Source of the DNA: Rhodococcus sp. IEGM 1409
GTDB taxonomy: Bacteria > Actinomycetota > Actinomycetes > Mycobacteriales > Mycobacteriaceae
Assembly (NCBI RefSeq): GCF_030056735.1
Contig: NZ_JASHKN010000003.1
Coordinates: forward strand, 1-64,000
Reading direction: 5' to 3'
DNA length: 64,000 bases
Position 1 is the first letter of the stretch. The number at the start of each line of letters is the position of its first letter. The position numbers were made by a program, and so were the translations under genes. The notes below the pieces were generated by a model that ran no database searches, was not told the DNA's origin, and worked only from the letters and a program-made list of their open reading frames with translations. This document shows positions 1-64,000 of this stretch, in pieces.

Positions 1-55
1 GCGCCGATGGTACTGCACTCGACAGGGTGTGGGAGAGTAGGACACCGCCGAACAC
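1..55 (+). rRNA. rrf: 5S ribosomal RNA, 3' end (5' part outside window)
   Basis: The first 55 bases match the 3' part of actinobacterial 5S rRNA: the GGTACTGC segment, the GTGGGAGAGTAG segment, and the closing CCGCCGAAC that would pair with the missing 5' end. A strong terminator follows about 10 nt later. The window therefore begins at the end of an rRNA operon. The exact 3' end is uncertain by 1-3 nt. Confidence 0.9.
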
Positions 56-64
56 AATTTGAGT

Positions 65-97
65 AAGCCCCCCAACCATTCGTGGTTGGGGGGCTTT
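65..97 (+). terminator. Intrinsic terminator of the rRNA operon
   Basis: A perfect 14-bp stem (65-78 with 83-96) encloses a TTCG tetraloop and is followed by TTTCTC. It lies directly after the 5S rRNA 3' end and before any other gene, so it most likely ends the rRNA transcript. Confidence 0.9.
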
Positions 98-135
98 CTC
101 GTACCCAAAACACCCCACACCACCCGCCCGGGATC

Positions 136-186
136 GAGCGAACGACACTGTCGTCGCCTCAGATCGACCGAACGTACCGTTCGCAC
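136..186. repeat. 51-bp hairpin intergenic repeat, copy A
   Basis: A 51-bp imperfect inverted repeat begins GAGCGAACG and ends CCGTTCGCAC. Its 15-nt centre, TCGCCTCAGATCGAC, is shared with three other copies at 938-988, 45213-45263 and 46743-46793, the last two in opposite orientation. All copies lie between genes. The arms diverge more than the centre, and this copy has the most arm mismatches. Confidence 0.7.
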
Positions 187-235
187 GATCAGGGCAGGGG
201 TCCGAATGACGACGCCTCGGGATGCTTTCGACGGA

Positions 236-862
236 TTACTCGATTCCATCGGCGGTGGCTGTTGCATACTGCGGCCGGCCGGTAGGCAGATACCGCTGAA
301 TCGTCACACCCTTTGGAGTGGCTCGCGATTCGGCCAGCTCGAGTGCGATGTCTCGGCCGGAGTCGGGAAAGAGTCGCGTGCCCTGGCCAACGACCACGGG
401 CACGATCAGCAGGATCATCTCGTCGACGAGATTGTTCGCGAGAAGCCAGCGGCACAAGTTGCCACTGCCGTGCACCTGAAGCTCACCGCCGGGTCTGGCT
501 TTCAGTTCGCCGATCGCGGCGGCGGTGTCACCTGAAAGGGCTGTCGTGTTCCTCCATTGCGGATCGGTGAGCGTCGTCGACGCAAGATACTTGGGCCGCG
601 AATTCAGTGCGCTTGCAATGGGGTTGACCTCCGGATTCTCTAACGCGCCCCAATAGCCGGCAAAGATCTCGTAGGTTCGCCGGCCGAACAGGAAGGCGTC
701 AGCTCGCTGGTAGACCTGGACGAGGTAATTCATCGCTTCGGTGTCCACCAATGGCGCGGACCATCCGCCTCGCTCGAATCCACCACGGCGGTCTTCGTCC
801 GGCCCACCGAGTCCTTGCATCACTCCGTCGAGAGTGACGATGGTAAAGGTCGTCAGTTTCAT
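236..862 (-). CDS. Dihydrofolate reductase family protein (RibD C-terminal-like)
   Basis: The 208-aa protein begins MKLTTFTIVTLDGVMQG and carries the FGRRTYE segment (around residue 60) and the LQVHGSGNLCRWLL segment typical of the RibD-C/DHFR-like fold. Members bind NADPH and reduce folate- or pterin-like substrates, but the physiological substrate is usually unknown. A GGAGAAGGG ribosome-binding site precedes the ATG. It stands alone between two copies of the 51-bp repeat and faces the 5S terminator. It is not the main folA, which is shorter and has different motifs. Confidence 0.85.
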   Translation of the reverse strand: MKLTTFTIVTLDGVMQGLGGPDEDRRGGFERGGWSAPLVDTEAMNYLVQVYQRADAFLFGRRTYEIFAGYWGALENPEVNPIASALNSRPKYLASTTLTDPQWRNTTALSGDTAAAIGELKARPGGELQVHGSGNLCRWLLANNLVDEMILLIVPVVVGQGTRLFPDSGRDIALELAESRATPKGVTIQRYLPTGRPQYATATADGIE

Positions 863-937
863 AGTCGTACCCTTCTCCCCGGCGTCGTCGGATTTCCGCT
901 GTTCCGATATAGACCGTCGGGAAGCGGGAAAGTCATC

Positions 938-988
938 GAGCGAACGTGGCGTTCGTCGCCTTGGATCGACCGAACGTGCCGTTCGCTC
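938..988. repeat. 51-bp hairpin intergenic repeat, copy B
   Basis: This copy has 18-bp arms starting GAGCGAACG and ending CGTTCGCTC around the centre TCGCCTTGGATCGAC. It has the same length and architecture as copy A at 136-186 and the same orientation. It lies between the start of the DHFR-like gene and the stop of the adenylate cyclase gene. A transcript through it would fold into a stable hairpin. Confidence 0.75.
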
Positions 989-1003
989 GATTGGGGGTGG
1001 GGG

Positions 1004-2602
1004 TCAGGGCTGAACGGGGACCGAGTCTGCCGGGGTGGGCTCGGGCTCGGGCTCCAGGGCATCGCAAGGAATCGCGAGCTCGGTCTGTTCGAGGCGTCCA
1101 CGAAGGGTGATGTTCTCGGTGATCGACCACTGCGCAGCTTCGGCGTTGTCAGCGGCAGCCACAGCCCGTCCGGATGCGGCGAGGTTACCCGGAACCGTCT
1201 TTGCGACCTCGGACAGTCGCGCTGCTTCGTTGACCGGATCACCGATGACGGTGTACTCGAATCTTTCTCGCGCACCGACGTTTCCGGCAACGGCAATACC
1301 CGCAGCGACGCCGATTCCCGCGCTCACTTCCGAAACTTCGGCACGCAGGCGCTGCTGAATCTTGCGAGCGGCGGCAAGTGCACTGCCGGCGTGATCGTCG
1401 AGTGTTGTCGGCGCTCCGAAGATCGCCAGCGCTGCGTCGCCCTCGAACTTGTTGACGAATCCGCCGTGAGCATCGACTTCGTCGACGATGACGTCGAAGA
1501 ATCGGTTGAGTAGCGCGACCACCGCAGTAGGGGAGTTGGTGGCGGCAATGGTGGTCGAACCGATGACGTCGACGAAGAGAACAGCAACGTCACGCTCTTC
1601 GCCGCCGAGTTCCGGGTTTCGGCGCACCGCGTTTGCGGCAACCTCGTGTCCGACGTGGCGCCCGAAAAGGTCGCGAATTCTCTCGCGCTCACGCAGACCC
1701 TCGGCCATGCGATTGAAGCCGGTCTGTAGCAGCCCCAGTTCGGTCCCGTCGTAGACGACGACGGACGCGGTGAGGTCACCACGGGTGACTTGTTCCATGC
1801 CTCGTCGCACAGACCGAATGGGAGCCGCGGCGGACCTGATGTTGATGTAGGTCAGCCCGAGTCCGACGCACAGGGTGATCCCACCGATGACGAGGATGGC
1901 GATCGCGAGGGCTTGCCACGAAGCAGGTCGGATGAAGCTGAAGACCGCCACGAGCATCAAGCCGGCTACGGGGACACCGCTGCCGAGCAGCCAGATGAGG
2001 ATCGTTCGGCCGGTGAGGCCGAGGACGGCGGCCTTGCGGGGAGCTCCGGATTCGAGTGCGCGTGCGGCGATGGGGCGCAGTGCGAACTCGCTGAGCAGAT
2101 AGCAGAAAGCACAAGTGGTGATGCCGCTGAAGGCCACGGTGAACAGGACTTTCGGAATGGTGTTGGGATCGACGATTCCGTACATGGTCGTGAAGGTGAT
2201 GAGCGCGGCCGTCCACAGGACGGCTTGAACTCGGGTCAGCCGCCACGGCCCGCGCAATGCCGCGCGTTGATTCTGCTCTGTCGGCGGGTGATCCTCGGTG
2301 GCCCACCGGAGATCTCGCATGAGGCGTTTGGTTCCCCAGAGCAGCCCGATGAGAAAGACACACCCGATGAAGATCGGTACGGCGATGAAGTTGATCCACG
2401 CGAATTCGGGGTCGATGATCTCAGGCCCGGGAACCACGAATCCCACGAGGACAATCGACAGCACCGCTCCGATCAGGTTGGTGACCAGGAGAGGGGCGGT
2501 CAGTAGTGCCTGGACGCGGATTCGGCGCCGCCTGGGGCTTTCGTCAGTGGATCCGAGCAGCCACGACCCCAGGGGCGCACTCGGGACACGGCTTCGCTGC
2601 AT
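1004..2602 (-). CDS. Membrane-bound class III adenylate cyclase with HAMP domain
   Basis: The 532-aa protein has six predicted membrane spans in its first 250 residues, a HAMP linker (near RGMEQVTRGDLTAS), a C-terminal cyclase domain and a Pro/Glu-rich tail. Catalytic features look complete: metal-binding Asp in FVDVIGSTT, the substrate-specificity segment NKFEGDA, and the IGDPVNEAARL motif with transition-state Asn and Arg. It should make cAMP from ATP at the inner face of the membrane. It corresponds to the M. tuberculosis Rv1318c-Rv1320c group, which also sits next to nucS. It is transcribed divergently from nucS over only 42 bp. Confidence 0.9.
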   Translation of the reverse strand: MQRSRVPSAPLGSWLLGSTDESPRRRRIRVQALLTAPLLVTNLIGAVLSIVLVGFVVPGPEIIDPEFAWINFIAVPIFIGCVFLIGLLWGTKRLMRDLRWATEDHPPTEQNQRAALRGPWRLTRVQAVLWTAALITFTTMYGIVDPNTIPKVLFTVAFSGITTCAFCYLLSEFALRPIAARALESGAPRKAAVLGLTGRTILIWLLGSGVPVAGLMLVAVFSFIRPASWQALAIAILVIGGITLCVGLGLTYINIRSAAAPIRSVRRGMEQVTRGDLTASVVVYDGTELGLLQTGFNRMAEGLRERERIRDLFGRHVGHEVAANAVRRNPELGGEERDVAVLFVDVIGSTTIAATNSPTAVVALLNRFFDVIVDEVDAHGGFVNKFEGDAALAIFGAPTTLDDHAGSALAAARKIQQRLRAEVSEVSAGIGVAAGIAVAGNVGARERFEYTVIGDPVNEAARLSEVAKTVPGNLAASGRAVAAADNAEAAQWSITENITLRGRLEQTELAIPCDALEPEPEPTPADSVPVQP

Positions 2603-2644
2603 AGTGTGTCGAGAGTAGTCGTAATGATCGCTTAGGGTGGTCCG
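2603..2644. promoter_or_regulatory. Compact divergent promoter region, cyclase/nucS
   Basis: Only 42 bp separate the cyclase ATG (minus) from the nucS GTG (plus). On the plus strand TAGGGT (2633-2638) lies 6 nt before the nucS GTG, which fits a leaderless mRNA. On the minus strand TACTCT (2612-2617) lies 9 nt before the cyclase ATG. The -35 regions of the two promoters must overlap, so the genes are probably co-influenced. Inferred from spacing only. Confidence 0.55.
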
Positions 2645-3319
2645 GTGCGCCTAGTTATTGCTCGTTGCCGTGTCGACTATGTGGGACGCCTGACTTCCCA
2701 CCTCCCTACCGCAAGACGACTGCTGTTGGTCAAAGCCGACGGATCGGTCAGCATTCATGCCGACGATCGGGCGTACAAGCCGCTCAACTGGATGAGTCCG
2801 CCGTGCTGGTTGGTCGAGACCACCGGAGACGGCGACGACATCCTGTGGGTGGTCACCAACAAGGCGGGCGAGGAACTTCGGATCACTCTCGAAGAGGTCG
2901 AGCACGATTCGTCGTATGAACTCGGTCTCGATCCGGGTTTGATCAAGGACGGTGTCGAGGCACACCTTCAAGAACTTTTGGCGGAGCATGTCGAGACGCT
3001 CGGCCCCGGCTACACCTTGGTACGACGCGAGTACATGACGGCCATCGGGCCGGTCGACCTTCTGGTCCGTGACGCGGACGGCGCCTCGGTGGCGGTGGAG
3101 ATCAAGCGGCGCGGCGAGATCGACGGCGTCGAACAGTTGACGCGCTACCTGGAGTTGCTCAACCGTGACCCGCTGCTCGCGCCGGTCACGGGAGTGTTTG
3201 CGGCGCAACAGATCAAGCCGCAGGCAAAGACTTTGGCAAACGATCGTGGAATCCGCTGCCTGGTCCTGGACTACGAGGCCTTGCGCGGCACCGAAAGCAC
3301 CGAGTTCCGACTTTTCTGA
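2645..3319 (+). CDS. nucS: Mismatch-specific endonuclease NucS (EndoMS)
   Basis: The 224-aa protein begins [20 protein letters not shown] and matches actinobacterial NucS over its full length. The C-terminal nuclease domain has a PD-(D/E)xK core (Asp in GPVDLL near 138, then VAVEIKRR with Glu about 152 and Lys about 154). NucS cuts both strands at mismatches and replaces MutS/MutL in actinobacteria. The C-terminal TEFRLF resembles the sliding-clamp-binding tail known for this family. The GTG start follows a TAGGGT box by 6 nt. The neighbouring cyclase is the same as in M. tuberculosis (Rv1321). Confidence 0.95.
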
Positions 3320-3338
3320 CGCTGTTTAGACTCGAACC

Positions 3339-3683
3339 ATGCCGCGCCGCAAACCTTCGCCGAAGCAAACCCGTCGAACGGATACTCGGCGTGCTCAGAA
3401 TTCGAGCGCGGAGTCGGCGTCACCTGGCGGTGTGTTGTTCGGCGGAGCGCTGGTCCGGGAGGAGCCAGGGCCGGGCGGTGAAATGTACATGGTGCGGCCG
3501 ATACCCGGCTCCAACGCGACGAAGTTCTACCGGTGCCCCGGCTGCGATCACGACATCAGGCCGGGTGTCGCACACGTGGTGACCTGGCCTTCGGAACCAG
3601 GCGGCGCGAACGAGCGCCGGCACTGGCACACCGGGTGCTGGTCAGGCCGCGGAACTCGCAGCCTGACCAGACGGTGGTCCTGA
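3339..3683 (+). CDS. Conserved actinobacterial protein with Zn-binding-like Cys/His motif
   Basis: The 114-aa protein has a basic, low-complexity N-terminus (MPRRKPSPKQTRRTD) and a C-terminal module with YRCPGCDHDI followed by HWHTGCW. The four Cys/His clusters resemble a small zinc ribbon. Homologues are often labelled ATP/GTP-binding protein, but I see no P-loop. It follows nucS by 19 bp in the same direction, so co-transcription is likely. Its stop is 7 bp from the stop of the convergent coiled-coil gene. Function unknown. Confidence 0.75.
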   Translation: MPRRKPSPKQTRRTDTRRAQNSSAESASPGGVLFGGALVREEPGPGGEMYMVRPIPGSNATKFYRCPGCDHDIRPGVAHVVTWPSEPGGANERRHWHTGCWSGRGTRSLTRRWS

Positions 3684-3690
3684 GCGGCGA

Positions 3691-4749
3691 TCAGTTCCTG
3701 GACTGGGCTCGCTGCTCGACGGCGCGGGTGTTGATCTCGGCGGTGTTGGTGTCGTCCGAGTCCTCGAGAACGTCGTCTTCGACGATGTTCGGCCCTGATT
3801 TGACCGGATCCGCGTCGGCCGGATCGGAGTCGGCTTTCTTGTCTTCGATCTCGAGATCTTCCTCGGCTTCGACGATGACCGGAGCAGGCGGTGAATCGAG
3901 AAGTTCGCTCTCGCGATTGACCGATGCGAGCATGGCCGGAACCGAGTCGAGTTGTCCACGAATTCCCAAGAGCTGGGCCAGGATTCGGCCGCGGAGAACG
4001 CGCAGTTCTTCGGTGAGTTCCTTCGCGTGAGCGATCTTGCGCTCGGATTGATCGGTCGCGGCTTGCAGCCTGCGCTGAGCTTCGTGCGACGCATCGGCGA
4101 GTCGACGCTCGGCCTCTGCCTTGCTCGACGACTCCAATTCGTTGACGGCGGCGACGACCTTGGCGCGGCGCTCCGACATCGAGATGTCGAAGTCTTCGCG
4201 GATCTGAGTGCGCTTGGCCTCGGACTCGGCAGCCAGTCGATCCCGCTCGGCCTGTGCAGCTTCGACGATCCGGGCGGCTTCGGTACGGGCCTGCGCCATG
4301 GTCTGCTCGTGCATGGTTTCCATCGCGTTGCGACGGTCCTCGAGCTCGGCGATCAACGACTCGTAGTGCCCACGTAGACGGGCGCCGTCCTGTTCGGCGA
4401 TGGAGGTCATCTCGGCTGCGTCGGCCTCGGCCTTCGCGCGAACCTCCGATGCCTCGTCTGAGGCAAGGCGCAGCATGCGGCTGATGCGATCGCTCATGCC
4501 CTCCGCAGTGGTGGGCGGAACGGAGAGACGGTCGACGTCCTTGCGGAGGTCGTCGATGTCGTCGCGCGCATCGTCGAGCTGCTTGGCAAGGTCACGGGCC
4601 TGCGCAGCGGCAGCATCACGATCGGCTGCTGTAACTCGCAGCTCCGCGTCGAATCGCTCGAAGTAGTTACGTACCTCGTCGCGGTCGTATCCCTTCCGTG
4701 CGATCTGGAACGGAAGTTGGATCGAACCGCGGTCCTGCTCGTATGCCAT
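3691..4749 (-). CDS. DivIVA-type coiled-coil protein
   Basis: The 352-aa protein has a short N-terminal DivIVA-like segment (IARKGYDRDEVRNYFERFD), then about 220 residues of nearly uninterrupted Ala/Glu/Arg-rich coiled coil, and an acidic disordered C-terminus (DLEIEDKKADSDPADAD). Such proteins organise polar growth or cell-envelope assembly in actinobacteria. It is not Wag31/DivIVA itself, which lies in the division cluster and is shorter. It ends 7 bp from the preceding plus-strand gene. Its partner proteins cannot be read from sequence. Confidence 0.8.
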   Translation of the reverse strand: MAYEQDRGSIQLPFQIARKGYDRDEVRNYFERFDAELRVTAADRDAAAAQARDLAKQLDDARDDIDDLRKDVDRLSVPPTTAEGMSDRISRMLRLASDEASEVRAKAEADAAEMTSIAEQDGARLRGHYESLIAELEDRRNAMETMHEQTMAQARTEAARIVEAAQAERDRLAAESEAKRTQIREDFDISMSERRAKVVAAVNELESSSKAEAERRLADASHEAQRRLQAATDQSERKIAHAKELTEELRVLRGRILAQLLGIRGQLDSVPAMLASVNRESELLDSPPAPVIVEAEEDLEIEDKKADSDPADADPVKSGPNIVEDDVLEDSDDTNTAEINTRAVEQRAQSRN

Positions 4750-4789
4750 GGCGACAATCTACCTGGCATACGAGCTGGAGTCGGGTCTG

Positions 4790-5263
4790 CTAGTGGCTCG
4801 CGTCGGGTTCGACCAGTTCCACCAGGACGCCGCCGGCGTCCTTCGGGTGAATGAAGTTGATGCGTGAGTTGGCCGTACCGCGTCGGGGAGCGTCGTACAG
4901 CAACCGAACACCGCGGTCGCGAAGCTCGGCGGAGATCGCGTCGATGTCGGTGACTCGGTAAGCGAGCTGCTGCAGTCCGGGGCCGCTTCGGTCGATGAAC
5001 TTGGCGATCGTCGAGTTCTCGTCCAGCGGCGCGAGCAGCTGAACGGCAGTGGATCCGGCGGGGGAGCCGACGACGGAGAGCATGGCCTCACGCACGCCCT
5101 GCGATTCGTTGATTTCCTCGTGGGTCGACACCATGCCCAGGTGCTGCGTGTACCACGCGATTGCCACGTCGAGATCGGGCACCGCGATTCCGACGTGATC
5201 GATCGCGACGACGAGGTCGGAGGACAAAGGCGCGAGTGCAGAACTGGGGGAGGTCTGTGTCAT
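4790..5263 (-). CDS. mce: Methylmalonyl-CoA epimerase
   Basis: The 157-aa glyoxalase/VOC-fold protein converts (2S)- to (2R)-methylmalonyl-CoA in propionate metabolism. Two VOC half-repeats are visible, with metal ligands in AIDHVGIAVPDL (His near residue 20), QQLAYRV and GVLVELVEP. I chose the ATG at 5263 over an upstream in-frame start at 5299 because AAAGG lies just before it and the extra 12 residues are not family-like. It is divergent from the thiolase, the same pair as Rv1322A/Rv1323. A 16-bp palindrome lies just upstream. Confidence 0.9.
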   Translation of the reverse strand: MTQTSPSSALAPLSSDLVVAIDHVGIAVPDLDVAIAWYTQHLGMVSTHEEINESQGVREAMLSVVGSPAGSTAVQLLAPLDENSTIAKFIDRSGPGLQQLAYRVTDIDAISAELRDRGVRLLYDAPRRGTANSRINFIHPKDAGGVLVELVEPDASH

Positions 5264-5270
5264 ACCTTTC

Positions 5271-5286
5271 ACGGTAGCGCTACCGT
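5271..5286. promoter_or_regulatory. 16-bp perfect palindrome between epimerase and thiolase genes
   Basis: ACGGTAGCGCTACCGT is identical to its reverse complement. It starts 7 bp upstream of the epimerase ATG and ends 84 bp before the thiolase GTG. A perfect 16-bp palindrome in a divergent intergenic region is a good candidate operator for a dimeric repressor. No regulator gene is adjacent, so the cognate protein is unknown. Confidence 0.5.
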
Positions 5287-5370
5287 TTGAGGAGTACACG
5301 TCGGGATGTGACTTGGCTCTTAGGCCGCACGGAACCGACGACTATGTCTCTTTTGCAGCCGGAGGAAATC

Positions 5371-6564
5371 GTGACCAGTTCTGTGATTGTTGCGGGAGCT
5401 CGTACCCCGATGGGTCGACTCCTCGGATCGTTGAAAGACCTCTCCGGGTCCGACCTCGGCGCCGTCGCCATCAAGGGCGCCCTGGACAAGTCCGGAGTCG
5501 CACCCGAACAGGTCGAGTACGTCATCATGGGACAGGTCCTCACCGCCGGCGCCGGCCAGATGCCCGCCCGCCAAGCCGCCGTCGCCGCCGGCATCCCCAT
5601 GAACGTGCCCGCCCTGAGCATCAACAAAGTGTGCCTGTCCGGCATCGACGCCATCGCCCTCGCCGACCAACTCATCCGCGCCGGCGAATTCGACATCGTC
5701 GTCGCCGGCGGGCAGGAATCGATGTCCCGCGCACCCCACATGCTCGAAAAAAGCCGCGAAGGCTTCAAGTACGGCGACGTCACGATGCGCGACCACATGG
5801 CCTACGACGGCCTGCACGACATCTTCACCGACCAGGCCATGGGCCTGCTCACCGAACAGGTCAACCAACACGAGACCGCCCACATCACCCGCGCCGAGCA
5901 GGACGCGTTCGCCGCGGCCTCGCACCAGAACGCGGCCCGCGCCTGGAAAGACGGCTACTTCGACAACGAAGTGGTCCCCGTCTCCATCCCGCAACGCAAG
6001 GGCGACCCCATCGTCTTCGCCCAGGACGAAGGCATCCGCGCCGACACCACCACCGAATCCCTCGGCAAACTGCGTCCCGCGTTCAGCAAGGACGGCACCA
6101 TCACCGCCGGCTCCGCGTCGCCGATCTCCGACGGCGCCGCCGCCGTCGTGGTGATGAGCAAGACGAAGGCCGAAGAACTCGGCCTGACCTGGATCGCGGA
6201 AATCGGCGCCCACGGCGTCGTCGCCGGACCCGACTCCACCCTCCAGTCCCAGCCCGCGCGGGCGATCGCCAAGGCCTGCGCCAAGGAAGGTATCGACCCC
6301 ACCGACCTCGACCTCGTCGAAATCAACGAAGCGTTCGCCGCCGTCGGGATCGCCTCCACCCGCGAACTCGGCCTCGACCCCGCCAAGGTCAACGTCAACG
6401 GCGGCGCCATCGCCGTCGGACACCCCCTGGGCATGTCCGGTGCCCGCATCGCCCTGCACCTCGCCCTCGAACTGCAGCGCCGCGGCGGCGGCATCGGCGC
6501 AGCCGCACTCTGCGGCGGCGGCGGACAAGGCGACGCACTCATCGTTCGCGTCCCCAAGGCCTAG
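5371..6564 (+). CDS. fadA4: Acetyl-CoA C-acetyltransferase (thiolase)
   Basis: The 397-aa thiolase has all catalytic motifs: nucleophilic Cys in [10 protein letters not shown] (near residue 90), [21 protein letters not shown] with the His, and the second Cys in CGGGGQGDA. It condenses two acetyl-CoA or cleaves acetoacetyl/3-ketoacyl-CoA. GGAGGAAA six nt before the GTG at 5371 fixes the start; the reading frame runs further upstream without family similarity. Codon use is extreme, with third positions almost all C or G, unlike the neighbours. The stop codon lies inside the first unit of a 15-bp tandem repeat that repeats the in-frame stop. Confidence 0.9.
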
Positions 6565-6660
6565 GTCCACAAGGCTTAGGTCCGCAAGGCTTAGGTCCAC
6601 AAGGCTTAGGTCCGCAAGGCTTAGGTCCACAAGGCTTAGGTCCACAAGGTCTACGTACCG
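6556..6660 (+). repeat. 15-bp tandem repeat spanning the thiolase stop codon
   Basis: Six near-identical 15-bp units (AAGGCTTAGGTCCAC or ...CGC) at 6556-6645 are followed by one decayed unit to 6660. Unit 1 contains the last two thiolase codons and the TAG stop. Because the period is a multiple of three, every later unit again presents Lys-Ala-stop in the thiolase frame. This looks like replication slippage at the gene end and is a likely length-variable locus. Confidence 0.85.
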
Positions 6661-6708
6661 AGGCATAAGCGTCACCCTGAATACACCTGAACGAGCGCTC
6701 TCGCTCTG

Positions 6709-6748
6709 CGACGCCCCGTGGTTTTCCTCACACAACTACGGGGCGTCG
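6709..6748. terminator. Hairpin after the thiolase gene
   Basis: A 15-bp stem (6709-6723 with 6734-6748, one G-T pair) surrounds a 10-nt loop. The stem contains GACGCCCCGT. It lies between the thiolase tandem repeat and the next gene. It lacks a clear T-run, so it may be a weak or Rho-assisted terminator. Confidence 0.6.
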
Positions 6749-6772
6749 TAGTTGTTCGGGCACAATGGCCTG

Positions 6773-7135
6773 ATGGCGAACATCTTTGACGTATCCACTC
6801 CCGCGAAACGCTTCCGTCTGGTGGCGTGGTGGGAAGCTGTGACCTGGGCGGCCTTGCTGGTTGCCATGTTCTTCAAGTGGGTTCTCGGACACGAAGAAGC
6901 GATTCGCATCCCCGGAATGGTCCACGGCACCGCTGGCTTCCTGGTGTTCATCGTTGTTGCGCTGCTGACCGCGTGGTCGCTCAAGTGGGACATCAAGACC
7001 ACGATCCTTGCGCTGATCTCGAGCGTTCCGCCGTTCGGCACCGTCATCTTCGAACGCTGGGCAGTGCGAAACGGCAAGCTCGGTGAGCTGTCCACGGAGT
7101 TCGAGGCTGCCAAGGGCAACGCGGCGCTCGTCTGA
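6773..7135 (+). CDS. DUF3817 small integral membrane protein (paralogue 1)
   Basis: The 120-aa protein has three hydrophobic segments (WEAVTWAALLVAMFFKWVL; GTAGFLVFIVVALLTAW; TTILALISSVPPFGTVIFE), the usual DUF3817 arrangement, and the family-typical WEA...HG...PFGTVIFE pattern. Function is unknown. I use the ATG at 6773; CACAAT lies 6 nt upstream. A second DUF3817 gene occurs at 25978-26358. It precedes the thioredoxin-like gene by 51 bp and may share its transcript. Confidence 0.8.
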   Translation: MANIFDVSTPAKRFRLVAWWEAVTWAALLVAMFFKWVLGHEEAIRIPGMVHGTAGFLVFIVVALLTAWSLKWDIKTTILALISSVPPFGTVIFERWAVRNGKLGELSTEFEAAKGNAALV

Positions 7136-7186
7136 GTGCTGCATCCCTCTACGTAGCTTCACTCAACTCGTGACAAACTGGGAGTC

Positions 7187-8137
7187 GTGACTCGACCAGG
7201 TTCCAGGCCCCCCGCGCGTTCGTCCGCAGTTGCTGCCGCCATGAGCGGCGCAGTCGACTTGTCCGCCTTCAAAGAGCGGGCTACGGCCCCACCACCGCCG
7301 CGTGACACCAGCGGCGACGGGGCCGTTTCTGCTGTCTCCGGGGCAGTGATCGAGGTGACCGAGGACAACTTCGAAAGCGAAGTCCTGCTCAAGTCGAGCC
7401 AGGTCCCGGTCATCGTCAACATCGGTGGCCGCGCATACGAGCCCTCCGTTGTCTTCACCGAAGTTCTCGAATCGTTTGCAGCGCGTGCCGGCGGCAAGTG
7501 GATTCTTGCCAACGTCGACGTCGACGTGAGTCCTCGCATCGCGCAGGCTTTCGGCGTCCAGTCGGTGCCGACGGTTGTTGCCGTCGCGGCCGGTCAACCG
7601 TTGGCCGATTTCCAGGGCGCTCAGCCAGAGGAGCAGCTCAGCCAGTGGTTCGACGCAGTGCTCCAAGCTGTCGAGGGCAAGTTGAGTGGTCCTGCCCCCG
7701 ACGGTGACGAACCGGTGGAGGAGGTCGAGGATCCTCGATTCGTGGCCGCTGAAACCGCGCTGGACGAGGGCGATCTCGACGGCGCCATCGCCGCGTACCA
7801 GGTGATTCTCGACGCCGAACCCAACAATGCGGAGGCCAAAAGCGCTGTCCGCCAGGTGAAGTTCATGGCTCGGGTTCAGGGCGTCGATCCCGAGTCGATT
7901 GCGGCCGCGGATGCTGATCCGTCCAATCTCGAACTCCAGTTCGCAGCGGCCGACCTGGAAATGTTCGCGCAGCAACCAGAGGCGTCGTTCGCCCGCTTGA
8001 TCTCGGTGGTCTCGCGAACTGCCGGCGACGACAAGGCCGCGGCTCGCACACACCTGCTCGAGCTGTTCGAACTGTTCGACCCGGCAGAACCGATCGTCAT
8101 CGCGGCCCGCCGTAAGTTGGCTTCCGCTCTCTACTGA
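7187..8137 (+). CDS. Thioredoxin-like TPR protein without redox cysteines (CnoX-like)
   Basis: The 316-aa protein has a disordered N-terminus (1-45), a thioredoxin-fold domain (about 50-165) and a C-terminal TPR-like region with ALDEGDLDGAIAAYQVILDAEPNNAEA. This is the layout of CnoX/YbbN co-chaperones and of M. tuberculosis Rv1324. The usual CxxC is missing: the equivalent segment reads VNIGGRAYEPSVV and the protein contains no cysteine, so it cannot act as a thiol oxidoreductase. A chaperone or holdase role is inferred from the family. The GTG start has GGGAG close upstream. Confidence 0.85.
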   Translation: MTRPGSRPPARSSAVAAAMSGAVDLSAFKERATAPPPPRDTSGDGAVSAVSGAVIEVTEDNFESEVLLKSSQVPVIVNIGGRAYEPSVVFTEVLESFAARAGGKWILANVDVDVSPRIAQAFGVQSVPTVVAVAAGQPLADFQGAQPEEQLSQWFDAVLQAVEGKLSGPAPDGDEPVEEVEDPRFVAAETALDEGDLDGAIAAYQVILDAEPNNAEAKSAVRQVKFMARVQGVDPESIAAADADPSNLELQFAAADLEMFAQQPEASFARLISVVSRTAGDDKAAARTHLLELFELFDPAEPIVIAARRKLASALY

Positions 8138-8155
8138 CTTGTGAAGAGGCAGCCG

Positions 8156-9604
8156 CTACTCCGTGTAGCGGCTGTCGCACACTTCCCGCCCACCCAGTAC
8201 GCCGGTCCGGAACGCGTCGACGCGCGCAAACCCGCTCGGAACCGTCTCGCCGTTGACGTCACTGGCGGCGAGGCCGTCGGTCAGCAGTCCCGATACGGCT
8301 TCGTCGAGGTCGCCAGGGGAGAGCGTGACCTGAGCTCCGGACGCCGCGGCGTTGGTGGGGCTGAGAGCTGCGGTGATGACGCCGGACAGGCACGCGGCGC
8401 GCAAGGCTGTCTGCGGGGTGTCGAGGGATTGGCCTTTCTCCTTCTGCATCGCGAGGGTGTATCGCGACGCGAGCAGGACGTAGGCGTTGTAGTCACCGGT
8501 GATGTTGGTCTGGATCAACTCGCGTCGTCCGACGCGGCCCGGCGTGCCGCGCTCGGCCAGTTCGTCGACGCTTATTCCGATGGTGTTCGTCGACGGGCAG
8601 TACGAGACGGGTTCGGTTACAACGGCGTCGCTGCACCCGGTGTCCGCGCCGGTGAACACGACCTTCGGCGGCTCGGGTAGATCGAAGATCGCTTGGAACG
8701 TCTTCACGAACTCGTCGAGAGTTGCCTCGGTGACCGGCAGTTCTCCGGAATCGTTGCCTTCGGCGAACTGCTGCGGGAGGTCTGCGCGTCGTGACTCGAT
8801 TTCGTCGGCGTCCATCTTCGCACAGGCGCCGCCGCCGTCGGTGAATCCGATCTGAGTGGCGGTGACGCGCTCGAAAGCCGAACCATGGTGGCTCTCAGGA
8901 TCATTGGGGTCTTCGTCGCGGATGGCGACGGCCGAGGCCAACACCTTGTTGAGGCCGTCGGAGGTGTTCATCGTGAAGTGCGCGGCCTTGTCCTCGGCGA
9001 CCTGCCGCAAGAAGGCCCCACCGAAACAGTCGGCTTGCTGTTCGCGCACCAGGGCGGCATCTCGTTTACCGCCGACGATCCCGGCTTTGCGTTGAACGGC
9101 GTGGCCGTACTCGTGCGCGAAGATGAAGGCAACGGCCACTTCACCGAACTTCTCGCGCACCTCGGGCAGCAGCAGTTCGCGATCCCAACCGATGGTGTGA
9201 TCGATGCTGCAATACCCGGCGTTGATGAGTTCTTCGGTGGTCTCCTCGCAGAAGTCCGGGCCGTTCGATTCGGTGGGGTCCCACGAGATCAGCTCGTCGA
9301 CCGGTTCGAAGGGCTTGTCGAACAGTGCCGGGTACTCAGCGGCCCAGTAGGTTTCGATGTCGGTGATGGCGTTGGCCGCCAGGGCGTCGATGTCCCCGCC
9401 GTCGGTGCCGGTGATCGCTCGGTCGGCATTGGGGGCTCCCGGGCGCAACCCGCTCGGTCCTGCCGTTGCGTCGAGTCCAGCGACGCGGAACGGATCGTGA
9501 TAGATCGAGACGGCATGGCCACTCGTTCCGCGGGCACAACCGGCGAGCAGTGCGGCCACTGCCAGCAGTGACGACGTGACAATGACTACTCGCCGGCCGA
9601 CCAT
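8156..9604 (-). CDS. Lipoprotein neutral zinc metallopeptidase
   Basis: The 482-aa precursor has a lipoprotein signal peptide with lipobox LLAGC near residue 20. Its catalytic domain has the HExxH motif in FAHEYGHAVQ, followed by REQQADCFGGAF, where the Glu is the likely third zinc ligand. This places it with the YpfJ-type neutral zinc metallopeptidases, tethered outside the membrane. Several paired cysteines suggest disulfides. The ATG at 9604 overlaps the glgB stop as TGATG, so translation is probably coupled to glgB. Its substrate and its link to glucan metabolism are unknown. Confidence 0.85.
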   Translation of the reverse strand: MVGRRVVIVTSSLLAVAALLAGCARGTSGHAVSIYHDPFRVAGLDATAGPSGLRPGAPNADRAITGTDGGDIDALAANAITDIETYWAAEYPALFDKPFEPVDELISWDPTESNGPDFCEETTEELINAGYCSIDHTIGWDRELLLPEVREKFGEVAVAFIFAHEYGHAVQRKAGIVGGKRDAALVREQQADCFGGAFLRQVAEDKAAHFTMNTSDGLNKVLASAVAIRDEDPNDPESHHGSAFERVTATQIGFTDGGGACAKMDADEIESRRADLPQQFAEGNDSGELPVTEATLDEFVKTFQAIFDLPEPPKVVFTGADTGCSDAVVTEPVSYCPSTNTIGISVDELAERGTPGRVGRRELIQTNITGDYNAYVLLASRYTLAMQKEKGQSLDTPQTALRAACLSGVITAALSPTNAAASGAQVTLSPGDLDEAVSGLLTDGLAASDVNGETVPSGFARVDAFRTGVLGGREVCDSRYTE

Positions 9605-11804
9605 CAACGCTCCAGACTTATCCAAATCGCTCCAGCAGCTGGCAGCGCCACCTGTGCGGAGGCTGGCCGACCGTGCCACGAACGCGACGTTGCCGTGACC
9701 GCTCCGAGGTTCCCGACTCCGGAGCCGCCGTACACCTCGGCATCGGTGTTGAGAATTTCCACCCATCGGCCGGGCTCTGGTAGCCCGACGCGGTAGCTCG
9801 AGTGTTCGCTGCCCGAGAAGTTGAACAGGCAGGCGACAATCGAACCGTCAGTACCGTAACGCAGAAAACTGAGGACGTTGTTCTCGGTGTCGTTGGCGTC
9901 GATCCAGGAGTATCCGCCGGGGGAGGTGTCGAGTGTCCACATGGCCGGATGGCGTCGGTACGCGGAGTTGAGATCGCCGACCAGTCGCTGGACGCCGCGA
10001 TGGAGAGTTCCCGTGTACTGATCGTCGAGCTGCCACCAGTCGAGGCCGCGCTCTTCGGACCATTCCGCGCTCTGGCCGAACTCCTGTCCCATGAACAGCA
10101 GTTGCTTGCCAGGATGCGCCCACATGTAGGCAAGCAGTGAGCGTAGGCCGGACGCCTTGGCGAAGTCGTTGCCGGGCATCCGCGTCCACAGAGTTCCCTT
10201 GCCGTGCACCACCTCGTCGTGGCTGATCGGTAGCAGGTAGTTCTCACTCCACGCATACATCAGCGAGAAAGTGATCTCGTGATGGTGGTAAGTCCGGTGC
10301 ACCGGGTCGTGACCGAGGAACCCGAGAGTGTCGTGCATCCACCCCATGTTCCACTTCATGTTGAACCCGAGGCCGCCGACATTGGTCGCCCGTGTGACTC
10401 CGGGCCACGCTGTCGACTCCTCGGCGACGGTGACGACTCCTCGATGATTCTTGTGGACGGTGGCATTCATCTCCTGCAGGAACGCAACAGCTTCGAGATT
10501 CTCGCGGCCACCGTGAATATTGGGAGTCCATCCACCTTCCGGACGTGAGTAGTCCAGGTACAGCATCGATGCGACGGCGTCGACGCGCAGTCCGTCGATG
10601 TGGAACTCCTCGAGCCAGAACAAGGCGTTGGCGACGAGGAAGTTCCGGACCTCGCGGCGACCGAAATCGAATACGTATGTGCCCCAGTCCAACTGCTCGC
10701 CGCGACGCGGATCGGCGTGCTCGTACAGGGGAGTTCCGTCGAAACGGGCAAGCGCCCACTCGTCTTTGGGGAAATGCGCGGGAACCCAGTCGACGATGAC
10801 GCCTATTCCTGCAGCGTGCAGGTGGTCGACGAACCAGCGGAAATCGTCCGGTGTGCCGAAGCGGGAGGTCGGTGCGTAGTACGACGTGACCTGATATCCC
10901 CAGGAGCCACCGAACGGGTGCTCGGAGACCGGCAGGAGTTCGATGTGGGTGAATCCGGTTGTGGTGACGTATTCGGCGAGTTGCTCGGCCATCTGACGGT
11001 AGTCGAGCCCGGGGCGCCACGATCCGAGGTGCACCTCGTACACGCTCATCGGCGACTGCGAAGGGTCGACACCTGCGCGGGTTTCCAGCCAGGCCGCGTC
11101 GTTCCACACGTGGGAACTGGTGGTCACCCGCGACGCCGTCGCCGGCGGGACCTCGGTACCGAACGCCATGGGATCGGCCTTGTCGCGAACCGAGCCGTCG
11201 TGGCCGTGGACCCGGAACTTGTACAGCGAACCGACTGCGATGTCGGGTAGGAAGATTTCCCAGACTCCGGTGGAACCGAGGACTCGCATGGGAGCGAATT
11301 GCCCTCCCCACCCGTCGAAGTCGCCGACTACGGTCACGCCGCGGGCAGCCGGAGCCCAGACGGCGAACGAGGTGCCGTCGACGGGTCCGTCCGGTGTCTC
11401 GTAAGAACGCGGGTGTGCGCCGAGAATGTCCCACAGTCGTTCGTGTCGGCCCTCGCCGAACAGGTGGAGGTCGAGTTCGCCGAGGGTTGGCAGGAATCGG
11501 TAGGGATCCGCCGCGAGAACGGTATGTCCACCCGGGTAGGTCACCGCATAGCGATAGTCGATCAGTTCGGGGTAGGGGACCAGCGCCGCGAAGATGCCGT
11601 TCGAAACGTGCTCGAGGGGAAAGGTTTTGCCGCCGATGACAGCGTTGACGGACTCGGCGTGGGGACGCAACGCTCGCAGAACCGTGCCGTCGGCATGGGG
11701 ATGTGCACCGAGGACACTGTGCGGATCGTGGTGTTCACCACTCGCCAAAAGTTCCAGATCGTGACTGTCCGGGGCAATACCCGACGGGGACTTGTCTGTT
11801 GGCA

Positions 11805-11805
<1 letters not shown>
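9604..11805 (-). CDS. glgB: 1,4-alpha-glucan branching enzyme GlgB
   Basis: The 733-aa GH13 enzyme has two N-terminal beta-sandwich domains (to about 240), the catalytic barrel and a C-terminal beta domain, matching the usual actinobacterial length. Catalytic residues are visible: Asp nucleophile in [16 protein letters not shown], Glu in TVAEEST, Asp in SHDEVVHGK. It introduces alpha-1,6 branches into the glucan made by GlgE. The start at 11805 has GGAGG upstream, and its ATG overlaps the glgE stop as TGATG. A much longer upstream reading frame exists but is out-of-frame glgE sequence. Confidence 0.97.
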
Positions 11806-13841
<2,036 letters not shown>

Positions 13842-13993
13842 TTCTGATGATGGATCGCGGTAAAACTTTCTTTCGCCGCGTTCAACCGTAGTGGGTGTGG
13901 CGCTGGAGTGCTGATAACGACGAATTCGGGTCTGTCGGTGGTGAGGTCGGGTCGGGCATCAAGTTCCACCAGACAGAGTCCAACGAACTCGAC

Positions 13994-13999
13994 TAGGGT
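13994..13999 (+). promoter_or_regulatory. -10 box of glgP (leaderless start)
   Basis: TAGGGT lies 7 nt upstream of the GTG at 14007, so transcription would begin at or next to the start codon. The 165-bp divergent region between glgE and glgP otherwise shows no clear operator. Confidence 0.5.
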
Positions 14000-14006
14000 T
14001 CGCGGG

Positions 14007-16607
14007 GTGAAAGCCTTGCGTCGGTTCACTGTCCGAGCCCACCTTCCGGAGCGCCTTGCCGCGCTCGGCCCCCTGTCCACCAACCTTCGGTGGTCGTGGC
14101 ATCCCGAGACACAGGATTTGTTCTCGCGACTCGACCCCGAACTCTGGCAAGCAGTCCAGTTCGATCCGGTCCGCATGCTCGGGGAAGTCGACCCCACTCG
14201 GCTCGACGAACTCAGCGGTGACGAGGCATTCCTCGGTGACCTCGACACTGCAGCAGCCGATCTCGACGCCTACCTGAGCACACCGCGCTGGTATCAGTCC
14301 CAGCAAGCCAAGGGCACGTCGCTGGCGGGCGGAATTGCGTACTTCTCCATGGAGTTCGGCGTCAGTGAAGTTCTGCCCAACTACTCGGGTGGATTGGGCA
14401 TCCTTGCCGGGGATCATCTCAAGGCCGCGTCCGATCTGGGTCTGCCGCTCATCGGCGTCGGACTGCTCTACCGATCCGGCTACTTCCGCCAGTCCCTGAC
14501 TGCCGACGGTTGGCAGGCCGAGCACTACCCGCCCCATGATCCTCAAGGGTTGCCTCTTCGTTTGCTGACGGACGCAGGCCCGACTTCCGACGACGGATCA
14601 CCGGTTGTCATTCACGTCGCGATGCCCGGTGGACGAGTGCTGCGCGCGCGCGTGTGGATCGCTCAGGTCGGACGAGTGCCGTTGCTGCTGCTCGATTCCG
14701 ACATCGCCGAGAACGACGCGGACCTGCGCGGCGTCACGGACCGTCTCTACGGCGGGGACCAGGATCACCGCATCAAGCAGGAGATCCTCGCGGGTATCGG
14801 CGGCGTCCGCGCGGTGCGTGCCTACACCGCGGCCTACGGATTGCCCGATCCCGAGGTGTTCCACATGAACGAGGGGCATGCCGGATTCCTCGGCATCGAA
14901 CGGATTCGGGAACTTGTCACCACCAGCAGTCTGGACTTCGATTCCGCTCTGGCCGCGGTCCGCGCCGGAACCGTCTTCACGACACACACCCCGGTACCCG
15001 CCGGAATCGACCGCTTCCCGGCGGATCTGGTCCGTCACTACTTCGGTGGCGCAAACGGCGAGAACGAATCGAGTTTGCTTCCCGGTCTGACCGTCGACCG
15101 CATCGTCGGGATGGGGCGCGAATCCGATCCGTCGATCTTCAACATGGCGCACATGGGCCTTCGCCTGGGTCAGCGCGCCAACGGTGTATCGAAGTTGCAC
15201 GGCATCGTCAGCCGCGACATGTTCAACGGACTCTGGCCGGGGTTCGACGCCGACGAGGTTCCCATCGGTTCGGTCACCAACGGTGTTCACGCGCCGACGT
15301 GGGCCGCGCCGGAGTGGATGGACGTGGCCAGGCGGATCGTCGGGCAGGAGCAACTCGAAGAAGCACGCGGTTGGGAGCGCCTGCACGAGTTGTCGGCCAC
15401 CGAACTGTGGGAAACACGTAATGCGTTGCGCGGCAAGTTGGTCGAAGAGGTGCGTCGTCGCGTCCGCGCATCGTGGCTCGAGCGGGGCGCCACCGAAGCC
15501 GAACTCGCTTGGACCGCTGGAGTTTTCGATCCGAACGTCTTGACCGTCGGATTCGCCAGACGCGTTCCGACGTACAAGCGGTTGACGCTGATGCTGCGTG
15601 ATCCCGAGCGTCTGCGTGCGATGTTGCTCGACGAGAAGCGTCCGGTGCAGTTGGTGGTGGCCGGTAAGTCGCACCCCGCCGACGACGGCGGCAAGGCGCT
15701 CATCCAGCAGGTCGTGCGATTCGCCGACGAAGCGGATGTGCGTCATCGCATCGTCTTCCTGCCCGACTACGACATGTCCATGGCCCGCTACCTCTATTGG
15801 GGCTGCGACGTGTGGCTCAACAACCCGCTTCGACCGCTCGAAGCCTGTGGAACGTCGGGCATGAAGTCCGCGCTCAACGGTGGACTCAACCTCTCCATTC
15901 GCGACGGATGGTGGGACGAGATGTACGACGGTGAGAACGGGTGGGCCATTCCGACGGCCGACGGTGTGCTCGACGACGTGCGGCGTGACGATCTGGAAGC
16001 CAGCGCACTCTACGAACTTCTCGAGCACGCGGTACTGCCGACGTTCTACGACCGTGATGCTGCCGATCTGCCGACGCGCTGGGTCGAGAGGGTTCGCCAC
16101 ACCCTCGAGAATCTGGGCCCGAAGGTGTTGGCATCACGGATGGTTCGTGACTACGCGGTCGACTACTACGCCCCGTCGGCGGAATCAGCTCGCGCTGTGG
16201 TGGCCGACGATTTTGCCGGCGCCCGTGAGGTGGCCGAGTTCCGTCGCCGTATCGAATCGCAGTGGCCGTCGGTTGCGGTCGAGCAGGTGGACGGTTCCGG
16301 TTTGCCGGACACTCCGGAGATCGGTGCGACCATCTCGTTGAAGGCCAAGGTTCGCCTCGGCGGCTTGTCGGTTTCGGATGTCGAGGTCCAGGCAGTCCTC
16401 GGACGCGTCAGTCCAGGCGAGGAACTCACCGACGTGGTGACGTTCCCGATGACGCACTTCGGCGCCGAGGACGGAACCGAGATCTTCGAAGCCGAGGTTG
16501 CGCTTCCGGTTTCCGGTTCCGTGGGCTACACCGTGCGGGTGCTACCGCATCACCGGTTGTTGGTCGATGCGTCCGAACTCGGTTTGGTGACCACTCCGAA
16601 CGCCTGA
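14007..16607 (+). CDS. glgP: Alpha-glucan phosphorylase GlgP
   Basis: The 866-aa protein is a GT35 phosphorylase of the actinobacterial type, releasing glucose-1-phosphate from alpha-glucans with PLP. The PLP lysine lies in EACGTSGMKSALNGGLN (near residue 619). An N-terminal DUF3417-like region precedes the catalytic part. The GTG at 14007 (MKALRRFTVRAHLP) is chosen because it fits homologue length and has a TAGGGT box 7 nt upstream; the frame stays open for 99 nt upstream without similarity. It opposes GlgE/GlgB in the same pathway and is divergent from them. Confidence 0.95.
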   Translation: MKALRRFTVRAHLPERLAALGPLSTNLRWSWHPETQDLFSRLDPELWQAVQFDPVRMLGEVDPTRLDELSGDEAFLGDLDTAAADLDAYLSTPRWYQSQQAKGTSLAGGIAYFSMEFGVSEVLPNYSGGLGILAGDHLKAASDLGLPLIGVGLLYRSGYFRQSLTADGWQAEHYPPHDPQGLPLRLLTDAGPTSDDGSPVVIHVAMPGGRVLRARVWIAQVGRVPLLLLDSDIAENDADLRGVTDRLYGGDQDHRIKQEILAGIGGVRAVRAYTAAYGLPDPEVFHMNEGHAGFLGIERIRELVTTSSLDFDSALAAVRAGTVFTTHTPVPAGIDRFPADLVRHYFGGANGENESSLLPGLTVDRIVGMGRESDPSIFNMAHMGLRLGQRANGVSKLHGIVSRDMFNGLWPGFDADEVPIGSVTNGVHAPTWAAPEWMDVARRIVGQEQLEEARGWERLHELSATELWETRNALRGKLVEEVRRRVRASWLERGATEAELAWTAGVFDPNVLTVGFARRVPTYKRLTLMLRDPERLRAMLLDEKRPVQLVVAGKSHPADDGGKALIQQVVRFADEADVRHRIVFLPDYDMSMARYLYWGCDVWLNNPLRPLEACGTSGMKSALNGGLNLSIRDGWWDEMYDGENGWAIPTADGVLDDVRRDDLEASALYELLEHAVLPTFYDRDAADLPTRWVERVRHTLENLGPKVLASRMVRDYAVDYYAPSAESARAVVADDFAGAREVAEFRRRIESQWPSVAVEQVDGSGLPDTPEIGATISLKAKVRLGGLSVSDVEVQAVLGRVSPGEELTDVVTFPMTHFGAEDGTEIFEAEVALPVSGSVGYTVRVLPHHRLLVDASELGLVTTPNA

Positions 16608-16615
16608 CGTATTAC

Positions 16616-16654
16616 ATTCTGCCCCGGTCCGTTCGGTCGGTACCGGGGCAGAAT
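16616..16654. terminator. Bidirectional terminator between glgP and dinG
   Basis: A perfect 13-bp stem (ATTCTGCCCCGGT, 16616-16628, with 16642-16654) and a 13-nt loop lie between the convergent glgP and dinG stops. AT-rich flanks on both sides suit termination in both directions. Confidence 0.8.
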
Positions 16655-16674
16655 TGTGCCCTGTGAGAACTGGG

Positions 16675-18723
16675 TCAGGGACGTGAGTCGCGGATGCGGG
16701 TGAGCGCCTTGCGGACGACTTCGGGGTTGGTCGTCTCCCAGAACGGAGGCAGTGATGCGCGAAGGTAACCCGCGTATCTGGCCGTTGCCAGACGCGGATC
16801 GAGCACGGCCACCACGCCCTTGTCGTCGGTGCTGCGAAGCAGACGGCCTACGCCCTGTGCCAGGAGCAGTGCGGCGTGATTGGCCGAGACGCTGAGAAAG
16901 CCGTTGCCGCCATGGGATTCGATAGCTTGCTGACGAGCCATCAACAGTGGATCGTCCGGGCGTGGGAACGGAATACGGTCCAAGATGACCAAGCTCAGCG
17001 AGGGCCCCGGGACGTCGACGCCCTGCCACAGGGACAGAGTGCCGAACAGCGACGTGGGTTCGTCCTTGGCAAATGCCTTGACGAGGGTGCCGGTGGCGTC
17101 GTCTCCCTGGCACAGGATCGGGGTGTCAAGGCGTTCGCGCATCGCCTCCGACGCCGCTTTCGCGGCACGCATCGACGAGAACAAGCCGAGAGTGCGTCCG
17201 CCCGCAGCCTCGACAAGTTCGGCGATCTCGTCGAGATAGACCGGGGAGAGGCCGTCGCGGCCGGGGGTGGGCAGGTGCCGGGCAATGTAGATAATGCCGG
17301 CCTTGGCGTGGTCGAACGGTGACCCGACGTCGAGTGAGTTCCAGCGGAAAGCCGAAGCGTCAGAAGGTGCTTCGGTACCGATGGCAGTGCCCGAGTCGGG
17401 GCGCACCGACGATTCCGCCGGCAGACCCCAGTTGACGGCGAGCCCGTCGAACGATCCGCCGACGGTCAGTGTCGCAGAGGTGAGAACGACGGTGGATTCG
17501 GCGAACAGTCTCGAGCGAAGCAATCCGCCGACGGAGAGCGGAGCCATCCGGACGGAGCGCCGCACCGATCCGCGGAGTTCGTCCGAGGACAGCCAGACGA
17601 CGTCCTTGCGCTTGGCCGGGTCGGGTTCGTCGAAAGCTGTGAGGATGCGCACGGCGCTGTCGTGGACGTCGTCGACGGACGAGAGCGCAGCGTTGCGGGC
17701 CGCCGCGGCTTCGGGGTCTGCGGCTGCCATGCCAGGTTTGGCGGGGCCGATCGCGGTGCGCAGCGACCAGGCTGCATCGCGGATCGCGGCCAGTGCGGGC
17801 GCCGCCCCGTCCGGGAGGCCTTCCCATCGACCTGGACGCAATTCCTCGAGGAGTCCCGCCCAACCCTCGCCGGCAGCTTCGAGTCGGTCGGCGTCCTGTT
17901 CTTCGGCGATCTTGCCGCAACGCCTGGCCGCGGCACTGATCGAAGAGGCGGTGAGATCGGCCGTCGCCACGCCGGTGACGCGGTCGACCAACTCGTGGGC
18001 TTCGTCGATCACCACGACGTCGTGGTCGGGCAGGATCTGAATGCCGGTGATGGCGTCGATGGCGAGCAGTGCGTGGTTGGTGACGACTATGTCGGCCTTC
18101 GACGCCTCGACGCGGGCGCGCTCGGCGAAGCAGTCCTCACCGACCGGGCACTGGTTCTTGCCGATGCACTCGCGGGATGTGACGCTGACCTGCCGCCACG
18201 CCTGATCGGACACACCTGGCACCAACTCGTCACGATCACCGGTTTCGGTGTCGGAGGACCATTCGGTGAGGCGGACGACCTCGCGGCCGAGACGCGAGAC
18301 CGTGAACGGATCGAACAGTTCGTCCTCGGGTGGCTGCTCGGACGCACCGGTGTGGATCTTGTTCATGCACAGGTAGTTGTTGCGGCCCTTGAGGATTGCG
18401 AACTCTGCGCGTCGGCCGAGTGGCTTCTTCAGGGCGTCGGCGAGCCGTGGCAGATCTCGATCGACGAGCTGACGTTGAAGCGCGATGGTGGCGGTGGACA
18501 CGACCACGGTACGTCCCGATTCGACCGCGTGGCGCAGGCTTGGGACGAGGTAGGCGAGTGACTTACCGGTACCGGTGCCGGCCTGAACGGCCAGATGCTC
18601 GCCTGTGTCGATCGAGTGCGCCACGGCCGACGCCATCGTCAGCTGGCTGGTTCGTTCGGCACCGCCGAGCGACCGCACCGCTGTCTGGAGCAGTTCGGGA
18701 ACGTTCGGGAGTTGATCGGCCAC
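16675..18723 (-). CDS. dinG: DinG-family ATP-dependent DNA helicase
   Basis: The 682-aa XPD/DinG-like superfamily 2 helicase has Walker A AGTGTGKS (near 50), the DEAH box in VVVIDEAHE, and late motifs including QGVGRLLRS. An iron-sulfur cluster is likely, from Cys in NNYLCMNK and three in SRECIGKNQCPVGEDC. It would unwind DNA or DNA/RNA structures with 5'-to-3' polarity, known for the family. It starts with GTG. It lies 9 bp downstream of pncA, as in Rv1329c/Rv1330c, and is probably in the same transcript. Confidence 0.92.
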   Translation of the reverse strand: MADQLPNVPELLQTAVRSLGGAERTSQLTMASAVAHSIDTGEHLAVQAGTGTGKSLAYLVPSLRHAVESGRTVVVSTATIALQRQLVDRDLPRLADALKKPLGRRAEFAILKGRNNYLCMNKIHTGASEQPPEDELFDPFTVSRLGREVVRLTEWSSDTETGDRDELVPGVSDQAWRQVSVTSRECIGKNQCPVGEDCFAERARVEASKADIVVTNHALLAIDAITGIQILPDHDVVVIDEAHELVDRVTGVATADLTASSISAAARRCGKIAEEQDADRLEAAGEGWAGLLEELRPGRWEGLPDGAAPALAAIRDAAWSLRTAIGPAKPGMAAADPEAAAARNAALSSVDDVHDSAVRILTAFDEPDPAKRKDVVWLSSDELRGSVRRSVRMAPLSVGGLLRSRLFAESTVVLTSATLTVGGSFDGLAVNWGLPAESSVRPDSGTAIGTEAPSDASAFRWNSLDVGSPFDHAKAGIIYIARHLPTPGRDGLSPVYLDEIAELVEAAGGRTLGLFSSMRAAKAASEAMRERLDTPILCQGDDATGTLVKAFAKDEPTSLFGTLSLWQGVDVPGPSLSLVILDRIPFPRPDDPLLMARQQAIESHGGNGFLSVSANHAALLLAQGVGRLLRSTDDKGVVAVLDPRLATARYAGYLRASLPPFWETTNPEVVRKALTRIRDSRP

Positions 18724-18732
18724 CCACGAAGG

Positions 18733-19380
18733 TTAATGGATCCCTACGTCAGAAACGTCCACGGCTTGCGGCCGGGACCCTTCGGTGGCATCCACGCCTT
18801 CTGCCGACGAAGCCTCGTCGCGCCCGACCAGCAGTACACCCGCTTCACGCATCTGCACCAACGCTGTCTCGATCGTGGCGGTCGACACACCGGCAGTGAA
18901 GGGGAGAAGGACTGTCGTACCGAATCCTGCGCGCGCCGCATCGATGGCCGTGGCCTTGACGCAGTGATCGGTGGCAATGCCGATCACGTCGACGTCGGTG
19001 ATCTTGTGGGCGCGGAGCCAGTCCTCGAGTGTCGTGCCGTCCTCGGCTGCTCCTTCGAAACCGGAATAGGCCGCGCTGTAGGCGCCCTTGGAGAAAACTG
19101 CCGAACCGGCGACGGAGGCGTCGAATGCCGGATGGAACTCGGCGCCGGCCGTCCCGACGACGCAGTGAACCGGCCAACTGTCGACGAAGTCGGGAGTCTC
19201 GGAGAAGTGCGCCCCAGGGTCGATGTGGAAATCGCGGGTCGCGACTACGGCGTCGTACTCGTGGGAGTTGACGAAATCGTTGACTGCCGCCGCAACCGCA
19301 GCACCGCCGTCGACTGCGAGAGCGCCACCTTCACAGAAGTCGTTCTGGACGTCGACGACGATCAGTGCTTTTGTGCTCAC
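18733..19380 (-). CDS. pncA: Nicotinamidase
   Basis: The 215-aa isochorismatase-fold enzyme hydrolyses nicotinamide to nicotinate. Catalytic residues are present: Asp in IVVDVQNDF (near 10), Lys in VFSKGAYS (near 98) and Cys in IATDHCVKAT (near 139), with metal ligands in TRDFHIDPGAHF. The C-terminus is about 25 residues longer than M. tuberculosis PncA. Its GTG overlaps the pncB stop by 4 nt (GTGA), so it is coupled to the next enzyme of NAD salvage. Confidence 0.95.
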   Translation of the reverse strand: MSTKALIVVDVQNDFCEGGALAVDGGAAVAAAVNDFVNSHEYDAVVATRDFHIDPGAHFSETPDFVDSWPVHCVVGTAGAEFHPAFDASVAGSAVFSKGAYSAAYSGFEGAAEDGTTLEDWLRAHKITDVDVIGIATDHCVKATAIDAARAGFGTTVLLPFTAGVSTATIETALVQMREAGVLLVGRDEASSAEGVDATEGSRPQAVDVSDVGIH

Positions 19381-20717
19381 CGGTGCTCACCCCCGGAGAA
19401 TCGAACGGGAACAGCCGAGTCTCCGCGTGAAAGCCCTAGCCCTTCCCACGGCAGGCTCACGAGCCCTGCCTTCAGAACTGCGCGGCTCTCTTCGAGTGTC
19501 GGTGCGCTCTCGACGACCTTGCCTTCACGAACCAACGGGATCAACAGCTCGGTCGCGCCGTCCGCCTCGGAAACAGGAGAAGTTGATCCGGCGGGGTAGA
19601 TGACTTCTTCGACGATCGTTCCGGTCGGACGCACTACGCGCAGTGCCTTCTTGGCGCCGCCGCGAGATGCCTTGTTGGTACTTCTCTTCTCGACCGCAAT
19701 GCCGTCGACCTCGACAAGTTTGTAGACCATGCCTGCAGTGGGCGCGCCCGATCCGGTGACCAGTGAAGTGCCGACGCCGTACGAGTCGACGGGTTCGGCG
19801 CGCAGAGCCGCGATGGCGTACTCGTCCAGGTCGCCGGAGACGACGATGCGCGTCTTGGTGGCACCGAGGTCGTCGAGTTGTTGGCGTACCTGGCGAGCAA
19901 GGACGCCTAGGTCGCCGGAATCGATGCGCACGCCGCCCAGTTCGGGACCGGCAACGGCGACAGCAGTTTTCACACCTTCGGTGATGTCGTAAGTGTCGAC
20001 CAACAACGTAGTGGATACGCCGAGAGCGGCGACCTGACCGCGGAATGCCGCCGCCTCGTCCGGACCGTCTTCGGTGGTGTGCAGCAGGGTGAAAGCGTGT
20101 GCACTCGTTCCTGCGCTGGGCACGTCGTGACGCCGCGCGGCCTCGAGGTTCGAGGTGGCGTCGAAACCGGCGAGATACGCGGCACGTGAAGCGGCAACCG
20201 CTGCCTGTTCGTGTGTACGACGCGAGCCCATCTCGATCATTCGTCGACCGCCCGCTGCGCTGACCATGCGGGCTGCGGCCGAAGCGATCGCGCTGTCGTG
20301 GTTGAGGATCGAGAGAATCAAAGTTTCGAGGATGACGCACTCGGCGAACGTTCCGCGGACCGAGAGGATCGGTGATCCGGGGAAGTAGAAGTCGCCTTCG
20401 CGGTAGCCGTCGATGTCGCCGGAGAATCGGTAGTTGCGCAGCCACTCGACGGTCGTGTCGTCGAGGAATTTCGCAACGATCGCCAGTTCCGGTTCACCGA
20501 ATCGGAACTGCTCGAGCGCGTCGAGTAGGCGCTCGGTACCGGCGACGACGCCGTAGCGGCGGCCGTCGGGCAGTCGCCGTGCGAAGACCTCGAAACTGCA
20601 GTTGCGGAAGGCAGATCCGTCGGCGAGAGCCGCCGAGAGCATGGTGAGTTCGTACTGATCGGTGAGCAGTGCGGTGCTGGCACCGGCGTCGCGGATGTCG
20701 GAAATTTGCGTAGGCAC
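19377..20717 (-). CDS. pncB: Nicotinate phosphoribosyltransferase
   Basis: The 446-aa enzyme makes nicotinate mononucleotide from nicotinate and PRPP. Family motifs include [11 protein letters not shown] near the N-terminus, [20 protein letters not shown] and [11 protein letters not shown] place the start at GTG 20717 because TAGAGT lies 7 nt upstream and homologues begin here; a longer frame to 20819 would run through the clpS promoter. pncB-pncA-dinG forms a tightly packed operon, and product flow PncA to PncB explains the pairing. Confidence 0.93.
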
Positions 20718-20787
20718 GCACACAACTCTAGGCGCGAGACGACGTGGGTGGGTGTTGTCGCCTCTCGCCGCGCCGTACCCTGGATAC
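20718..20787. promoter_or_regulatory. Divergent leaderless promoters of pncB and clpS
   Basis: On the minus strand TAGAGT (20725-20730) lies 7 nt before the pncB GTG. On the plus strand TACCCT (20776-20781) lies 6 nt before an ATG at 20788 for clpS. Both fit leaderless transcription. No NrtR-like or other palindromic operator is evident between them. Confidence 0.5.
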
Positions 20788-21150
20788 ATGGTTTTCGGCG
20801 GCGCGACTGTGTCCGACACTTACTCGGCGAACGTAACGATGAGAGGCGCTACGGCTTCCTCTCCTCAAGCCACGCCCGAGCAGTCGGAGGCTGTGGCGAC
20901 CATCGAAGCCGCCGATCGGCCCTGGGTGACCATCGTCTGGGACGACCCGGTCAATCTCATGCACTACGTGACTTACGTGTTCCAGAAGCTGTTCGGCTAC
21001 AGCAAAGCCAAGGCCACCGATCTGATGATGCAAGTTCATTCGGAGGGCAAGGCCGTGGTCTCGAGCGGTTCGCGAGACAAGATGGAGGCCGATGTGCGTC
21101 GCCTCCACGCGGCCGGTCTCTGGGCCACCATGCAACGCGACGACACCTGA
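20788..21150 (+). CDS. clpS: ATP-dependent Clp protease adaptor ClpS
   Basis: The C-terminal 80 residues match Clp[38 protein letters not shown] and [15 protein letters not shown]. ClpS delivers N-degron substrates to the Clp chaperone. The start is uncertain. ATG 20788 (120 aa) has a TACCCT box 6 nt upstream; ATG 20839 (103 aa) gives the usual length but has no clear ribosome-binding site. It heads the clpS-DUF2017-S58 peptidase cluster, as in Rv1331-Rv1333. Confidence 0.9.
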
Positions 21151-21202
21151 GAACGTTTTTCGACCGAATTGTTCGCCCAACTCGTAGACGGGAGTCCGAC
21201 GC

Positions 21203-21793
21203 GTGCGGACGTGGAGTAGGAAGAGTTCACTCGGCGGAGTGAAGTTCAAGTCCGAGATGGACGGTCACGAAGCGGCGGTTCTACGCTCGCTCGTGGAGTC
21301 GGTGACGGGGCTGCTCGACGAGCGTGCGTCTTCGGCGCCGCAAGACGAGCTCGCCGCGCTGACCGGCCTTCGGACCGGTAATTCCGAGACACCCGACAAT
21401 CCGGTGTTGGCGCGGTTGCTTCCCGACTTTCAGCGCACCGATCCGGACAAGGTCACCCCGAACAGCGACGATCTCGACGACGCGGGTGCCAATGTCAATG
21501 GTGCCCTGCGCAGTTTGCACGAGCCCGAGATCATCGATGCCAAACGCGAGTCCGCCCGTATGCTTCTGGCTTCACTTCCCGAGGCCGGCGGCAAGGTCGT
21601 TCTCACGCAGGAACAGGCCGACGCCTGGTTGTCCTCGCTCAACGACGTCCGTCTCGCGCTCGGAACCAATCTCGGCATCGACGCCGACACCCCGGAGAGC
21701 CTCGAACCCGACGACCCGCGCGCCCCGCATCTCGACGTCTATCACTGGTTGACGTGGATGCAGGACTCTCTCGTCCAGGCGCTCATGCCATGA
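21203..21793 (+). CDS. DUF2017 family protein
   Basis: The 196-aa acidic protein matches the actinobacterial DUF2017 family, which almost always follows clpS (Rv1332). It has conserved segments RTWSRKSSLGGVKF, EAAVLRSLVESV and YHWLTWMQDSLVQ. No catalytic motif is visible. It has been called a transcriptional regulator in some genomes, but I see no helix-turn-helix. Its stop overlaps the ATG of the next gene (ATGA), indicating translational coupling. Confidence 0.85.
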   Translation: MRTWSRKSSLGGVKFKSEMDGHEAAVLRSLVESVTGLLDERASSAPQDELAALTGLRTGNSETPDNPVLARLLPDFQRTDPDKVTPNSDDLDDAGANVNGALRSLHEPEIIDAKRESARMLLASLPEAGGKVVLTQEQADAWLSSLNDVRLALGTNLGIDADTPESLEPDDPRAPHLDVYHWLTWMQDSLVQALMP

Positions 21794-22857
21794 CTACGAC
21801 GCGAACCGGGCCCACTGATTCACTGACAGATGTCGCCGGCCTCGCAGTCGGTCATCACCACAAGCTCGACGAGGGCGTCACCCTCGGAAGCGGCGCAGCC
21901 ACCGGCTGCACAGTTGTGCTCGCATCGGCGGGTGTGGTTGCCGGAGTCGACGTCCGCGGCGGTGGGCCTGGTACCCGTGAGACCGACCTTCTCGACCCGA
22001 GCCATTCGGTTCAGCAGGTCAACGCGGTGCTGTTGACCGGCGGCAGTGCATACGGATTGGCCGCGGCCGACGGCGTGATGCGCTGGCTCGAGGAACACGA
22101 TCACGGGATCGCGATGGGGACTCCTGGTCAGGTTGTACCGATCGTGCCTGGCGCCGTGATCTTCGATCTGCCGGTGGGGGACTGGACCGTTCGTCCGACC
22201 GGAGACTTCGGTTTCCTCGCTGCCGACACCGCTTCGCGCGAATTCGCCACGGGCACGGTCGGCGCCGGAGTAGGGGCGCGAGCCGGAGCGCTCAAAGGTG
22301 GGGTGGGAACGGCCAGCGTCGTGATCGCCGACGGCCCCGCCGAGGGCACGACGGTCTCCGCTTTGATCGTGGCGAACCCGGTGGGTTCGGTCTTCGACCC
22401 TCGAACAGGTTTGCCGTGGGGCGTCGGCTCGGACGGGGCGGAGTCGTTCGGCCTCAGGCTTCCCGACGCGTCCGAACTCGCCGCGGCCAATGCCGTCGCG
22501 GCCAAGGGCACCGTCCTCAACACCACGATCGGCGTCGTCGCGACCGACGCCGCCCTGACCAAAGCCGGGTGCCGACGCGTCGCCGTCGCCGGTCACGACG
22601 GTCTGGCTCGTGCGATTCGGCCCGCACATTCGCCGCTCGACGGCGACACGATCTTCGCGCTCGCTACCGGTGATCACACTCCGAATTCGGAGATCGCGGT
22701 TCCGGCCGCTTTCCCGAACGATCTGCCGATACTCGACGCGGTGTGCGCGGCTTCGGCACAGGTGGTCGAACGGGCGATCGTGAAGGCCATTCTCGACGCC
22801 ACGTCGGTTGCCGGAATCCCGAGCTATCGCGAACTCTTTCCGTCGGCATTTCTCTAG
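21790..22857 (+). CDS. P1/S58-family N-terminal-nucleophile hydrolase (DmpA/NylC-like)
   Basis: The 355-aa protein belongs to the self-processing aminopeptidase/nylon-hydrolase fold. The motif VLNTTIGVVATDA places an Asn244-Thr245 pair where NylC-type enzymes cleave themselves, exposing Thr as nucleophile. GTVGAGVGARAGALKGG and LTGGSAYGLAAADGVMR are further family signatures. It corresponds to Rv1333. The start at 21790 overlaps the DUF2017 stop by 4 nt. The natural substrate is unknown; amide or beta-peptide hydrolysis is inferred from the family. Confidence 0.88.
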   Translation: MTTTRTGPTDSLTDVAGLAVGHHHKLDEGVTLGSGAATGCTVVLASAGVVAGVDVRGGGPGTRETDLLDPSHSVQQVNAVLLTGGSAYGLAAADGVMRWLEEHDHGIAMGTPGQVVPIVPGAVIFDLPVGDWTVRPTGDFGFLAADTASREFATGTVGAGVGARAGALKGGVGTASVVIADGPAEGTTVSALIVANPVGSVFDPRTGLPWGVGSDGAESFGLRLPDASELAAANAVAAKGTVLNTTIGVVATDAALTKAGCRRVAVAGHDGLARAIRPAHSPLDGDTIFALATGDHTPNSEIAVPAAFPNDLPILDAVCAASAQVVERAIVKAILDATSVAGIPSYRELFPSAFL

Positions 22858-22948
22858 GCAGCGCTCCTGGAATCGGCGGTAACCTCGAATTGAGCCTGGT
22901 TGCAAGTGACCGATCAGAAAACCGGATCGACGGTGGAGGACGCACACG

Positions 22949-23608
22949 ATGACGATGGATTTCAACAATCCGGATTTCGGCACCCGAACGCCGGCACCGA
23001 AATCCGGTCCGCCTTCGGTGTGGAAGCAGTCGGCCGTGTTGGTGGGCGGCTTCGCGATCCTGCTCTACGTGATCGAGATCGTGGATGTCATCTCCGGTCA
23101 GAACGTCCAGAATGCCGGCGTCACCCCGCGCACGCTCGACGGACTGTGGGGAATCCTGTTCGCCCCGGTGCTTCACGACGACTGGGGTCACCTGATCGCC
23201 AACACCATTCCGGTGCTGATCCTCGGATACCTCGTGCTGGTGTCGGGAATTGCGCGCGGACTCGCGGCTACCGGCATCATCTGGGTGATCGGCGGTGTCG
23301 GGACCTGGTTGTTCGCGGGTTCGAATTCGAATCACGTCGGTGCGTCCGTGCTGATCTTCGGCTGGGTGACCTACCTGTTGGTGCGCGGATTCTTCACGCG
23401 AAGTTTCACGCAGATCCTGATCGGTGTTGCTGTCTTCGTCGTGTACGGCGGAGTGCTGTGGGGCGTTCTGCCGAGCGAGCCCGGTGTTTCCTGGCAAGGA
23501 CATCTGTTCGGAGCGCTCGGCGGCGTGGTGGCCGCCTGGGCGCTGACGTCGGGGGAGAGGGCCAAGCGCGCAGGGTCGGCGCCGGCCGTTCGACCACCGA
23601 GTTTCTGA
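22949..23608 (+). CDS. Rhomboid family intramembrane serine protease
   Basis: The 219-aa protein has six predicted membrane helices and catalytic elements of rhomboids: HDDWGHLIANTIP at the second helix, Ser in NHVGASVLIFGW (GASV in place of the more common GxSG) and His in SWQGHLFGALGG. It should cleave membrane proteins within the bilayer. It matches Rv1337 in position. In M. tuberculosis mec-cysO-cysM lie before it and murI after it; neither set is here. Confidence 0.9.
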   Translation: MTMDFNNPDFGTRTPAPKSGPPSVWKQSAVLVGGFAILLYVIEIVDVISGQNVQNAGVTPRTLDGLWGILFAPVLHDDWGHLIANTIPVLILGYLVLVSGIARGLAATGIIWVIGGVGTWLFAGSNSNHVGASVLIFGWVTYLLVRGFFTRSFTQILIGVAVFVVYGGVLWGVLPSEPGVSWQGHLFGALGGVVAAWALTSGERAKRAGSAPAVRPPSF

Positions 23609-23618
23609 ACGGACGTGG

Positions 23619-23642
23619 GTCACACCCTCACTGCGGTGTGAC
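23619..23642. terminator. Short hairpin after the rhomboid gene
   Basis: Perfect 8-bp arms GTCACACC and GGTGTGAC enclose an 8-nt loop, 11 bp after the rhomboid stop. It could be a weak terminator or an operator for the following gene. It occupies the place where murI lies in M. tuberculosis. Confidence 0.4.
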
Positions 23643-23696
23643 TTCGACGCGCCAAAACCACCAAGAGCTTTTTCCCAGACGGGTAGACGTGGCAGC

Positions 23697-24464
23697 ATGA
23701 CCGGTATGCGCATGACCGTCCTGGGGTGTTCCGGCAGCGTCACGGGTCCGGATTCACCGGCTTCGGGATACCTGCTCACGGCACCGGGAACTCCGCCGCT
23801 CGTGATCGACTTCGGCCCGGGAGTTCTGGGGGCGTTGCAGCGGTACGCCGATCCGGGCGAGGTGACGATCCTGCTTTCGCACCTTCATGCGGACCACTGT
23901 CTCGACATGCCCGGCCTGCTCGTCTGGCGTCGCTATCACCCCAACCCGCCGGTTGGCCGTGCTCTGGTCTACGGCCCCACCGACACCGCCTGCCGCATCG
24001 GAGTGTCCTCCGCTGAGTGCGCAGGCGAGATGGACGACATCTCCGACACCATCGACGTCCGGCTCTGGGCCGAGAACGAACCGGTGACCTTCGGAGAACT
24101 GAGCGTCGTCGCGCGCCGGATGAACCACCCGCCCGAGGCTTACGGTTTTCGGATCACCGGCGCCGACGGCCGCGTGCTCGTCTATACCGGCGACACCGGC
24201 ATGTGCGACAACGTCGTCGAACTCGCGCGCGATGCGGACGTGTTGCTCTCCGAAGCGTCGTGGACCGACGGTCCCGATCGACCCGAGGGAGTTCATCTCT
24301 CCGGCAAGGAAGCCGGCCGAGTGGCCGCGCTCGCCGGCGTCAAGGAACTTCTCCTCACACACATCCCGCCGTGGACGTCCCGTGAAGACGTGATCGCCGA
24401 AGCGAAATCCGAATTCTCCGGACCGGTCCATGCCGTCTCGGCCGGAAGCGTCTACGACATCTGA
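23697..24464 (+). CDS. Metallo-beta-lactamase-fold hydrolase, cyclic-nucleotide phosphodiesterase-like (Rv1339 type)
   Basis: The 255-aa protein has the HxHxDH zinc motif ([15 protein letters not shown]), later ligands in NHPPEAYGF and [10 protein letters not shown], and a C-terminal His in LLTHIPPW. It matches M. tuberculosis Rv1339, reported as an atypical class II cAMP phosphodiesterase. Degradation of cAMP would balance the cyclase encoded 21 kb away in the same block. Three closely spaced ATG codons (23697, 23706, 23712) leave the exact start open. Confidence 0.85.
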
Positions 24465-24503
24465 TTCCTCTCACATTCGATGCAGTGCCGACCGGACGAC
24501 CGC

Positions 24504-24509
24504 TAGGCT
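24504..24509 (+). promoter_or_regulatory. -10 box of rph (leaderless start)
   Basis: TAGGCT lies 7 nt upstream of the GTG at 24517, the spacing expected when the transcript begins at the start codon. It supports GTG 24517 over the upstream in-frame extension that overlaps the preceding gene. Confidence 0.55.
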
Positions 24510-24516
24510 CACGAAG

Positions 24517-25302
24517 GTGACTACACGAGAAGACGGTAGGGCGGACGACGAGCTCCGCACGGTCAAGATCACCCGCGGGTTCACCAGTCATCCGGCCGGA
24601 TCCGTTCTGGTCGAGTTCGGGAACACACGCGTCATGTGCACAGCCAGCGTCGAAGAGGGTGTTCCCCGCTGGCGCAAGGGTTCCGGCTTGGGTTGGCTGA
24701 CAGCCGAATACGCGATGCTTCCCGCCGCGACGCACACGCGCAGTGGCCGCGAATCGGTCAAGGGAAAGGTCGGTGGCCGCACTCAGGAGATCAGTCGACT
24801 CATAGGCCGGTCACTTCGAGCGTGCATCGACCTCGCGGCAATCGGCGAGAACACCATCGCCCTCGACTGTGACGTTCTCCAAGCCGACGGCGGCACTCGC
24901 ACCGCGGCAGTGACGGGGGCGTACGTGGCCCTGGTCGACGCCGTGACGTACCTGCGCGCTGCCGACCTGCTCTCCGACCCGCAGCCCATCTCGTGTGGCA
25001 TAGCGGCCGTCAGCGTCGGTGTCGTGGACGGACGAGTACGTCTCGATCTTCCGTACGAAGAGGATTCGCGTGCCGAGGTCGACATGAACGTCGTGGCCAC
25101 CGATACGGGCACCCTCGTGGAAATCCAGGGAACCGGTGAGGGCGCCACGTTCCCACGCTCGACGCTGGACAAGCTGCTCGACTCAGCTCTCGCAGGTTGT
25201 GAGCAACTTTTCGAGATTCAGCGTCAGGCGTTGGCCGAGCCGTATCCCGGGGTGCTACCCGAACCGAAGAATCCGGAACCCAAGAAGAAGTTCGGTGCCT
25301 GA
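24517..25302 (+). CDS. rph: Ribonuclease PH
   Basis: The 261-aa phosphorolytic 3'-5' exoribonuclease trims tRNA precursors. Family motifs are [34 protein letters not shown] (phosphate-binding Arg) and [15 protein letters not shown]. The C-terminal Pro/Lys-rich tail ([14 protein letters not shown]) is an extra. The GTG at 24517 fits homologue length. rdgB follows after 3 bp, the same pairing as Rv1340/Rv1341 and many other bacteria. Confidence 0.96.
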
Positions 25303-25305
25303 GCT

Positions 25306-25914
25306 GTGAGCGTACGAGTGTTGGTTGCAAGCCGAAATGCCAAGAAACTGAAGGAACTTCACCGAGTTCTCGACGCCGCCGGAGTGAACGGAATCGAGCT
25401 GGTCGGGCTCGACGAGGTTCCGCCGTTTCCCGAAGCTCCCGAGACCGGTGCGACGTTCGAGGAGAATGCGCTCGCCAAGGCGCGTGACGGCGCTGTGGCT
25501 ACCGGAATGCCTTGCATTGCAGACGATTCCGGTGTCGAGATCGATGCGCTGAACGGTATGCCGGGTGTGCTGTCCGCGCGGTGGTCGGGCACTCACGGAA
25601 ACGACGGCGCGAACACCGCCCTGGTACTGGCTCAGCTGGGAGACGTGCCCGACGAGAGGCGCGGCGCAGCGTTCGTCTCCGCCTGTGCGCTGGTGATTCC
25701 TGGTGGCGACGAGACCGTGGTGCGCGGCGAATGGCGTGGGGCAATCGGCCGCGAACCGGCCGGTGACGGCGGTTTCGGATACGACCCGATCTTCCGTCCG
25801 GACGGCGACACCCGCTCTGCCGCAGAACTCACCCCGGCCGAGAAGGACGCGGCGTCACATCGGGGGAGAGCGCTCGTGCAGCTCGTTCCAGCGTTGGCAG
25901 CACTGGCCGGCTGA
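25306..25914 (+). CDS. rdgB: Non-canonical purine NTP pyrophosphatase (RdgB/HAM1)
   Basis: The 202-aa enzyme hydrolyses ITP, dITP and XTP to monophosphates, keeping deaminated purines out of nucleic acids. It has VLVASRNAKKLKE at the N-terminus, the catalytic-acid segment CIADDSGVEIDAL and GDGGFGYDPIFRPDG. The GTG start lies 3 bp after the rph stop, so both are on one transcript. A bidirectional terminator follows. Confidence 0.96.
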   Translation: MSVRVLVASRNAKKLKELHRVLDAAGVNGIELVGLDEVPPFPEAPETGATFEENALAKARDGAVATGMPCIADDSGVEIDALNGMPGVLSARWSGTHGNDGANTALVLAQLGDVPDERRGAAFVSACALVIPGGDETVVRGEWRGAIGREPAGDGGFGYDPIFRPDGDTRSAAELTPAEKDAASHRGRALVQLVPALAALAG

Positions 25915-25927
25915 TCCGAATCCGAAA

Positions 25928-25965
25928 AGTACAGCCCTGAACGTGTCTGCGTTCAGGGCTGCACT
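25928..25965. terminator. Bidirectional terminator between rdgB and DUF3817
   Basis: A 16-bp stem (25928-25943 with 25950-25965, one mismatch) closes a 6-nt loop and contains CAGCCCTGAACG. On the minus strand it is followed by TTTT. It lies between the convergent rdgB and DUF3817 genes. Confidence 0.8.
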
Positions 25966-25977
25966 TCGTCGAAACTC

Positions 25978-26358
25978 TCAGAGCTGGTAAGCCTGCTTCA
26001 CCTGGGCGGTTCGCTTGTGCTCGAACACGAACGACAGGAACGGGATCGTGCCGGCGAGCGCGGTGGCGACCGTCGTACCGGGCTTCCACCGTGCCTTGAT
26101 CGCGAGGTCGATCGTGAAGACGAGGTAGAGCATGTAGAACAGGCCGTGGATCTGGCCGATGTAGAACAACCACGCCGGTGCATCCGCAGAATTGTCCAGA
26201 ATCAGGTACTTGTAGACCATCTCACCGGTCAGGAACAGCAGCCACAGGCCGGTGATCCAGGCGAGAACGCGGTATCGGACGAGCGCCGACGCAACCTTCT
26301 TCTGCTTTTCTGCGTTGACTGCGGGGGTAGCGATGCTCGCTTCCGAACCGGTACTCAC
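25978..26358 (-). CDS. DUF3817 integral membrane protein (paralogue 2, Rv1342c-like)
   Basis: The 126-aa protein has three hydrophobic segments (VLAWITGLWLLFLTGEMVYKY; GLFYMLYLVFTIDLAI; VATALAGTIPFLSFVFE) and the DUF3817 pattern. Function is unknown. It starts with GTG overlapping the lprD stop by 4 nt (GTGA). The pair matches Rv1342c-Rv1343c. The other copy in this window is at 6773-7135 and is clearly diverged. Confidence 0.85.
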   Translation of the reverse strand: MSTGSEASIATPAVNAEKQKKVASALVRYRVLAWITGLWLLFLTGEMVYKYLILDNSADAPAWLFYIGQIHGLFYMLYLVFTIDLAIKARWKPGTTVATALAGTIPFLSFVFEHKRTAQVKQAYQL

Positions 26359-26762
26359 GTCGTGCTCCTATCGGACTCGCGAGCGGCGAGCTGCGCAAGG
26401 TAGTCGTTGTATTCGAGCATTTGGCGGGCTTCGGGATCGTCGACGTCGAGGTTTACATCGTCGAACTCGACCTGCGGGCGTTGCGGCAAGAGGTCGGCGG
26501 GAATCTCACGCGGCTCCGCTGAGGCTTCCTCGGCTTCGGCCTCTTCGGGGTCCACGTCTTCGAGCTGAACGAACTTGCGATACGCGTACACGACAAACGC
26601 CGCGAACAGCGGCCACTGGAACGCGTACCCGAGATTCTGTCCCGAGCCACCGACGGCTTCGAAGCGCTCCCACTGCCACCAGCCGAGCGCGAGGCAGCCG
26701 GCGGCTGACACGATGACCAGCAGAATCAGCGCAGGTCGGCGTTTAGTAGCGTTCTTGGACAC
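26355..26762 (-). CDS. lprD: Conserved lipoprotein LprD-like
   Basis: The 135-aa protein has a short basic N-terminus, a hydrophobic segment with lipobox-like VSAAGC, a second hydrophobic stretch (AFQWPLFAAFVVYAY), and an acidic tail with DPEEAEAEEASAEP. It matches Rv1343c in position and layout. The second hydrophobic stretch makes an ordinary membrane topology possible instead of lipidation. The GTG at 26762 is preceded by TACCGT (26769-26774) with 6 nt spacing, fitting a leaderless mRNA. Confidence 0.75.
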   Translation of the reverse strand: MSKNATKRRPALILLVIVSAAGCLALGWWQWERFEAVGGSGQNLGYAFQWPLFAAFVVYAYRKFVQLEDVDPEEAEAEEASAEPREIPADLLPQRPQVEFDDVNLDVDDPEARQMLEYNDYLAQLAARESDRSTT

Positions 26763-26814
26763 ACTAAGACGGTACCTGAGAGCTATAGTGCCTCGCCCTG
26801 CGATCTCCGACACG

Positions 26815-26855
26815 GTGTCGTAGAGGCCGTGCCACGGCGTGTCGTAGAGGCCGTG
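26815..26855. repeat. 17-bp direct repeat at the broken 5' end of the racemase gene
   Basis: GTGTCGTAGAGGCCGTG occurs at 26815-26831 and again at 26839-26855, a 24-nt period. It lies exactly where the N-terminal part of the following racemase-like gene should be, and may mark the rearrangement that removed it. Confidence 0.7.
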
Positions 26856-26857
26856 GC

Positions 26858-27397
26858 GTGGACGGTGTGTTCATCACGTGTTTCGCCGATCCTGGGGTGC
26901 ACGCTGCCCGAGAGATCACCGACGCACCGGTAGCTGGCGGCTTCGAGCCGTCATTTCTGACAGCGATGAGTCTGGGTGATCGCGTCGGTGTCGTGACCAT
27001 CCTGCCGAACGTCGTGCCGATGCTCCGATGCTCCGATGCTCCGATGCTCCGATCGCTCACTCGGCGGTACGGGCTGGACAATCGGCTGGGCAGTATTCGA
27101 GTCGTGGACATGCCGGTGCTGGGCCTCACCGATCGGGAGGAACCTATCGATCGACTGGCTGTCCAGGCGACAGCAGCGGTGGGGAACGGCGAGGCTGACT
27201 CCATCGTTCTCGGTTCCACCGGGATGCTCGGTGCGACCGGCGCTGTCCGAGACAGGCTGCATCGCAAAGGTATTCATGTTCCGGTTGTGGATCCGACGGC
27301 AGCGGCGATCACCTGGTTGGAGAGCTCGATCCGTTTGGGACTGACGCCCAGCCGGACGACGTACATGACTCCACCGGTCAAGGCTCGAAAGCGCTGA
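26858..27397 (+). pseudogene. Hydantoin/Asp-Glu racemase-family gene, 5'-truncated and degenerate
   Basis: The 179-aa frame begins inside the family fold: it opens with DGVFITCFADPGVHAARE, which in full-length HyuE-type racemases (about 230-250 aa) lies near residue 70. The upstream open frame shows no similarity. The first catalytic Cys (FITCFADPG) is kept, but the second, normally in a LGCAGM-like motif, is Ser in VLGSTGML. A four-fold 8-bp repeat interrupts the middle. It is most likely a decaying gene; a shortened protein with a new role cannot be excluded. Confidence 0.7.
27019..27053 (+). repeat. 8-bp tandem repeat (GATGCTCC) x4 in racemase remnant
   Basis: Four exact copies of GATGCTCC (27019-27050) are followed by GAT. 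They encode an inserted MLRCSDAPMLRS stretch. Three extra copies add 24 nt, keeping the frame; any other change in copy number would shift it. Confidence 0.85.
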
Positions 27398-27439
27398 GCT
27401 TGATCAAGGGATGAAAGACCCCTGATCGAGAATTGAAAA

Positions 27440-27468
27440 AGCCCCGCCGGATCAGATCCGGTGGGGCT
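27440..27468 (-). terminator. Terminator of tRNA-Leu (bidirectional)
   Basis: A 13-bp stem (27440-27452 with 27456-27468, one G-T pair) contains GCCCCGCCGGAT and has a 3-nt loop. On the minus strand TTTTT follows, just beyond the tRNA-Leu 3' end. On the plus strand it can also end transcription of the racemase remnant. Confidence 0.85.
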
Positions 27469-27476
27469 CTTCGTTG

Positions 27477-27558
<82 letters not shown>

Positions 27559-27631
27559 GCGGAATTCAAAGGATACGCGAGTGGAATCGCTCGCGGGAAC
27601 ACCACCCTGGTCGGGATGCGCCCGCCTGTCC

Positions 27632-28345
27632 TCACGCCGTTGCGGCGAGTGGATCCGTTGCCGGTGGGGTGGTGGTTTTCTTCGATCGGCGCGGTTGCTC
27701 AGCCGTGCGTTGATACCGCCACGCAGCATGGGTGAGTGTCTGAATGTCGATGCCCATGGCGTCGGACACCGCAACAAGCAATTCGGCTGCGCCGGTGCTC
27801 GACAACAATTCCTCACTGTTGCTCGCCTCGGTGGCGAACCGTGCAAGCAGATCTATCGAGGTTGCCGTCAACTTCCCGGACAGGAACACCAGTGTCTCGA
27901 AGGTCCTTGGGCCGAGGCCCGGAACGGAGACAACTGCCGAGCGGAGGCTTTCGGTGTCCTCGACGTCGGCACTGGACCGGCAACCGGCTTCGACGAGCGC
28001 CTTGGCTGCGCGAGCCACGCCTTCGGCTTTGGTGGAGTAGTTGCCCGGTACGCGCTGGCGATTGCCGAGAATCGTTGCGAGTTCGCCACGGTCGGTGAAG
28101 GCGGCGAGAGCGGACAAGCTGTCAAGGTGTTCGCCGGCGGCCACCGACCGGTGCGTGCGCCAACGGTCGACGACAGCGCGGACTCCGGTCTTCGGCGTTC
28201 CGTACGCGGCGCGTGACGAGAAGATCGCGTCGAGAAGGGCCGCTTCGGACTCGCGCGGCCAGCCTTGATTCCAGTGCGGCCACGCCTCCCGCGGAAGTTC
28301 GGCGCCGATGAATTCGACGGCTCTGACTACGTCTGTGTCGTCCAT
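27632..28345 (-). CDS. Helix-hairpin-helix protein of unknown function
   Basis: The 237-aa mostly helical protein has a helix-hairpin-helix motif around VVSVPGLGPRTFETLVFLSG, as found in DNA-glycosylase-like or other DNA-binding folds, and a basic C-terminus (EQPRRSKKTTTP). No catalytic Asp of the HhH-GPD kind is evident after the hairpin, so enzymatic activity is unproven. GGGGGGAG before the ATG at 28345 fixes the start; a longer frame to 28468 is unlikely. It is divergent from fas. Confidence 0.65.
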   Translation of the reverse strand: MDDTDVVRAVEFIGAELPREAWPHWNQGWPRESEAALLDAIFSSRAAYGTPKTGVRAVVDRWRTHRSVAAGEHLDSLSALAAFTDRGELATILGNRQRVPGNYSTKAEGVARAAKALVEAGCRSSADVEDTESLRSAVVSVPGLGPRTFETLVFLSGKLTATSIDLLARFATEASNSEELLSSTGAAELLVAVSDAMGIDIQTLTHAAWRYQRTAEQPRRSKKTTTPPATDPLAATA

Positions 28346-28764
28346 GATTTCTCCCCCCGAGAAGTTGTCCTGTGTGGACGCGCTGAACGTAGCGAGGGGG
28401 TCCGACAGATTGTGGCCCCAAACGCACGGGATCGACCGTCCGTCAAGGAGGTCACGAATTGATAACAATAAATATGAGGGGTTCCTCAGGTTTCTGAAAA
28501 TCGCAGTAACAGTCCCAGGCAGGGCGTTCGTGACCTACTCGCGAGTCACTTTCTCGAAGTCTCGTGAGGAAGATCACGGCCCTGAAAGTCCAGATTTCGA
28601 GGGCGTCGACAAACGTGAGGAAATCCTCATGATTCTGTGTAAACCTTGTCTTGCACGAACGCCCTGACTCCGTCGATTCTCTCGACGAATTCGCGAGCAC
28701 TTCAGCCGGGCAGCACACCGCAAATCCCACCTCGCCGCAGAGGTGACCAGGAGAGGACGTACGC
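28346..28764. promoter_or_regulatory. Upstream regulatory region of fas
   Basis: This 419-bp region has no gene. It carries two inverted repeats with identical arms, TGAGG-N4-CCTCA, at 28475-28488 and 28616-28629. Other inverted motifs are CGTGA-N6-TCACG near 28563 and ACTCGCGAGT at 28537-28546. The mycobacterial fas promoter is bound by the TetR-type FasR at inverted repeats, so these are candidate operators. AGGAGAGG at 28749-28756 is the ribosome-binding site for the GTG at 28765. Confidence 0.5.
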
Positions 28765-31700
28765 GTGACGATCGATGACACGACACCTACAGGAAACGGA
28801 CGCGACTCGAAGGGTGGACGCCGTTTCGGCGTCGATGGGGGACAGTCCCGCACGACCAGCAAAGGTGCCCTCGTCGATTCGCTGAACAACGGCGTTTCCT
28901 ACGCAATCGCTTTCGGCGGACAGGGTGCTCCCTGGCTCACCTCGCTCGAGGAGCTCAGCCGTGACAACGGCCTGGAGCCCGTTCTGACCGATCTGGTCAA
29001 CCACGCAGCCGCACGCCTCGCGCCCGTCGCACAGGATCTGCTCGTGGTTCGCCCGGTCGGATTCGATCCGATCGCGTGGATGCTCGAAGCCGAGATCGTC
29101 GACGAAGAAGAAGGTGAGAAGTCGGCGGGGCCTTCCGCTGCCGCGCTCACCGCTGCTCCGGTGTCGCTACCCGGCGTCTTCCTCACGCAGCTTGCGGCGT
29201 TGCGTGCTCTCTCCGCTCAGGGTCTGGATGTAGCCGGCAACCCGCCTGCTGCCGTCATCGGCCACTCGCAGGGCCTTCTTGCTTCGGCCGCCGTAGCCGC
29301 GCAGGGCAACGACGACGGTGAGCTCCTCGCCGTCGCACAGCTCGTCGGTGCTGCTGCCAGCTTGGTCGGCCGTCGCCGCGGCGTCATCGCCGGCGCCTCC
29401 GCAAAGCCGATGGTTGCGGTCTCGGGTGTCGATCCCGAGCGTCTCGCTGCCATCGTCGCCGAGCTTGCCGAGGGTGTTGCGCCCGAGCGTGCAGCAGTCC
29501 TCGCCATCCGCAACGGCCGTCGGCGTGTCGTCCTAGCCGGGCCGCCCGCTCAGTTGGCACGCGTGCAAGAGCGCTGCGAGCAGATCGAAGCCGAAGAAGC
29601 CCGCGAGCGTGAGGGCAAGAAGCGTGGCGGTTCCGTCTTCGCTCCGTCCTTCGATCCGCTCGACACCGAAATCGGCTTCCATCACCCCGCGTTGGCCGAG
29701 GCCGTCGAACTGGTCGGCAGCTGGGCAACCCGTTGCGGTCTCGACGCGGACCGGGCGCGCGAACTTGCCCAGGGTGTCCTCGTCGATCCTGTCGACTGGG
29801 TCGAGGCTGTCGACGGTGCAATTTCCGCCGGCGCCCAGTGGATTCTCGATCTCGGACCCAGCGATCAGCTGACCCGCATGACGTCCTCTTCGCTGCGCGG
29901 ACAGGGCGTCGGCATCATCGCCGCAGCCACGCGCGGTGGACACCGCAATCTGCTCACTCCCGGTGCTGCGCCTGAGGTCTCACGTTCGTGGACCGAATTC
30001 GCGCCGAAGCCCGTTGCGCTTCCCGGCGGCCGCATCGGCGTCGAGACCGCGTTCACGAAGCTGACCGGGCGTTCGCCGATCCTGCTCGCAGGCATGACGC
30101 CGACGACGGTCGACGCCAAGATCGTTGCCGCGGCAGCCAATGCCGGTCACTGGGCCGAGCTTGCCGGTGGCGGACAGGTCACCGAAGAGATCTTCGAAGA
30201 CCGTGTCGCAGAACTGAAGATGCTGCTCGAGCCGGGCCGCGCGGTCCAGTTCAACTCCCTGTTCCTCGACCCGTACCTGTGGAAGCTGCAGCTCGGTGGC
30301 AAGCGCCTCGTGCAGCGTGCCCGTACTGCCGGTGCTCCCATCGACGGCGTCATCGTCACCGCCGGTATCCCGGAACTCGAAGAGGCTGTTGCCCTTATCG
30401 ACGAGCTGTCCGAGATCGGCATCACCAACATCGCATTCAAGCCCGGCACCGTGGCGCAGATCCGCTCCGTGATCCGCATTGCCAACGAGGTTCCGAACTT
30501 CCCGGTCATCGTCCACATCGAAGGCGGCCGCGCCGGCGGACACCACTCGTGGGAAGACCTCGACGATCTACTCCTCGATACGTACGCCGAGCTGCGCACG
30601 CGCCCGAACCTGGTCATCTGCGTCGGCGGCGGCATTGGAACGCCCGAGCGCGCAGCCGATTACCTGACCGGCCGCTGGTCTGCCGCAGCCGGTTTCCCGG
30701 CCATGCCCGTCGACGGCATCCTGGTCGGTACTGCAGCCATGGCGACTCTCGAGGCCACCACTTCTCCCGAGGTCAAGCAGCTTCTCGTCGACACACCCGG
30801 TACGCCGGACTGGGTCGGTGCGGGTACCGCTGAAGGCGGAATGGCCTCTGGCCGTAGCCAGCTCGGTGCCGACATTCACGAGATCGACAACGCGGCTTCG
30901 CGTACCGGACGCCTCCTCGACGAGGTTGCCGGCGATTCCGAGGCAGTGGCCGAGCGCCGCGACGAGATCATCGCCGCCCTCGACGTCACCGCCAAGCCGT
31001 ACTTCGGCGACGTCGAGACCATGACGTACGGACAGTGGCTGCGCCGCTACCTCGAGCTGACCGTCGGCATCGACGCGGCGAAGGAATTCGACTGCGGCGC
31101 AGATATTCAGGACGCCATCGTCGAGGCGACCTCGAGCCCGTGGCTCGATATCACCTGGCGTGCTCGCTTCGGCGAGATGCTCCGGCGCGCCGAGGCGCGT
31201 CTGCACCCGGTCGACCGCGGTCCCATCCCCACACTGTTCGGCGATGCCGAGACCCTCGAGCGTCCCGAGGCTGCGATCTGCGCACTGCAGGCGTCGTACC
31301 CGGACTACTCGACGACCGTTCTGCATCCCGCAGACGTCTCGTTCTTCATCTCGCTCTGCAAGACACCGGGCAAGCCGGTCAACTTCGTTCCCGTCGTCGA
31401 CGGTGACGTGCGTCGCTGGTGGCGCAGTGACTCCTTGTGGCAGGCACACGATCCCCGCTACACAGCAGATCAGGTCTGCGTCATCCCCGGCACCGTTGCC
31501 GTCGCCGGCATCACCCGTGTCGACGAGCCGGTCGGTGACTTGCTCGATCGTTTCGAGAAGGCCACCTACGACGAATTGGTTGCTGCCGGAACCACTCCGG
31601 TTGCACTTGCGAGCCGTCGCCACCAGGATTCCGCACCCGGACTTCTCGACGCCGTCCTCTCGGCTCCTGACCTCCAGTGGGCCGGCCGCCTGACCCAGAA

Positions 31701-34700
31701 CCCCGTCCGTCGTCTCGGCGACCTCGAGGAGTGGAGTGCAGAGTCTGCCGACAAGGCAGTACACGGCACCACCGGGTCCAGCCTGACCGTCGTCGATTCC
31801 TCGCACGTGCTGCTCTCGGTTCCGTTGGTGGCAGACAAGTCCGTCGACATCACGATCACCATCCCCGAGTCCGTCATCGACGGCGGCGCTCCGGTTGTCA
31901 CCGAGGCCGACGCCGAAGGTGCGATGTCCGCACTCCTGGCAGTTGCTGCCGGGCAGGAATTGCCTTCAGTCAAGAACGGCAAGGCTCGCCTCAACGTCGC
32001 GTGGGTTCCCGATCGCATCGCCGATCATGCCGGTGTCACCGGTTCCGGTCTGCCCACCACGCTCAGCGTCAGCGGCAAGGCCGTTCCGGACGTCGTCGTC
32101 GGAGCATGCTGGCCCGCCGTCTTCGCCGTCCTCGGCGCAGCCAAGCTCGACACTGAAACATCCCCCGTCGCTTCGCTCGCCCCGGTCCCAGTCATCGAAG
32201 GCATGCTCGATCTGGTCCACCTCGACCACGCCGTCGACTTCGTCGGTGAGCTGCCCTCCGAGACAAGCATTCTCGTGGTCAACGCCGAGGTCGCCTCGGT
32301 TCTCGACACCGACCTCGGTCGCGTCGTCGAGGTCAAGGTCGAGGTCGGTGCCATGCTCGGCGAGGGCCTCGACGCCCCCGCCGTCGTCACCATGACCGAG
32401 CGTTTCGCCATTCGTGGCCGCACCGGAGCAGGCGAACTCGCCGACCCGGCTCGCGCAGGTGGATCGATCAGCGATGCAGCTGTCGACACCTCACGTCGTC
32501 GTCGCCGTGACGCGAAGATCCTCGCGCCGGTCAGCATGGGCGCATTCGCTCAGGTTTCCGGTGACCACAACCCGATTCACACCTCCGACAACGCAGCTCT
32601 GCTGGCCGGCCTCGGAACCCCGATCGTGCACGGCATGTGGCTCTCCGCCGCAGCGCAGCAGGTTGTCACCGCAGTCGACCCGGCCGAGACCCGCGTTCCC
32701 CCGCGCCGCCTGACCGCCTGGACCGCCCGCTTCCTCGGGATGGTTCGCCCCGGCGCCGAGATCGACGTCCGCGTCGACCGTGTCGGTATCGACCAGGGCG
32801 CAGAAATCGTCGAGGTCGGCTGCCGCATCGACGGCGAACTGGTCATGGTCGCCACCGGTCGCACCGCGGCGCCCAAGACCGTCTACGCCTTCCCCGGTCA
32901 GGGCATCCAGCGCCCGGGCATGGGCCTCGACGCCCGCGCCCGCTCCAAGGCTGCGCGCGACGTCTGGGAGCGCGCCGACAAGCACACCCGCAAGGCGCTC
33001 GGATTCTCGATCCTCGCTGTCGTGCGCGACAACCCGGTGACCGTCAAGGCCCGTGGTGTCGAGCACAAGCATCCCGACGGTGTCCTGCACCTGACGCAGT
33101 TCACCCAGGTGGCCATGGCCGTTCTCGGTGTGGCTCAGGTTGCCGAGCTGCGCGAGTCCGGAACCTTCATCGAGGATTCGCTTCTGGCCGGTCACTCGGT
33201 CGGTGAGTACAACGCACTCGCCGCTGTTGCCGAGGTCTTCCCGCTCGAAGCACTTCTCGAGGTCGTCTTCCAGCGTGGCTCTGCGATGCACCAGCTCGTT
33301 CCCCGTGACGAAGCCGGACGCTCCGACTACCGCATGGCCGCTATTCGCCCGTCGCAGATCGGTGTCTCCGACGACGACGTGCAGGGCTTCGTTGCCGGTG
33401 TCGCCGAGGCTTCCGGTGAGTTCCTCGAAATCGTCAACCTGAACCTGCGCGGCAGCCAGTACGCCATTGCCGGTTCGGTAGCCGGTCTCGACGCACTCGA
33501 GATCGAAATCGACCGTCGCCGAGCAGAATTCGGTGGCAAGCGGGCATACATCCAGGTCCCCGGCATCGACGTGCCGTTCCACTCCACCGTCCTTCGCGGC
33601 GGCGTGGCGGACTTCCGCGTATGCCTGCAGGACTTGCTCCCGCACGACATCGACCCGGACATCCTGATCGGCCGCTACATCCCGAACCTGGTTCCGAAGC
33701 CGTTCTCGCTGCGTCGTGACTTCGTTCAGGAAATCGCCGACTTGGTGCCGTCCGAGCCGCTGCAGGAAGTCCTCGCAGACTTCGACAGCTACGCGGCGCG
33801 CACTCACGAGTTGTCCCGCATCATCCTGATCGAGCTCCTGGCTTGGCAGTTCGCCAGCCCGGTTCGCTGGATCGAGACGCAGGACCTGTTGTTCGGCGAC
33901 GAGTCCGAAGGTGGACTCGGGGTCGAGCGCTTCGTCGAGATCGGTCTCGGCGCTGCCCCGACCGTCGCGAACCTCGCGTCGCAGACCCTCAAGCTGCCGG
34001 GCCGCTTCGGCTACCCGGTCGAGGTTCTCAACGTCGAGCGCGAAGCCGCGATCGTCTACGGCACCGACGTCGATCCGGCCGTCGATGACGACGACGAGAT
34101 CGAAGCCCCTGCCGTGCAGGCTGCCCCGGTCGCCGCAGCTGCCGCTCCGGTCGCTGCTGCTCCCGCGGCACCTTCGGGCGGACCGCGTCCGGATGACCTC
34201 ACCTTCAAGGCGCCCGACGCCACGAAGGTACTGATCAGCCTGTGGACCAAGCTCCGTCCCGATCAGGTCGGCCCTGCCGACACGATCGAGGCACTGTGCG
34301 ACGGCGTCTCCTCGCGTCGTAACCAGCTGTTGGTCGACCTCGGCTCCGAGCTGTCTCTCGGAGCCATCGACGGTGCCGCAGACGCCGACATGGGCTCCTT
34401 GGGAGCAACCGTCGACAAGCTCGCCCGTACGTACAAGCCGTTCGGACCGGTGCTCTCCGATTCGATCAACGATCACCTGCGTAAGGTCTTCGGCCCCTCG
34501 GGCAAGCGCCCCGGCTACATCGCCGACCGCGTCAAGAAGGTCTGGGAACTGGGCGACGGCTGGGCCCACCACGTCACCGCAGCAGTTGCTCTCGGCACTC
34601 GTGACGGCGCCAGCATCCGCGGCGGCGAGCTCGGTGGCCTGAGCTCCGGCGCACTGGCCGACCTGGCAGCAGTGGACGCAGTCATCGACAGCGCAGTTGC

Positions 34701-37700
34701 TTCGGTCGGCTCTGCTCGCGGAGTCAGCGTCTCGTTGCCGGCTACCGGCGGCGGAAGCGGCGGAACCGTCGACGCAGCGGCTCTGGGTGAGTTCACCGAG
34801 AACATCACGGGCCGCAACGGCGTTCTGGCCTCGGCCGCACGCCTGGTGCTCGAGCAGCTCGGACTGAACGAAGAAACGGCAGTCGCGACGGTCGAGGACA
34901 CCGAACTGGTCGACCTGGTCTCGGCTGAACTCGGCTCGGACTGGCCGCGTCTGGTCGCTCCGGCATTCGATGCGCAGAAGGCCGTGCTGCTCGACGACCG
35001 TTGGGCAAGTGCGCGTGAGGATCTCGCTCGCATCTGGCTCGGTTCCGACACCCTGTCGGTCGAGAACTTCATCGGAGCCGGTAACACCGTTGCCGCTCAG
35101 GCGAAGTGGTGGGCAACCCGTGCCACAAACGAAGGCCGCACGGTGCTCGCCGAGGTCTACACCCGCATCGCTGATGCGGCTGTGACGGCGGAATCCGACG
35201 CACCCGAGTGGGCAGGCGAGGTCGCAGTCGTGACCGGCGCCAGCAAGGGCTCCATCGCGGCAGCGGTCACAGGCAAGCTCCTTGGCGGTGGCGCAACGGT
35301 ATTCGTGACCACCTCGCGACTGGACGGTCAGCGTCTCGGCTTCTACCGCGACCTGTACCGCGAGAACGCTCGCGCCGGTGCCGCCCTCTGGGTGGTTCCC
35401 GCGAACATGGCGTCGTACACCGACGTCGACGCGTTGATCGACTGGATCGGCGACGAGGCCACCGAGAACGCAGGCGGCGCAAAGAAGCTCATCAAGCCGG
35501 CCATGACGCCGACGATGCTCTTCCCGTTCGCAGCTCCCCGCGTCGGCGGCGAGCTTTCCGACGCCGGCGCTCGCGCCGAAATGGAAATGCGCGTGCTGCT
35601 CTGGTCGGTGGAGCGCCTCATCGGCGGTCTGTCGAAGATCGGTTACGACAGCGACGTCGACACGCACCTGCACGTAGTGCTGCCCGGTTCGCCGAACCGC
35701 GGAACGTTCGGTGGCGACGGTGCTTACGGTGAGGCCAAGGCTTCGCTGATCGCCGTGGTCAACCGTTGGAAGGCCGAGCGCAACTGGGCCGAGCGGGTCA
35801 CGTTGGCACACGCGGTCATCGGTTGGGTTCGCGGAACCGGACTCATGGGTCACAACGATCCGATCGTCGACGCGGTCGAAGCTGCGGGCGTCCGCACCTG
35901 GTCCACCCAGGAGATGGCGACCCAACTGCTGAAGACGGCAACCCGCGAGTCGCGTCGCGCTGCTGCAGAGGCTCCGCTCGAGGTCGACCTGACCGGTGGG
36001 CTCGCCGAGGCGAACCTCGACCTCGCCGCACTGGCCAAGGAAGCTGCCGAGGTTGCCGAGATCGCCGAGGCTGTCGACGAAGCCGTCGACGAGTCCAGCA
36101 TCCTGGCACTGCCCGCGCCGGCTCGCATCGACGACTCGGTCAAGGCTCCGAGCTGGCCCGAACTGGACGTCACCCCCGCGGACCTCGTAGTCATCGTGGG
36201 CGCCGGAGAGCTCGGACCCTACGGTTCCTCGCGTACCCGATTCGAGATGGAGGTCGACGAGCAGCTCTCTGCCGCAGGCGTTCTCGAATTGGCATGGAAC
36301 ACCGGACTCATCGTCTGGGAGAACGACCCCAAGCCGGGTTGGTACGACGTCGAATCCGGTGATCTGGTACCCGAGGCGGAAATCGCCGACAAGTACCACG
36401 ACGCAGTCGTCGAGCGTTGCGGCATCCGTCGCTACGTCGACGAGGGCGCGATGATCGACAACACCGCGCCGCTGCTCACCTCCGTGTTCCTGGACAAGGA
36501 TCTGAGCTTCGTGGTCGGCAGTGAGGCCGAGGCTCAGGCCTTCGTCGAATCCGATCCGGAGAACACGACGGCGACGGTTTCCGCCGAGTCCGGAGACTGG
36601 ACGGTCACCCGCCGCGCAGGCACCGAGATCCGCGTCCCGCGCAAGATGAAGCTGACTCGTAGTGTCGGCGGCCAGATCCCGACCAACTTCGACGTCACCA
36701 AGTGGGGCATCCCCGCGGACATGGCAGATTCGGTCGACCGCGTCGGACTCTGGAACATCGTCGCGACGGTGGATGCCTTCCTCACGGGCGGCTTCACCCC
36801 GAGCGAACTGCTCCGTTGGGTACACCCGAGCCTGGTCGCCAACACGCAGGGCACCGGCATGGGCGGTATGACCTCCATGAGGAGCCTGTACATCGACACG
36901 CTGCTCGGCGAGAACCGCCCGAACGACATCCTGCAGGAAGCGCTGCCGAACGTCATTGCAGCGCACGTCGTTCAGTCGTACGTCGGCGGTTACGGCGCGA
37001 TGGTTCACCCCGTCGCCGCCTGCGCCACGGCAGCAGTATCCGTCGAAGAAGGCGTCGACAAGATCCGACTCGGCAAGGCGCAGTTGGTTGTTGCCGGCGG
37101 GTTCGACGATCTGAGCACGGAAGGCATCATCGGCTTCGGTGACATGTCGGCCACTGCCAAGACCGAGGACATGCACGCCAAGGGCATCGAGGATCGCCGC
37201 TTCTCGCGGGCAAACGATCGTCGCCGCGGCGGATTCGTCGAGTCGGCCGGTGGCGGAACGATTCTGCTGGCTCGCGGTGACCTGGCACTCGAGATGGGTC
37301 TGCCCGTCCTCGGTGTGGTCGCCTGGGCCGGATCGTTCGCCGACGGTGTCCACACCTCGATCCCGGCACCGGGACTCGGAGCACTGGGCGCCGGACGTGG
37401 GGGAGCGGATTCACAGCTCGCACTCTCGCTCAACGCCCTCGGAGTGAGCGCCGACGACATCGCCGTGATCTCCAAGCACGACACCTCCACTGCCGCCAAC
37501 GATCCCAACGAGGCAGAGCTGCACGAGCGCCTCGCCGGGGCATTGGGACGCAGTGAAGGCGCGCCGATGTTCGTGGTCTCGCAGAAGAGCCTGACCGGTC
37601 ACGCCAAGGGTGGTGCCGCAGCCTTCCAGCTGATCGGACTCTGCCAGGTACTGAGCCAGGGCATCGTCCCGCCGAACCGCAGCCTCGACTGCGTCGACGA

Positions 37701-38103
37701 CAAGATGGCCGAGTTCGAGCACCTCGTGTGGGCGCGTCAGCCGCTCAAGTTCGGTGAGCAGCTTCCGCTGCGCGCCGGCTTGCTGACCAGCCTCGGCTTC
37801 GGTCACGTTTCCGGACTGATCGCAGTCGTGCACCCGCAGGCATTCGTCGAGTCGGTTCCGGCCGACAAGCGCGCGGACTATGTTGCGGCGGCGCAGCAGC
37901 GGACGATCGACGGTCAGCGTCGCCTCACCAAGGCGATGTGCGGCGGCGACAGCCTGTACGAGCGTCCGGCGGATCGTCGCCTCGGCGCCGACGGAACGCC
38001 GGCCAAGGCGTCGCGTCAGCTCGAAGCGGACATGCTGCTGAGCGAGGACGCACGACTCGGCGCAGATCAGGTGTACCGCTCGAATCTGCCCGGCTGCAAG
38101 TAA
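28765..38103 (+). CDS. fas: Type I fatty acid synthase
   Basis: The 3112-aa multifunctional enzyme makes acyl-CoAs from acetyl- and malonyl-CoA. Domains in order: acetyltransferase (GHSQG near 167), enoyl reductase (from about 430, LAGMTPTTVDAK), dehydratase (GDHNPIHTSD near 1265), malonyl/palmitoyl transferase (LAGHSVGEYNAL near 1475), acyl carrier protein (4'-phosphopantetheine Ser in GVSSRRNQLL near 1848), ketoreductase (VVTGASKGS near 2153) and ketosynthase (Cys in VAACATAAVS near 2752; His in SKHDTSTAAND and TGHAKGG). All domains look intact. acpS follows immediately, as in M. tuberculosis Rv2524c-Rv2523c. Confidence 0.98.
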   Translation: MTIDDTTPTGNGRDSKGGRRFGVDGGQSRTTSKGALVDSLNNGVSYAIAFGGQGAPWLTSLEELSRDNGLEPVLTDLVNHAAARLAPVAQDLLVVRPVGFDPIAWMLEAEIVDEEEGEKSAGPSAAALTAAPVSLPGVFLTQLAALRALSAQGLDVAGNPPAAVIGHSQGLLASAAVAAQGNDDGELLAVAQLVGAAASLVGRRRGVIAGASAKPMVAVSGVDPERLAAIVAELAEGVAPERAAVLAIRNGRRRVVLAGPPAQLARVQERCEQIEAEEAREREGKKRGGSVFAPSFDPLDTEIGFHHPALAEAVELVGSWATRCGLDADRARELAQGVLVDPVDWVEAVDGAISAGAQWILDLGPSDQLTRMTSSSLRGQGVGIIAAATRGGHRNLLTPGAAPEVSRSWTEFAPKPVALPGGRIGVETAFTKLTGRSPILLAGMTPTTVDAKIVAAAANAGHWAELAGGGQVTEEIFEDRVAELKMLLEPGRAVQFNSLFLDPYLWKLQLGGKRLVQRARTAGAPIDGVIVTAGIPELEEAVALIDELSEIGITNIAFKPGTVAQIRSVIRIANEVPNFPVIVHIEGGRAGGHHSWEDLDDLLLDTYAELRTRPNLVICVGGGIGTPERAADYLTGRWSAAAGFPAMPVDGILVGTAAMATLEATTSPEVKQLLVDTPGTPDWVGAGTAEGGMASGRSQLGADIHEIDNAASRTGRLLDEVAGDSEAVAERRDEIIAALDVTAKPYFGDVETMTYGQWLRRYLELTVGIDAAKEFDCGADIQDAIVEATSSPWLDITWRARFGEMLRRAEARLHPVDRGPIPTLFGDAETLERPEAAICALQASYPDYSTTVLHPADVSFFISLCKTPGKPVNFVPVVDGDVRRWWRSDSLWQAHDPRYTADQVCVIPGTVAVAGITRVDEPVGDLLDRFEKATYDELVAAGTTPVALASRRHQDSAPGLLDAVLSAPDLQWAGRLTQNPVRRLGDLEEWSAESADKAVHGTTGSSLTVVDSSHVLLSVPLVADKSVDITITIPESVIDGGAPVVTEADAEGAMSALLAVAAGQELPSVKNGKARLNVAWVPDRIADHAGVTGSGLPTTLSVSGKAVPDVVVGACWPAVFAVLGAAKLDTETSPVASLAPVPVIEGMLDLVHLDHAVDFVGELPSETSILVVNAEVASVLDTDLGRVVEVKVEVGAMLGEGLDAPAVVTMTERFAIRGRTGAGELADPARAGGSISDAAVDTSRRRRRDAKILAPVSMGAFAQVSGDHNPIHTSDNAALLAGLGTPIVHGMWLSAAAQQVVTAVDPAETRVPPRRLTAWTARFLGMVRPGAEIDVRVDRVGIDQGAEIVEVGCRIDGELVMVATGRTAAPKTVYAFPGQGIQRPGMGLDARARSKAARDVWERADKHTRKALGFSILAVVRDNPVTVKARGVEHKHPDGVLHLTQFTQVAMAVLGVAQVAELRESGTFIEDSLLAGHSVGEYNALAAVAEVFPLEALLEVVFQRGSAMHQLVPRDEAGRSDYRMAAIRPSQIGVSDDDVQGFVAGVAEASGEFLEIVNLNLRGSQYAIAGSVAGLDALEIEIDRRRAEFGGKRAYIQVPGIDVPFHSTVLRGGVADFRVCLQDLLPHDIDPDILIGRYIPNLVPKPFSLRRDFVQEIADLVPSEPLQEVLADFDSYAARTHELSRIILIELLAWQFASPVRWIETQDLLFGDESEGGLGVERFVEIGLGAAPTVANLASQTLKLPGRFGYPVEVLNVEREAAIVYGTDVDPAVDDDDEIEAPAVQAAPVAAAAAPVAAAPAAPSGGPRPDDLTFKAPDATKVLISLWTKLRPDQVGPADTIEALCDGVSSRRNQLLVDLGSELSLGAIDGAADADMGSLGATVDKLARTYKPFGPVLSDSINDHLRKVFGPSGKRPGYIADRVKKVWELGDGWAHHVTAAVALGTRDGASIRGGELGGLSSGALADLAAVDAVIDSAVASVGSARGVSVSLPATGGGSGGTVDAAALGEFTENITGRNGVLASAARLVLEQLGLNEETAVATVEDTELVDLVSAELGSDWPRLVAPAFDAQKAVLLDDRWASAREDLARIWLGSDTLSVENFIGAGNTVAAQAKWWATRATNEGRTVLAEVYTRIADAAVTAESDAPEWAGEVAVVTGASKGSIAAAVTGKLLGGGATVFVTTSRLDGQRLGFYRDLYRENARAGAALWVVPANMASYTDVDALIDWIGDEATENAGGAKKLIKPAMTPTMLFPFAAPRVGGELSDAGARAEMEMRVLLWSVERLIGGLSKIGYDSDVDTHLHVVLPGSPNRGTFGGDGAYGEAKASLIAVVNRWKAERNWAERVTLAHAVIGWVRGTGLMGHNDPIVDAVEAAGVRTWSTQEMATQLLKTATRESRRAAAEAPLEVDLTGGLAEANLDLAALAKEAAEVAEIAEAVDEAVDESSILALPAPARIDDSVKAPSWPELDVTPADLVVIVGAGELGPYGSSRTRFEMEVDEQLSAAGVLELAWNTGLIVWENDPKPGWYDVESGDLVPEAEIADKYHDAVVERCGIRRYVDEGAMIDNTAPLLTSVFLDKDLSFVVGSEAEAQAFVESDPENTTATVSAESGDWTVTRRAGTEIRVPRKMKLTRSVGGQIPTNFDVTKWGIPADMADSVDRVGLWNIVATVDAFLTGGFTPSELLRWVHPSLVANTQGTGMGGMTSMRSLYIDTLLGENRPNDILQEALPNVIAAHVVQSYVGGYGAMVHPVAACATAAVSVEEGVDKIRLGKAQLVVAGGFDDLSTEGIIGFGDMSATAKTEDMHAKGIEDRRFSRANDRRRGGFVESAGGGTILLARGDLALEMGLPVLGVVAWAGSFADGVHTSIPAPGLGALGAGRGGADSQLALSLNALGVSADDIAVISKHDTSTAANDPNEAELHERLAGALGRSEGAPMFVVSQKSLTGHAKGGAAAFQLIGLCQVLSQGIVPPNRSLDCVDDKMAEFEHLVWARQPLKFGEQLPLRAGLLTSLGFGHVSGLIAVVHPQAFVESVPADKRADYVAAAQQRTIDGQRRLTKAMCGGDSLYERPADRRLGADGTPAKASRQLEADMLLSEDARLGADQVYRSNLPGCK

Positions 38104-38113
38104 TAATCACGGT

Positions 38114-38512
38114 ATGGGAGTTCTGGGTATCGGCTTCGACCTCGTGACGGTGTCGGAGTTCGCCGAGCAATTGAACAGGCCGGGAACGGCAATGCTCGAC
38201 AACTTCACACCGGGCGAGCGTCGAGACGCCGCTACCCGGAGCTCCGAACCGGCACGACACTTCGCGGCGCGGTGGGCAGCGAAGGAAGCAGTGATCAAGG
38301 CTTGGTCAACTGCTCTCTTCGCCAGCCCGCCGGTGCTGGGGGAGATGATCCACAATCAGATCGAAGTCGTCTCGGACGCCTGGGGTCGCCCCGGCATCCG
38401 GCTTCGCGGTGACGTGGCCAAACACCTCACCGGCGTCAAGATCCACATCTCACTCACTCACGACGGGGACATTGCCGGCGCGTTCGCGGTCATCGAATCC
38501 GAACCGGAGTAA
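38114..38512 (+). CDS. acpS: Holo-[acyl-carrier-protein] synthase
   Basis: The 132-aa phosphopantetheinyl transferase has the family motifs GIGFDLVTVSEF (Mg-binding Asp) and FAARWAAKEAVIKAW. It transfers phosphopantetheine from CoA to the Ser of the ACP domain of the preceding synthase. It starts 10 bp after fas, so the enzyme and its substrate are co-transcribed. A strong terminator follows. Confidence 0.96.
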   Translation: MGVLGIGFDLVTVSEFAEQLNRPGTAMLDNFTPGERRDAATRSSEPARHFAARWAAKEAVIKAWSTALFASPPVLGEMIHNQIEVVSDAWGRPGIRLRGDVAKHLTGVKIHISLTHDGDIAGAFAVIESEPE

Positions 38513-38526
38513 CACCGCCGGATACG

Positions 38527-38561
38527 AAAGAGCCGGTCTCCCAAGGGGAGACCGGCTCTTT
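38527..38561. terminator. Bidirectional terminator between acpS and tetR
   Basis: A perfect 15-bp stem (38527-38541 with 38547-38561) contains AGAGCCGGTCTCC. AAA and TTT flank it, so it can work in both directions between the convergent acpS and TetR genes. Confidence 0.9.
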
Positions 38562-38570
38562 GCCGTTCGA

Positions 38571-39332
38571 CTAGTCCTTCGTGCGCGATTCCTTCTCGGC
38601 AACGAGGAGATACGCGATCATCAACCTCTTCAGTTCGGCGACGGCGTCGGCATGCGACTGACCGTCCTGAACCGAGAAATTGAGCATCGAATACACCACG
38701 TGGACAAGGACTTCCGCCATCATCAGGCGACGATCTCGCCGCGTACGCGGCGTCAACGGGCCCAGCATTTTCGCGACAGTCTCGGCGAACTGCTTCTCGT
38801 GAATGACGCCGGTTGCCCGAGTGGACGGCGTCGACTGCATCGCCAGCCAGACCTCGCGGCGCGACGGATCAGACGTCCACAGCCCGGCCATGTGATCGAC
38901 GAAACTGTTCAAGAACCGCAACCAGTCGAGCGAGGGCACTTCGCCGCCGAACTGTGCAAGCTCGTGCTGGACCCCGACGAGGTCCTGGCGGTTCAATTCG
39001 CACACGATGACGTACTTGTTCGCAAAGAACTGGTAGAGCGTCCCAATCGGGACGTCAGCACGTGCCGCGACTTCTTCACAGGTGAACGATTCGAATCCGA
39101 CATCGGTGAGGAGTTCACGTGACGCCGCCAGGAGGGCGTCGAACTTACGCTGGCTGCGCTCTTGCGTCGGACGCTTGCGCGGCAGTAGTTCTTGCGGCTC
39201 TTCGAGGCTTTGTGGGTTTTCCAGCGCAGGGTCGACTCGTCGCCGCGCGCGGTGACGAGTCGTGGGCTGCACGTCTTCCAGGCTATCGGTGTTTTCTGTC
39301 GAATTTGGGACTTGTGCGTTATCCGGTGTCAT
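38571..39332 (-). CDS. TetR-family transcriptional regulator
   Basis: The 253-aa protein has a 55-residue charged, probably disordered leader, then a TetR helix-turn-helix (RKFDALLAASRELLTDVGFE, EEVAARADVPIGTLYQFFAN) and a helical ligand domain. The ATG at 39332 (MTPDNAQVPNS) is chosen; the frame to 39533 upstream is not protein-like. It is convergent with fas-acpS and divergent from the M20 peptidase gene. Control of fas is possible by position only; an AGGTG-AC-CACCT element upstream may be its own operator. Confidence 0.85.
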   Translation of the reverse strand: MTPDNAQVPNSTENTDSLEDVQPTTRHRARRRVDPALENPQSLEEPQELLPRKRPTQERSQRKFDALLAASRELLTDVGFESFTCEEVAARADVPIGTLYQFFANKYVIVCELNRQDLVGVQHELAQFGGEVPSLDWLRFLNSFVDHMAGLWTSDPSRREVWLAMQSTPSTRATGVIHEKQFAETVAKMLGPLTPRTRRDRRLMMAEVLVHVVYSMLNFSVQDGQSHADAVAELKRLMIAYLLVAEKESRTKD

Positions 39333-39423
39333 CGGCCACCTACTTCGGCGATCGTGATCGGTCGAAACGCACCGCGCAGGTGCGCGCACACGAGTCCCGA
39401 TGCTGTTGCCACAACTCGATACT

Positions 39424-39435
39424 AGGTGACCACCT
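39424..39435. promoter_or_regulatory. Candidate operator between tetR and M20 peptidase genes
   Basis: AGGTG-AC-CACCT forms a short inverted repeat in the 230-bp divergent region. On the minus strand it is next to TAGTAT, a possible -10 box for the TetR gene, so it could be an autoregulatory site. Confidence 0.3.
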
Positions 39436-39562
39436 GTCCAGTAGCCGAAGAGGTTGCTGCGCGGTGTGGCGCAGCGGCGATCCTGCCGACTCCATTCGTC
39501 TGATTCGGGCAGACTGAGATTCTTCGGGCACACCGAGATTCGATGCCGAGAAGAGGGAGACG

Positions 39563-40912
39563 ATGACGGAAGAACTGCGAACCGCGGTACGTGAACTCAT
39601 GCCGCGTGCCCGTGAAGATCTGAGTGCACTTGTGGCAATGAAGTCCGTCGCCGATGCACGGCAGTACCCGCCGGAAGAATGCGCGGCCGCGGCACATTGG
39701 GTCCTGGAGGCATTCCGTGAACAGGGTTTCGCCGATATCGAGGCGATCGAGACCTCCGACGGTTCGGCCGCCGTCGTCGGGCGTCGACCAGGTCCGGGCG
39801 GTGCTCCGACCGTTCTGCTGTACTGCCACTACGACGTTCAGCCGCCGGGAAACGAAGAGCTCTGGGGCTCGCCGCCTTTCACACTCACCGAGCGCGACGG
39901 ACGGTGGTACGGACGAGGTGCTTCCGACTGCAAGGGCAACGTCGTCATGCATCTGACGGCGCTGCGAGCGCTTGCCGCTGCCGGTGTGGATCCGAGCGCG
40001 CATCTGACGATCGTCGCCGAGGGTTCGGAGGAGATGGGCACCGGCGGTCTCGAGGATCTGGTGCGGGAGCGGCCCGAACTCTTCGCGGCAGACCTGATCC
40101 TGATCGCCGATACCGGCAACACCGAGGTTGGGGAGCCGACGATCACGACGTCACTACGCGGGATCGCCAACGTGGTGGTCCACGTGTCGACGCTCGGGGG
40201 TGAGATTCATTCCGGTGTCTTCGGTGGACCGGCGCCCGATGCGATCACCGCGCTGGTGCAGATTCTGTCGACGCTGCACGACGGCGCCGGAAACACCACC
40301 GTCGAAGGCTTGACCAACGACCAGGAATGGGCCGGGGTCAGCTACGACGACGATCAGTTCCGCTCCGATGCGGGAGTACTCGACGGCGTGCAGCTGACCG
40401 GTTCCGGTTCGGTCGCCGAGCAGGTGTGGGCTCGTCCGGCGTTGACCATTCTGGGTATCGACTGCCCGCCGGTCGTGGGCTCGGCGGCGGCGATCACGCC
40501 ACGCGCGTCCGCACGCCTGAATCTTCGCGTCCCGCCCGGCACGGATCCGGCGCAGGCCCAGAACTTGTTGACCGACCACCTCCTGGCAGAGGCGCCGTGG
40601 GGCGTCCACATCGAGGTCGTACCGGAATCGACGGGATCACCGTTCTCGTCCTCGACGGACGGGGCTGGTTTCGCGCAGCTGAAGTCAGCGCTCACCGATG
40701 CCTATGGCCGCGAAGTGGGATTTGCCGGCCAAGGGGGATCGATACCGCTGTGCAGTGCACTGGCCGAGCAGTTCCCCGACGCGGAGATCGCGTTGATCGG
40801 CGTCGAGGAACCGCAGTGCCGCATTCATGCACCTGACGAAAGCGTCGACCCGTCGGAGATCGAGAATCTCGCTTTCGCGGAGGCGCTGTTCTTGAGCAGG
40901 TACGGGAGTTAG
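39563..40912 (+). CDS. M20-family metallodipeptidase
   Basis: The 449-aa zinc peptidase has the expected metal ligands: His in LLYCHYDVQPPG, bridging Asp in RGASDCKGNVV, Glu pair in AEGSEEMGTGG, Asp in LIADTGN and a C-terminal His in PQCRIHAPDE. A lid domain is inserted around residues 200-310. AGGGAG precedes the ATG. It corresponds to Rv2522c, next to acpS and bcp. Its stop overlaps the bcp stop on the opposite strand. Peptide substrate unknown. Confidence 0.9.
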   Translation: MTEELRTAVRELMPRAREDLSALVAMKSVADARQYPPEECAAAAHWVLEAFREQGFADIEAIETSDGSAAVVGRRPGPGGAPTVLLYCHYDVQPPGNEELWGSPPFTLTERDGRWYGRGASDCKGNVVMHLTALRALAAAGVDPSAHLTIVAEGSEEMGTGGLEDLVRERPELFAADLILIADTGNTEVGEPTITTSLRGIANVVVHVSTLGGEIHSGVFGGPAPDAITALVQILSTLHDGAGNTTVEGLTNDQEWAGVSYDDDQFRSDAGVLDGVQLTGSGSVAEQVWARPALTILGIDCPPVVGSAAAITPRASARLNLRVPPGTDPAQAQNLLTDHLLAEAPWGVHIEVVPESTGSPFSSSTDGAGFAQLKSALTDAYGREVGFAGQGGSIPLCSALAEQFPDAEIALIGVEEPQCRIHAPDESVDPSEIENLAFAEALFLSRYGS

Positions 40913-41382
40913 ACCGACAGATCGCGTCGTAGCTTGGCGACGTGGCCGGTGGCCCGGACGTTGTACTGGGCCACCTCGATCTTGCCTTCCGCGTCGACGA
41001 GGAACGTCGAGCGGATGACGCCCTGGACCGTCTTGCCGTACATCTTCTTCTCACCGAACGCGCCCCAGGCTTCGAGCGTCGTCTTCTCGGGATCGGAGAG
41101 AAGCGGGAAGGTCAGTTCTTCGGTATCGCGGAACTTCGCGAGTTTGGCGGGCTTGTCCGGTGAGATTCCGATGACCTCGAGGCCGGCGCCGTTCAGTTCG
41201 ACGAGGCTGTCGCGGAAGTCGCAAGCCTGCTTGGTGCATCCCGGGGTGCTGGCCGCCGGGTAGAAGTACACGATGACCTTGCGGCCGCGGTAATCGTGGA
41301 GCGAAACCTCGTTGCCGTCGGCGTCGGGGAGCGTGAAATCCGGCGCGACGTCGCCGGCGGACAATCTACTGTTCTCGGTCAC
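40909..41382 (-). CDS. bcp: Thiol peroxidase / peroxiredoxin Q (Bcp)
   Basis: The 157-aa peroxiredoxin reduces hydroperoxides. The peroxidatic Cys is in STPGCTKQACDFRD (near 48), with the resolving Cys five residues later, the arrangement of two-Cys PrxQ. APDFTLPDADGNEV marks the N-terminus. GTG 41382 is taken as the start. It corresponds to Rv2521. Its stop codon overlaps that of the convergent M20 peptidase. Confidence 0.92.
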   Translation of the reverse strand: MTENSRLSAGDVAPDFTLPDADGNEVSLHDYRGRKVIVYFYPAASTPGCTKQACDFRDSLVELNGAGLEVIGISPDKPAKLAKFRDTEELTFPLLSDPEKTTLEAWGAFGEKKMYGKTVQGVIRSTFLVDAEGKIEVAQYNVRATGHVAKLRRDLSV

Positions 41383-41526
41383 GGGAATCGAGGTTAGTCG
41401 ACAAATTGCGCGGCAGGTGGGCGCGAGGGCATTCTGCTCCTCTACGGTAGAGCGAAGTGTCGGCGCGCTGCGTCCACACAGCAGACCGCACACAGAGCAG
41501 CAGAACACAGACAAGTTGGAGGACAC

Positions 41527-41748
41527 GTGCCCAGGGACACCGAGAGCATCGAGCGCGAGATCGAGAAGGCGCGTAACCAGCTCGCGAGCACACTCGACGA
41601 ACTGACGGTCCGCACCAACCCGAAGCGGCTGGTCGAGAACACCAAGAAGACGGTGCTCGCCAAGCTCAACGAGCCGGCCGTGAAGTACGCGCTGATCGCA
41701 GTCGGTTCAGTGGTGGGACTACTCGTGGTCCGGAAGATCATTCGCTGA
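41527..41748 (+). CDS. DUF3618 small membrane protein
   Basis: The 73-aa protein has an N-terminal amphipathic helix (ESIEREIEKARNQLASTLDEL), a linker with RTNPKRLVEN, and one C-terminal transmembrane segment (YALIAVGSVVGLLVVRKII). This is the standard DUF3618 layout; function unknown. TTGGAGGACAC precedes the GTG. It is divergent from bcp, as in Rv2520c/Rv2521, and is followed by a strong hairpin. Confidence 0.9.
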   Translation: MPRDTESIEREIEKARNQLASTLDELTVRTNPKRLVENTKKTVLAKLNEPAVKYALIAVGSVVGLLVVRKIIR

Positions 41749-41775
41749 CCCGAGCTTTTTCGAAGACAGAACATG

Positions 41776-41811
41776 AAGAAGGCCCCCACCTCGTGAGGTG
41801 GGGGCCTTCTT
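41776..41811. terminator. Bidirectional terminator: DUF3618 and tRNA-Lys copy 1
   Basis: A perfect 16-bp stem (AAGAAGGCCCCCACCT, 41776-41791, with 41796-41811) closes a 4-nt loop. It ends the plus-strand DUF3618 gene and, on the minus strand, lies 5 nt past the tRNA-Lys 3' end. Confidence 0.92.
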
Positions 41812-41918
41812 GCAAGTGCGCCCACAGGGACTCGAACCCCGGACCCAGTGATTAAGAGTCACTTGCTCTACCAACTGAGCTATAGGCGCTCGCTCTTGCG
41901 AGACAGAACATTAGCCGA
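41810..41918. repeat. 109-bp direct repeat containing tRNA-Lys, left copy
   Basis: All 109 bases recur at 43518-43626 in the same orientation: the tRNA-Lys gene, its 5' flank GCTCGCTCTTGCGAGACAG and TTAGCCGA. The two copies bracket the amidase gene, 1.7 kb apart. Confidence 0.9.
41817..41889 (-). tRNA. tRNA-Lys (CTT), copy 1
   Basis: The minus strand gives acceptor GCGCCTA/TGGGCGC, D-arm with AGCTCAGTTGGTAGAGC, anticodon arm GTGAC-TCTTAAT-CAC (anticodon CTT), and T-arm CCGGGGTTCGAGTCCC. CCA is not encoded. The gene and its flanks (41810-41918) are identical to copy 2. Confidence 0.96.
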
Positions 41919-41982
41919 CGGGCTCAGGAGTTTGCAAAACGCGTGTTCATCGTGGTGACGATGGTTACACCGCTTCCGAAAT

Positions 41983-43413
41983 TCACGAGTGTGGCGGGCG
42001 CGAATCCGGCCAGCGGAGGGTGCTTTCCAACTCCTGTGCGACGGCGAGAATCGCCGGTTCGCCACCGCTGCGCGCAACCAGTTGGACGCTCAGGGGGAGC
42101 CCGCCTTCGGAGAATCCGGCGGGTACCGCGGCCGCCGGATTGCCGCAGACATTCCAGATCGAACAATAGGCTGCGATCGGCAACGCCTTACGGATTGCGG
42201 ACAGAAGGCCGGTTCCTTCGAGCTGTCCGATCGGGCGTGGCAAGGCGGGCGTCGTCGGCATCAGGACCAGGTCGAAGGTGTCGAAGACCTGGTTGACCGC
42301 CGCTGCAATTCGCTCACCTTTGCGGTAAGCGAATTTTCCGACGCGCTCGGGGGCGGCTATCCGGCCGATGGACGCGAGTGCGCGCGTGCGCTTCTCGAGG
42401 AGCGCCGGATGATCGACGCGCAGTGCCTCGTCGCGGACGCCGCCGAGCACCTGGGGGAGAAATGCTGCAGTTGCATCCGGGTACTCGGGATCGTGCTCTT
42501 CGACGTGATGTCCCAACGCGCTCAACATCTCTGCGACGGAGCGCACCGCGCCAATCACCTCCGCGGACGGGCGGACGCCCCGGACCGGACTCCGGGTGGA
42601 CACCGCGATGCGGAGCGGCCCGGGTGCCGACTCGGCCGATTCGGCAAAGCTGGTTCGGAGCGGCGCAGCTGTGTAGTCGTCGGTCCCGGTGGTGCCGGCG
42701 ATCGCGTCGTACACGAGCGCGCTGTCCTCGACGGAACGAGTGAGAGGGCCGAGTGTGCCGAGTCCGCGCCAGAGATTTCGGTTCGGCGCAGTGCTCACCC
42801 GGCCGCGTTGCGGCTTGAGCCCGAACAACCCGCAGAACGCCGAAGGCAACCTGATGGAACCGCCGCCGTCGCCGCCAATCGCCGCCGCGACCATTCCCGA
42901 GGCGACGGCCGACGCAGATCCTCCGCTCGATCCGCCGGTGGATACGCCAGTGTCCCAAGGGTTTCTGGTGTAGCCGTTTGCGGCAGTCTCGGTGAAGGGC
43001 CAGATGCCGAACTCGGGCATCGTCGTCTTGCCGACGATCACCGCGCCCGCCTCGCGCAAACGGCGAACGACCTCCGAGTCAGTGGAGGCGATGCGAGTTG
43101 CTGCCGCACCGCCGTAAGTCGTCGGCGTTCCGGCGACGTCGTTCTCGTCTTTGATCGCGATCGGGACTCCGTGCAGTGAGCCCAGGCTTTGGCCGTCGGC
43201 CTGGCGCTGATCGAGCCGTATCGCCTCGTCGAGCGCTTCGTCTGCGAGAACTCGCACAAAGGCGTTGAGCGTCGAATCGAGGCGTTCGATCCGACGAAGC
43301 GTGTTCTCGGTGAGTTCGCGGGCGGACAATTCTCCGGACCGGATCAGAGCGGCCTGAACCGCCACCCCGGCAAATGCCAGCTCGCGGCCAGGTGTGGTTC
43401 CGCGCTCAGTCAT
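41983..43413 (-). CDS. Amidase signature family enzyme
   Basis: The 476-aa protein has the Ser-cisSer-Lys catalytic triad of the amidase family: Lys in VPIAIKDENDVAG, cis-Ser in GVSTGGSSGGSASA, and nucleophilic Ser in GGDGGGSIRLPSAFCG. It is complete by length. Substrates range from short amides to amino-acid amides and cannot be predicted; it is not an obvious GatA because no gatB or gatC is adjacent. GGAGGA precedes the ATG. It sits alone between two identical tRNA-Lys repeats, so it may be an inserted gene. Confidence 0.88.
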   Translation of the reverse strand: MTERGTTPGRELAFAGVAVQAALIRSGELSARELTENTLRRIERLDSTLNAFVRVLADEALDEAIRLDQRQADGQSLGSLHGVPIAIKDENDVAGTPTTYGGAAATRIASTDSEVVRRLREAGAVIVGKTTMPEFGIWPFTETAANGYTRNPWDTGVSTGGSSGGSASAVASGMVAAAIGGDGGGSIRLPSAFCGLFGLKPQRGRVSTAPNRNLWRGLGTLGPLTRSVEDSALVYDAIAGTTGTDDYTAAPLRTSFAESAESAPGPLRIAVSTRSPVRGVRPSAEVIGAVRSVAEMLSALGHHVEEHDPEYPDATAAFLPQVLGGVRDEALRVDHPALLEKRTRALASIGRIAAPERVGKFAYRKGERIAAAVNQVFDTFDLVLMPTTPALPRPIGQLEGTGLLSAIRKALPIAAYCSIWNVCGNPAAAVPAGFSEGGLPLSVQLVARSGGEPAILAVAQELESTLRWPDSRPPHS

Positions 43414-43488
43414 CAGTCCTCCAGGCCGTGGTTCCGATATCTGTGAAGTCTATTCACCACAACCTGTTCACCACGACACAAAGAAAAA

Positions 43489-43514
43489 TCCCCACCTTCC
43501 GAAGAAGGTGGGGA
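43489..43514 (-). terminator. Terminator of tRNA-Lys copy 2
   Basis: An 11-bp stem (TCCCCACCTTC, 43489-43499, with 43504-43514) closes a CGAA loop. On the minus strand TTTTTC follows. It lies 11 nt beyond the tRNA 3' end and differs from the terminator of copy 1. Confidence 0.88.
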
Positions 43515-43517
43515 CCT

Positions 43518-43626
43518 TTGCAAGTGCGCCCACAGGGACTCGAACCCCGGACCCAGTGATTAAGAGTCACTTGCTCTACCAACTGAGCTATAGGCGCTCG
43601 CTCTTGCGAGACAGAACATTAGCCGA
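43518..43626. repeat. 109-bp direct repeat containing tRNA-Lys, right copy
   Basis: Identical over 109 bases to 41810-41918. The flanks beyond TTAGCCGA on one side and TTGCAAG on the other are unrelated, so the duplication is limited to the tRNA and its immediate 5' region. Confidence 0.9.
43525..43597 (-). tRNA. tRNA-Lys (CTT), copy 2
   Basis: Same sequence and fold as the tRNA at 41817-41889, with anticodon CTT in GTGAC-TCTTAAT-CAC. Two identical genes for one anticodon within 1.7 kb suggest a recent duplication or sequence homogenisation. Confidence 0.96.
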
Positions 43627-43899
43627 ATCGCCGGTTCTGGAGCAAATCGCCAGGTGGAGGCTTCACTGCCGTAGTCCGATCGGAGGAAATCCGCCGGAAG
43701 CGGTAACAAAACGGACGGTTCGGAGCGATTGATACTTGAACGTTACTGACGGCGTGGCCCTTCATGACCGTTGGTAACGAGCGCGCCTGGCATCATTGGT
43801 GCAGCGCAGTCATACCGCAAGTCCCACTTGCCTTCCGGTAAGTGGGATTCGCATGTGACGCGGAAGTTAGTCGGAGAAATTGTGAAGCGGAGTCGAACG

Positions 43900-45135
43900 A
43901 TGAGTCGTCAAAGGTGGGGTCTGTCCGTGCGCGGGGGGAACGGTCGAGCGTCGAAGGGCGCGGCGATTCTCGCGGTGTCACTCGGTGCGCTCGTTCTGAT
44001 GACCGCGTGCACGTCGGGTGGCAAGGACGTCAGCACGGAGGGGTCGGCGCCGATCGATTCCAATCCGCTCACCGAACTCATCAAGCCGAAGCTCACTTCG
44101 ACCGCCGCAGACGGGGCTGTCGGCTTCTCGCCGGGTGACCCGGTCAAGATCAACGTCGCCGACGGCGCCCTGTCCGACGTGACGATGGTCAATCAGGACG
44201 GCAAGGCAGTTGCCGGCGCTATCACCGCCGACGGTGCGTCGTGGACGACCACCGAGCCGCTCGGATACAACCGCAAGTACAAGATCGAAGCCCGTGCGTA
44301 CGGATTGGGCGGCGCCAGTACGACGGTCACGTCCTTCACCACCAGCGCGCCCGGCAACGTCACCAAGCCGTACGTCTTGCCGAACGAGGGCGACGTGGTC
44401 GGCATCGGTCAGCCCATCGCCGTGCAGTTCGACGAGAACATCCCGGATCGCAAGGCTGCCGAAGCCGCGATCACCGTCACCACGACTCCGGCCGTCGAAG
44501 GTGCGTTCTACTGGGTCAACAATCGTGAGGTCCGTTGGCGTCCGGAGAACTACTGGGCACCGGGCACCAAGGTCGACGTGAACGTCAACGTGTACGGGCG
44601 CAGTCTCGGAAAGGGAGTCTTCGGGCAGGAAGACGCGAAGAGTTCCTTCACCATCGGTGACGCCGTCATCGCCACGGCAGACGACAACACCAAGCAGGTC
44701 ACGTTCCAGGTCAATGGCGAAACCGTCATGACCATGCCCACCTCCATGGGCAAGGACAGCACTCCCACCGACAACGGCGTCTACATCATCGGCGACCGCT
44801 TCGCGAACATGATCATGGACTCGTCCACCTACGGCGTCCCGGTCACCTCCGCTCAGGGTTACAAGACCCCCGTCGACTGGGCGACCCGAATGTCCTACAG
44901 CGGCATCTTCTTCCACTCGGCACCGTGGTCGGTCGGGCAGCAGGGCTACTCCAACACCAGTCACGGCTGCCTCAACCTGAGCCCGTCCAACGCCAAGTGG
45001 GTCTACGACAACACCAAGCGCGGGGACATCGTCGTCGTCAAGAACACCGTCGGTGGCACGCTCTCCGGCACCGACGGCCTCGGCGACTGGAACATCCCGT
45101 GGAGTGTCTGGAAGACCGGCAACGCGGACGTCTGA
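43900..45135 (+). CDS. ldtB: L,D-transpeptidase lipoprotein (LdtMt2-like)
   Basis: The 411-aa precursor has a signal peptide with lipobox LMTAC (near residue 35), two Ig-like domains (about 55-260) and a YkuD catalytic domain. The active site is HSAPWS (His near 342) and [10 protein letters not shown] (Cys near 357), almost as in M. tuberculosis LdtMt2 (Rv2518c). It forms 3-3 cross-links in peptidoglycan outside the membrane. A GTG at 43882 with GGAGAAA upstream is an alternative start adding six residues. The 270 bp before it hold only tRNA-Lys copy 2 and presumed promoter sequence. Confidence 0.93.
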
Positions 45136-45159
45136 GCGCGTCGCTGAAGCACTGAACGT

Positions 45160-45195
45160 CAGAATGCCCCCGACCGTCCGGTTGGGGGCATTCTG
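45160..45195. terminator. Terminator after the L,D-transpeptidase gene
   Basis: A 16-bp stem (CAGAATGCCCCCGACC, 45160-45175, with 45180-45195, one G-T pair) closes a GTCC loop, 24 nt after the stop codon. Confidence 0.85.
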
Positions 45196-45212
45196 CATCT
45201 GCCTCCTTTTGT

Positions 45213-45263
45213 GAGCGAAAGTGCCTCTCGGTCTATCTGAGGCGACGAGAGGTACGTTCGCTC
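45213..45263. repeat. 51-bp hairpin intergenic repeat, copy C
   Basis: Arms GAGCGAAAGTGCCTCTCG and its near complement (two mismatches of 18) surround the centre GTCTATCTGAGGCGA. The element is inverted relative to copies A and B. It lies 5 bp from the stop of the SDR gene and follows the transpeptidase terminator. Confidence 0.85.
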
Positions 45264-45267
45264 GGTG

Positions 45268-46230
45268 TCAGCGTCGATCGAAGGCGTTCACTCCGGTCAT
45301 CTCAGCGGACAGTGCCCACAATCTGTCTGCGTCGGCGGGATCGGTAGCCCAAGGCTTCACGCCGCCGACGCTCATGTCATCGGTCTGCGCGACGTCCGCG
45401 ATGTTGCAGTCCTGGAGGTACGCGCCGGCGTGATCGGCGAGTATCGGTGCCGTCGCCGCCCACACCGTTGTAGCGGCGCCCTGGGCGGGAGTCTTGAATC
45501 CCGGCATGGCGTCACCCTTCGACGTCGTCCATCCGAGCTCGTGTTTCTCCGATGCGGAGAAGTGACGTTGTAGGGGAGTGAGGATGCTCCCGGGATGGAC
45601 GGAGAACGCAGTGATTCCGCGTGAAGTACCGGCGTTCGCGAGCTGTACAGCGAAGAGGGCATTTGCAGTCTTGGCTTGACCGTACGCAAGCCAGCGGTCG
45701 TAACCGTTGCGGAAATGTAAGTCATCCCAACGCACTCCCGACAGAAAATGTCCCGCCGACGAGACAGCGACCACGCGAGAACCGTTTGCGGGCATGGCAG
45801 GCACAAGCAGGTTCACCAGTACAAAGTGCCCGAGGTGATTGATCGCGAACTGTGATTCCCAGTCAGACCCGACGCGGACCTCCGGACAGGCCATAATCCC
45901 CGCATTGCAGATGATGATGTCCGGTCTGATCCGGGATTCGAGAATTTCTCGCGCACACGATCTGACACTGCTCGTGTCCGACAGGTCGCACCCTCGTATT
46001 TCGATACCCGGAAAGTCTGCCACCGCGCGCCGTGCCTGTTCCGGTCGACGGGCAAGAACTACAACTCGCGCGCCGACCGACGAAAGTGACCGCGAAATCT
46101 CGAATCCGAGTCCGGAGTACCCGCCAGTGACCAATGCGGTGGTGCCGGTCAGATCTAATTCGGAAAGCACGTCGTCGGCGGTGGAGGTTCGGCCAAATCC
46201 GGTGTTGATTTTGCGCTGGATGGAATTCAT
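45268..46230 (-). CDS. Short-chain dehydrogenase/reductase (retinol-dehydrogenase-like)
   Basis: The 320-aa NAD(P)-binding enzyme has TALVTGGYSGLGFEISR (cofactor loop), NAGIMACPE, the catalytic Ser in VVAVSSAGHF and YGQAKTANALF (Tyr-x-x-x-Lys). The LARRP segment after the second strand favours NADPH. It resembles the RDH/WWOX-type SDRs. The ATG at 46230 lies just 7 nt below a -10 box of a MerR-type promoter controlled by the divergent merR gene. Substrate unknown. Confidence 0.88.
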   Translation of the reverse strand: MNSIQRKINTGFGRTSTADDVLSELDLTGTTALVTGGYSGLGFEISRSLSSVGARVVVLARRPEQARRAVADFPGIEIRGCDLSDTSSVRSCAREILESRIRPDIIICNAGIMACPEVRVGSDWESQFAINHLGHFVLVNLLVPAMPANGSRVVAVSSAGHFLSGVRWDDLHFRNGYDRWLAYGQAKTANALFAVQLANAGTSRGITAFSVHPGSILTPLQRHFSASEKHELGWTTSKGDAMPGFKTPAQGAATTVWAATAPILADHAGAYLQDCNIADVAQTDDMSVGGVKPWATDPADADRLWALSAEMTGVNAFDRR

Positions 46231-46237
46231 GGCCGCG

Positions 46238-46268
46238 ACCGTAAAATCTGGAGTGCACTCCAGGTCAA
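46238..46268 (-). promoter_or_regulatory. MerR-type promoter with 19-bp spacer and 16-bp palindrome
   Basis: On the minus strand the -35 box TTGACC (46263-46268) and -10 box TACGGT (46238-46243) are separated by exactly 19 bp. The perfect palindrome CTGGAGTGCACTCCAG (46248-46263) lies in this spacer. This is the hallmark of promoters activated by MerR-family DNA distortion. It drives the SDR gene, probably leaderless, and lies 19 bp from the merR start. Confidence 0.8.
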
Positions 46269-46286
46269 AGGAAAGGTAGCCGGGCA

Positions 46287-46697
46287 ATGCGCGAACTTCT
46301 AATCGGTGATGTAGCCGTCGAGACCGGTATCAGCATCGATTCTCTCCGCTACTTCGAGCGCGAAGAGTTGCTCGTTCACGAGGTTGCCCGCTCGGCAGGT
46401 GGGCGCCGGGTGTACTCCGAAAGTGATGTCTCTTGGTTGAAGCTGTGCAATCGCTTCCGAGACTCGGGTATGCCGATCGCCACGATCCGCGAATTCGCCG
46501 CACTCGTCAGGTCAGGACCAGGAAACGAGAAGGAACGGCTTTCACTTTTACAGTCGCATGAGGAGTTGATTCGATCCAGGATCTCTGCGATGCAGGACAA
46601 CCTGACCGTCATTCACGACAAGGTTTCGGCATACGAGCGACACGTGTGTGAGGGGACCGTAGCGGGAGTCTGGGAGCCCGACCCGCGAGTCGAATGA
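46287..46697 (+). CDS. MerR-family transcriptional regulator
   Basis: The 136-aa protein has an N-terminal winged helix (LLIGDVAVETGISIDSLRYFE, REELLVHEVARSAGGRRVY) and a dimerisation coiled coil (EELIRSRISAMQDNLTVIHDKVSAYER). The single C-terminal Cys (HVCEG) does not resemble a metal-binding loop, so the inducer is probably organic. It is divergent from the SDR gene and very likely activates it through the palindrome at 46248-46263. Confidence 0.9.
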   Translation: MRELLIGDVAVETGISIDSLRYFEREELLVHEVARSAGGRRVYSESDVSWLKLCNRFRDSGMPIATIREFAALVRSGPGNEKERLSLLQSHEELIRSRISAMQDNLTVIHDKVSAYERHVCEGTVAGVWEPDPRVE

Positions 46698-46742
46698 TCG
46701 TCGGGTGGGTTATTTGTGGTGATTTCCCGGCTGCCCCCAGGT

Positions 46743-46793
46743 AAGCGAAAGTGCCTCTCGGTCTATCTGAGGCGACGAGAGGTACGTTCGCTC
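46743..46793. repeat. 51-bp hairpin intergenic repeat, copy D
   Basis: From the GCGAAAGTG segment onward this copy is identical to copy C across both arms and the centre. Its first two bases differ. It lies 45 bp after the merR stop, with tRNA-His downstream. Its right half is duplicated in the adjoining 43-bp tandem repeat. Confidence 0.85.
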
Positions 46794-46856
46794 GGATAGG
46801 GGTGGGTTGGGGAGGCGACGAGAGGCACGTTCGCTCGGATAGGGGTGGGCTGGGGA
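46771..46856 (+). repeat. 43-bp tandem repeat built from half of hairpin copy D
   Basis: Units 46771-46813 and 46814-46856 begin GGCGACGAGAGG and end in a G-rich stretch such as GGATAGGGGTGGG. They differ at two positions. A third, decayed unit may continue to about 46885. Confidence 0.8.
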
Positions 46857-46911
46857 GGCGGGGTAGCCGACGAGACGTGCCCGGGCATTCGGGCTTGCGC
46901 AGAAACCAAAA

Positions 46912-46949
46912 GAACCCCCGAAAATGTCTTTCGACATTCTCGGGGGTTC
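46912..46949 (-). terminator. Terminator of tRNA-His
   Basis: A 16-bp stem (46912-46927 with 46934-46949) contains GAACCCCCGA. On the minus strand all pairs form (one G-U) and TTCTTTT follows. It is 7 nt beyond the tRNA 3' end. Confidence 0.88.
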
Positions 46950-46955
46950 CGCTTG

Positions 46956-47029
46956 GGTGAGCGACGGGACTCGAACCCGCGACAGCCAGGATCACAACCT
47001 GGTGCTCTACCAACTGAACTACGCCCACC
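46956..47029 (-). tRNA. tRNA-His (GTG)
   Basis: The minus strand folds with acceptor GTGGGCG/CGCTCAC preceded by an extra G (the G-1 identity base) opposite discriminator C. The anticodon arm is CCAGG-TTGTGAT-CCTGG (anticodon GTG) and the T-arm is GCGGGTTCGAGTCCCGT. CCA is not encoded. Confidence 0.95.
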
Positions 47030-47112
47030 ATTGCCTCGGCCACCGGTTTGACCCGGCTGCTTTGACGAAAGAGATACTAGCGCGAAAGTCGGTCAGGAAG
47101 CCAATCGGCAGG

Positions 47113-47712
47113 TCAGGCGGGACCCAAGCCCTCTACGACTGCTGCGATCTCTGCGCTCGACGGTCCGGGCGCCGCGACGAATGCAGTGCCTCGGTAGTAC
47201 TTGAGTTCGCGGATGGATTCCTTGATGTCGGCGAGCGCTCGGTGGGCGAGACCTTTTTCGGGCTGACCGAAGTAGATTCGCGGGTACCAGCGACGGGAGA
47301 GCTCCTTGATGGAGCTGACGTCGATCATCCGGTAGTGCAGGTAGGTGTCCAGCGCCGTCATGTCTCGTGAGATGAACCCACGGTCGGTGGCGATGGAATT
47401 GCCTGCCAAGGGCGCCGTACCGGCGACGGGAACGTGCTTGCGGATGTACGCGAGCACCTCTTTCTCCGCCTCGGCGAGGGTGACCGTCGACTTTCGGACC
47501 TCTTCGGTCAGTCCCGACTTTGCATGCATCTTCTTCACGACGTCGGGCATTGCAGCCAGTGCGTCGTCGTCGGTGTGGATGACGATGTCCACACCCTCGC
47601 CCAAGATGTTCAAGTCGCTGTCGGTCACCAGAGCCGCAATCTCGATGAGTTTGTCCGACTCGAGTCGCAGCCCGGTCATTTCACAATCGATCCATACCAA
47701 TTTGTCCTGCAC
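47113..47712 (-). CDS. orn: Oligoribonuclease
   Basis: The 199-aa DEDDh exonuclease degrades 2-5-nt RNA to mononucleotides. Motifs: [11 protein letters not shown] (Asp, Glu), [11 protein letters not shown] (Asp) and [13 protein letters not shown] (His, Asp). GTG at 47712 is chosen because homologues start here (QDKLVWID) and TACTGT (47720-47725) lies 7 nt upstream. It corresponds to Rv2511 and is divergent from the HerA-like gene, as in M. tuberculosis. Confidence 0.95.
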
Positions 47713-47832
47713 CAGGAACACAGTAGTGCGCGCGGGCGCGGGATAAGGTCTGCGGTGGAAACTCGACGTGTGTAAGACGGCGTTCGGGTGATGACAAGAA
47801 CTTCGCCGCATTGCAACGAGGAGGGCTTTTCG

Positions 47833-49572
47833 ATGACCGTGGATCCGAAGGACGGAGCCGCGCCGCTGACGCCGGCGGAGAAGGCCAAAGCTGCAAAGGC
47901 CGCAGCTGCCGAAGCCGCTCGAGTTGCAGCTGAAGCTGCCGCAGCAGCTGAGGAAGCAGAGAAGGAAGCGGCTGCCGCTGAGGCCGAAGCATCTACAGGA
48001 GCCACCCCCACCGCCCTGGCGCCGTCGGGTGCTGCAGCTGAAATCGCGGCGGGCTACTCATCCGAGGGGCGGGCACTCGAGCTCGGCTCGGTGGTGATCG
48101 ACGGAGTGGCAGATCCCTCCGCGCGGGTGCGGATTCCGTTGGCGACGATCAACCGTCACGGCCTGATCGCCGGTGCGACGGGTACCGGGAAGACCAAGAC
48201 GTTGCAGGGCATCGCCGAGCAGCTGTCCGCCGCGGGTGTGCCGGTCGTGATGGCCGACGTCAAGGGCGACCTCTCGGGGCTGTCGAAGGCGGGGGAACCG
48301 AGCGAAAAGATGAAGGCTCGCGCAGTCGAGACGGGCGACAATTCGTGGACTCCTGCTGGGATGCCGGTCGAGTTCTTGTCGTTGGGTACCGACGGAATCG
48401 GTATCCCGGTGCGCGCAACGATCACCAGCTTCGGGCCTATCCTGCTGAGTAAAGTGTTGGGCCTCAACGAGACCCAGGAATCAACACTCGGACTGATCTT
48501 CCACTGGGCTGACACTCAAGGCCTCGCCCTGCTGGACCTCAAGGATCTGCGTTCGGTCATCGCCCACCTGACGAGCGCTGAGGGCAAGGCGGATCTGAAG
48601 GGTATCGGCGGGGTTTCCTCGGCGACGGCGGGAGTGATTCTGCGCGCGTTGGTCAACCTCGAAGCCGACGGCGGTGACACCTTCTTCGGCGAACCGGAAC
48701 TCGAAACCGAGGACCTACTGCGGGTCGTCGGTGGTGCCGGTGTGATCACGCTGTTCGAACTCGGTGCCCAGGCGGCGCGTCCGGCGATGTTCTCCACCTT
48801 CCTGATGTGGGTGCTCGCGGATCTGTTCCAGACGCTGCCCGAAGAGGGGGATCTGGACAAGCCGAAGCTCGTGTTCATCTTCGACGAGGCGCACCTTCTG
48901 TTCGCGGACGCGTCGAAGGCCTTCCTGCAGCAGGTCGAACAGACGGTCAAGCTGATTCGCTCGAAGGGCGTCGGCGTGTTCTTCTGCACGCAGCTTCCGA
49001 CCGACATTCCCAATTCGGTTCTGTCGCAGTTGGGGGCGCGCGTCCAGCACGCTCTGCGTGCATTCACGCCCGACGACCAGAAGGCACTCAACAAGACTGT
49101 CCGCACCTACCCCAAGACCGAGCACTACGACTTGGAGAAGGCGCTGACTTCACTGGGCATCGGCGAAGCGATCGTGACCGTGCTCTCGGAAAAGGGTGCG
49201 CCGACGCCGGTGGCCTGGACCAAGATTCGTCCTCCGAGGTCGCTGATGGACACGATCGGAAACGACGCGATCAAGGCGGCCGCCTCGTCGAGTCCCCTCA
49301 ATCAGAAGTACGGCCAGACGATCGACCGCGAGTCGGCGTACGAGAAGTTGACGGAGAAGGTTTCCGGTGCTCCGACGGCGGATCAGTCCCTGGATCTTCC
49401 GTCGCTACCCGACCTGCCGCCACCGCCGCCGGCCGAACCGGAGGGCCCCAACATTGCCGAGCAGATCTTGGGCAACTCGGCCGTCAAGAGTTTCCTGCGC
49501 TCCGCGGCTTCGGCTGCGGGACGGGAGATTTCGCGAAATATCTTCGGTACCGGTAGCCGCCGCAAGCGCTGA
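47833..49572 (+). CDS. HerA-like ATPase, DUF853 family
   Basis: The 579-aa protein begins with an Ala/Glu/Lys-rich coiled segment (about 15-70), then a P-loop ATPase domain with Walker [11 protein letters not shown] (near 115) and Walker [13 protein letters not shown], and ends with a proline-rich linker and a basic tail (RRKR). It resembles bacterial HerA/FtsK-type DNA translocases; some homologues are labelled YjgR. GAGGAGGG fixes the ATG at 47833. It matches Rv2510c. The role in DNA handling is inferred from the fold only. Confidence 0.85.
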
Positions 49573-49582
49573 GGGTTCGACG

Positions 49583-49611
49583 CCCGCGAGGTCAGATGCC
49601 GACCTCGCGGG
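49583..49611. terminator. Hairpin between herA-like gene and lysA paralogue
   Basis: Perfect 11-bp arms CCCGCGAGGTC and GACCTCGCGGG enclose a 7-nt loop between the two convergent genes. The hairpin includes the last lysA codons and stop. There is no T-run. Confidence 0.6.
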
Positions 49612-50935
49612 TCAATAAGTCGTTGATCGATTCGCGTCTGATCAACGGCCGCGCGATCCCGCCGAGCACAGCGACGACCGGTGGCCGGCCGACGCTGTTG
49701 TAGGTAGAGGCCATGCTGTGGTGATAGGCACCCGTACACGGCACTGCCAGCAGATCGCCTTCGTGCAGGTCGGCGGGAAGCTTGGCGCCGACGGCGATTT
49801 CGTCCCCCGATTCGCAGTGCCGCCCGGCGACCGTGACCTCCTGGAGCGGTGCGCTCGAATGTCGGTTCACCAGTTCGACGTCGTAGTGGCTGTCGTACAA
49901 GGACACTCGAGGATTGTCGCTCATCCCGCCGTCGACGGAAACGAAGGTTCGTCCGCCGCTGATCGATTTGATGTTCTGTACGCGATAGAGCGTGACTCCG
50001 GCGCGCGCAGCGATCGCTCTGCCAGGTTCGAGCACGATTTCGGGGCGAGGGAAGCGGTTTCGGGTGCAGGCGTCGTCGAGAGTGTCGTCGATGACGTGAG
50101 CGAGGCGGGTCAGATCCAGTTGGGCATCCCCCGGCAGGTACGCGATCCCGTGGCCACCGCCGAGATGGAGCTCGGTGAGGATGATTCGGTGTGCGCGTCG
50201 AATGTCGTCCATCTGCGCGATCATCGTCTCGATCGCGGGGCGGAAGAGTTCGGGATCGGTGATCTGGGAGCCGAGATGGCAATGCAGGCCGATGAGTTGC
50301 AGGTGCGTCGCGGTGGCGACCACGGACACCGTACGTTCCAGTTCTTCGGAAAAAGCTGGTAAGCCGAACTTTTGGTCCAAGATGCCGGTGGACACTGCCT
50401 TGTGTCCGTGTATGTCGATGCCGGGTGTGACTCTGATCAGTACCTTCTGCGGACGGGTGCATACCGACGCCAGGCGTACCGCTTCGCTGGGGGAGTCGAG
50501 GGCAATTCGGCCGACACCGGCGTTGACTGCTGCTCTCAGTTCGGCAACCGATTTGGCGTTGCCGTGCAGGATGATTCGCTTCGGGTCCACGCCCGCGGCC
50601 AGAGCAATGGCAAGTTCACCGGAGGAACAGACGTCTACCCCGAGGCCCTCGTCGGAGACCCAGGTGGCCATCGCACGGATCATCAGCGCCTTGCCGGCGT
50701 ACACGATCTCCGAGTCGGGGAAGATCTCTCGATACGTGCGGCAGCGGTGCCGCACGTCCGCCTCGTCGACGACGTACGTCGGAGTGCCGTACTGGTCCGC
50801 GATCTCTTCGAGGGAGACGTCGCCGATGCAGACACGACCGCTGTGATCGTGGCGAGTGCTGATGGGCCATAACGCAGGATCCATACGAGGGGTCATTGCG
50901 CCACGTAGGGAGGGGAAGATTTCGAGTAGCGTCAC
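49592..50935 (-). CDS. lysA: Diaminopimelate decarboxylase-like PLP enzyme (LysA family)
   Basis: The 447-aa fold-type III decarboxylase has the PLP Lys in IVYAGKALMIR, the GLHCHLGSQI motif, LGGGHGIAYLPGD for phosphate binding, EPGRAI, the active-site Cys in HCESGDEIAVG, and GAYHHSMASTYN. The features fit conversion of meso-diaminopimelate to lysine. A main lysA usually lies beside argS or hom in actinobacteria, so this isolated gene may be a paralogue with another substrate. The GTG start has AGGAG upstream. Confidence 0.82.
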   Translation of the reverse strand: MTLLEIFPSLRGAMTPRMDPALWPISTRHDHSGRVCIGDVSLEEIADQYGTPTYVVDEADVRHRCRTYREIFPDSEIVYAGKALMIRAMATWVSDEGLGVDVCSSGELAIALAAGVDPKRIILHGNAKSVAELRAAVNAGVGRIALDSPSEAVRLASVCTRPQKVLIRVTPGIDIHGHKAVSTGILDQKFGLPAFSEELERTVSVVATATHLQLIGLHCHLGSQITDPELFRPAIETMIAQMDDIRRAHRIILTELHLGGGHGIAYLPGDAQLDLTRLAHVIDDTLDDACTRNRFPRPEIVLEPGRAIAARAGVTLYRVQNIKSISGGRTFVSVDGGMSDNPRVSLYDSHYDVELVNRHSSAPLQEVTVAGRHCESGDEIAVGAKLPADLHEGDLLAVPCTGAYHHSMASTYNSVGRPPVVAVLGGIARPLIRRESINDLLTREVGI

Positions 50936-51085
50936 GTCGATCTCCTGAAGGTGACCCGCCGTGTTGCGGGCTACTTTCAGATCTACTCCCGAAGACCACC
51001 GGTGGGGCGGGTCTTGACGCTTACTTGACGCGCCGCCGAACGAGGTTGACGCGGCCCTGACGGCCTCGACTCTGTGCCCGTCGAC

Positions 51086-51646
51086 TCACTGTGCACCTCG
51101 CCGCTTCCATCCGAACCAACCGAGCGCCGCGAGTAATGCCACCGCTACGGTTCCGCCGATGACCGTCGATCTGTCGACGGACACACCAACGGATGGAACT
51201 CCGCCGGCGCGCGGGGCGTAACCGGCGCCGTACACGGACTCGACCGCTGCTTGGACGTCGAAGTCGGTCCCGGTGTAAGGCTCGCAGCCGTACCCCTCGT
51301 GCTCGGCGTCGACGTCGTACGGCGCTGAAACGAACATCAGGCGCTCGGTGCCGAGTACGTAGCTTGTGCCACAACCGTTCCCGTCGGCGAGTGTTCCTAC
51401 CGACGTCACCGACGCGAGATCACCCTTGTAGACACGGCTGACGTCGAACAGATAGATGTCCGCGAACCCCTCCGAGGATTTCTCCGTCGGAGTGCCGAGA
51501 AAGACAGTGCTGGCGACGCTCACGGCTTCTTCCGGGGACTCAAAAGAAGCGCACGAGCACGCATACGCTGTCGTGGGCAGCAGTAAGGGCAACCCTCCGG
51601 TCAAAAGAAGGATTGCCCCTACTGCCAGTGTTCTTCGCATCGCCAT
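51086..51646 (-). CDS. Secreted TIMP/netrin-like domain protein with C-terminal anchor
   Basis: The 186-aa protein has a signal peptide cleaved after TTAYA, so the mature protein begins CSCASFESPEE. A Cys-x-Cys at the mature N-terminus followed by about 100 residues with two more cysteines (NGCGTSY, GYGCEPY) is the pattern of TIMP/NTR-like domains. A C-terminal transmembrane segment and KRRG anchor it in the membrane. TATAGT (51653-51658) lies 6 nt upstream of the ATG. Function unknown. Confidence 0.75.
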   Translation of the reverse strand: MAMRRTLAVGAILLLTGGLPLLLPTTAYACSCASFESPEEAVSVASTVFLGTPTEKSSEGFADIYLFDVSRVYKGDLASVTSVGTLADGNGCGTSYVLGTERLMFVSAPYDVDAEHEGYGCEPYTGTDFDVQAAVESVYGAGYAPRAGGVPSVGVSVDRSTVIGGTVAVALLAALGWFGWKRRGAQ

Positions 51647-51685
51647 TAACCGACTATACGGTCTGCTCTGAGAAGTTTGCGTGAA

Positions 51686-52489
51686 TCAGCCGCCGAGCTT
51701 CTTGTAGAACGTGCCCACGATGGGCGCAACGACAGCGCGGGGGCTGTAACCGCCGGCGACAGACATCGCCTTGCTCAAGATGCCTGGTACGACGCGCATC
51801 TTGTTCTCGGCCAGGCCGTCGAGCGAGACCTTGGCGGTGTACTCGCTCGAGATCCAGAAGAAGTCCGGAACGAGCTTGTCGACGATGGACGCTTCGGCCG
51901 GGTCCGGAGTTTCGGTGCGTACGGGGCCCGGAGCGAGGAGGGTGACGTTCACCCCGGTTCCCTTGAGTTCACCACGCAACGATTCCGCGAACGTGTTCAC
52001 GAACGCCTTCGTGGCGGCGTACGTCGCGTTGTTGGGGATCGGCATGTTGCCGGCCGCGGAACCGACCATCAGGATCGCTCCGGACTTGCGGGCGAGCATG
52101 CCGGGCAGCACGGCCAGGGTGAGGTCGTGCACCGCGACGGCGTTGAGCTCGACCTGGTCGCGCTCGTATGCCGGGTCCAGCTCGGCGATCGGGCCGAAGG
52201 TGGCGATCCCGGCGTTGTTGCACAGGATGCTGATGTCGCGCCCACCGAGTTCCTCGACGAGAACGGCACGCGCCGCGCTGTCGGAGAGGTCCGATGCACG
52301 GACTTCCACCTCGACGCCGTGTGCGGCGCGAAGGTTCTCGGCGAGGACCTCCATGACCTCGCCGCGACGGGCGACGAGGATCAGGGAGTGTCCGCGTGAT
52401 GCCAGATCAGCGGCCAGTGCCTCTCCGATGCCGGAGGAGGCGCCGGTCACGACGGCGCGGGCTGTGGTTGTGGGTGTCGGCAGGCTCAC
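51686..52489 (-). CDS. Short-chain dehydrogenase/reductase (Rv2509-like)
   Basis: The 267-aa SDR has ARAVVTGASSGIGEALAADL, NNAGIATFGPI, catalytic Ser in ILMVGSAAGNMP and YAATKAFVNTF. LVARRGE after strand two favours NADPH. It matches M. tuberculosis Rv2509, a reductase in the mycolate pathway region, and lies near the same neighbours (HerA-like, orn). Specific reduction of 3-oxo-mycolate is inferred from similarity and synteny, not shown by sequence. It follows fadH by 19 bp on the same strand. Confidence 0.85.
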   Translation of the reverse strand: MSLPTPTTTARAVVTGASSGIGEALAADLASRGHSLILVARRGEVMEVLAENLRAAHGVEVEVRASDLSDSAARAVLVEELGGRDISILCNNAGIATFGPIAELDPAYERDQVELNAVAVHDLTLAVLPGMLARKSGAILMVGSAAGNMPIPNNATYAATKAFVNTFAESLRGELKGTGVNVTLLAPGPVRTETPDPAEASIVDKLVPDFFWISSEYTAKVSLDGLAENKMRVVPGILSKAMSVAGGYSPRAVVAPIVGTFYKKLGG

Positions 52490-52508
52490 GATCAGTCAGC
52501 GTAGCCGG

Positions 52509-55198
<2,690 letters not shown>

Positions 55199-55210
55199 GG
55201 AAAAAGTATC

Positions 55211-55258
55211 TATGCACTCAGGTGCGTATGCAACTAAGTGCGTACTAACTTGGGTGCA
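55211..55258. promoter_or_regulatory. Three 16-bp repeats upstream of padR: candidate PadR operator
   Basis: TATGCACTCAGGTGCG, TATGCAACTAAGTGCG and TACTAACTTGGGTGCA follow one another without gaps, and TATGCAC/GTGCATA forms the outer inverted pair. The array starts 13 bp upstream of the padR ATG and would overlap its promoter. PadR proteins usually autorepress at such sites. It may also affect the divergent MFS gene. Confidence 0.6.
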
Positions 55259-55313
55259 TAGAACGTCGTGTATGTCGACTTCGGAGAGAGGCGCCGAGTC
55301 GCCCGCGCGCAGT

Positions 55314-55319
55314 TAGGCT
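55314..55319 (+). promoter_or_regulatory. -10 box of the MFS gene (leaderless start)
   Basis: TAGGCT lies 7 nt before the ATG at 55327, consistent with a transcript that starts at the codon. Confidence 0.5.
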
Positions 55320-55326
55320 TCGCCGT

Positions 55327-56688
55327 ATGAGCGCCGAGTCCACGAGTACCCAGGCCGAGCCACCCGCAGGCATCGGTGGTGCGGCCACGAAGAGTCAAGT
55401 GTTCGCGTGGGGGCTGTGGGATTGGGGATCGGCCGCATTCAACGCAGTGATCCTCACTTTTGTCTTCTCGGTCTATCTCACCGACGCGGTCGGCGACGAC
55501 CTGCCCGGCACGATTTCGGCAACGACGTGGCTCAGTTGGGCCCTTGGAATTGCCGGCTTCTTCATCGCGATACTCGCCCCGATCACCGGACAGCGCTTTG
55601 ATGCGTCGGGTAAACGCAAACTCTCGCTCGCGATACTTACCGGCATCACCGTGCTCTCGATGGCGGGCCTCTACTTCGTCGAAGACAACTACCGCTACCT
55701 ATGGCTCGGATTGGTTCTGCTCGCAATCGGTTCGGTGATCTTCGAGCTTGCCGGCGTGCCGTACAACGCCATGATGCGGCAGGTGTCGACACCGGAGAAT
55801 CTGGGTAGAGTCTCCGGCTTCGGCTGGGCCATGGGATATTTCGGCGGAATCATGCTGCTGTTGCTGTGTTACTTCGGATTCATCGTCGGCGACGGTGACA
55901 CTCGGGGATTCCTGGGATTGACCACCGACGGCGGCATGAACATCCGGATGGTGGCACTGCTGGCCGCAGTATGGTTCGCGATTTTCGCGATCCCGGTATT
56001 CTTCAAGGTTCCCGAGTTGCCCAGCCCCGCAGTCGATCCTGGTGCGTCGAAGGCTGGATTCCTCGACTCCTATCGGGTGTTGTGGCGTGATTTGCGTGAA
56101 CTCTGGAACGTCGACAGGCGAACGATCTGGTACCTGATCGCGAGCGCACTCTTCCGTGACGGTCTGGCGGGTGTGTTCACCTTCGGAGCCGTGCTGGCCG
56201 TCAACGTCTACGGAATCAGCGCAGCAGACGTCCTGCTGTTCGGTGTTGCCGCCAACGTGATTTCCGCAATCGGTGCATTGGTGGCCGGACGCTTCGACGA
56301 TCGGATCGGACCCAAGCAGGTCATCACCGTCTCGCTTGCGTCGATGATCGTGGTCGGCGCGATATTGATCGCGGTGTCAGGGCCGGTGATGTTCTGGATC
56401 TTCGGACTCGCCCTCTGCCTGTTCGTCGGGCCTGCTCAGTCGTCGGCACGAACGTTCCTGGCGCGCATCACCCCGCCCGGGCGTGAAGGTCAGATGTTCG
56501 GCTTGTATGCGACAACAGGCCGAGCAGTGTCGTTCCTCGCGCCGACACTGTTCGGCCTGTTCGCCTGGCTCTTCGGCGCCGACCGCGCCGGCATCATCGG
56601 ACTGCTGGTAGTGCTCGGTGTCGGCCTTGCCGCCCTGTCGATGGTCAAGGCGCCAGAAGGGGACAGCGCGGTGGTTGTCAGTCCTTGA
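55327..56688 (+). CDS. MFS transporter, UMF1/Atg22-like family
   Basis: The 453-aa protein has about twelve hydrophobic segments and UMF1 signatures near the N-terminus (WGLWDWGSAAFNAVILTFVFS) and in the first half (AGVPYNAMMRQVSTPENLGRVSGFGWAMGYFGG). Family members are inferred effluxers or permeases; the substrate cannot be predicted. It overlaps the convergent thioesterase gene by 11 bp at the 3' ends. It is divergent from padR, which might regulate it. Confidence 0.88.
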   Translation: MSAESTSTQAEPPAGIGGAATKSQVFAWGLWDWGSAAFNAVILTFVFSVYLTDAVGDDLPGTISATTWLSWALGIAGFFIAILAPITGQRFDASGKRKLSLAILTGITVLSMAGLYFVEDNYRYLWLGLVLLAIGSVIFELAGVPYNAMMRQVSTPENLGRVSGFGWAMGYFGGIMLLLLCYFGFIVGDGDTRGFLGLTTDGGMNIRMVALLAAVWFAIFAIPVFFKVPELPSPAVDPGASKAGFLDSYRVLWRDLRELWNVDRRTIWYLIASALFRDGLAGVFTFGAVLAVNVYGISAADVLLFGVAANVISAIGALVAGRFDDRIGPKQVITVSLASMIVVGAILIAVSGPVMFWIFGLALCLFVGPAQSSARTFLARITPPGREGQMFGLYATTGRAVSFLAPTLFGLFAWLFGADRAGIIGLLVVLGVGLAALSMVKAPEGDSAVVVSP

Positions 56689-57499
56689 AGTAGACCAACT
56701 GGTGTGTCGTAGCGAGCAATGCGCCGTCACTGCCCCATATTTCTGCCGACTGATCGAAGTACCCGTTGCCGAACCGCTGAGTCCGCGCGGTGCCCAGGAC
56801 GGAATTGTCTGCCTGTTCGATCAGTGCCTGAGCGTCGGCGTGGAAGTAGATTGTCATCGAGACCGTTCCGGCTGGTGCCATCTTGCCTCGGCGCAGGAAA
56901 ACTCGCGGGAAGAAGACATCGCACAGTGCGGTCAGTGACGTGTAGCCGAGAGCGCGTGCAGGCTGATCGCGCACCCAGAGTGTCGTAGTCGAGTCGGGGT
57001 GCTCGCCTGACTCCAGATCGGGGATCGCACCTTCGACAAAACGCATCTCGTAGTTCTGTGCCCAGGCGATGAACTCGGGGAACGGCAGTAACGCAACGTC
57101 TTCGGCTGACGGAACCTCCGGCATCGTGATCTCGGTCGACGACCACGTCTCCCGCCTGGTGCCGAATACCGCCGTCGCGGTGGTGGCGACGGTTCCGTCC
57201 TGAGACAGTTCGATCGACCAGTGCTGCGTCGAGCGGTTCGTGCGCACCGGGCGGGCGGAGATCTCGAACGCACCCTCGGTGATCGGACCGGCAAAGTTGA
57301 CGGTCAACGACAGCGGATCGCCCAGTCGCTCGGGGTGCTTCAGCACAGATTCGAGCAACGTGGCAGCAGTGACGCCGCCGAAAGGTCCGACCATGTTGTT
57401 GTACGCCGCATTGGTTTCGCCGGTCGACAAGCCGGCGGTGAGCGGCGTCAATCCGACAGCGGTGTCAAACGGATGGGGTGGCGCAACGGTCTCGCTCAT
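56678..57499 (-). CDS. Acyl-CoA thioesterase family protein (double hotdog)
   Basis: The 273-aa protein resembles TesB-like double-hotdog thioesterases: an N-terminal hotdog with YNNMVGPFGGVTAATLLESVL and SLTVNFAGPI, and a C-terminal one with TVSMTIYFHADAQ and YFDQSAEIWGSDGALLATTHQ. It would hydrolyse acyl-CoA to free acid. CAGGAG lies before the ATG at 57499. A long perfect inverted repeat lies between it and the upstream hydrolase gene on the same strand. Confidence 0.82.
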   Translation of the reverse strand: MSETVAPPHPFDTAVGLTPLTAGLSTGETNAAYNNMVGPFGGVTAATLLESVLKHPERLGDPLSLTVNFAGPITEGAFEISARPVRTNRSTQHWSIELSQDGTVATTATAVFGTRRETWSSTEITMPEVPSAEDVALLPFPEFIAWAQNYEMRFVEGAIPDLESGEHPDSTTTLWVRDQPARALGYTSLTALCDVFFPRVFLRRGKMAPAGTVSMTIYFHADAQALIEQADNSVLGTARTQRFGNGYFDQSAEIWGSDGALLATTHQLVYFKD

Positions 57500-57523
57500 C
57501 GCAGAACTCCTGGTGGTGGAATC

Positions 57524-57563
57524 AATTCGGCTCTATGTATGACAACATACATAGAGCCGAATT
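57524..57563. promoter_or_regulatory. 18-bp perfect inverted repeat upstream of thioesterase gene
   Basis: AATTCGGCTCTATGTATG (57524-57541) and its exact complement (57546-57563) flank ACAA. It lies in the 75 bp between the hydrolase stop and the thioesterase start. The inner ATGTATG-ACAA-CATACAT looks like a TetR/PadR-type operator. The whole could also act as an RNA hairpin that limits read-through. Confidence 0.6.
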
Positions 57564-57574
57564 CTTCGCTTCGG

Positions 57575-58414
57575 TCAGGATCCCGCACGCGCGAGGATTG
57601 CCTCGGCCAACTCTTCGGCTCGCTCTTCCGGGATCCAGTGACTTCCGCCTTCGAGCACGACGAACTCGTAGGGCGCGTCCACGAATTCACCGCAGCGCTC
57701 TGCGCCTGCCCGGCCGAGCGCCGAGTCGCCGGTGCTCCAGACGTACGTGGTCGGCACCGTGGTGCGATCGATGTCGCCGAAATCGCGCGTCATCGCGCGA
57801 TACCAGTTCAAGGCGCCGGTCAGCGCGCCCTCGCCGCTCAGAACACGAATGTGCTCGTCGGCGAATTCAGGATCGATCTGGCCGTCGAACATGCCGCGCA
57901 GCCGGCGGAAGTTGTCCTCCGACAACACTTCCTCGGCCTTGCCCTCCTGTCGGAGAAGTCCGATGTACGACGAGCGTTGCTTCTGGTCCTCGTCCTCGCG
58001 TAGTGCCCAGCCGAAAGCTGTGGGGTGGGGGACCGAGATCGCGGTCAGGCTACGGATCCGGTTCGGGTGGCGGCCGGCGACCTGCCAGGCGACCGCCGAA
58101 CCCCAGTCGTGGCCGACAAGATGTGCGTCTGGCAGACCGAGTGCGTCGAGCAATCCGACGACGTCGGCTACCAGGTGCTCAATGCGGTAGGCATCCACAC
58201 CTTCCGGGCGTGCGCCGGCGGAGTAGCCGCGCTGATTCGGTGCGATCACGCGGTATCCCGCTTCGGTGAGTAGTGGCGTGACCTTGCTCCAGGATGCGGC
58301 GCTCTCCGGGAATCCGTGCAGCGCTACCAGCGGAATACCGTCGTCCGGGCCCGAGATCAGTACGTCGAAGGTGAGGTCGCCAACGGGGATTTCGAATGTA
58401 CTCGTGGAAGACAT
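57575..58414 (-). CDS. Alpha/beta hydrolase, epoxide-hydrolase-like
   Basis: The 279-aa protein has the oxyanion motif LHGFPES, the nucleophile elbow VGHDWGS with Asp (near 105), a cap domain, and the late catalytic His in EGGSHWIPEE. Asp rather than Ser as nucleophile, and the Tyr-rich cap (NWYRAM), favour epoxide hydrolase or dehalogenase chemistry. The ATG at 58414 has TACGGT 7 nt upstream (58422-58427). It lies downstream of a FabR-like regulator gene on the same strand and upstream of a thioesterase. Confidence 0.85.
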   Translation of the reverse strand: MSSTSTFEIPVGDLTFDVLISGPDDGIPLVALHGFPESAASWSKVTPLLTEAGYRVIAPNQRGYSAGARPEGVDAYRIEHLVADVVGLLDALGLPDAHLVGHDWGSAVAWQVAGRHPNRIRSLTAISVPHPTAFGWALREDEDQKQRSSYIGLLRQEGKAEEVLSEDNFRRLRGMFDGQIDPEFADEHIRVLSGEGALTGALNWYRAMTRDFGDIDRTTVPTTYVWSTGDSALGRAGAERCGEFVDAPYEFVVLEGGSHWIPEERAEELAEAILARAGS

Positions 58415-58449
58415 GGCTCTCACCGTACGTCGAAAAGGTGAACCCGAGG

Positions 58450-59145
58450 TCAGTTTCGAGGTGGATTCCAGGTGGCCATTCCGAGCATGATGATCCGCAG
58501 CTGCTTCTCTGCTCGTGTGATGACAGCGGCTTCGTCGCGATATCCGGCAGTCCCGGCGTCCAGGAGCTCGACGACGGCACCGAACATCGTCGAGACGATC
58601 AGATCGGCGGCCATTTCCAGATCGTCAGACGACCAGCTTTCGAGTCCGGAAATTCTGGACAGATCGAGGGTCAATTCGCTGACGAACAACCGCATTTCAG
58701 TGGCTATCGCGCGTCGCACCTCGCTGACGCCGCTATAGCGTTCACGGCAGAGGAACCGAAACTGTCGTTCGTGTGTATGCACCTGTCGCACAAGGATGCC
58801 CAGTGACGTAGTGGCGTCCTTCGTGCTGGGGTTGCGCCTGGCGTCGCGCAGCATCTGACGCAACATGCGCATGCTTTCCTCGACGAGGACAACGCCGAGG
58901 TCTTCCAGTGAGGCGAAGTGGCGATAGAACGCAGTCGGAACGATCCCGGCTTCCCTGGCAACCTCTCGCAGGCTGATCCCGGCGAAGCCTCGGTCGGCCG
59001 AGAGATCCATTGCCGTGTCCAAGAGGGTTTGGCGCGTGCGCTCCTTTTTGGCGGCACGGCTTTCCGGTTCCCTGTTGTCAGGTTCCCTGCTCTCAGGGTT
59101 CACCGGTCCGGCCTTCGTCACGACGTCGAGTGTAGGTACAGGCAT
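58450..59145 (-). CDS. TetR-family regulator, FabR/DesT-like
   Basis: The 231-aa protein has a Pro/Glu/Arg-rich leader, then KKERTRQTLLDTAMDLSADR and SLREVAREAGIVPTAFYRHF, which closely match E. coli FabR and Pseudomonas DesT, regulators of unsaturated fatty acid synthesis. The downstream helices (LVEESMRMLRQMLRDARR, FRFLCRERYSG) also fit. AAAGGAG fixes the ATG at 59145. It is divergent from a desaturase operon, and a FabR/DesT-like site lies between them. It probably senses acyl-CoA saturation. Confidence 0.88.
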   Translation of the reverse strand: MPVPTLDVVTKAGPVNPESREPDNREPESRAAKKERTRQTLLDTAMDLSADRGFAGISLREVAREAGIVPTAFYRHFASLEDLGVVLVEESMRMLRQMLRDARRNPSTKDATTSLGILVRQVHTHERQFRFLCRERYSGVSEVRRAIATEMRLFVSELTLDLSRISGLESWSSDDLEMAADLIVSTMFGAVVELLDAGTAGYRDEAAVITRAEKQLRIIMLGMATWNPPRN

Positions 59146-59189
59146 CCCGGCTCCTTTCGGCAACTCGTGTAACTCGGGTCACATTCTTG

Positions 59190-59243
59190 TTGACATGTAC
59201 TTGTGTGCACCTGTCACACTATCTTCGGTGAACATTTGTACAC
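59190..59243 (+). promoter_or_regulatory. Promoter and candidate FabR/DesT-like operator of the desaturase operon
   Basis: TTGACA (59190-59195) is a good -35 box. Downstream, GTGAACA-TT-TGTACAC (59228-59243) is a 16-bp inverted repeat with one mismatched pair, similar to the GTGAAC-type half-sites of DesT. A second, looser element (TGACATGTAC ... GTGCACCTGTCA) overlaps the -35 region. The 168-bp divergent region otherwise holds no gene. Confidence 0.55.
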
Positions 59244-59313
59244 TGAATTCACGCAGTCGGGGGAAGCTAGCCCGGCAAACGATTTACCCGGCAATCGAAA
59301 CACGAGGAGGGTC

Positions 59314-60447
59314 ATGACAATCGCATCTGCTCCTGAGAACACGACACCGAAGCCCACAGCTCGGCGCGGACTGTCCTTGGTGGGACTGATCGAAGCCATG
59401 GCCGCTCCACATCAGATCGATCGCTACCTGGAGCTGATCAACCCGATGGCGACCGTTCGTGACATCCGCGCACAGGTTGTTGCCGTCGACTATCCGACCG
59501 CGGACTCCGTCACGCTGACGCTGCGTCCGACTCGCCAGTGGCGCGGATTTCAGGCGGGCCAGTTCGTGCAGTTGGGCGTGGTGATCGACGGTATTCGTCA
59601 CACTCGGTGCTACTCGCCGGCCGGGGGCGCGTCTACCCGAAACGGGCTGATCGAGCTGACCGTGAAGGCTCATCCGGGTGGATTGGTGTCGCAGTATCTG
59701 TACGCCAACGCGGTGCCGGGACTTGTAGTCAGTCTTTCGCAGGCAGACGGGGTGTTCTCCCTCCCGGTCGACCGCCCGCGTCGGGTGTTGTTGATCAGCG
59801 GTGGCAGTGGAATCACCCCGGTGATGTCGATGCTGCGGACGCTCGTCGATGAGGAGCACTCGGGCGAGATCGTGTTCGTGCACTACGCGAACACCGATGC
59901 CGACGTGGCGTACACGCGCGCCCTGAAAACCATCGCCGAGCAGAACTCGAACGTGAAATTGGTACTCGTGTACACCGAAAGCGGTGGAGGGGACCTCCAA
60001 GGTTTCTTCGATCGTGGGCATCTCGACGCGGTGGCCCCATGGATCGCTGATCCGGAAACGGTCGACGCCCAGGCTTATCTCTGCGGGCCTCCCGGACTGA
60101 TGCGGGGGGTGCGCGAGGTGTTCCGTGAGGTCGGCGTCGAGCACTTGCTCAATACCGAGGAGTTTGCACCTGCCGTGGCCGAGCCAGGTGAGGCCGGCGG
60201 CGAGGTGTCATTCACCAAAAGTGGAGTGGTGGCCGAGAATTCGGGCGAAACACTGCTCGAACAAGCAGAAGCTGCGGGCCTCGATCCCGAATACGGATGC
60301 CGGATGGGAATCTGCTTCTCCTGCACCTCCGTCAAGAAGGCGGGTCGTACCCGCAACGTGCGCACCGGTGAGACCGACGACGAGCCGGACAAGAAGATCC
60401 AGCTGTGCGTCAGCGCTCCCGTCGGCGACGTCACCGTCGACATCTGA
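59314..60447 (+). CDS. Ferredoxin reductase with C-terminal [2Fe-2S] domain (desaturase electron donor)
   Basis: The 377-aa protein has an FAD-binding barrel (RHTRCYSPAGG), an NAD(P)H domain (VLLISGGSGITPVMSML, YLCGPPGLM) and a plant-type ferredoxin domain with four Cys: YGCRMGICFSC and QLCVS (near 329 onward). It matches M. tuberculosis Rv3230c, which passes electrons to the DesA3 acyl-CoA desaturase. GAGGAGGG precedes the ATG at 59314. The desaturase gene follows after 35 bp in the same operon. Confidence 0.93.
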   Translation: MTIASAPENTTPKPTARRGLSLVGLIEAMAAPHQIDRYLELINPMATVRDIRAQVVAVDYPTADSVTLTLRPTRQWRGFQAGQFVQLGVVIDGIRHTRCYSPAGGASTRNGLIELTVKAHPGGLVSQYLYANAVPGLVVSLSQADGVFSLPVDRPRRVLLISGGSGITPVMSMLRTLVDEEHSGEIVFVHYANTDADVAYTRALKTIAEQNSNVKLVLVYTESGGGDLQGFFDRGHLDAVAPWIADPETVDAQAYLCGPPGLMRGVREVFREVGVEHLLNTEEFAPAVAEPGEAGGEVSFTKSGVVAENSGETLLEQAEAAGLDPEYGCRMGICFSCTSVKKAGRTRNVRTGETDDEPDKKIQLCVSAPVGDVTVDI

Positions 60448-60482
60448 AGTCCCATTTTCCTCACGACTGTCTGGAGACCGAC

Positions 60483-61655
60483 ATGTTTGGACTTTCACTT
60501 CCCACCCTCCCTTTCCTCGGCAACGGTTCCGATGCGAAGAACGACGCTCCTGTTGTCCTGACGTACGAGCAGGTCGAGGAGATCGGCCGCGAGTTGGACG
60601 CACTGCGTGATCGCACCGTCGCCTCGCTCGGTGCTGAGGATCGGGAGTACATCTACCGGGTCATCAAGGCGCAGCGTGGTTTCGAGGTCGCGGGTCGCGG
60701 CTTGATGTACCTCGGCTTCCTGCCGCCGGTTTGGCTCGCCGCCGTCGGTGCACTGAGTGTGTCGAAGATTCTCGACAACATGGAGATCGGCCACAACGTC
60801 ATGCACGGTCAATACGACTGGATGCGTGAGCCCGGGCTCAATTCCGAAGTCTTCGAATGGGACACGGTGTGCCCGGCCGACCAGTGGCGCCACTCGCACA
60901 ACTACATGCACCACACGTACACCAACATTCTCGGCAAAGACCGCGACATCGGATACGGCATCCTGCGTATCGACGACGCGCAGAAGTGGAACCCCTATTA
61001 CCTCGGTAATCCGGTCTGGGCTTTTGCGTTGATGGTGCTGTTCGAGTGGGGCGTGATGATGCACGACCTCGAGATCGAGAACGTCATCCAAGGTAAACGC
61101 AAGTGGCACGACGTCAAGCCGCTACTCAAGGGCTGGTGGAACAAGGCAGGCAAGCAGGTCCTCAAGGACTACGTCATCTTCCCGGTTCTCACGGGACCGC
61201 TGTTCGTGACCACACTGGCGGGGAACGTCACCGCCAACCTGGTGCGAAACGTGTGGACTTACTCGATCATCTTCTGTGGCCATTTCCCCACCGGCGTCCA
61301 GAGCTTCACCGAGGACGAGACGGCTGACGAGACTCGCGGTCAGTGGTATGTGCGGCAGATGCTCGGCAGCGCCAACATCGAGGGAAGCCCGCTCTTCCAC
61401 ATCATGTCCGGCAACCTCTCGCACCAGATCGAGCACCACCTGTTCCCGGACTTGCCTGCGCATCGTTATCCGGAACTAGCTCCCCAGGTGAAAGAATTGT
61501 GTGTGAAGTACGGTTTGCCGTACAACACCGGTGGGTTCTTCAAGCAGATCGGTTCGGTGTGGGGCAAGATCTTCAAGCTCGCTCTGCCGCCCGGTTTGGT
61601 CAAGTCGAAGACCCCTCCCGGTGTTATCGTCGAGCGCCAGCGAACAGCAGCCTGA
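60483..61655 (+). CDS. Membrane acyl-CoA (delta-9-type) desaturase
   Basis: The 390-aa di-iron membrane desaturase has three His boxes: HNVMH (near 104), HSHNYMHH (near 137) and HQIEHH (near 316), and hydrophobic segments between them. It introduces a double bond into long-chain acyl-CoA with electrons from the preceding reductase, as for DesA3 (Rv3229c). GGAGA lies before the ATG at 60483. Divergent FabR-like regulation would match its role in membrane unsaturation. An 81-aa gene follows after 13 bp. Confidence 0.93.
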   Translation: MFGLSLPTLPFLGNGSDAKNDAPVVLTYEQVEEIGRELDALRDRTVASLGAEDREYIYRVIKAQRGFEVAGRGLMYLGFLPPVWLAAVGALSVSKILDNMEIGHNVMHGQYDWMREPGLNSEVFEWDTVCPADQWRHSHNYMHHTYTNILGKDRDIGYGILRIDDAQKWNPYYLGNPVWAFALMVLFEWGVMMHDLEIENVIQGKRKWHDVKPLLKGWWNKAGKQVLKDYVIFPVLTGPLFVTTLAGNVTANLVRNVWTYSIIFCGHFPTGVQSFTEDETADETRGQWYVRQMLGSANIEGSPLFHIMSGNLSHQIEHHLFPDLPAHRYPELAPQVKELCVKYGLPYNTGGFFKQIGSVWGKIFKLALPPGLVKSKTPPGVIVERQRTAA

Positions 61656-61668
61656 GAGGCACACTTTG

Positions 61669-61914
61669 ATGGTCGGGAAATTCGAGCGCCGCAAGGACAC
61701 CGTCCAGGAGTTGACGGAAAGTGCAGCCAACCACGTCGGCTCCATCGCGATGATCATCGCCGGGGCAGTTCGAGACGTGACGCGCGAGATCGGTGACTGG
61801 GTGTCCGACGGTATCGAGATGCGTGAAGCGGCGAAAAAGGCTGCGGCTGACGATCGTTCGGAATCCGTGACTATCGAACACGACGACACCGATCCACCTG
61901 AAGACTGGCGTTGA
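61669..61914 (+). CDS. Small conserved protein downstream of desaturase
   Basis: The 81-aa protein has basic MVGKFERRKDT at the start, a central hydrophobic or amphipathic helix (SAANHVGSIAMIIAGAVRDVTREIG), and a charged tail ending DPPEDWR. No known domain is recognised. It starts 13 bp after the desaturase stop with GAGAGG upstream; a TTG just before the ATG is an alternative. Position suggests a small partner or regulator of the desaturase complex, inferred from the operon only. Confidence 0.7.
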   Translation: MVGKFERRKDTVQELTESAANHVGSIAMIIAGAVRDVTREIGDWVSDGIEMREAAKKAAADDRSESVTIEHDDTDPPEDWR

Positions 61915-61947
61915 TCCTACTGCGCCGCACCCGTTCGGCGTGACCGA

Positions 61948-61987
61948 CGACGTTGCCCTCCGTCCTTTGTGGCGGAGGGCAACGTCG
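61948..61987. terminator. Terminator of the desaturase operon
   Basis: A perfect 15-bp stem (CGACGTTGCCCTCCG, 61948-61962, with 61973-61987) closes a 10-nt loop, 33 nt after the last stop. It also lies just past the end of the minus-strand small-ORF array and could end both transcripts. Confidence 0.8.
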
Positions 61988-62046
61988 GTTTCACGGACTG
62001 CATACCGATCAATGGCGGTGAATCAACCTTCGATCAGCGGGAGATG

Positions 62047-62214
62047 CTAAGCAGCGCTCCCGAGACTCGCCGAGTCGAAGCTGCCGAGCCCGGTGCTACC
62101 GAGACCGCTGCTGCCGACCCCGCCCAAAGCGAGCGCGTTGCTGCTGCCCGCGCTCAGTAGCTGGACGATGATGTTGATGACGATAGGGTCGCCGGTGAGC
62201 GGGATTGTAGGCAC
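62047..62214 (-). CDS. Small ORF 4 of array: 55-aa Gly/Ser-rich hydrophobic peptide
   Basis: Starts GTG (minus strand) with AGCAGG about 9 nt upstream. The product begins MPTIPLTGDP, has a hydrophobic helix IVINIIVQLLSAGSSNALAL, and ends in a Gly/Ser-rich tail (GGVGSSGLGSTGLGS). It has no Lys, Arg, His or Cys. The VQLLSAGSS segment aligns with LQLFNAGS and LQMFNAGSS of ORFs 1 and 2. Unknown family; existence as a real gene is inferred from array structure and ribosome-binding site. Confidence 0.6.
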   Translation of the reverse strand: MPTIPLTGDPIVINIIVQLLSAGSSNALALGGVGSSGLGSTGLGSFDSASLGSAA

Positions 62215-62294
62215 AGGGAGACCTGCTTTCTGTTTCGAGATGTGGTGAGAATGTGAGCGGCAACGGGATCGTCGACGTAGTCGGGACGGCTTTT

Positions 62295-62408
62295 TCAGGC
62301 ACTTCCGGTGCTGCCGAGCGACACGATCGAGCCGTTGCCGAAGCCGAGTGCCCTGGAGAGCGAGCCGAAGTCGATAACCAGGCTGCCCTGGGTGTGCGGG
62401 TTTATCAC
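62295..62408 (-). CDS. Small ORF 3 of array: 37-aa Gly/Ser-rich peptide
   Basis: Starts GTG with AGGA 7 nt upstream. The product begins MINPHTQGSLVIDF and continues SLSRALGFGNG before a Ser/Gly tail (SIVSLGSTGSA). Like ORF 1 it starts Met-Ile-Asn. It lacks the AGS motif but shares size, composition and the LG/GS-rich end with ORF 4. It lies 80 bp from ORF 4 and 49 bp from ORF 2. This is the weakest of the four on motif evidence. Confidence 0.5.
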   Translation of the reverse strand: MINPHTQGSLVIDFGSLSRALGFGNGSIVSLGSTGSA

Positions 62409-62457
62409 GGTGATTCCTGTCTGCGCCGCGACGTTGTGGTGCGAGCGGGTAAGTCGA

Positions 62458-62598
62458 TCAGGGAGCAGGCGTCGTGGGAGTTTCGCCGCCGCCGATCGGA
62501 GAGTTGTTCGTGTAGAGGAAGCTGCTGCCCGCGTTGAACATCTGAAGGACGGTGTTCAAGACGACGGCCAAAGCGCCTGTGGTTGGTGCGGCGATCAT
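62458..62598 (-). CDS. Small ORF 2 of array: 46-aa hydrophobic peptide
   Basis: Starts ATG with CAGGAG 8 nt upstream. The product begins MIAAPTTGAL, then the hydrophobic helix AVVLNTVLQMFNAGSSF, and ends with a polar, Pro/Thr/Gly tail (SPIGGGETPTTPAP). NTVLQMFNAGS is nearly the same as DTILQLFNAGS of ORF 1, strong evidence that both are coding. No basic residues and no Cys. Function unknown. Confidence 0.68.
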   Translation of the reverse strand: MIAAPTTGALAVVLNTVLQMFNAGSSFLYTNNSPIGGGETPTTPAP

Positions 62599-62675
62599 GT
62601 GCTGGCTCCTGGTTTCAGCGGTGGCGACATGGTGGTCACCGTGGTCACCGCCCTCACAGTGTCAGGCGGCTTGGA

Positions 62676-62712
62676 GCGGGCCCCGTGCGAGAGAATCTCG
62701 CACAGGGCCCGC
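62676..62712 (-). other. Strong hairpin between small ORFs 1 and 2
   Basis: A 17-bp stem (62676-62692 with 62696-62712) with a 3-nt loop begins 8 nt after the ORF 1 stop. On the minus strand all pairs form, with one U-G. No T-run follows. It may be a partial terminator or RNA-stabilising element that makes ORF 1 more abundant than the following ORFs. Confidence 0.7.
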
Positions 62713-62720
62713 GATTCGTC

Positions 62721-62834
62721 CTAGGAGACGCCGCCGCCATCCGTCGAGCCCGTGCCGGTGCTGCCCGCGTTGAAGAGCTGCAGGATGGTGTCGAAGAAGG
62801 CACCGAGGAGAGCGTTGTCCTGGCCGTTGATCAT
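62721..62834 (-). CDS. Small ORF 1 of array: 37-aa hydrophobic peptide
   Basis: Starts ATG with AAGGGG 7 nt upstream. The product begins MINGQDNALLGAFF, has DTILQLFNAGS, and ends in a Gly/Ser/Thr-rich tail (TGTGSTDGGGVS). Net charge is negative; there is no Lys, Arg or Cys. It is the first ORF of the array, 43-50 nt below a TATAAA -10 box, and is followed by a strong hairpin. Similarity to ORF 2 supports coding. Unknown family. Confidence 0.7.
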   Translation of the reverse strand: MINGQDNALLGAFFDTILQLFNAGSTGTGSTDGGGVS

Positions 62835-62883
62835 GTGGTTCCCCTTAATTGTTACTGGTTTGCGCGGTGATTCGCACCACACT

Positions 62884-62889
62884 TTTATA
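62884..62889 (-). promoter_or_regulatory. Candidate -10 box of the small-ORF array
   Basis: TATAAA on the minus strand would start transcription near 62877, giving a leader of about 43 nt before small ORF 1. It lies between the PucR-type gene stop and the array, so the array probably has its own promoter. No convincing -35 box is seen at 17 nt. Confidence 0.45.
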
Positions 62890-62960
62890 GCCCGGCTCGG
62901 TGCGGAAAAGTGGGGTCGAGGCCACCATTCGTGGAGAGCTAATAGTGAGGGTGTGAGTGT

Positions 62961-64000
62961 TCACACTTTCGCTGGACGGTTGTCCACATCAGTGCTGGCG
63001 AAAGAAAGCGAGATCATCGCGGCGCGCAGTTTGAGCAGCTCAGAGGGCAGAGCCGGATCCAATCCGGTCAGGGCGGCGATGCGCTTGATCCGGTTGTCGA
63101 CGGTGTTCGTGTGCAGGCCCAGTGCTGACGCGGTGCGCTGGCGATGCTGGCCGTTGGCGAGATGTATGGACAGTGTCTGCAGCAGTTCCGGGTTGCCGTG
63201 GAGTGGCTTGAGTAGGTTGATCAAGCTGTCGCGGCCTGCGCCGCTCCGCGTCAGTTGGTACTCGAGCGCGAGGTCCTCCATCCGGTATGACCGCGCCGGC
63301 AGTCTCAGGCGCCGCACGATTTGCGCCAATTCATGTGTGGTTGCCTGGGCGGCGGCGATGTCTCCGACGGCGGCACTCTCGCCGATGGCAGTGATCTCCA
63401 CGCCGACCGTCGCACGCGCATTTTGGATGATCTCGCACACCGATTTCCAGTCGGGTGTGCCCTCGATCAGGACCAGGCCGCGTTGCGGTGCAGGCGCTTC
63501 GAGCAGCGCCGAGCCGAAGTGGGCCGCGATCTTTGCCTGAACCACCGTGAGATCGCGATAGGCATGTATGCGCTGGTGCGTGCCGTTGCGGGCCCCTGTT
63601 CGCGTGGGCGGCAGGTTCACCATCAGTCGTAGGACGAGATAGCGGGGTGCGAGTTCAATGCCCATCTGGAGCGCGAGTTGGGTGGGATCGTCGCCGTCCA
63701 GCATGGCTTTCACGAGGGCGCCGGCGGAGTATTCGCCGAGTTGGGAACCGGCCGGAAGAGCCGCGAGATAGCTGATCGAGATGAACGAGTGAAGCCGCTG
63801 CGCCAGTGCAAACAAGAACTCGTTGAGATCTCCGAGATTGGCGGAGTCCCCGGCGTCGGCCCGACTGAGGATGAGGGTGCGAAAAGTGCTGATGCCCTCG
63901 TTCGTCAAGCTGAGAATTGCGCTGAGTGGCACGCCTTTCAGTGCCTGCTGGACGGTCATGGTGTGAATGCCGTCCAGGTCTTGGTCGGTGGGGAGTTTGC
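62961..64000 (-). CDS. PucR/CdaR-type transcriptional regulator (5' end outside window)
   Basis: At least 346 codons are present. The reading frame is open to the window edge (KLPTDQDLDGIHT precedes an internal ATG at 63959), so the true start probably lies outside. The C-terminal PucR-type helix-turn-helix is clear: LQTLSIHLANGQHRQRTASA followed by LGLHTNTVDNRIKRI. A GGDEF-like central domain is typical but hard to confirm. Ligand unknown. It lies 126 bp upstream of the small-ORF array on the same strand and is a candidate regulator of it. Confidence 0.85.
   Translation of the reverse strand, partial: KLPTDQDLDGIHTMTVQQALKGVPLSAILSLTNEGISTFRTLILSRADAGDSANLGDLNEFLFALAQRLHSFISISYLAALPAGSQLGEYSAGALVKAMLDGDDPTQLALQMGIELAPRYLVLRLMVNLPPTRTGARNGTHQRIHAYRDLTVVQAKIAAHFGSALLEAPAPQRGLVLIEGTPDWKSVCEIIQNARATVGVEITAIGESAAVGDIAAAQATTHELAQIVRRLRLPARSYRMEDLALEYQLTRSGAGRDSLINLLKPLHGNPELLQTLSIHLANGQHRQRTASALGLHTNTVDNRIKRIAALTGLDPALPSELLKLRAAMISLSFASTDVDNRPAKV

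What the first reader, a model, noticed from the sequence alone, without database searches (positions are those of the whole stretch)
62047..62834. Tandem array of four very short ORFs encoding related hydrophobic, Gly/Ser-tailed peptides
Seen: four consecutive minus-strand ORFs of 55, 37, 46 and 37 codons, each with a plausible ribosome-binding site. ORFs 1, 2 and 4 share a hydrophobic helix ending QLFNAGS / QMFNAGSS / QLLSAGSS, then a low-complexity Gly/Ser tail. None has Cys or Lys, and charge is neutral to acidic. This does not match cationic leaderless bacteriocins or Cys-based RiPPs. Inference: a family of secreted or membrane-active small proteins, surface-structural peptides, or a multi-peptide signal, perhaps controlled by the PucR-type gene next door. 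I recognise no described family.
Basis: partly seen in the sequence, partly recalled or inferred. Interest (0 to 1): 0.82.

Follow-up and report, generated by a model that had tools for sequence, protein, structure and literature searches.

The report
Array of tiny outer-membrane peptide genes
Four very short genes in a bacterium of the Rhodococcus erythropolis group are real, conserved genes, and they look like a new set of the miniature lipid-tagged outer-membrane (perhaps pore) peptides best known from Corynebacterium, which matters because how such peptides leave the cell and how widespread they are is still unclear.

Summary
In detail: four minus-strand ORFs (A 37, B 46, C 37, D 55 codons) at 62047-62834. 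All four are kept in 10 of 28 genomes of the genus, with purifying selection, conserved ribosome-binding sites and a covarying hairpin behind A. A, B and D also occur in four Tomitella-type genomes (C in one). A, B and D are paralogues; C is unrelated.

No curated family matches. Best reading: new signal-less, probably O-mycoloylated mycomembrane peptides working like Corynebacterium PorA/PorH/ProtX, perhaps pore-forming. Support: similar size, charge, tandem layout and Gly/Ser acceptor context; Cmt1-like mycoloyltransferases in the genome; related tiny peptides in a Gordonia-like genus beside the PPK2 orthologue that flanks porHA; a similar C-terminal module on Sec-type small proteins of another genus; no tandem MspA pair in 10 of 10 carriers against 14 of 14 good-quality non-carriers (probably one clade, so not independent).

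Sequence membership in PorA or PorH was tested and not met. Acylation, location and pore formation are inferred. A PucR-type gene adjoins 14 of 14 cassettes; regulation is untested.

The parts
62721..62834 (-). ORF A, 37 aa, hydrophobic helix then FNAGSTGTGSTDGGGVS
   Evidence: identical in five genomes (this one included), 94 % in two, 72 % in three; A/B/D profile strong in 14 of 401 family genomes
62458..62598 (-). ORF B, 46 aa, paralogue of A; contains AGSSFLYT (GSSFL is the ghrelin O-acylation context)
   Evidence: motif comparison from a PMC11066868 passage
62295..62408 (-). ORF C, 37 aa (GTG), Gly/Ser-rich, different family
   Evidence: no profile similarity to A/B/D
62047..62214 (-). 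ORF D, 55 aa (GTG), paralogue of A/B with long Gly/Ser tail
62676..62713 (-). strong GC-rich hairpin without U-tract directly after ORF A; probable processing/stabilising or attenuating element
   Evidence: predicted in 10 of 10 genomes (no shuffle control); covariation on 7 distinct sequences
62861..62889 (-). conserved promoter-proximal block TATAAAAGTGTGGTGCGAATCACCGCGCA upstream of ORF A
   Evidence: pattern in 10 of 10 Rhodococcus-type loci; no sigma-70 consensus match
61950..61986 (.). long hairpin between ORF D and the convergent plus-strand ORF; probable end of the transcription unit
   Evidence: sequence and fold; no U-tract terminator found
62961..64000 (-). PucR-type regulator (423-codon frame, runs past the window end), upstream on the same strand
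   Evidence: PF13556; PucR-type gene adjacent in 10 of 10 Rhodococcus-type and 4 of 4 Tomitella-type cassettes

Best explanation
A-D are real genes for small, probably helical peptides without a recognisable Sec signal. They are probably exported by the unknown route used by Corynebacterium PorA/PorH/ProtX, O-mycoloylated on Ser (or Thr) in the AGSS/Gly-Ser region by a Cmt1 (MytC)-like mycoloyltransferase, and anchored in the mycomembrane, where the helices probably oligomerise, plausibly into a pore. Shown: coding, conservation, paralogy of A/B/D, composition without a basic N-terminus, Cmt1-like enzymes in the genome. Inferred: helix, export, acylation, location, pore, control by the neighbouring PucR-type gene.
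For: Coding. Size, acidity and hydrophobicity match PorA/PorH-type peptides fetched from a Corynebacterium-type genus. Known sites are mostly Ser in Ser/Gly/Ala-rich flexible stretches; the GSSFL motif discussed there occurs in ORF B (PMC11066868 passages). ProtX is 38 aa, without classical signal, modified at Ser37 (PMC5310785 passages). Of four esterase-family proteins compared with solved structures (of 17 in the genome), two have Cmt1 clearly best, 279 and 273 bits against 156 and 163 for PS1. In a Gordonia-like genus 24 genomes carry a 37-aa peptide, 18 of 24 loci have further tiny GSS peptides, whose profile resembles A/B/D (hhalign 87.5 %, E 3.6e-6); 19 of 24 loci hold the orthologue (72-75 % identical) of the PPK2 found in 12 of 12 porHA-type loci (literature order GroEL2-porH-porA-PPK2, PMC5944148 passage). 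Sec-type small proteins in a Nocardia-like genus end in a similar module. Tandem MspA-type genes: 0 of 10 carriers, 14 of 14 good-quality non-carriers.
Against: No sequence similarity of A/B/D to PorA or PorH (hhalign 0.1 % and 3.3 %; NF033925 not matched), nor of the Gordonia-like 37-aa peptide (1.7 % and 1.3 %). The Rhodococcus cassette is not beside PPK2. In the Gordonia-like loci PPK2 lies before, not after, the peptides, no GroEL pattern was found, and five of 24 lack PPK2. Carriers keep other MspA-type genes (two in this genome) and look like one clade. O-mycoloylation beyond C. glutamicum is described as undetermined (PMC11066868 passage). There is no strict acceptor motif, so Gly/Ser tails are weak evidence alone. 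Profile similarity between short hydrophobic peptides could be compositional. No structure prediction could be run.
Confidence: 0.55

Rival explanations
1. Secreted peptide signals or pheromones, sensed directly or indirectly through the PucR-type neighbour.
For: Short, multi-copy, near a PucR-type gene in 14 of 14 cassettes.
Against: The neighbours read are a PucR-type gene, a glutamate dehydrogenase, an 81-codon ORF and a desaturase: no exporter, protease or receptor; A and D are nearly invariant across the ten genomes, unlike typical pheromones; PucR-type proteins are not known peptide receptors (recalled).
Confidence: 0.1
2. Small proteins of the plasma membrane, or lipid-associated surface peptides, not acylated and not pores.
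For: Hydrophobic stretch plus flexible tail; no direct evidence for acylation.
Against: PPK2 neighbourhood of the Gordonia-like relatives, invariant GS after the helix, Sec-type proteins with a similar end.
Confidence: 0.22
3. Leaderless bacteriocins or type I toxins.
For: Tandem tiny hydrophobic ORFs without leader.
Against: No Lys, neutral to acidic; no immunity or transport gene among the neighbours read; no PADLOC match; no Rfam match at gathering score; kept as a set in all ten carriers.
Confidence: 0.05
4. Regulatory leader ORFs or an RNA element whose frames are incidental.
For: Strong covarying hairpin between A and B.
Against: pN/pS well below 1 in the right frame only; four frames and ribosome-binding sites kept in ten genomes.
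Confidence: 0.03

Closest known systems
PorA/PorH of Corynebacterium (PorHA channel)
   Same: Very short (45/57 aa), no Sec signal, acidic, adjacent genes; literature: O-mycoloylated, pore-forming
   Different: No sequence or profile similarity; four genes, not two; AGSS and Gly/Ser tail; neighbours are a PucR-type gene and glutamate dehydrogenase
ProtX (cg2875) of C. glutamicum
   Same: 38 aa, no classical signal, O-mycoloylated near the C-terminus (PMC5310785 passages); phage receptor role reported (PMC9671496 passages)
   Different: Sequence not compared here
Signal-less M. marinum porin MMAR_0617
   Same: No signal sequence; function depends on a modified Thr-rich C-terminal domain (PMC5310785 passage)
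   Different: Not compared here; nature of its modification not settled in that passage
MspA-type porins (PF09203), e.g. R. ruber PorARr/PorBRr
   Same: Outer-membrane channels of rhodococci (PMC9233653 abstract, introduction and passages)
   Different: About 20 kDa subunits with Sec signal; tandem arrangement absent from the ten carriers
Ghrelin and Wnt O-acylated Ser motifs
   Same: GSSFL and Gly/Ser context (PMC11066868 passage)
   Different: Eukaryotic enzymes and substrates; analogy only

Membership tests
PorA family porin (NF033925) | match to curated profile | tested here: not met
   0 families for A-D; C. glutamicum PorA control 83.5 bits
PorA family porin (NF033925) | profile-profile similarity to PorA | tested here: not met
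   A/B/D versus 9 PorA-type peptides, probability 0.1 %; C was not compared
PorH | profile-profile similarity to PorH | tested here: not met
   A/B/D versus 7 PorH-type peptides, probability 3.3 %; C was not compared
PorHA locus | position between GroEL2 and PPK2 | tested here: not met
   PPK2 absent from L001 and from the four Tomitella-type loci; the other nine Rhodococcus-type loci were not searched for it. PPK2 present in 19 of 24 Gordonia-like loci, before the peptides
Signal-less O-mycoloylated mycomembrane peptides (functional class) | under about 60 aa, no Sec/Tat signal, no Cys, neutral to acidic | tested here: met
   (by composition and eye; no signal-peptide predictor was available)
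Signal-less O-mycoloylated mycomembrane peptides (functional class) | Cmt1/MytC-type mycoloyltransferase in the genome | tested here: met
   clear; narrow; 63 has PS1 best
Signal-less O-mycoloylated mycomembrane peptides (functional class) | mycolate ester on Ser/Thr | not testable with these tools
   needs mass spectrometry or probe labelling
Signal-less O-mycoloylated mycomembrane peptides (functional class) | alpha-helical, oligomeric channel | not testable with these tools
   structure prediction switched off; bilayer assay needed
Leaderless bacteriocin | cationic peptide with immunity/transport genes (definition recalled) | tested here: not met
   neutral to acidic, no Lys; no such gene among the neighbours read

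The most novel reading that the evidence does not exclude
A-D form a hetero-oligomeric, O-mycoloylated helical pore that took over from the tandem MspA porin in the R. erythropolis clade (and may be the small channel protein once isolated from R. erythropolis). The 'hydrophobic helix + AGSS + Gly/Ser' module is a general mycomembrane sorting/acylation signal used across Rhodococcus, Tomitella, Gordonia-like and Nocardia-like genera, both on signal-less peptides and on Sec-exported proteins.
Probability: 0.28. Interest if true: 0.85.

Novelty: new variant of a known kind. Interest (0 to 1): 0.66.

Why it matters
Protein O-mycoloylation is established in Corynebacterium and its wider occurrence is called undetermined (PMC11066868 passage); how the signal-less peptides cross the plasma membrane is unknown (PMC12632848 section 11). 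Independent families in Rhodococcus, Tomitella and a Gordonia-like genus would show that the class is widespread and would give comparative material to find the acylation signal and the export route. The array also gives four concrete candidates to compare with the small channel protein reported from R. erythropolis.

Tried and rejected
Family look-ups: Pfam, NCBIfam, PHROGs and PADLOC gave nothing for A-D. Rfam, searched to E 0.1 on 61600-64000, gave one sub-threshold hit over the A-B hairpin on the plus strand (30.4 bits, gathering 46). D was not found in plasmids or phages. Weak matches in long frames were taken as chance without reading each. L046, L047 and L058 (genomes of 8.8-10.3 Mb) were read and rejected: Arg-rich peptides. 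Of five weak hits in short frames fetched from other genera, three gave GSS peptides (G041, G151, G042) and two nothing of the kind (G349, G348). Replacement of MspA porins as a whole was rejected: other MspA types remain in carriers. The alignment mixed strands by my mistake and was not used. The original paper on the R. erythropolis channel (J Bacteriol 2000) is not held; I saw only reference entries and one passage citing it for a pore diameter. Its 8.4-kDa subunit and 45-residue partial sequence are recalled, and no comparison could be made.

Full report
Observation. Reading the window gives four consecutive minus-strand ORFs, A (62721-62834), B (62458-62598), C (62295-62408) and D (62047-62214), of 37, 46, 37 and 55 codons. 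The stated features are right: no Cys or Lys, net charge -3 to 0, pI 4.1 for A, B and D and 6.5 for C. A, B and D align through a hydrophobic stretch ending in (N/S)AGS; C is a different sequence.

Are they genes? The genus search held 28 genomes. The A peptide is found at E <= 6e-11 in 10 of 28; all other matches are at E >= 0.09. All ten carry A, B, C and D in order, each with a Shine-Dalgarno-like sequence, and intergenic lengths vary while frames are kept. In 9 of the 45 possible pairs of these genomes the concatenated pN/pS is 0.065-0.43 and third positions change most; the same alignments read in shifted frames give 0.89-9 (one undefined). The weakest single-ORF dN/dS values are D and B between the close pair G016/G022, 0.96 and 0.72. 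Named members include R. erythropolis NBRC 15567, R. qingshengii and R. globerulus. The window's PucR gene is 98 % identical to that of G013, whose contig length equals that of the R. qingshengii record.

Transcription unit. Between A and B lies a strong GC-rich hairpin without U-tract, predicted in all ten. On seven distinct sequences of the ten (two left out were identical to others, one differs by a base outside the stem) 95.5 % of cells pair and four of 13 pairs change on both sides. Three of five measures exceed all 500 shuffles; two do not (74 and 173 of 500 reach them). Eight of the 24 Gordonia-like loci were folded behind their first peptide gene and all gave stable stems, without a shuffle control. 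A block TATAAAA(A/G)TGTGG(T/C)GCGAATCACCGC is kept upstream of A in 10 of 10. My inference: separate promoter, abundant A, weaker B-D.

Neighbourhood. The gene upstream is a PucR-type regulator (HTH_30), preceded by a glutamate-type dehydrogenase (PF00208). A PucR-type gene adjoins the array in 10 of 10 Rhodococcus-type loci and in 4 of 4 Tomitella-type loci: 75 % identical to the window's in T. biformata, 37-39 % identical and divergently oriented in the other three. T. biformata carries A, B, C and D; in the other three A, B and D were found. A fifth genome of that genus, 81 % complete, had no match. No transport, immunity or receptor gene was seen among the neighbours read. D has no match in the plasmid or phage collections.

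Distribution. An A/B/D profile against 401 genomes of the family gives strong hits (E <= 1e-4) in 14: the ten above and four Tomitella-type; 17 further genomes have only weak hits, E >= 0.0029. Two of these, G318 and G214, led to a second set. In a Gordonia-like genus a 37-aa peptide (consensus MGSAAxFIxDIASGVYDGIVDAIVDQIVGVLTSGSAA) is present at E <= 2.7e-8 in 24 of the 300 family genomes searched. By a simple motif-and-RBS filter 18 of these 24 loci carry further 25-45-aa peptides with a hydrophobic stretch followed by GSS or GSA. The profile of 11 of these further peptides resembles A/B/D (hhalign probability 87.5 %, E 3.6e-6); for short hydrophobic peptides part of this may be composition. 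Peptides of the same look were seen in three other genera (G041, G151 with two, G042), without a conservation test.

Link to known mycomembrane peptides. C. glutamicum PorA (45 aa), PorH (57 aa) and ProtX (38 aa) have no known signal sequence and are O-mycoloylated (PMC5310785 passages); sites lie in Ser/Gly/Ala-rich flexible stretches without strict consensus (PMC11066868 passages). A PorA-profile search of a Corynebacterium-type genus gave hits in 16 of 61 genomes, only two over the curated cut-off; 12 loci were taken, and PorH-like ORFs were recognised beside at least seven. The literature places porH-porA between GroEL2 and PPK2 (PMC5944148 passage). A GroEL pattern was found in 9 of these 12 loci and PPK2 in 12 of 12. 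A PPK2 72-75 % identical to theirs lies in 19 of 24 Gordonia-like loci (one partial, at the locus edge), confirmed as PF03976 in one. There it comes before the peptides, no GroEL pattern was found, and five loci lack it. PPK2 was not found in L001 of the window's genome, the Tomitella-type loci or the three singletons. So the Gordonia-like set sits at a partly porHA-like address, and the Rhodococcus set is tied to it by profile. Direct comparison with PorA or PorH fails both for A/B/D and for the Gordonia-like 37-aa peptide, and no NCBIfam model matches A-D while the PorA control does. I therefore claim 'works like', not 'is a PorA/PorH'.

Enzyme. The window's genome has 17 PF00756 matches. 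Four were compared with solved structures: two have Cmt1 clearly best (279 and 273 bits against 156 and 163 for PS1), one has Cmt1 narrowly best (185 against 171), one has PS1 best (191 against 173).

Exported versions. A weak profile hit (E 0.025) in a Nocardia-like genome led to small proteins with a Sec-type N-terminus (by eye), two Cys and an end such as LLQLLSLGSSTLS: 10 of 118 genomes at E <= 0.01. Of the 11 sequences read, the Ser-rich end is clear in eight and looser in the three weakest. This is resemblance, not proven homology, but it places a similar module outside the plasma membrane.

Porin complementarity. With PF09203, 27 of 28 genus genomes have MspA-type genes. Two hits on one strand within 1.5 kb (coordinates) occur in 14 of 14 non-carriers that are at least 90 % complete and at most 5 % contaminated (in G004 partly as fragments) and in G006 (9 % contamination), but in 0 of 10 carriers. 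Three poor-quality non-carriers (G017, G019, G020) also lack them. Carriers keep other MspA-type genes (two in this genome). Since carriers appear to be one clade (no tree was built), this is suggestive only.

Mechanism proposed. The peptides are made without a signal, cross the plasma membrane by the unknown route of PorA/PorH/ProtX, are acylated in the AGSS/Gly-Ser region by a Cmt1-like enzyme, and sit in the mycomembrane as helical oligomers, plausibly a pore. In C. glutamicum PorH surface assembly needs PorA and mycoloylation, and the export route is unknown (PMC12632848 abstract, outline and section 11). Only the coding status, conservation, paralogy and enzyme repertoire are shown here.

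Literature coverage. Eight searches of the open-access library listed no paper that describes these Rhodococcus peptides; I read passages or sections of some, not whole texts, and most subscription papers are not held, so this is no proof of novelty.

Changes on checking.

Noticed in passing
L096, L097, L133-L156 (Gordonia-like genomes): Cassette of tiny hydrophobic GSS/GSAA peptides, in 19 of 24 loci with PPK2 upstream, stable stem behind the first gene in the eight loci folded; four loci (L151-L154) lack PPK2 and the further peptides, and in the one of them fetched wider (L243) nitrate-reductase-like genes lie upstream (by eye).
   Followed up: partly
L200-L210 (Nocardia-like genomes): Family of about 70-aa Sec-type small proteins with two Cys and a C-terminal hydrophobic segment ending in GSS-type Ser-rich tails.
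   Followed up: partly
L092 (Tomitella biformata): Its cassette is closer to Rhodococcus (ORF A 95 %, PucR 75 %) than to other Tomitella (ORF A 62-68 %, PucR 37-40 %), with a very similar hairpin: possible horizontal transfer.
   Followed up: partly
L215 (own genome, C5:5992-6786): Mycoloyltransferase-like protein whose N-terminal part after the hydrophobic start is very Ser/Gly-rich (SSGSSGSSGSLGS), a possible acylation region of its own.
   Followed up: no
window 61669-61914 plus strand: 81-codon ORF between the fatty-acid desaturase gene and the array; no NCBIfam match.
   Followed up: no
window 62878-62915: Inverted repeat CCACTTTT...AAAAGTGTGG flanking the conserved TATAAAA block (by eye); candidate operator for the neighbouring PucR-type regulator.
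   Followed up: no
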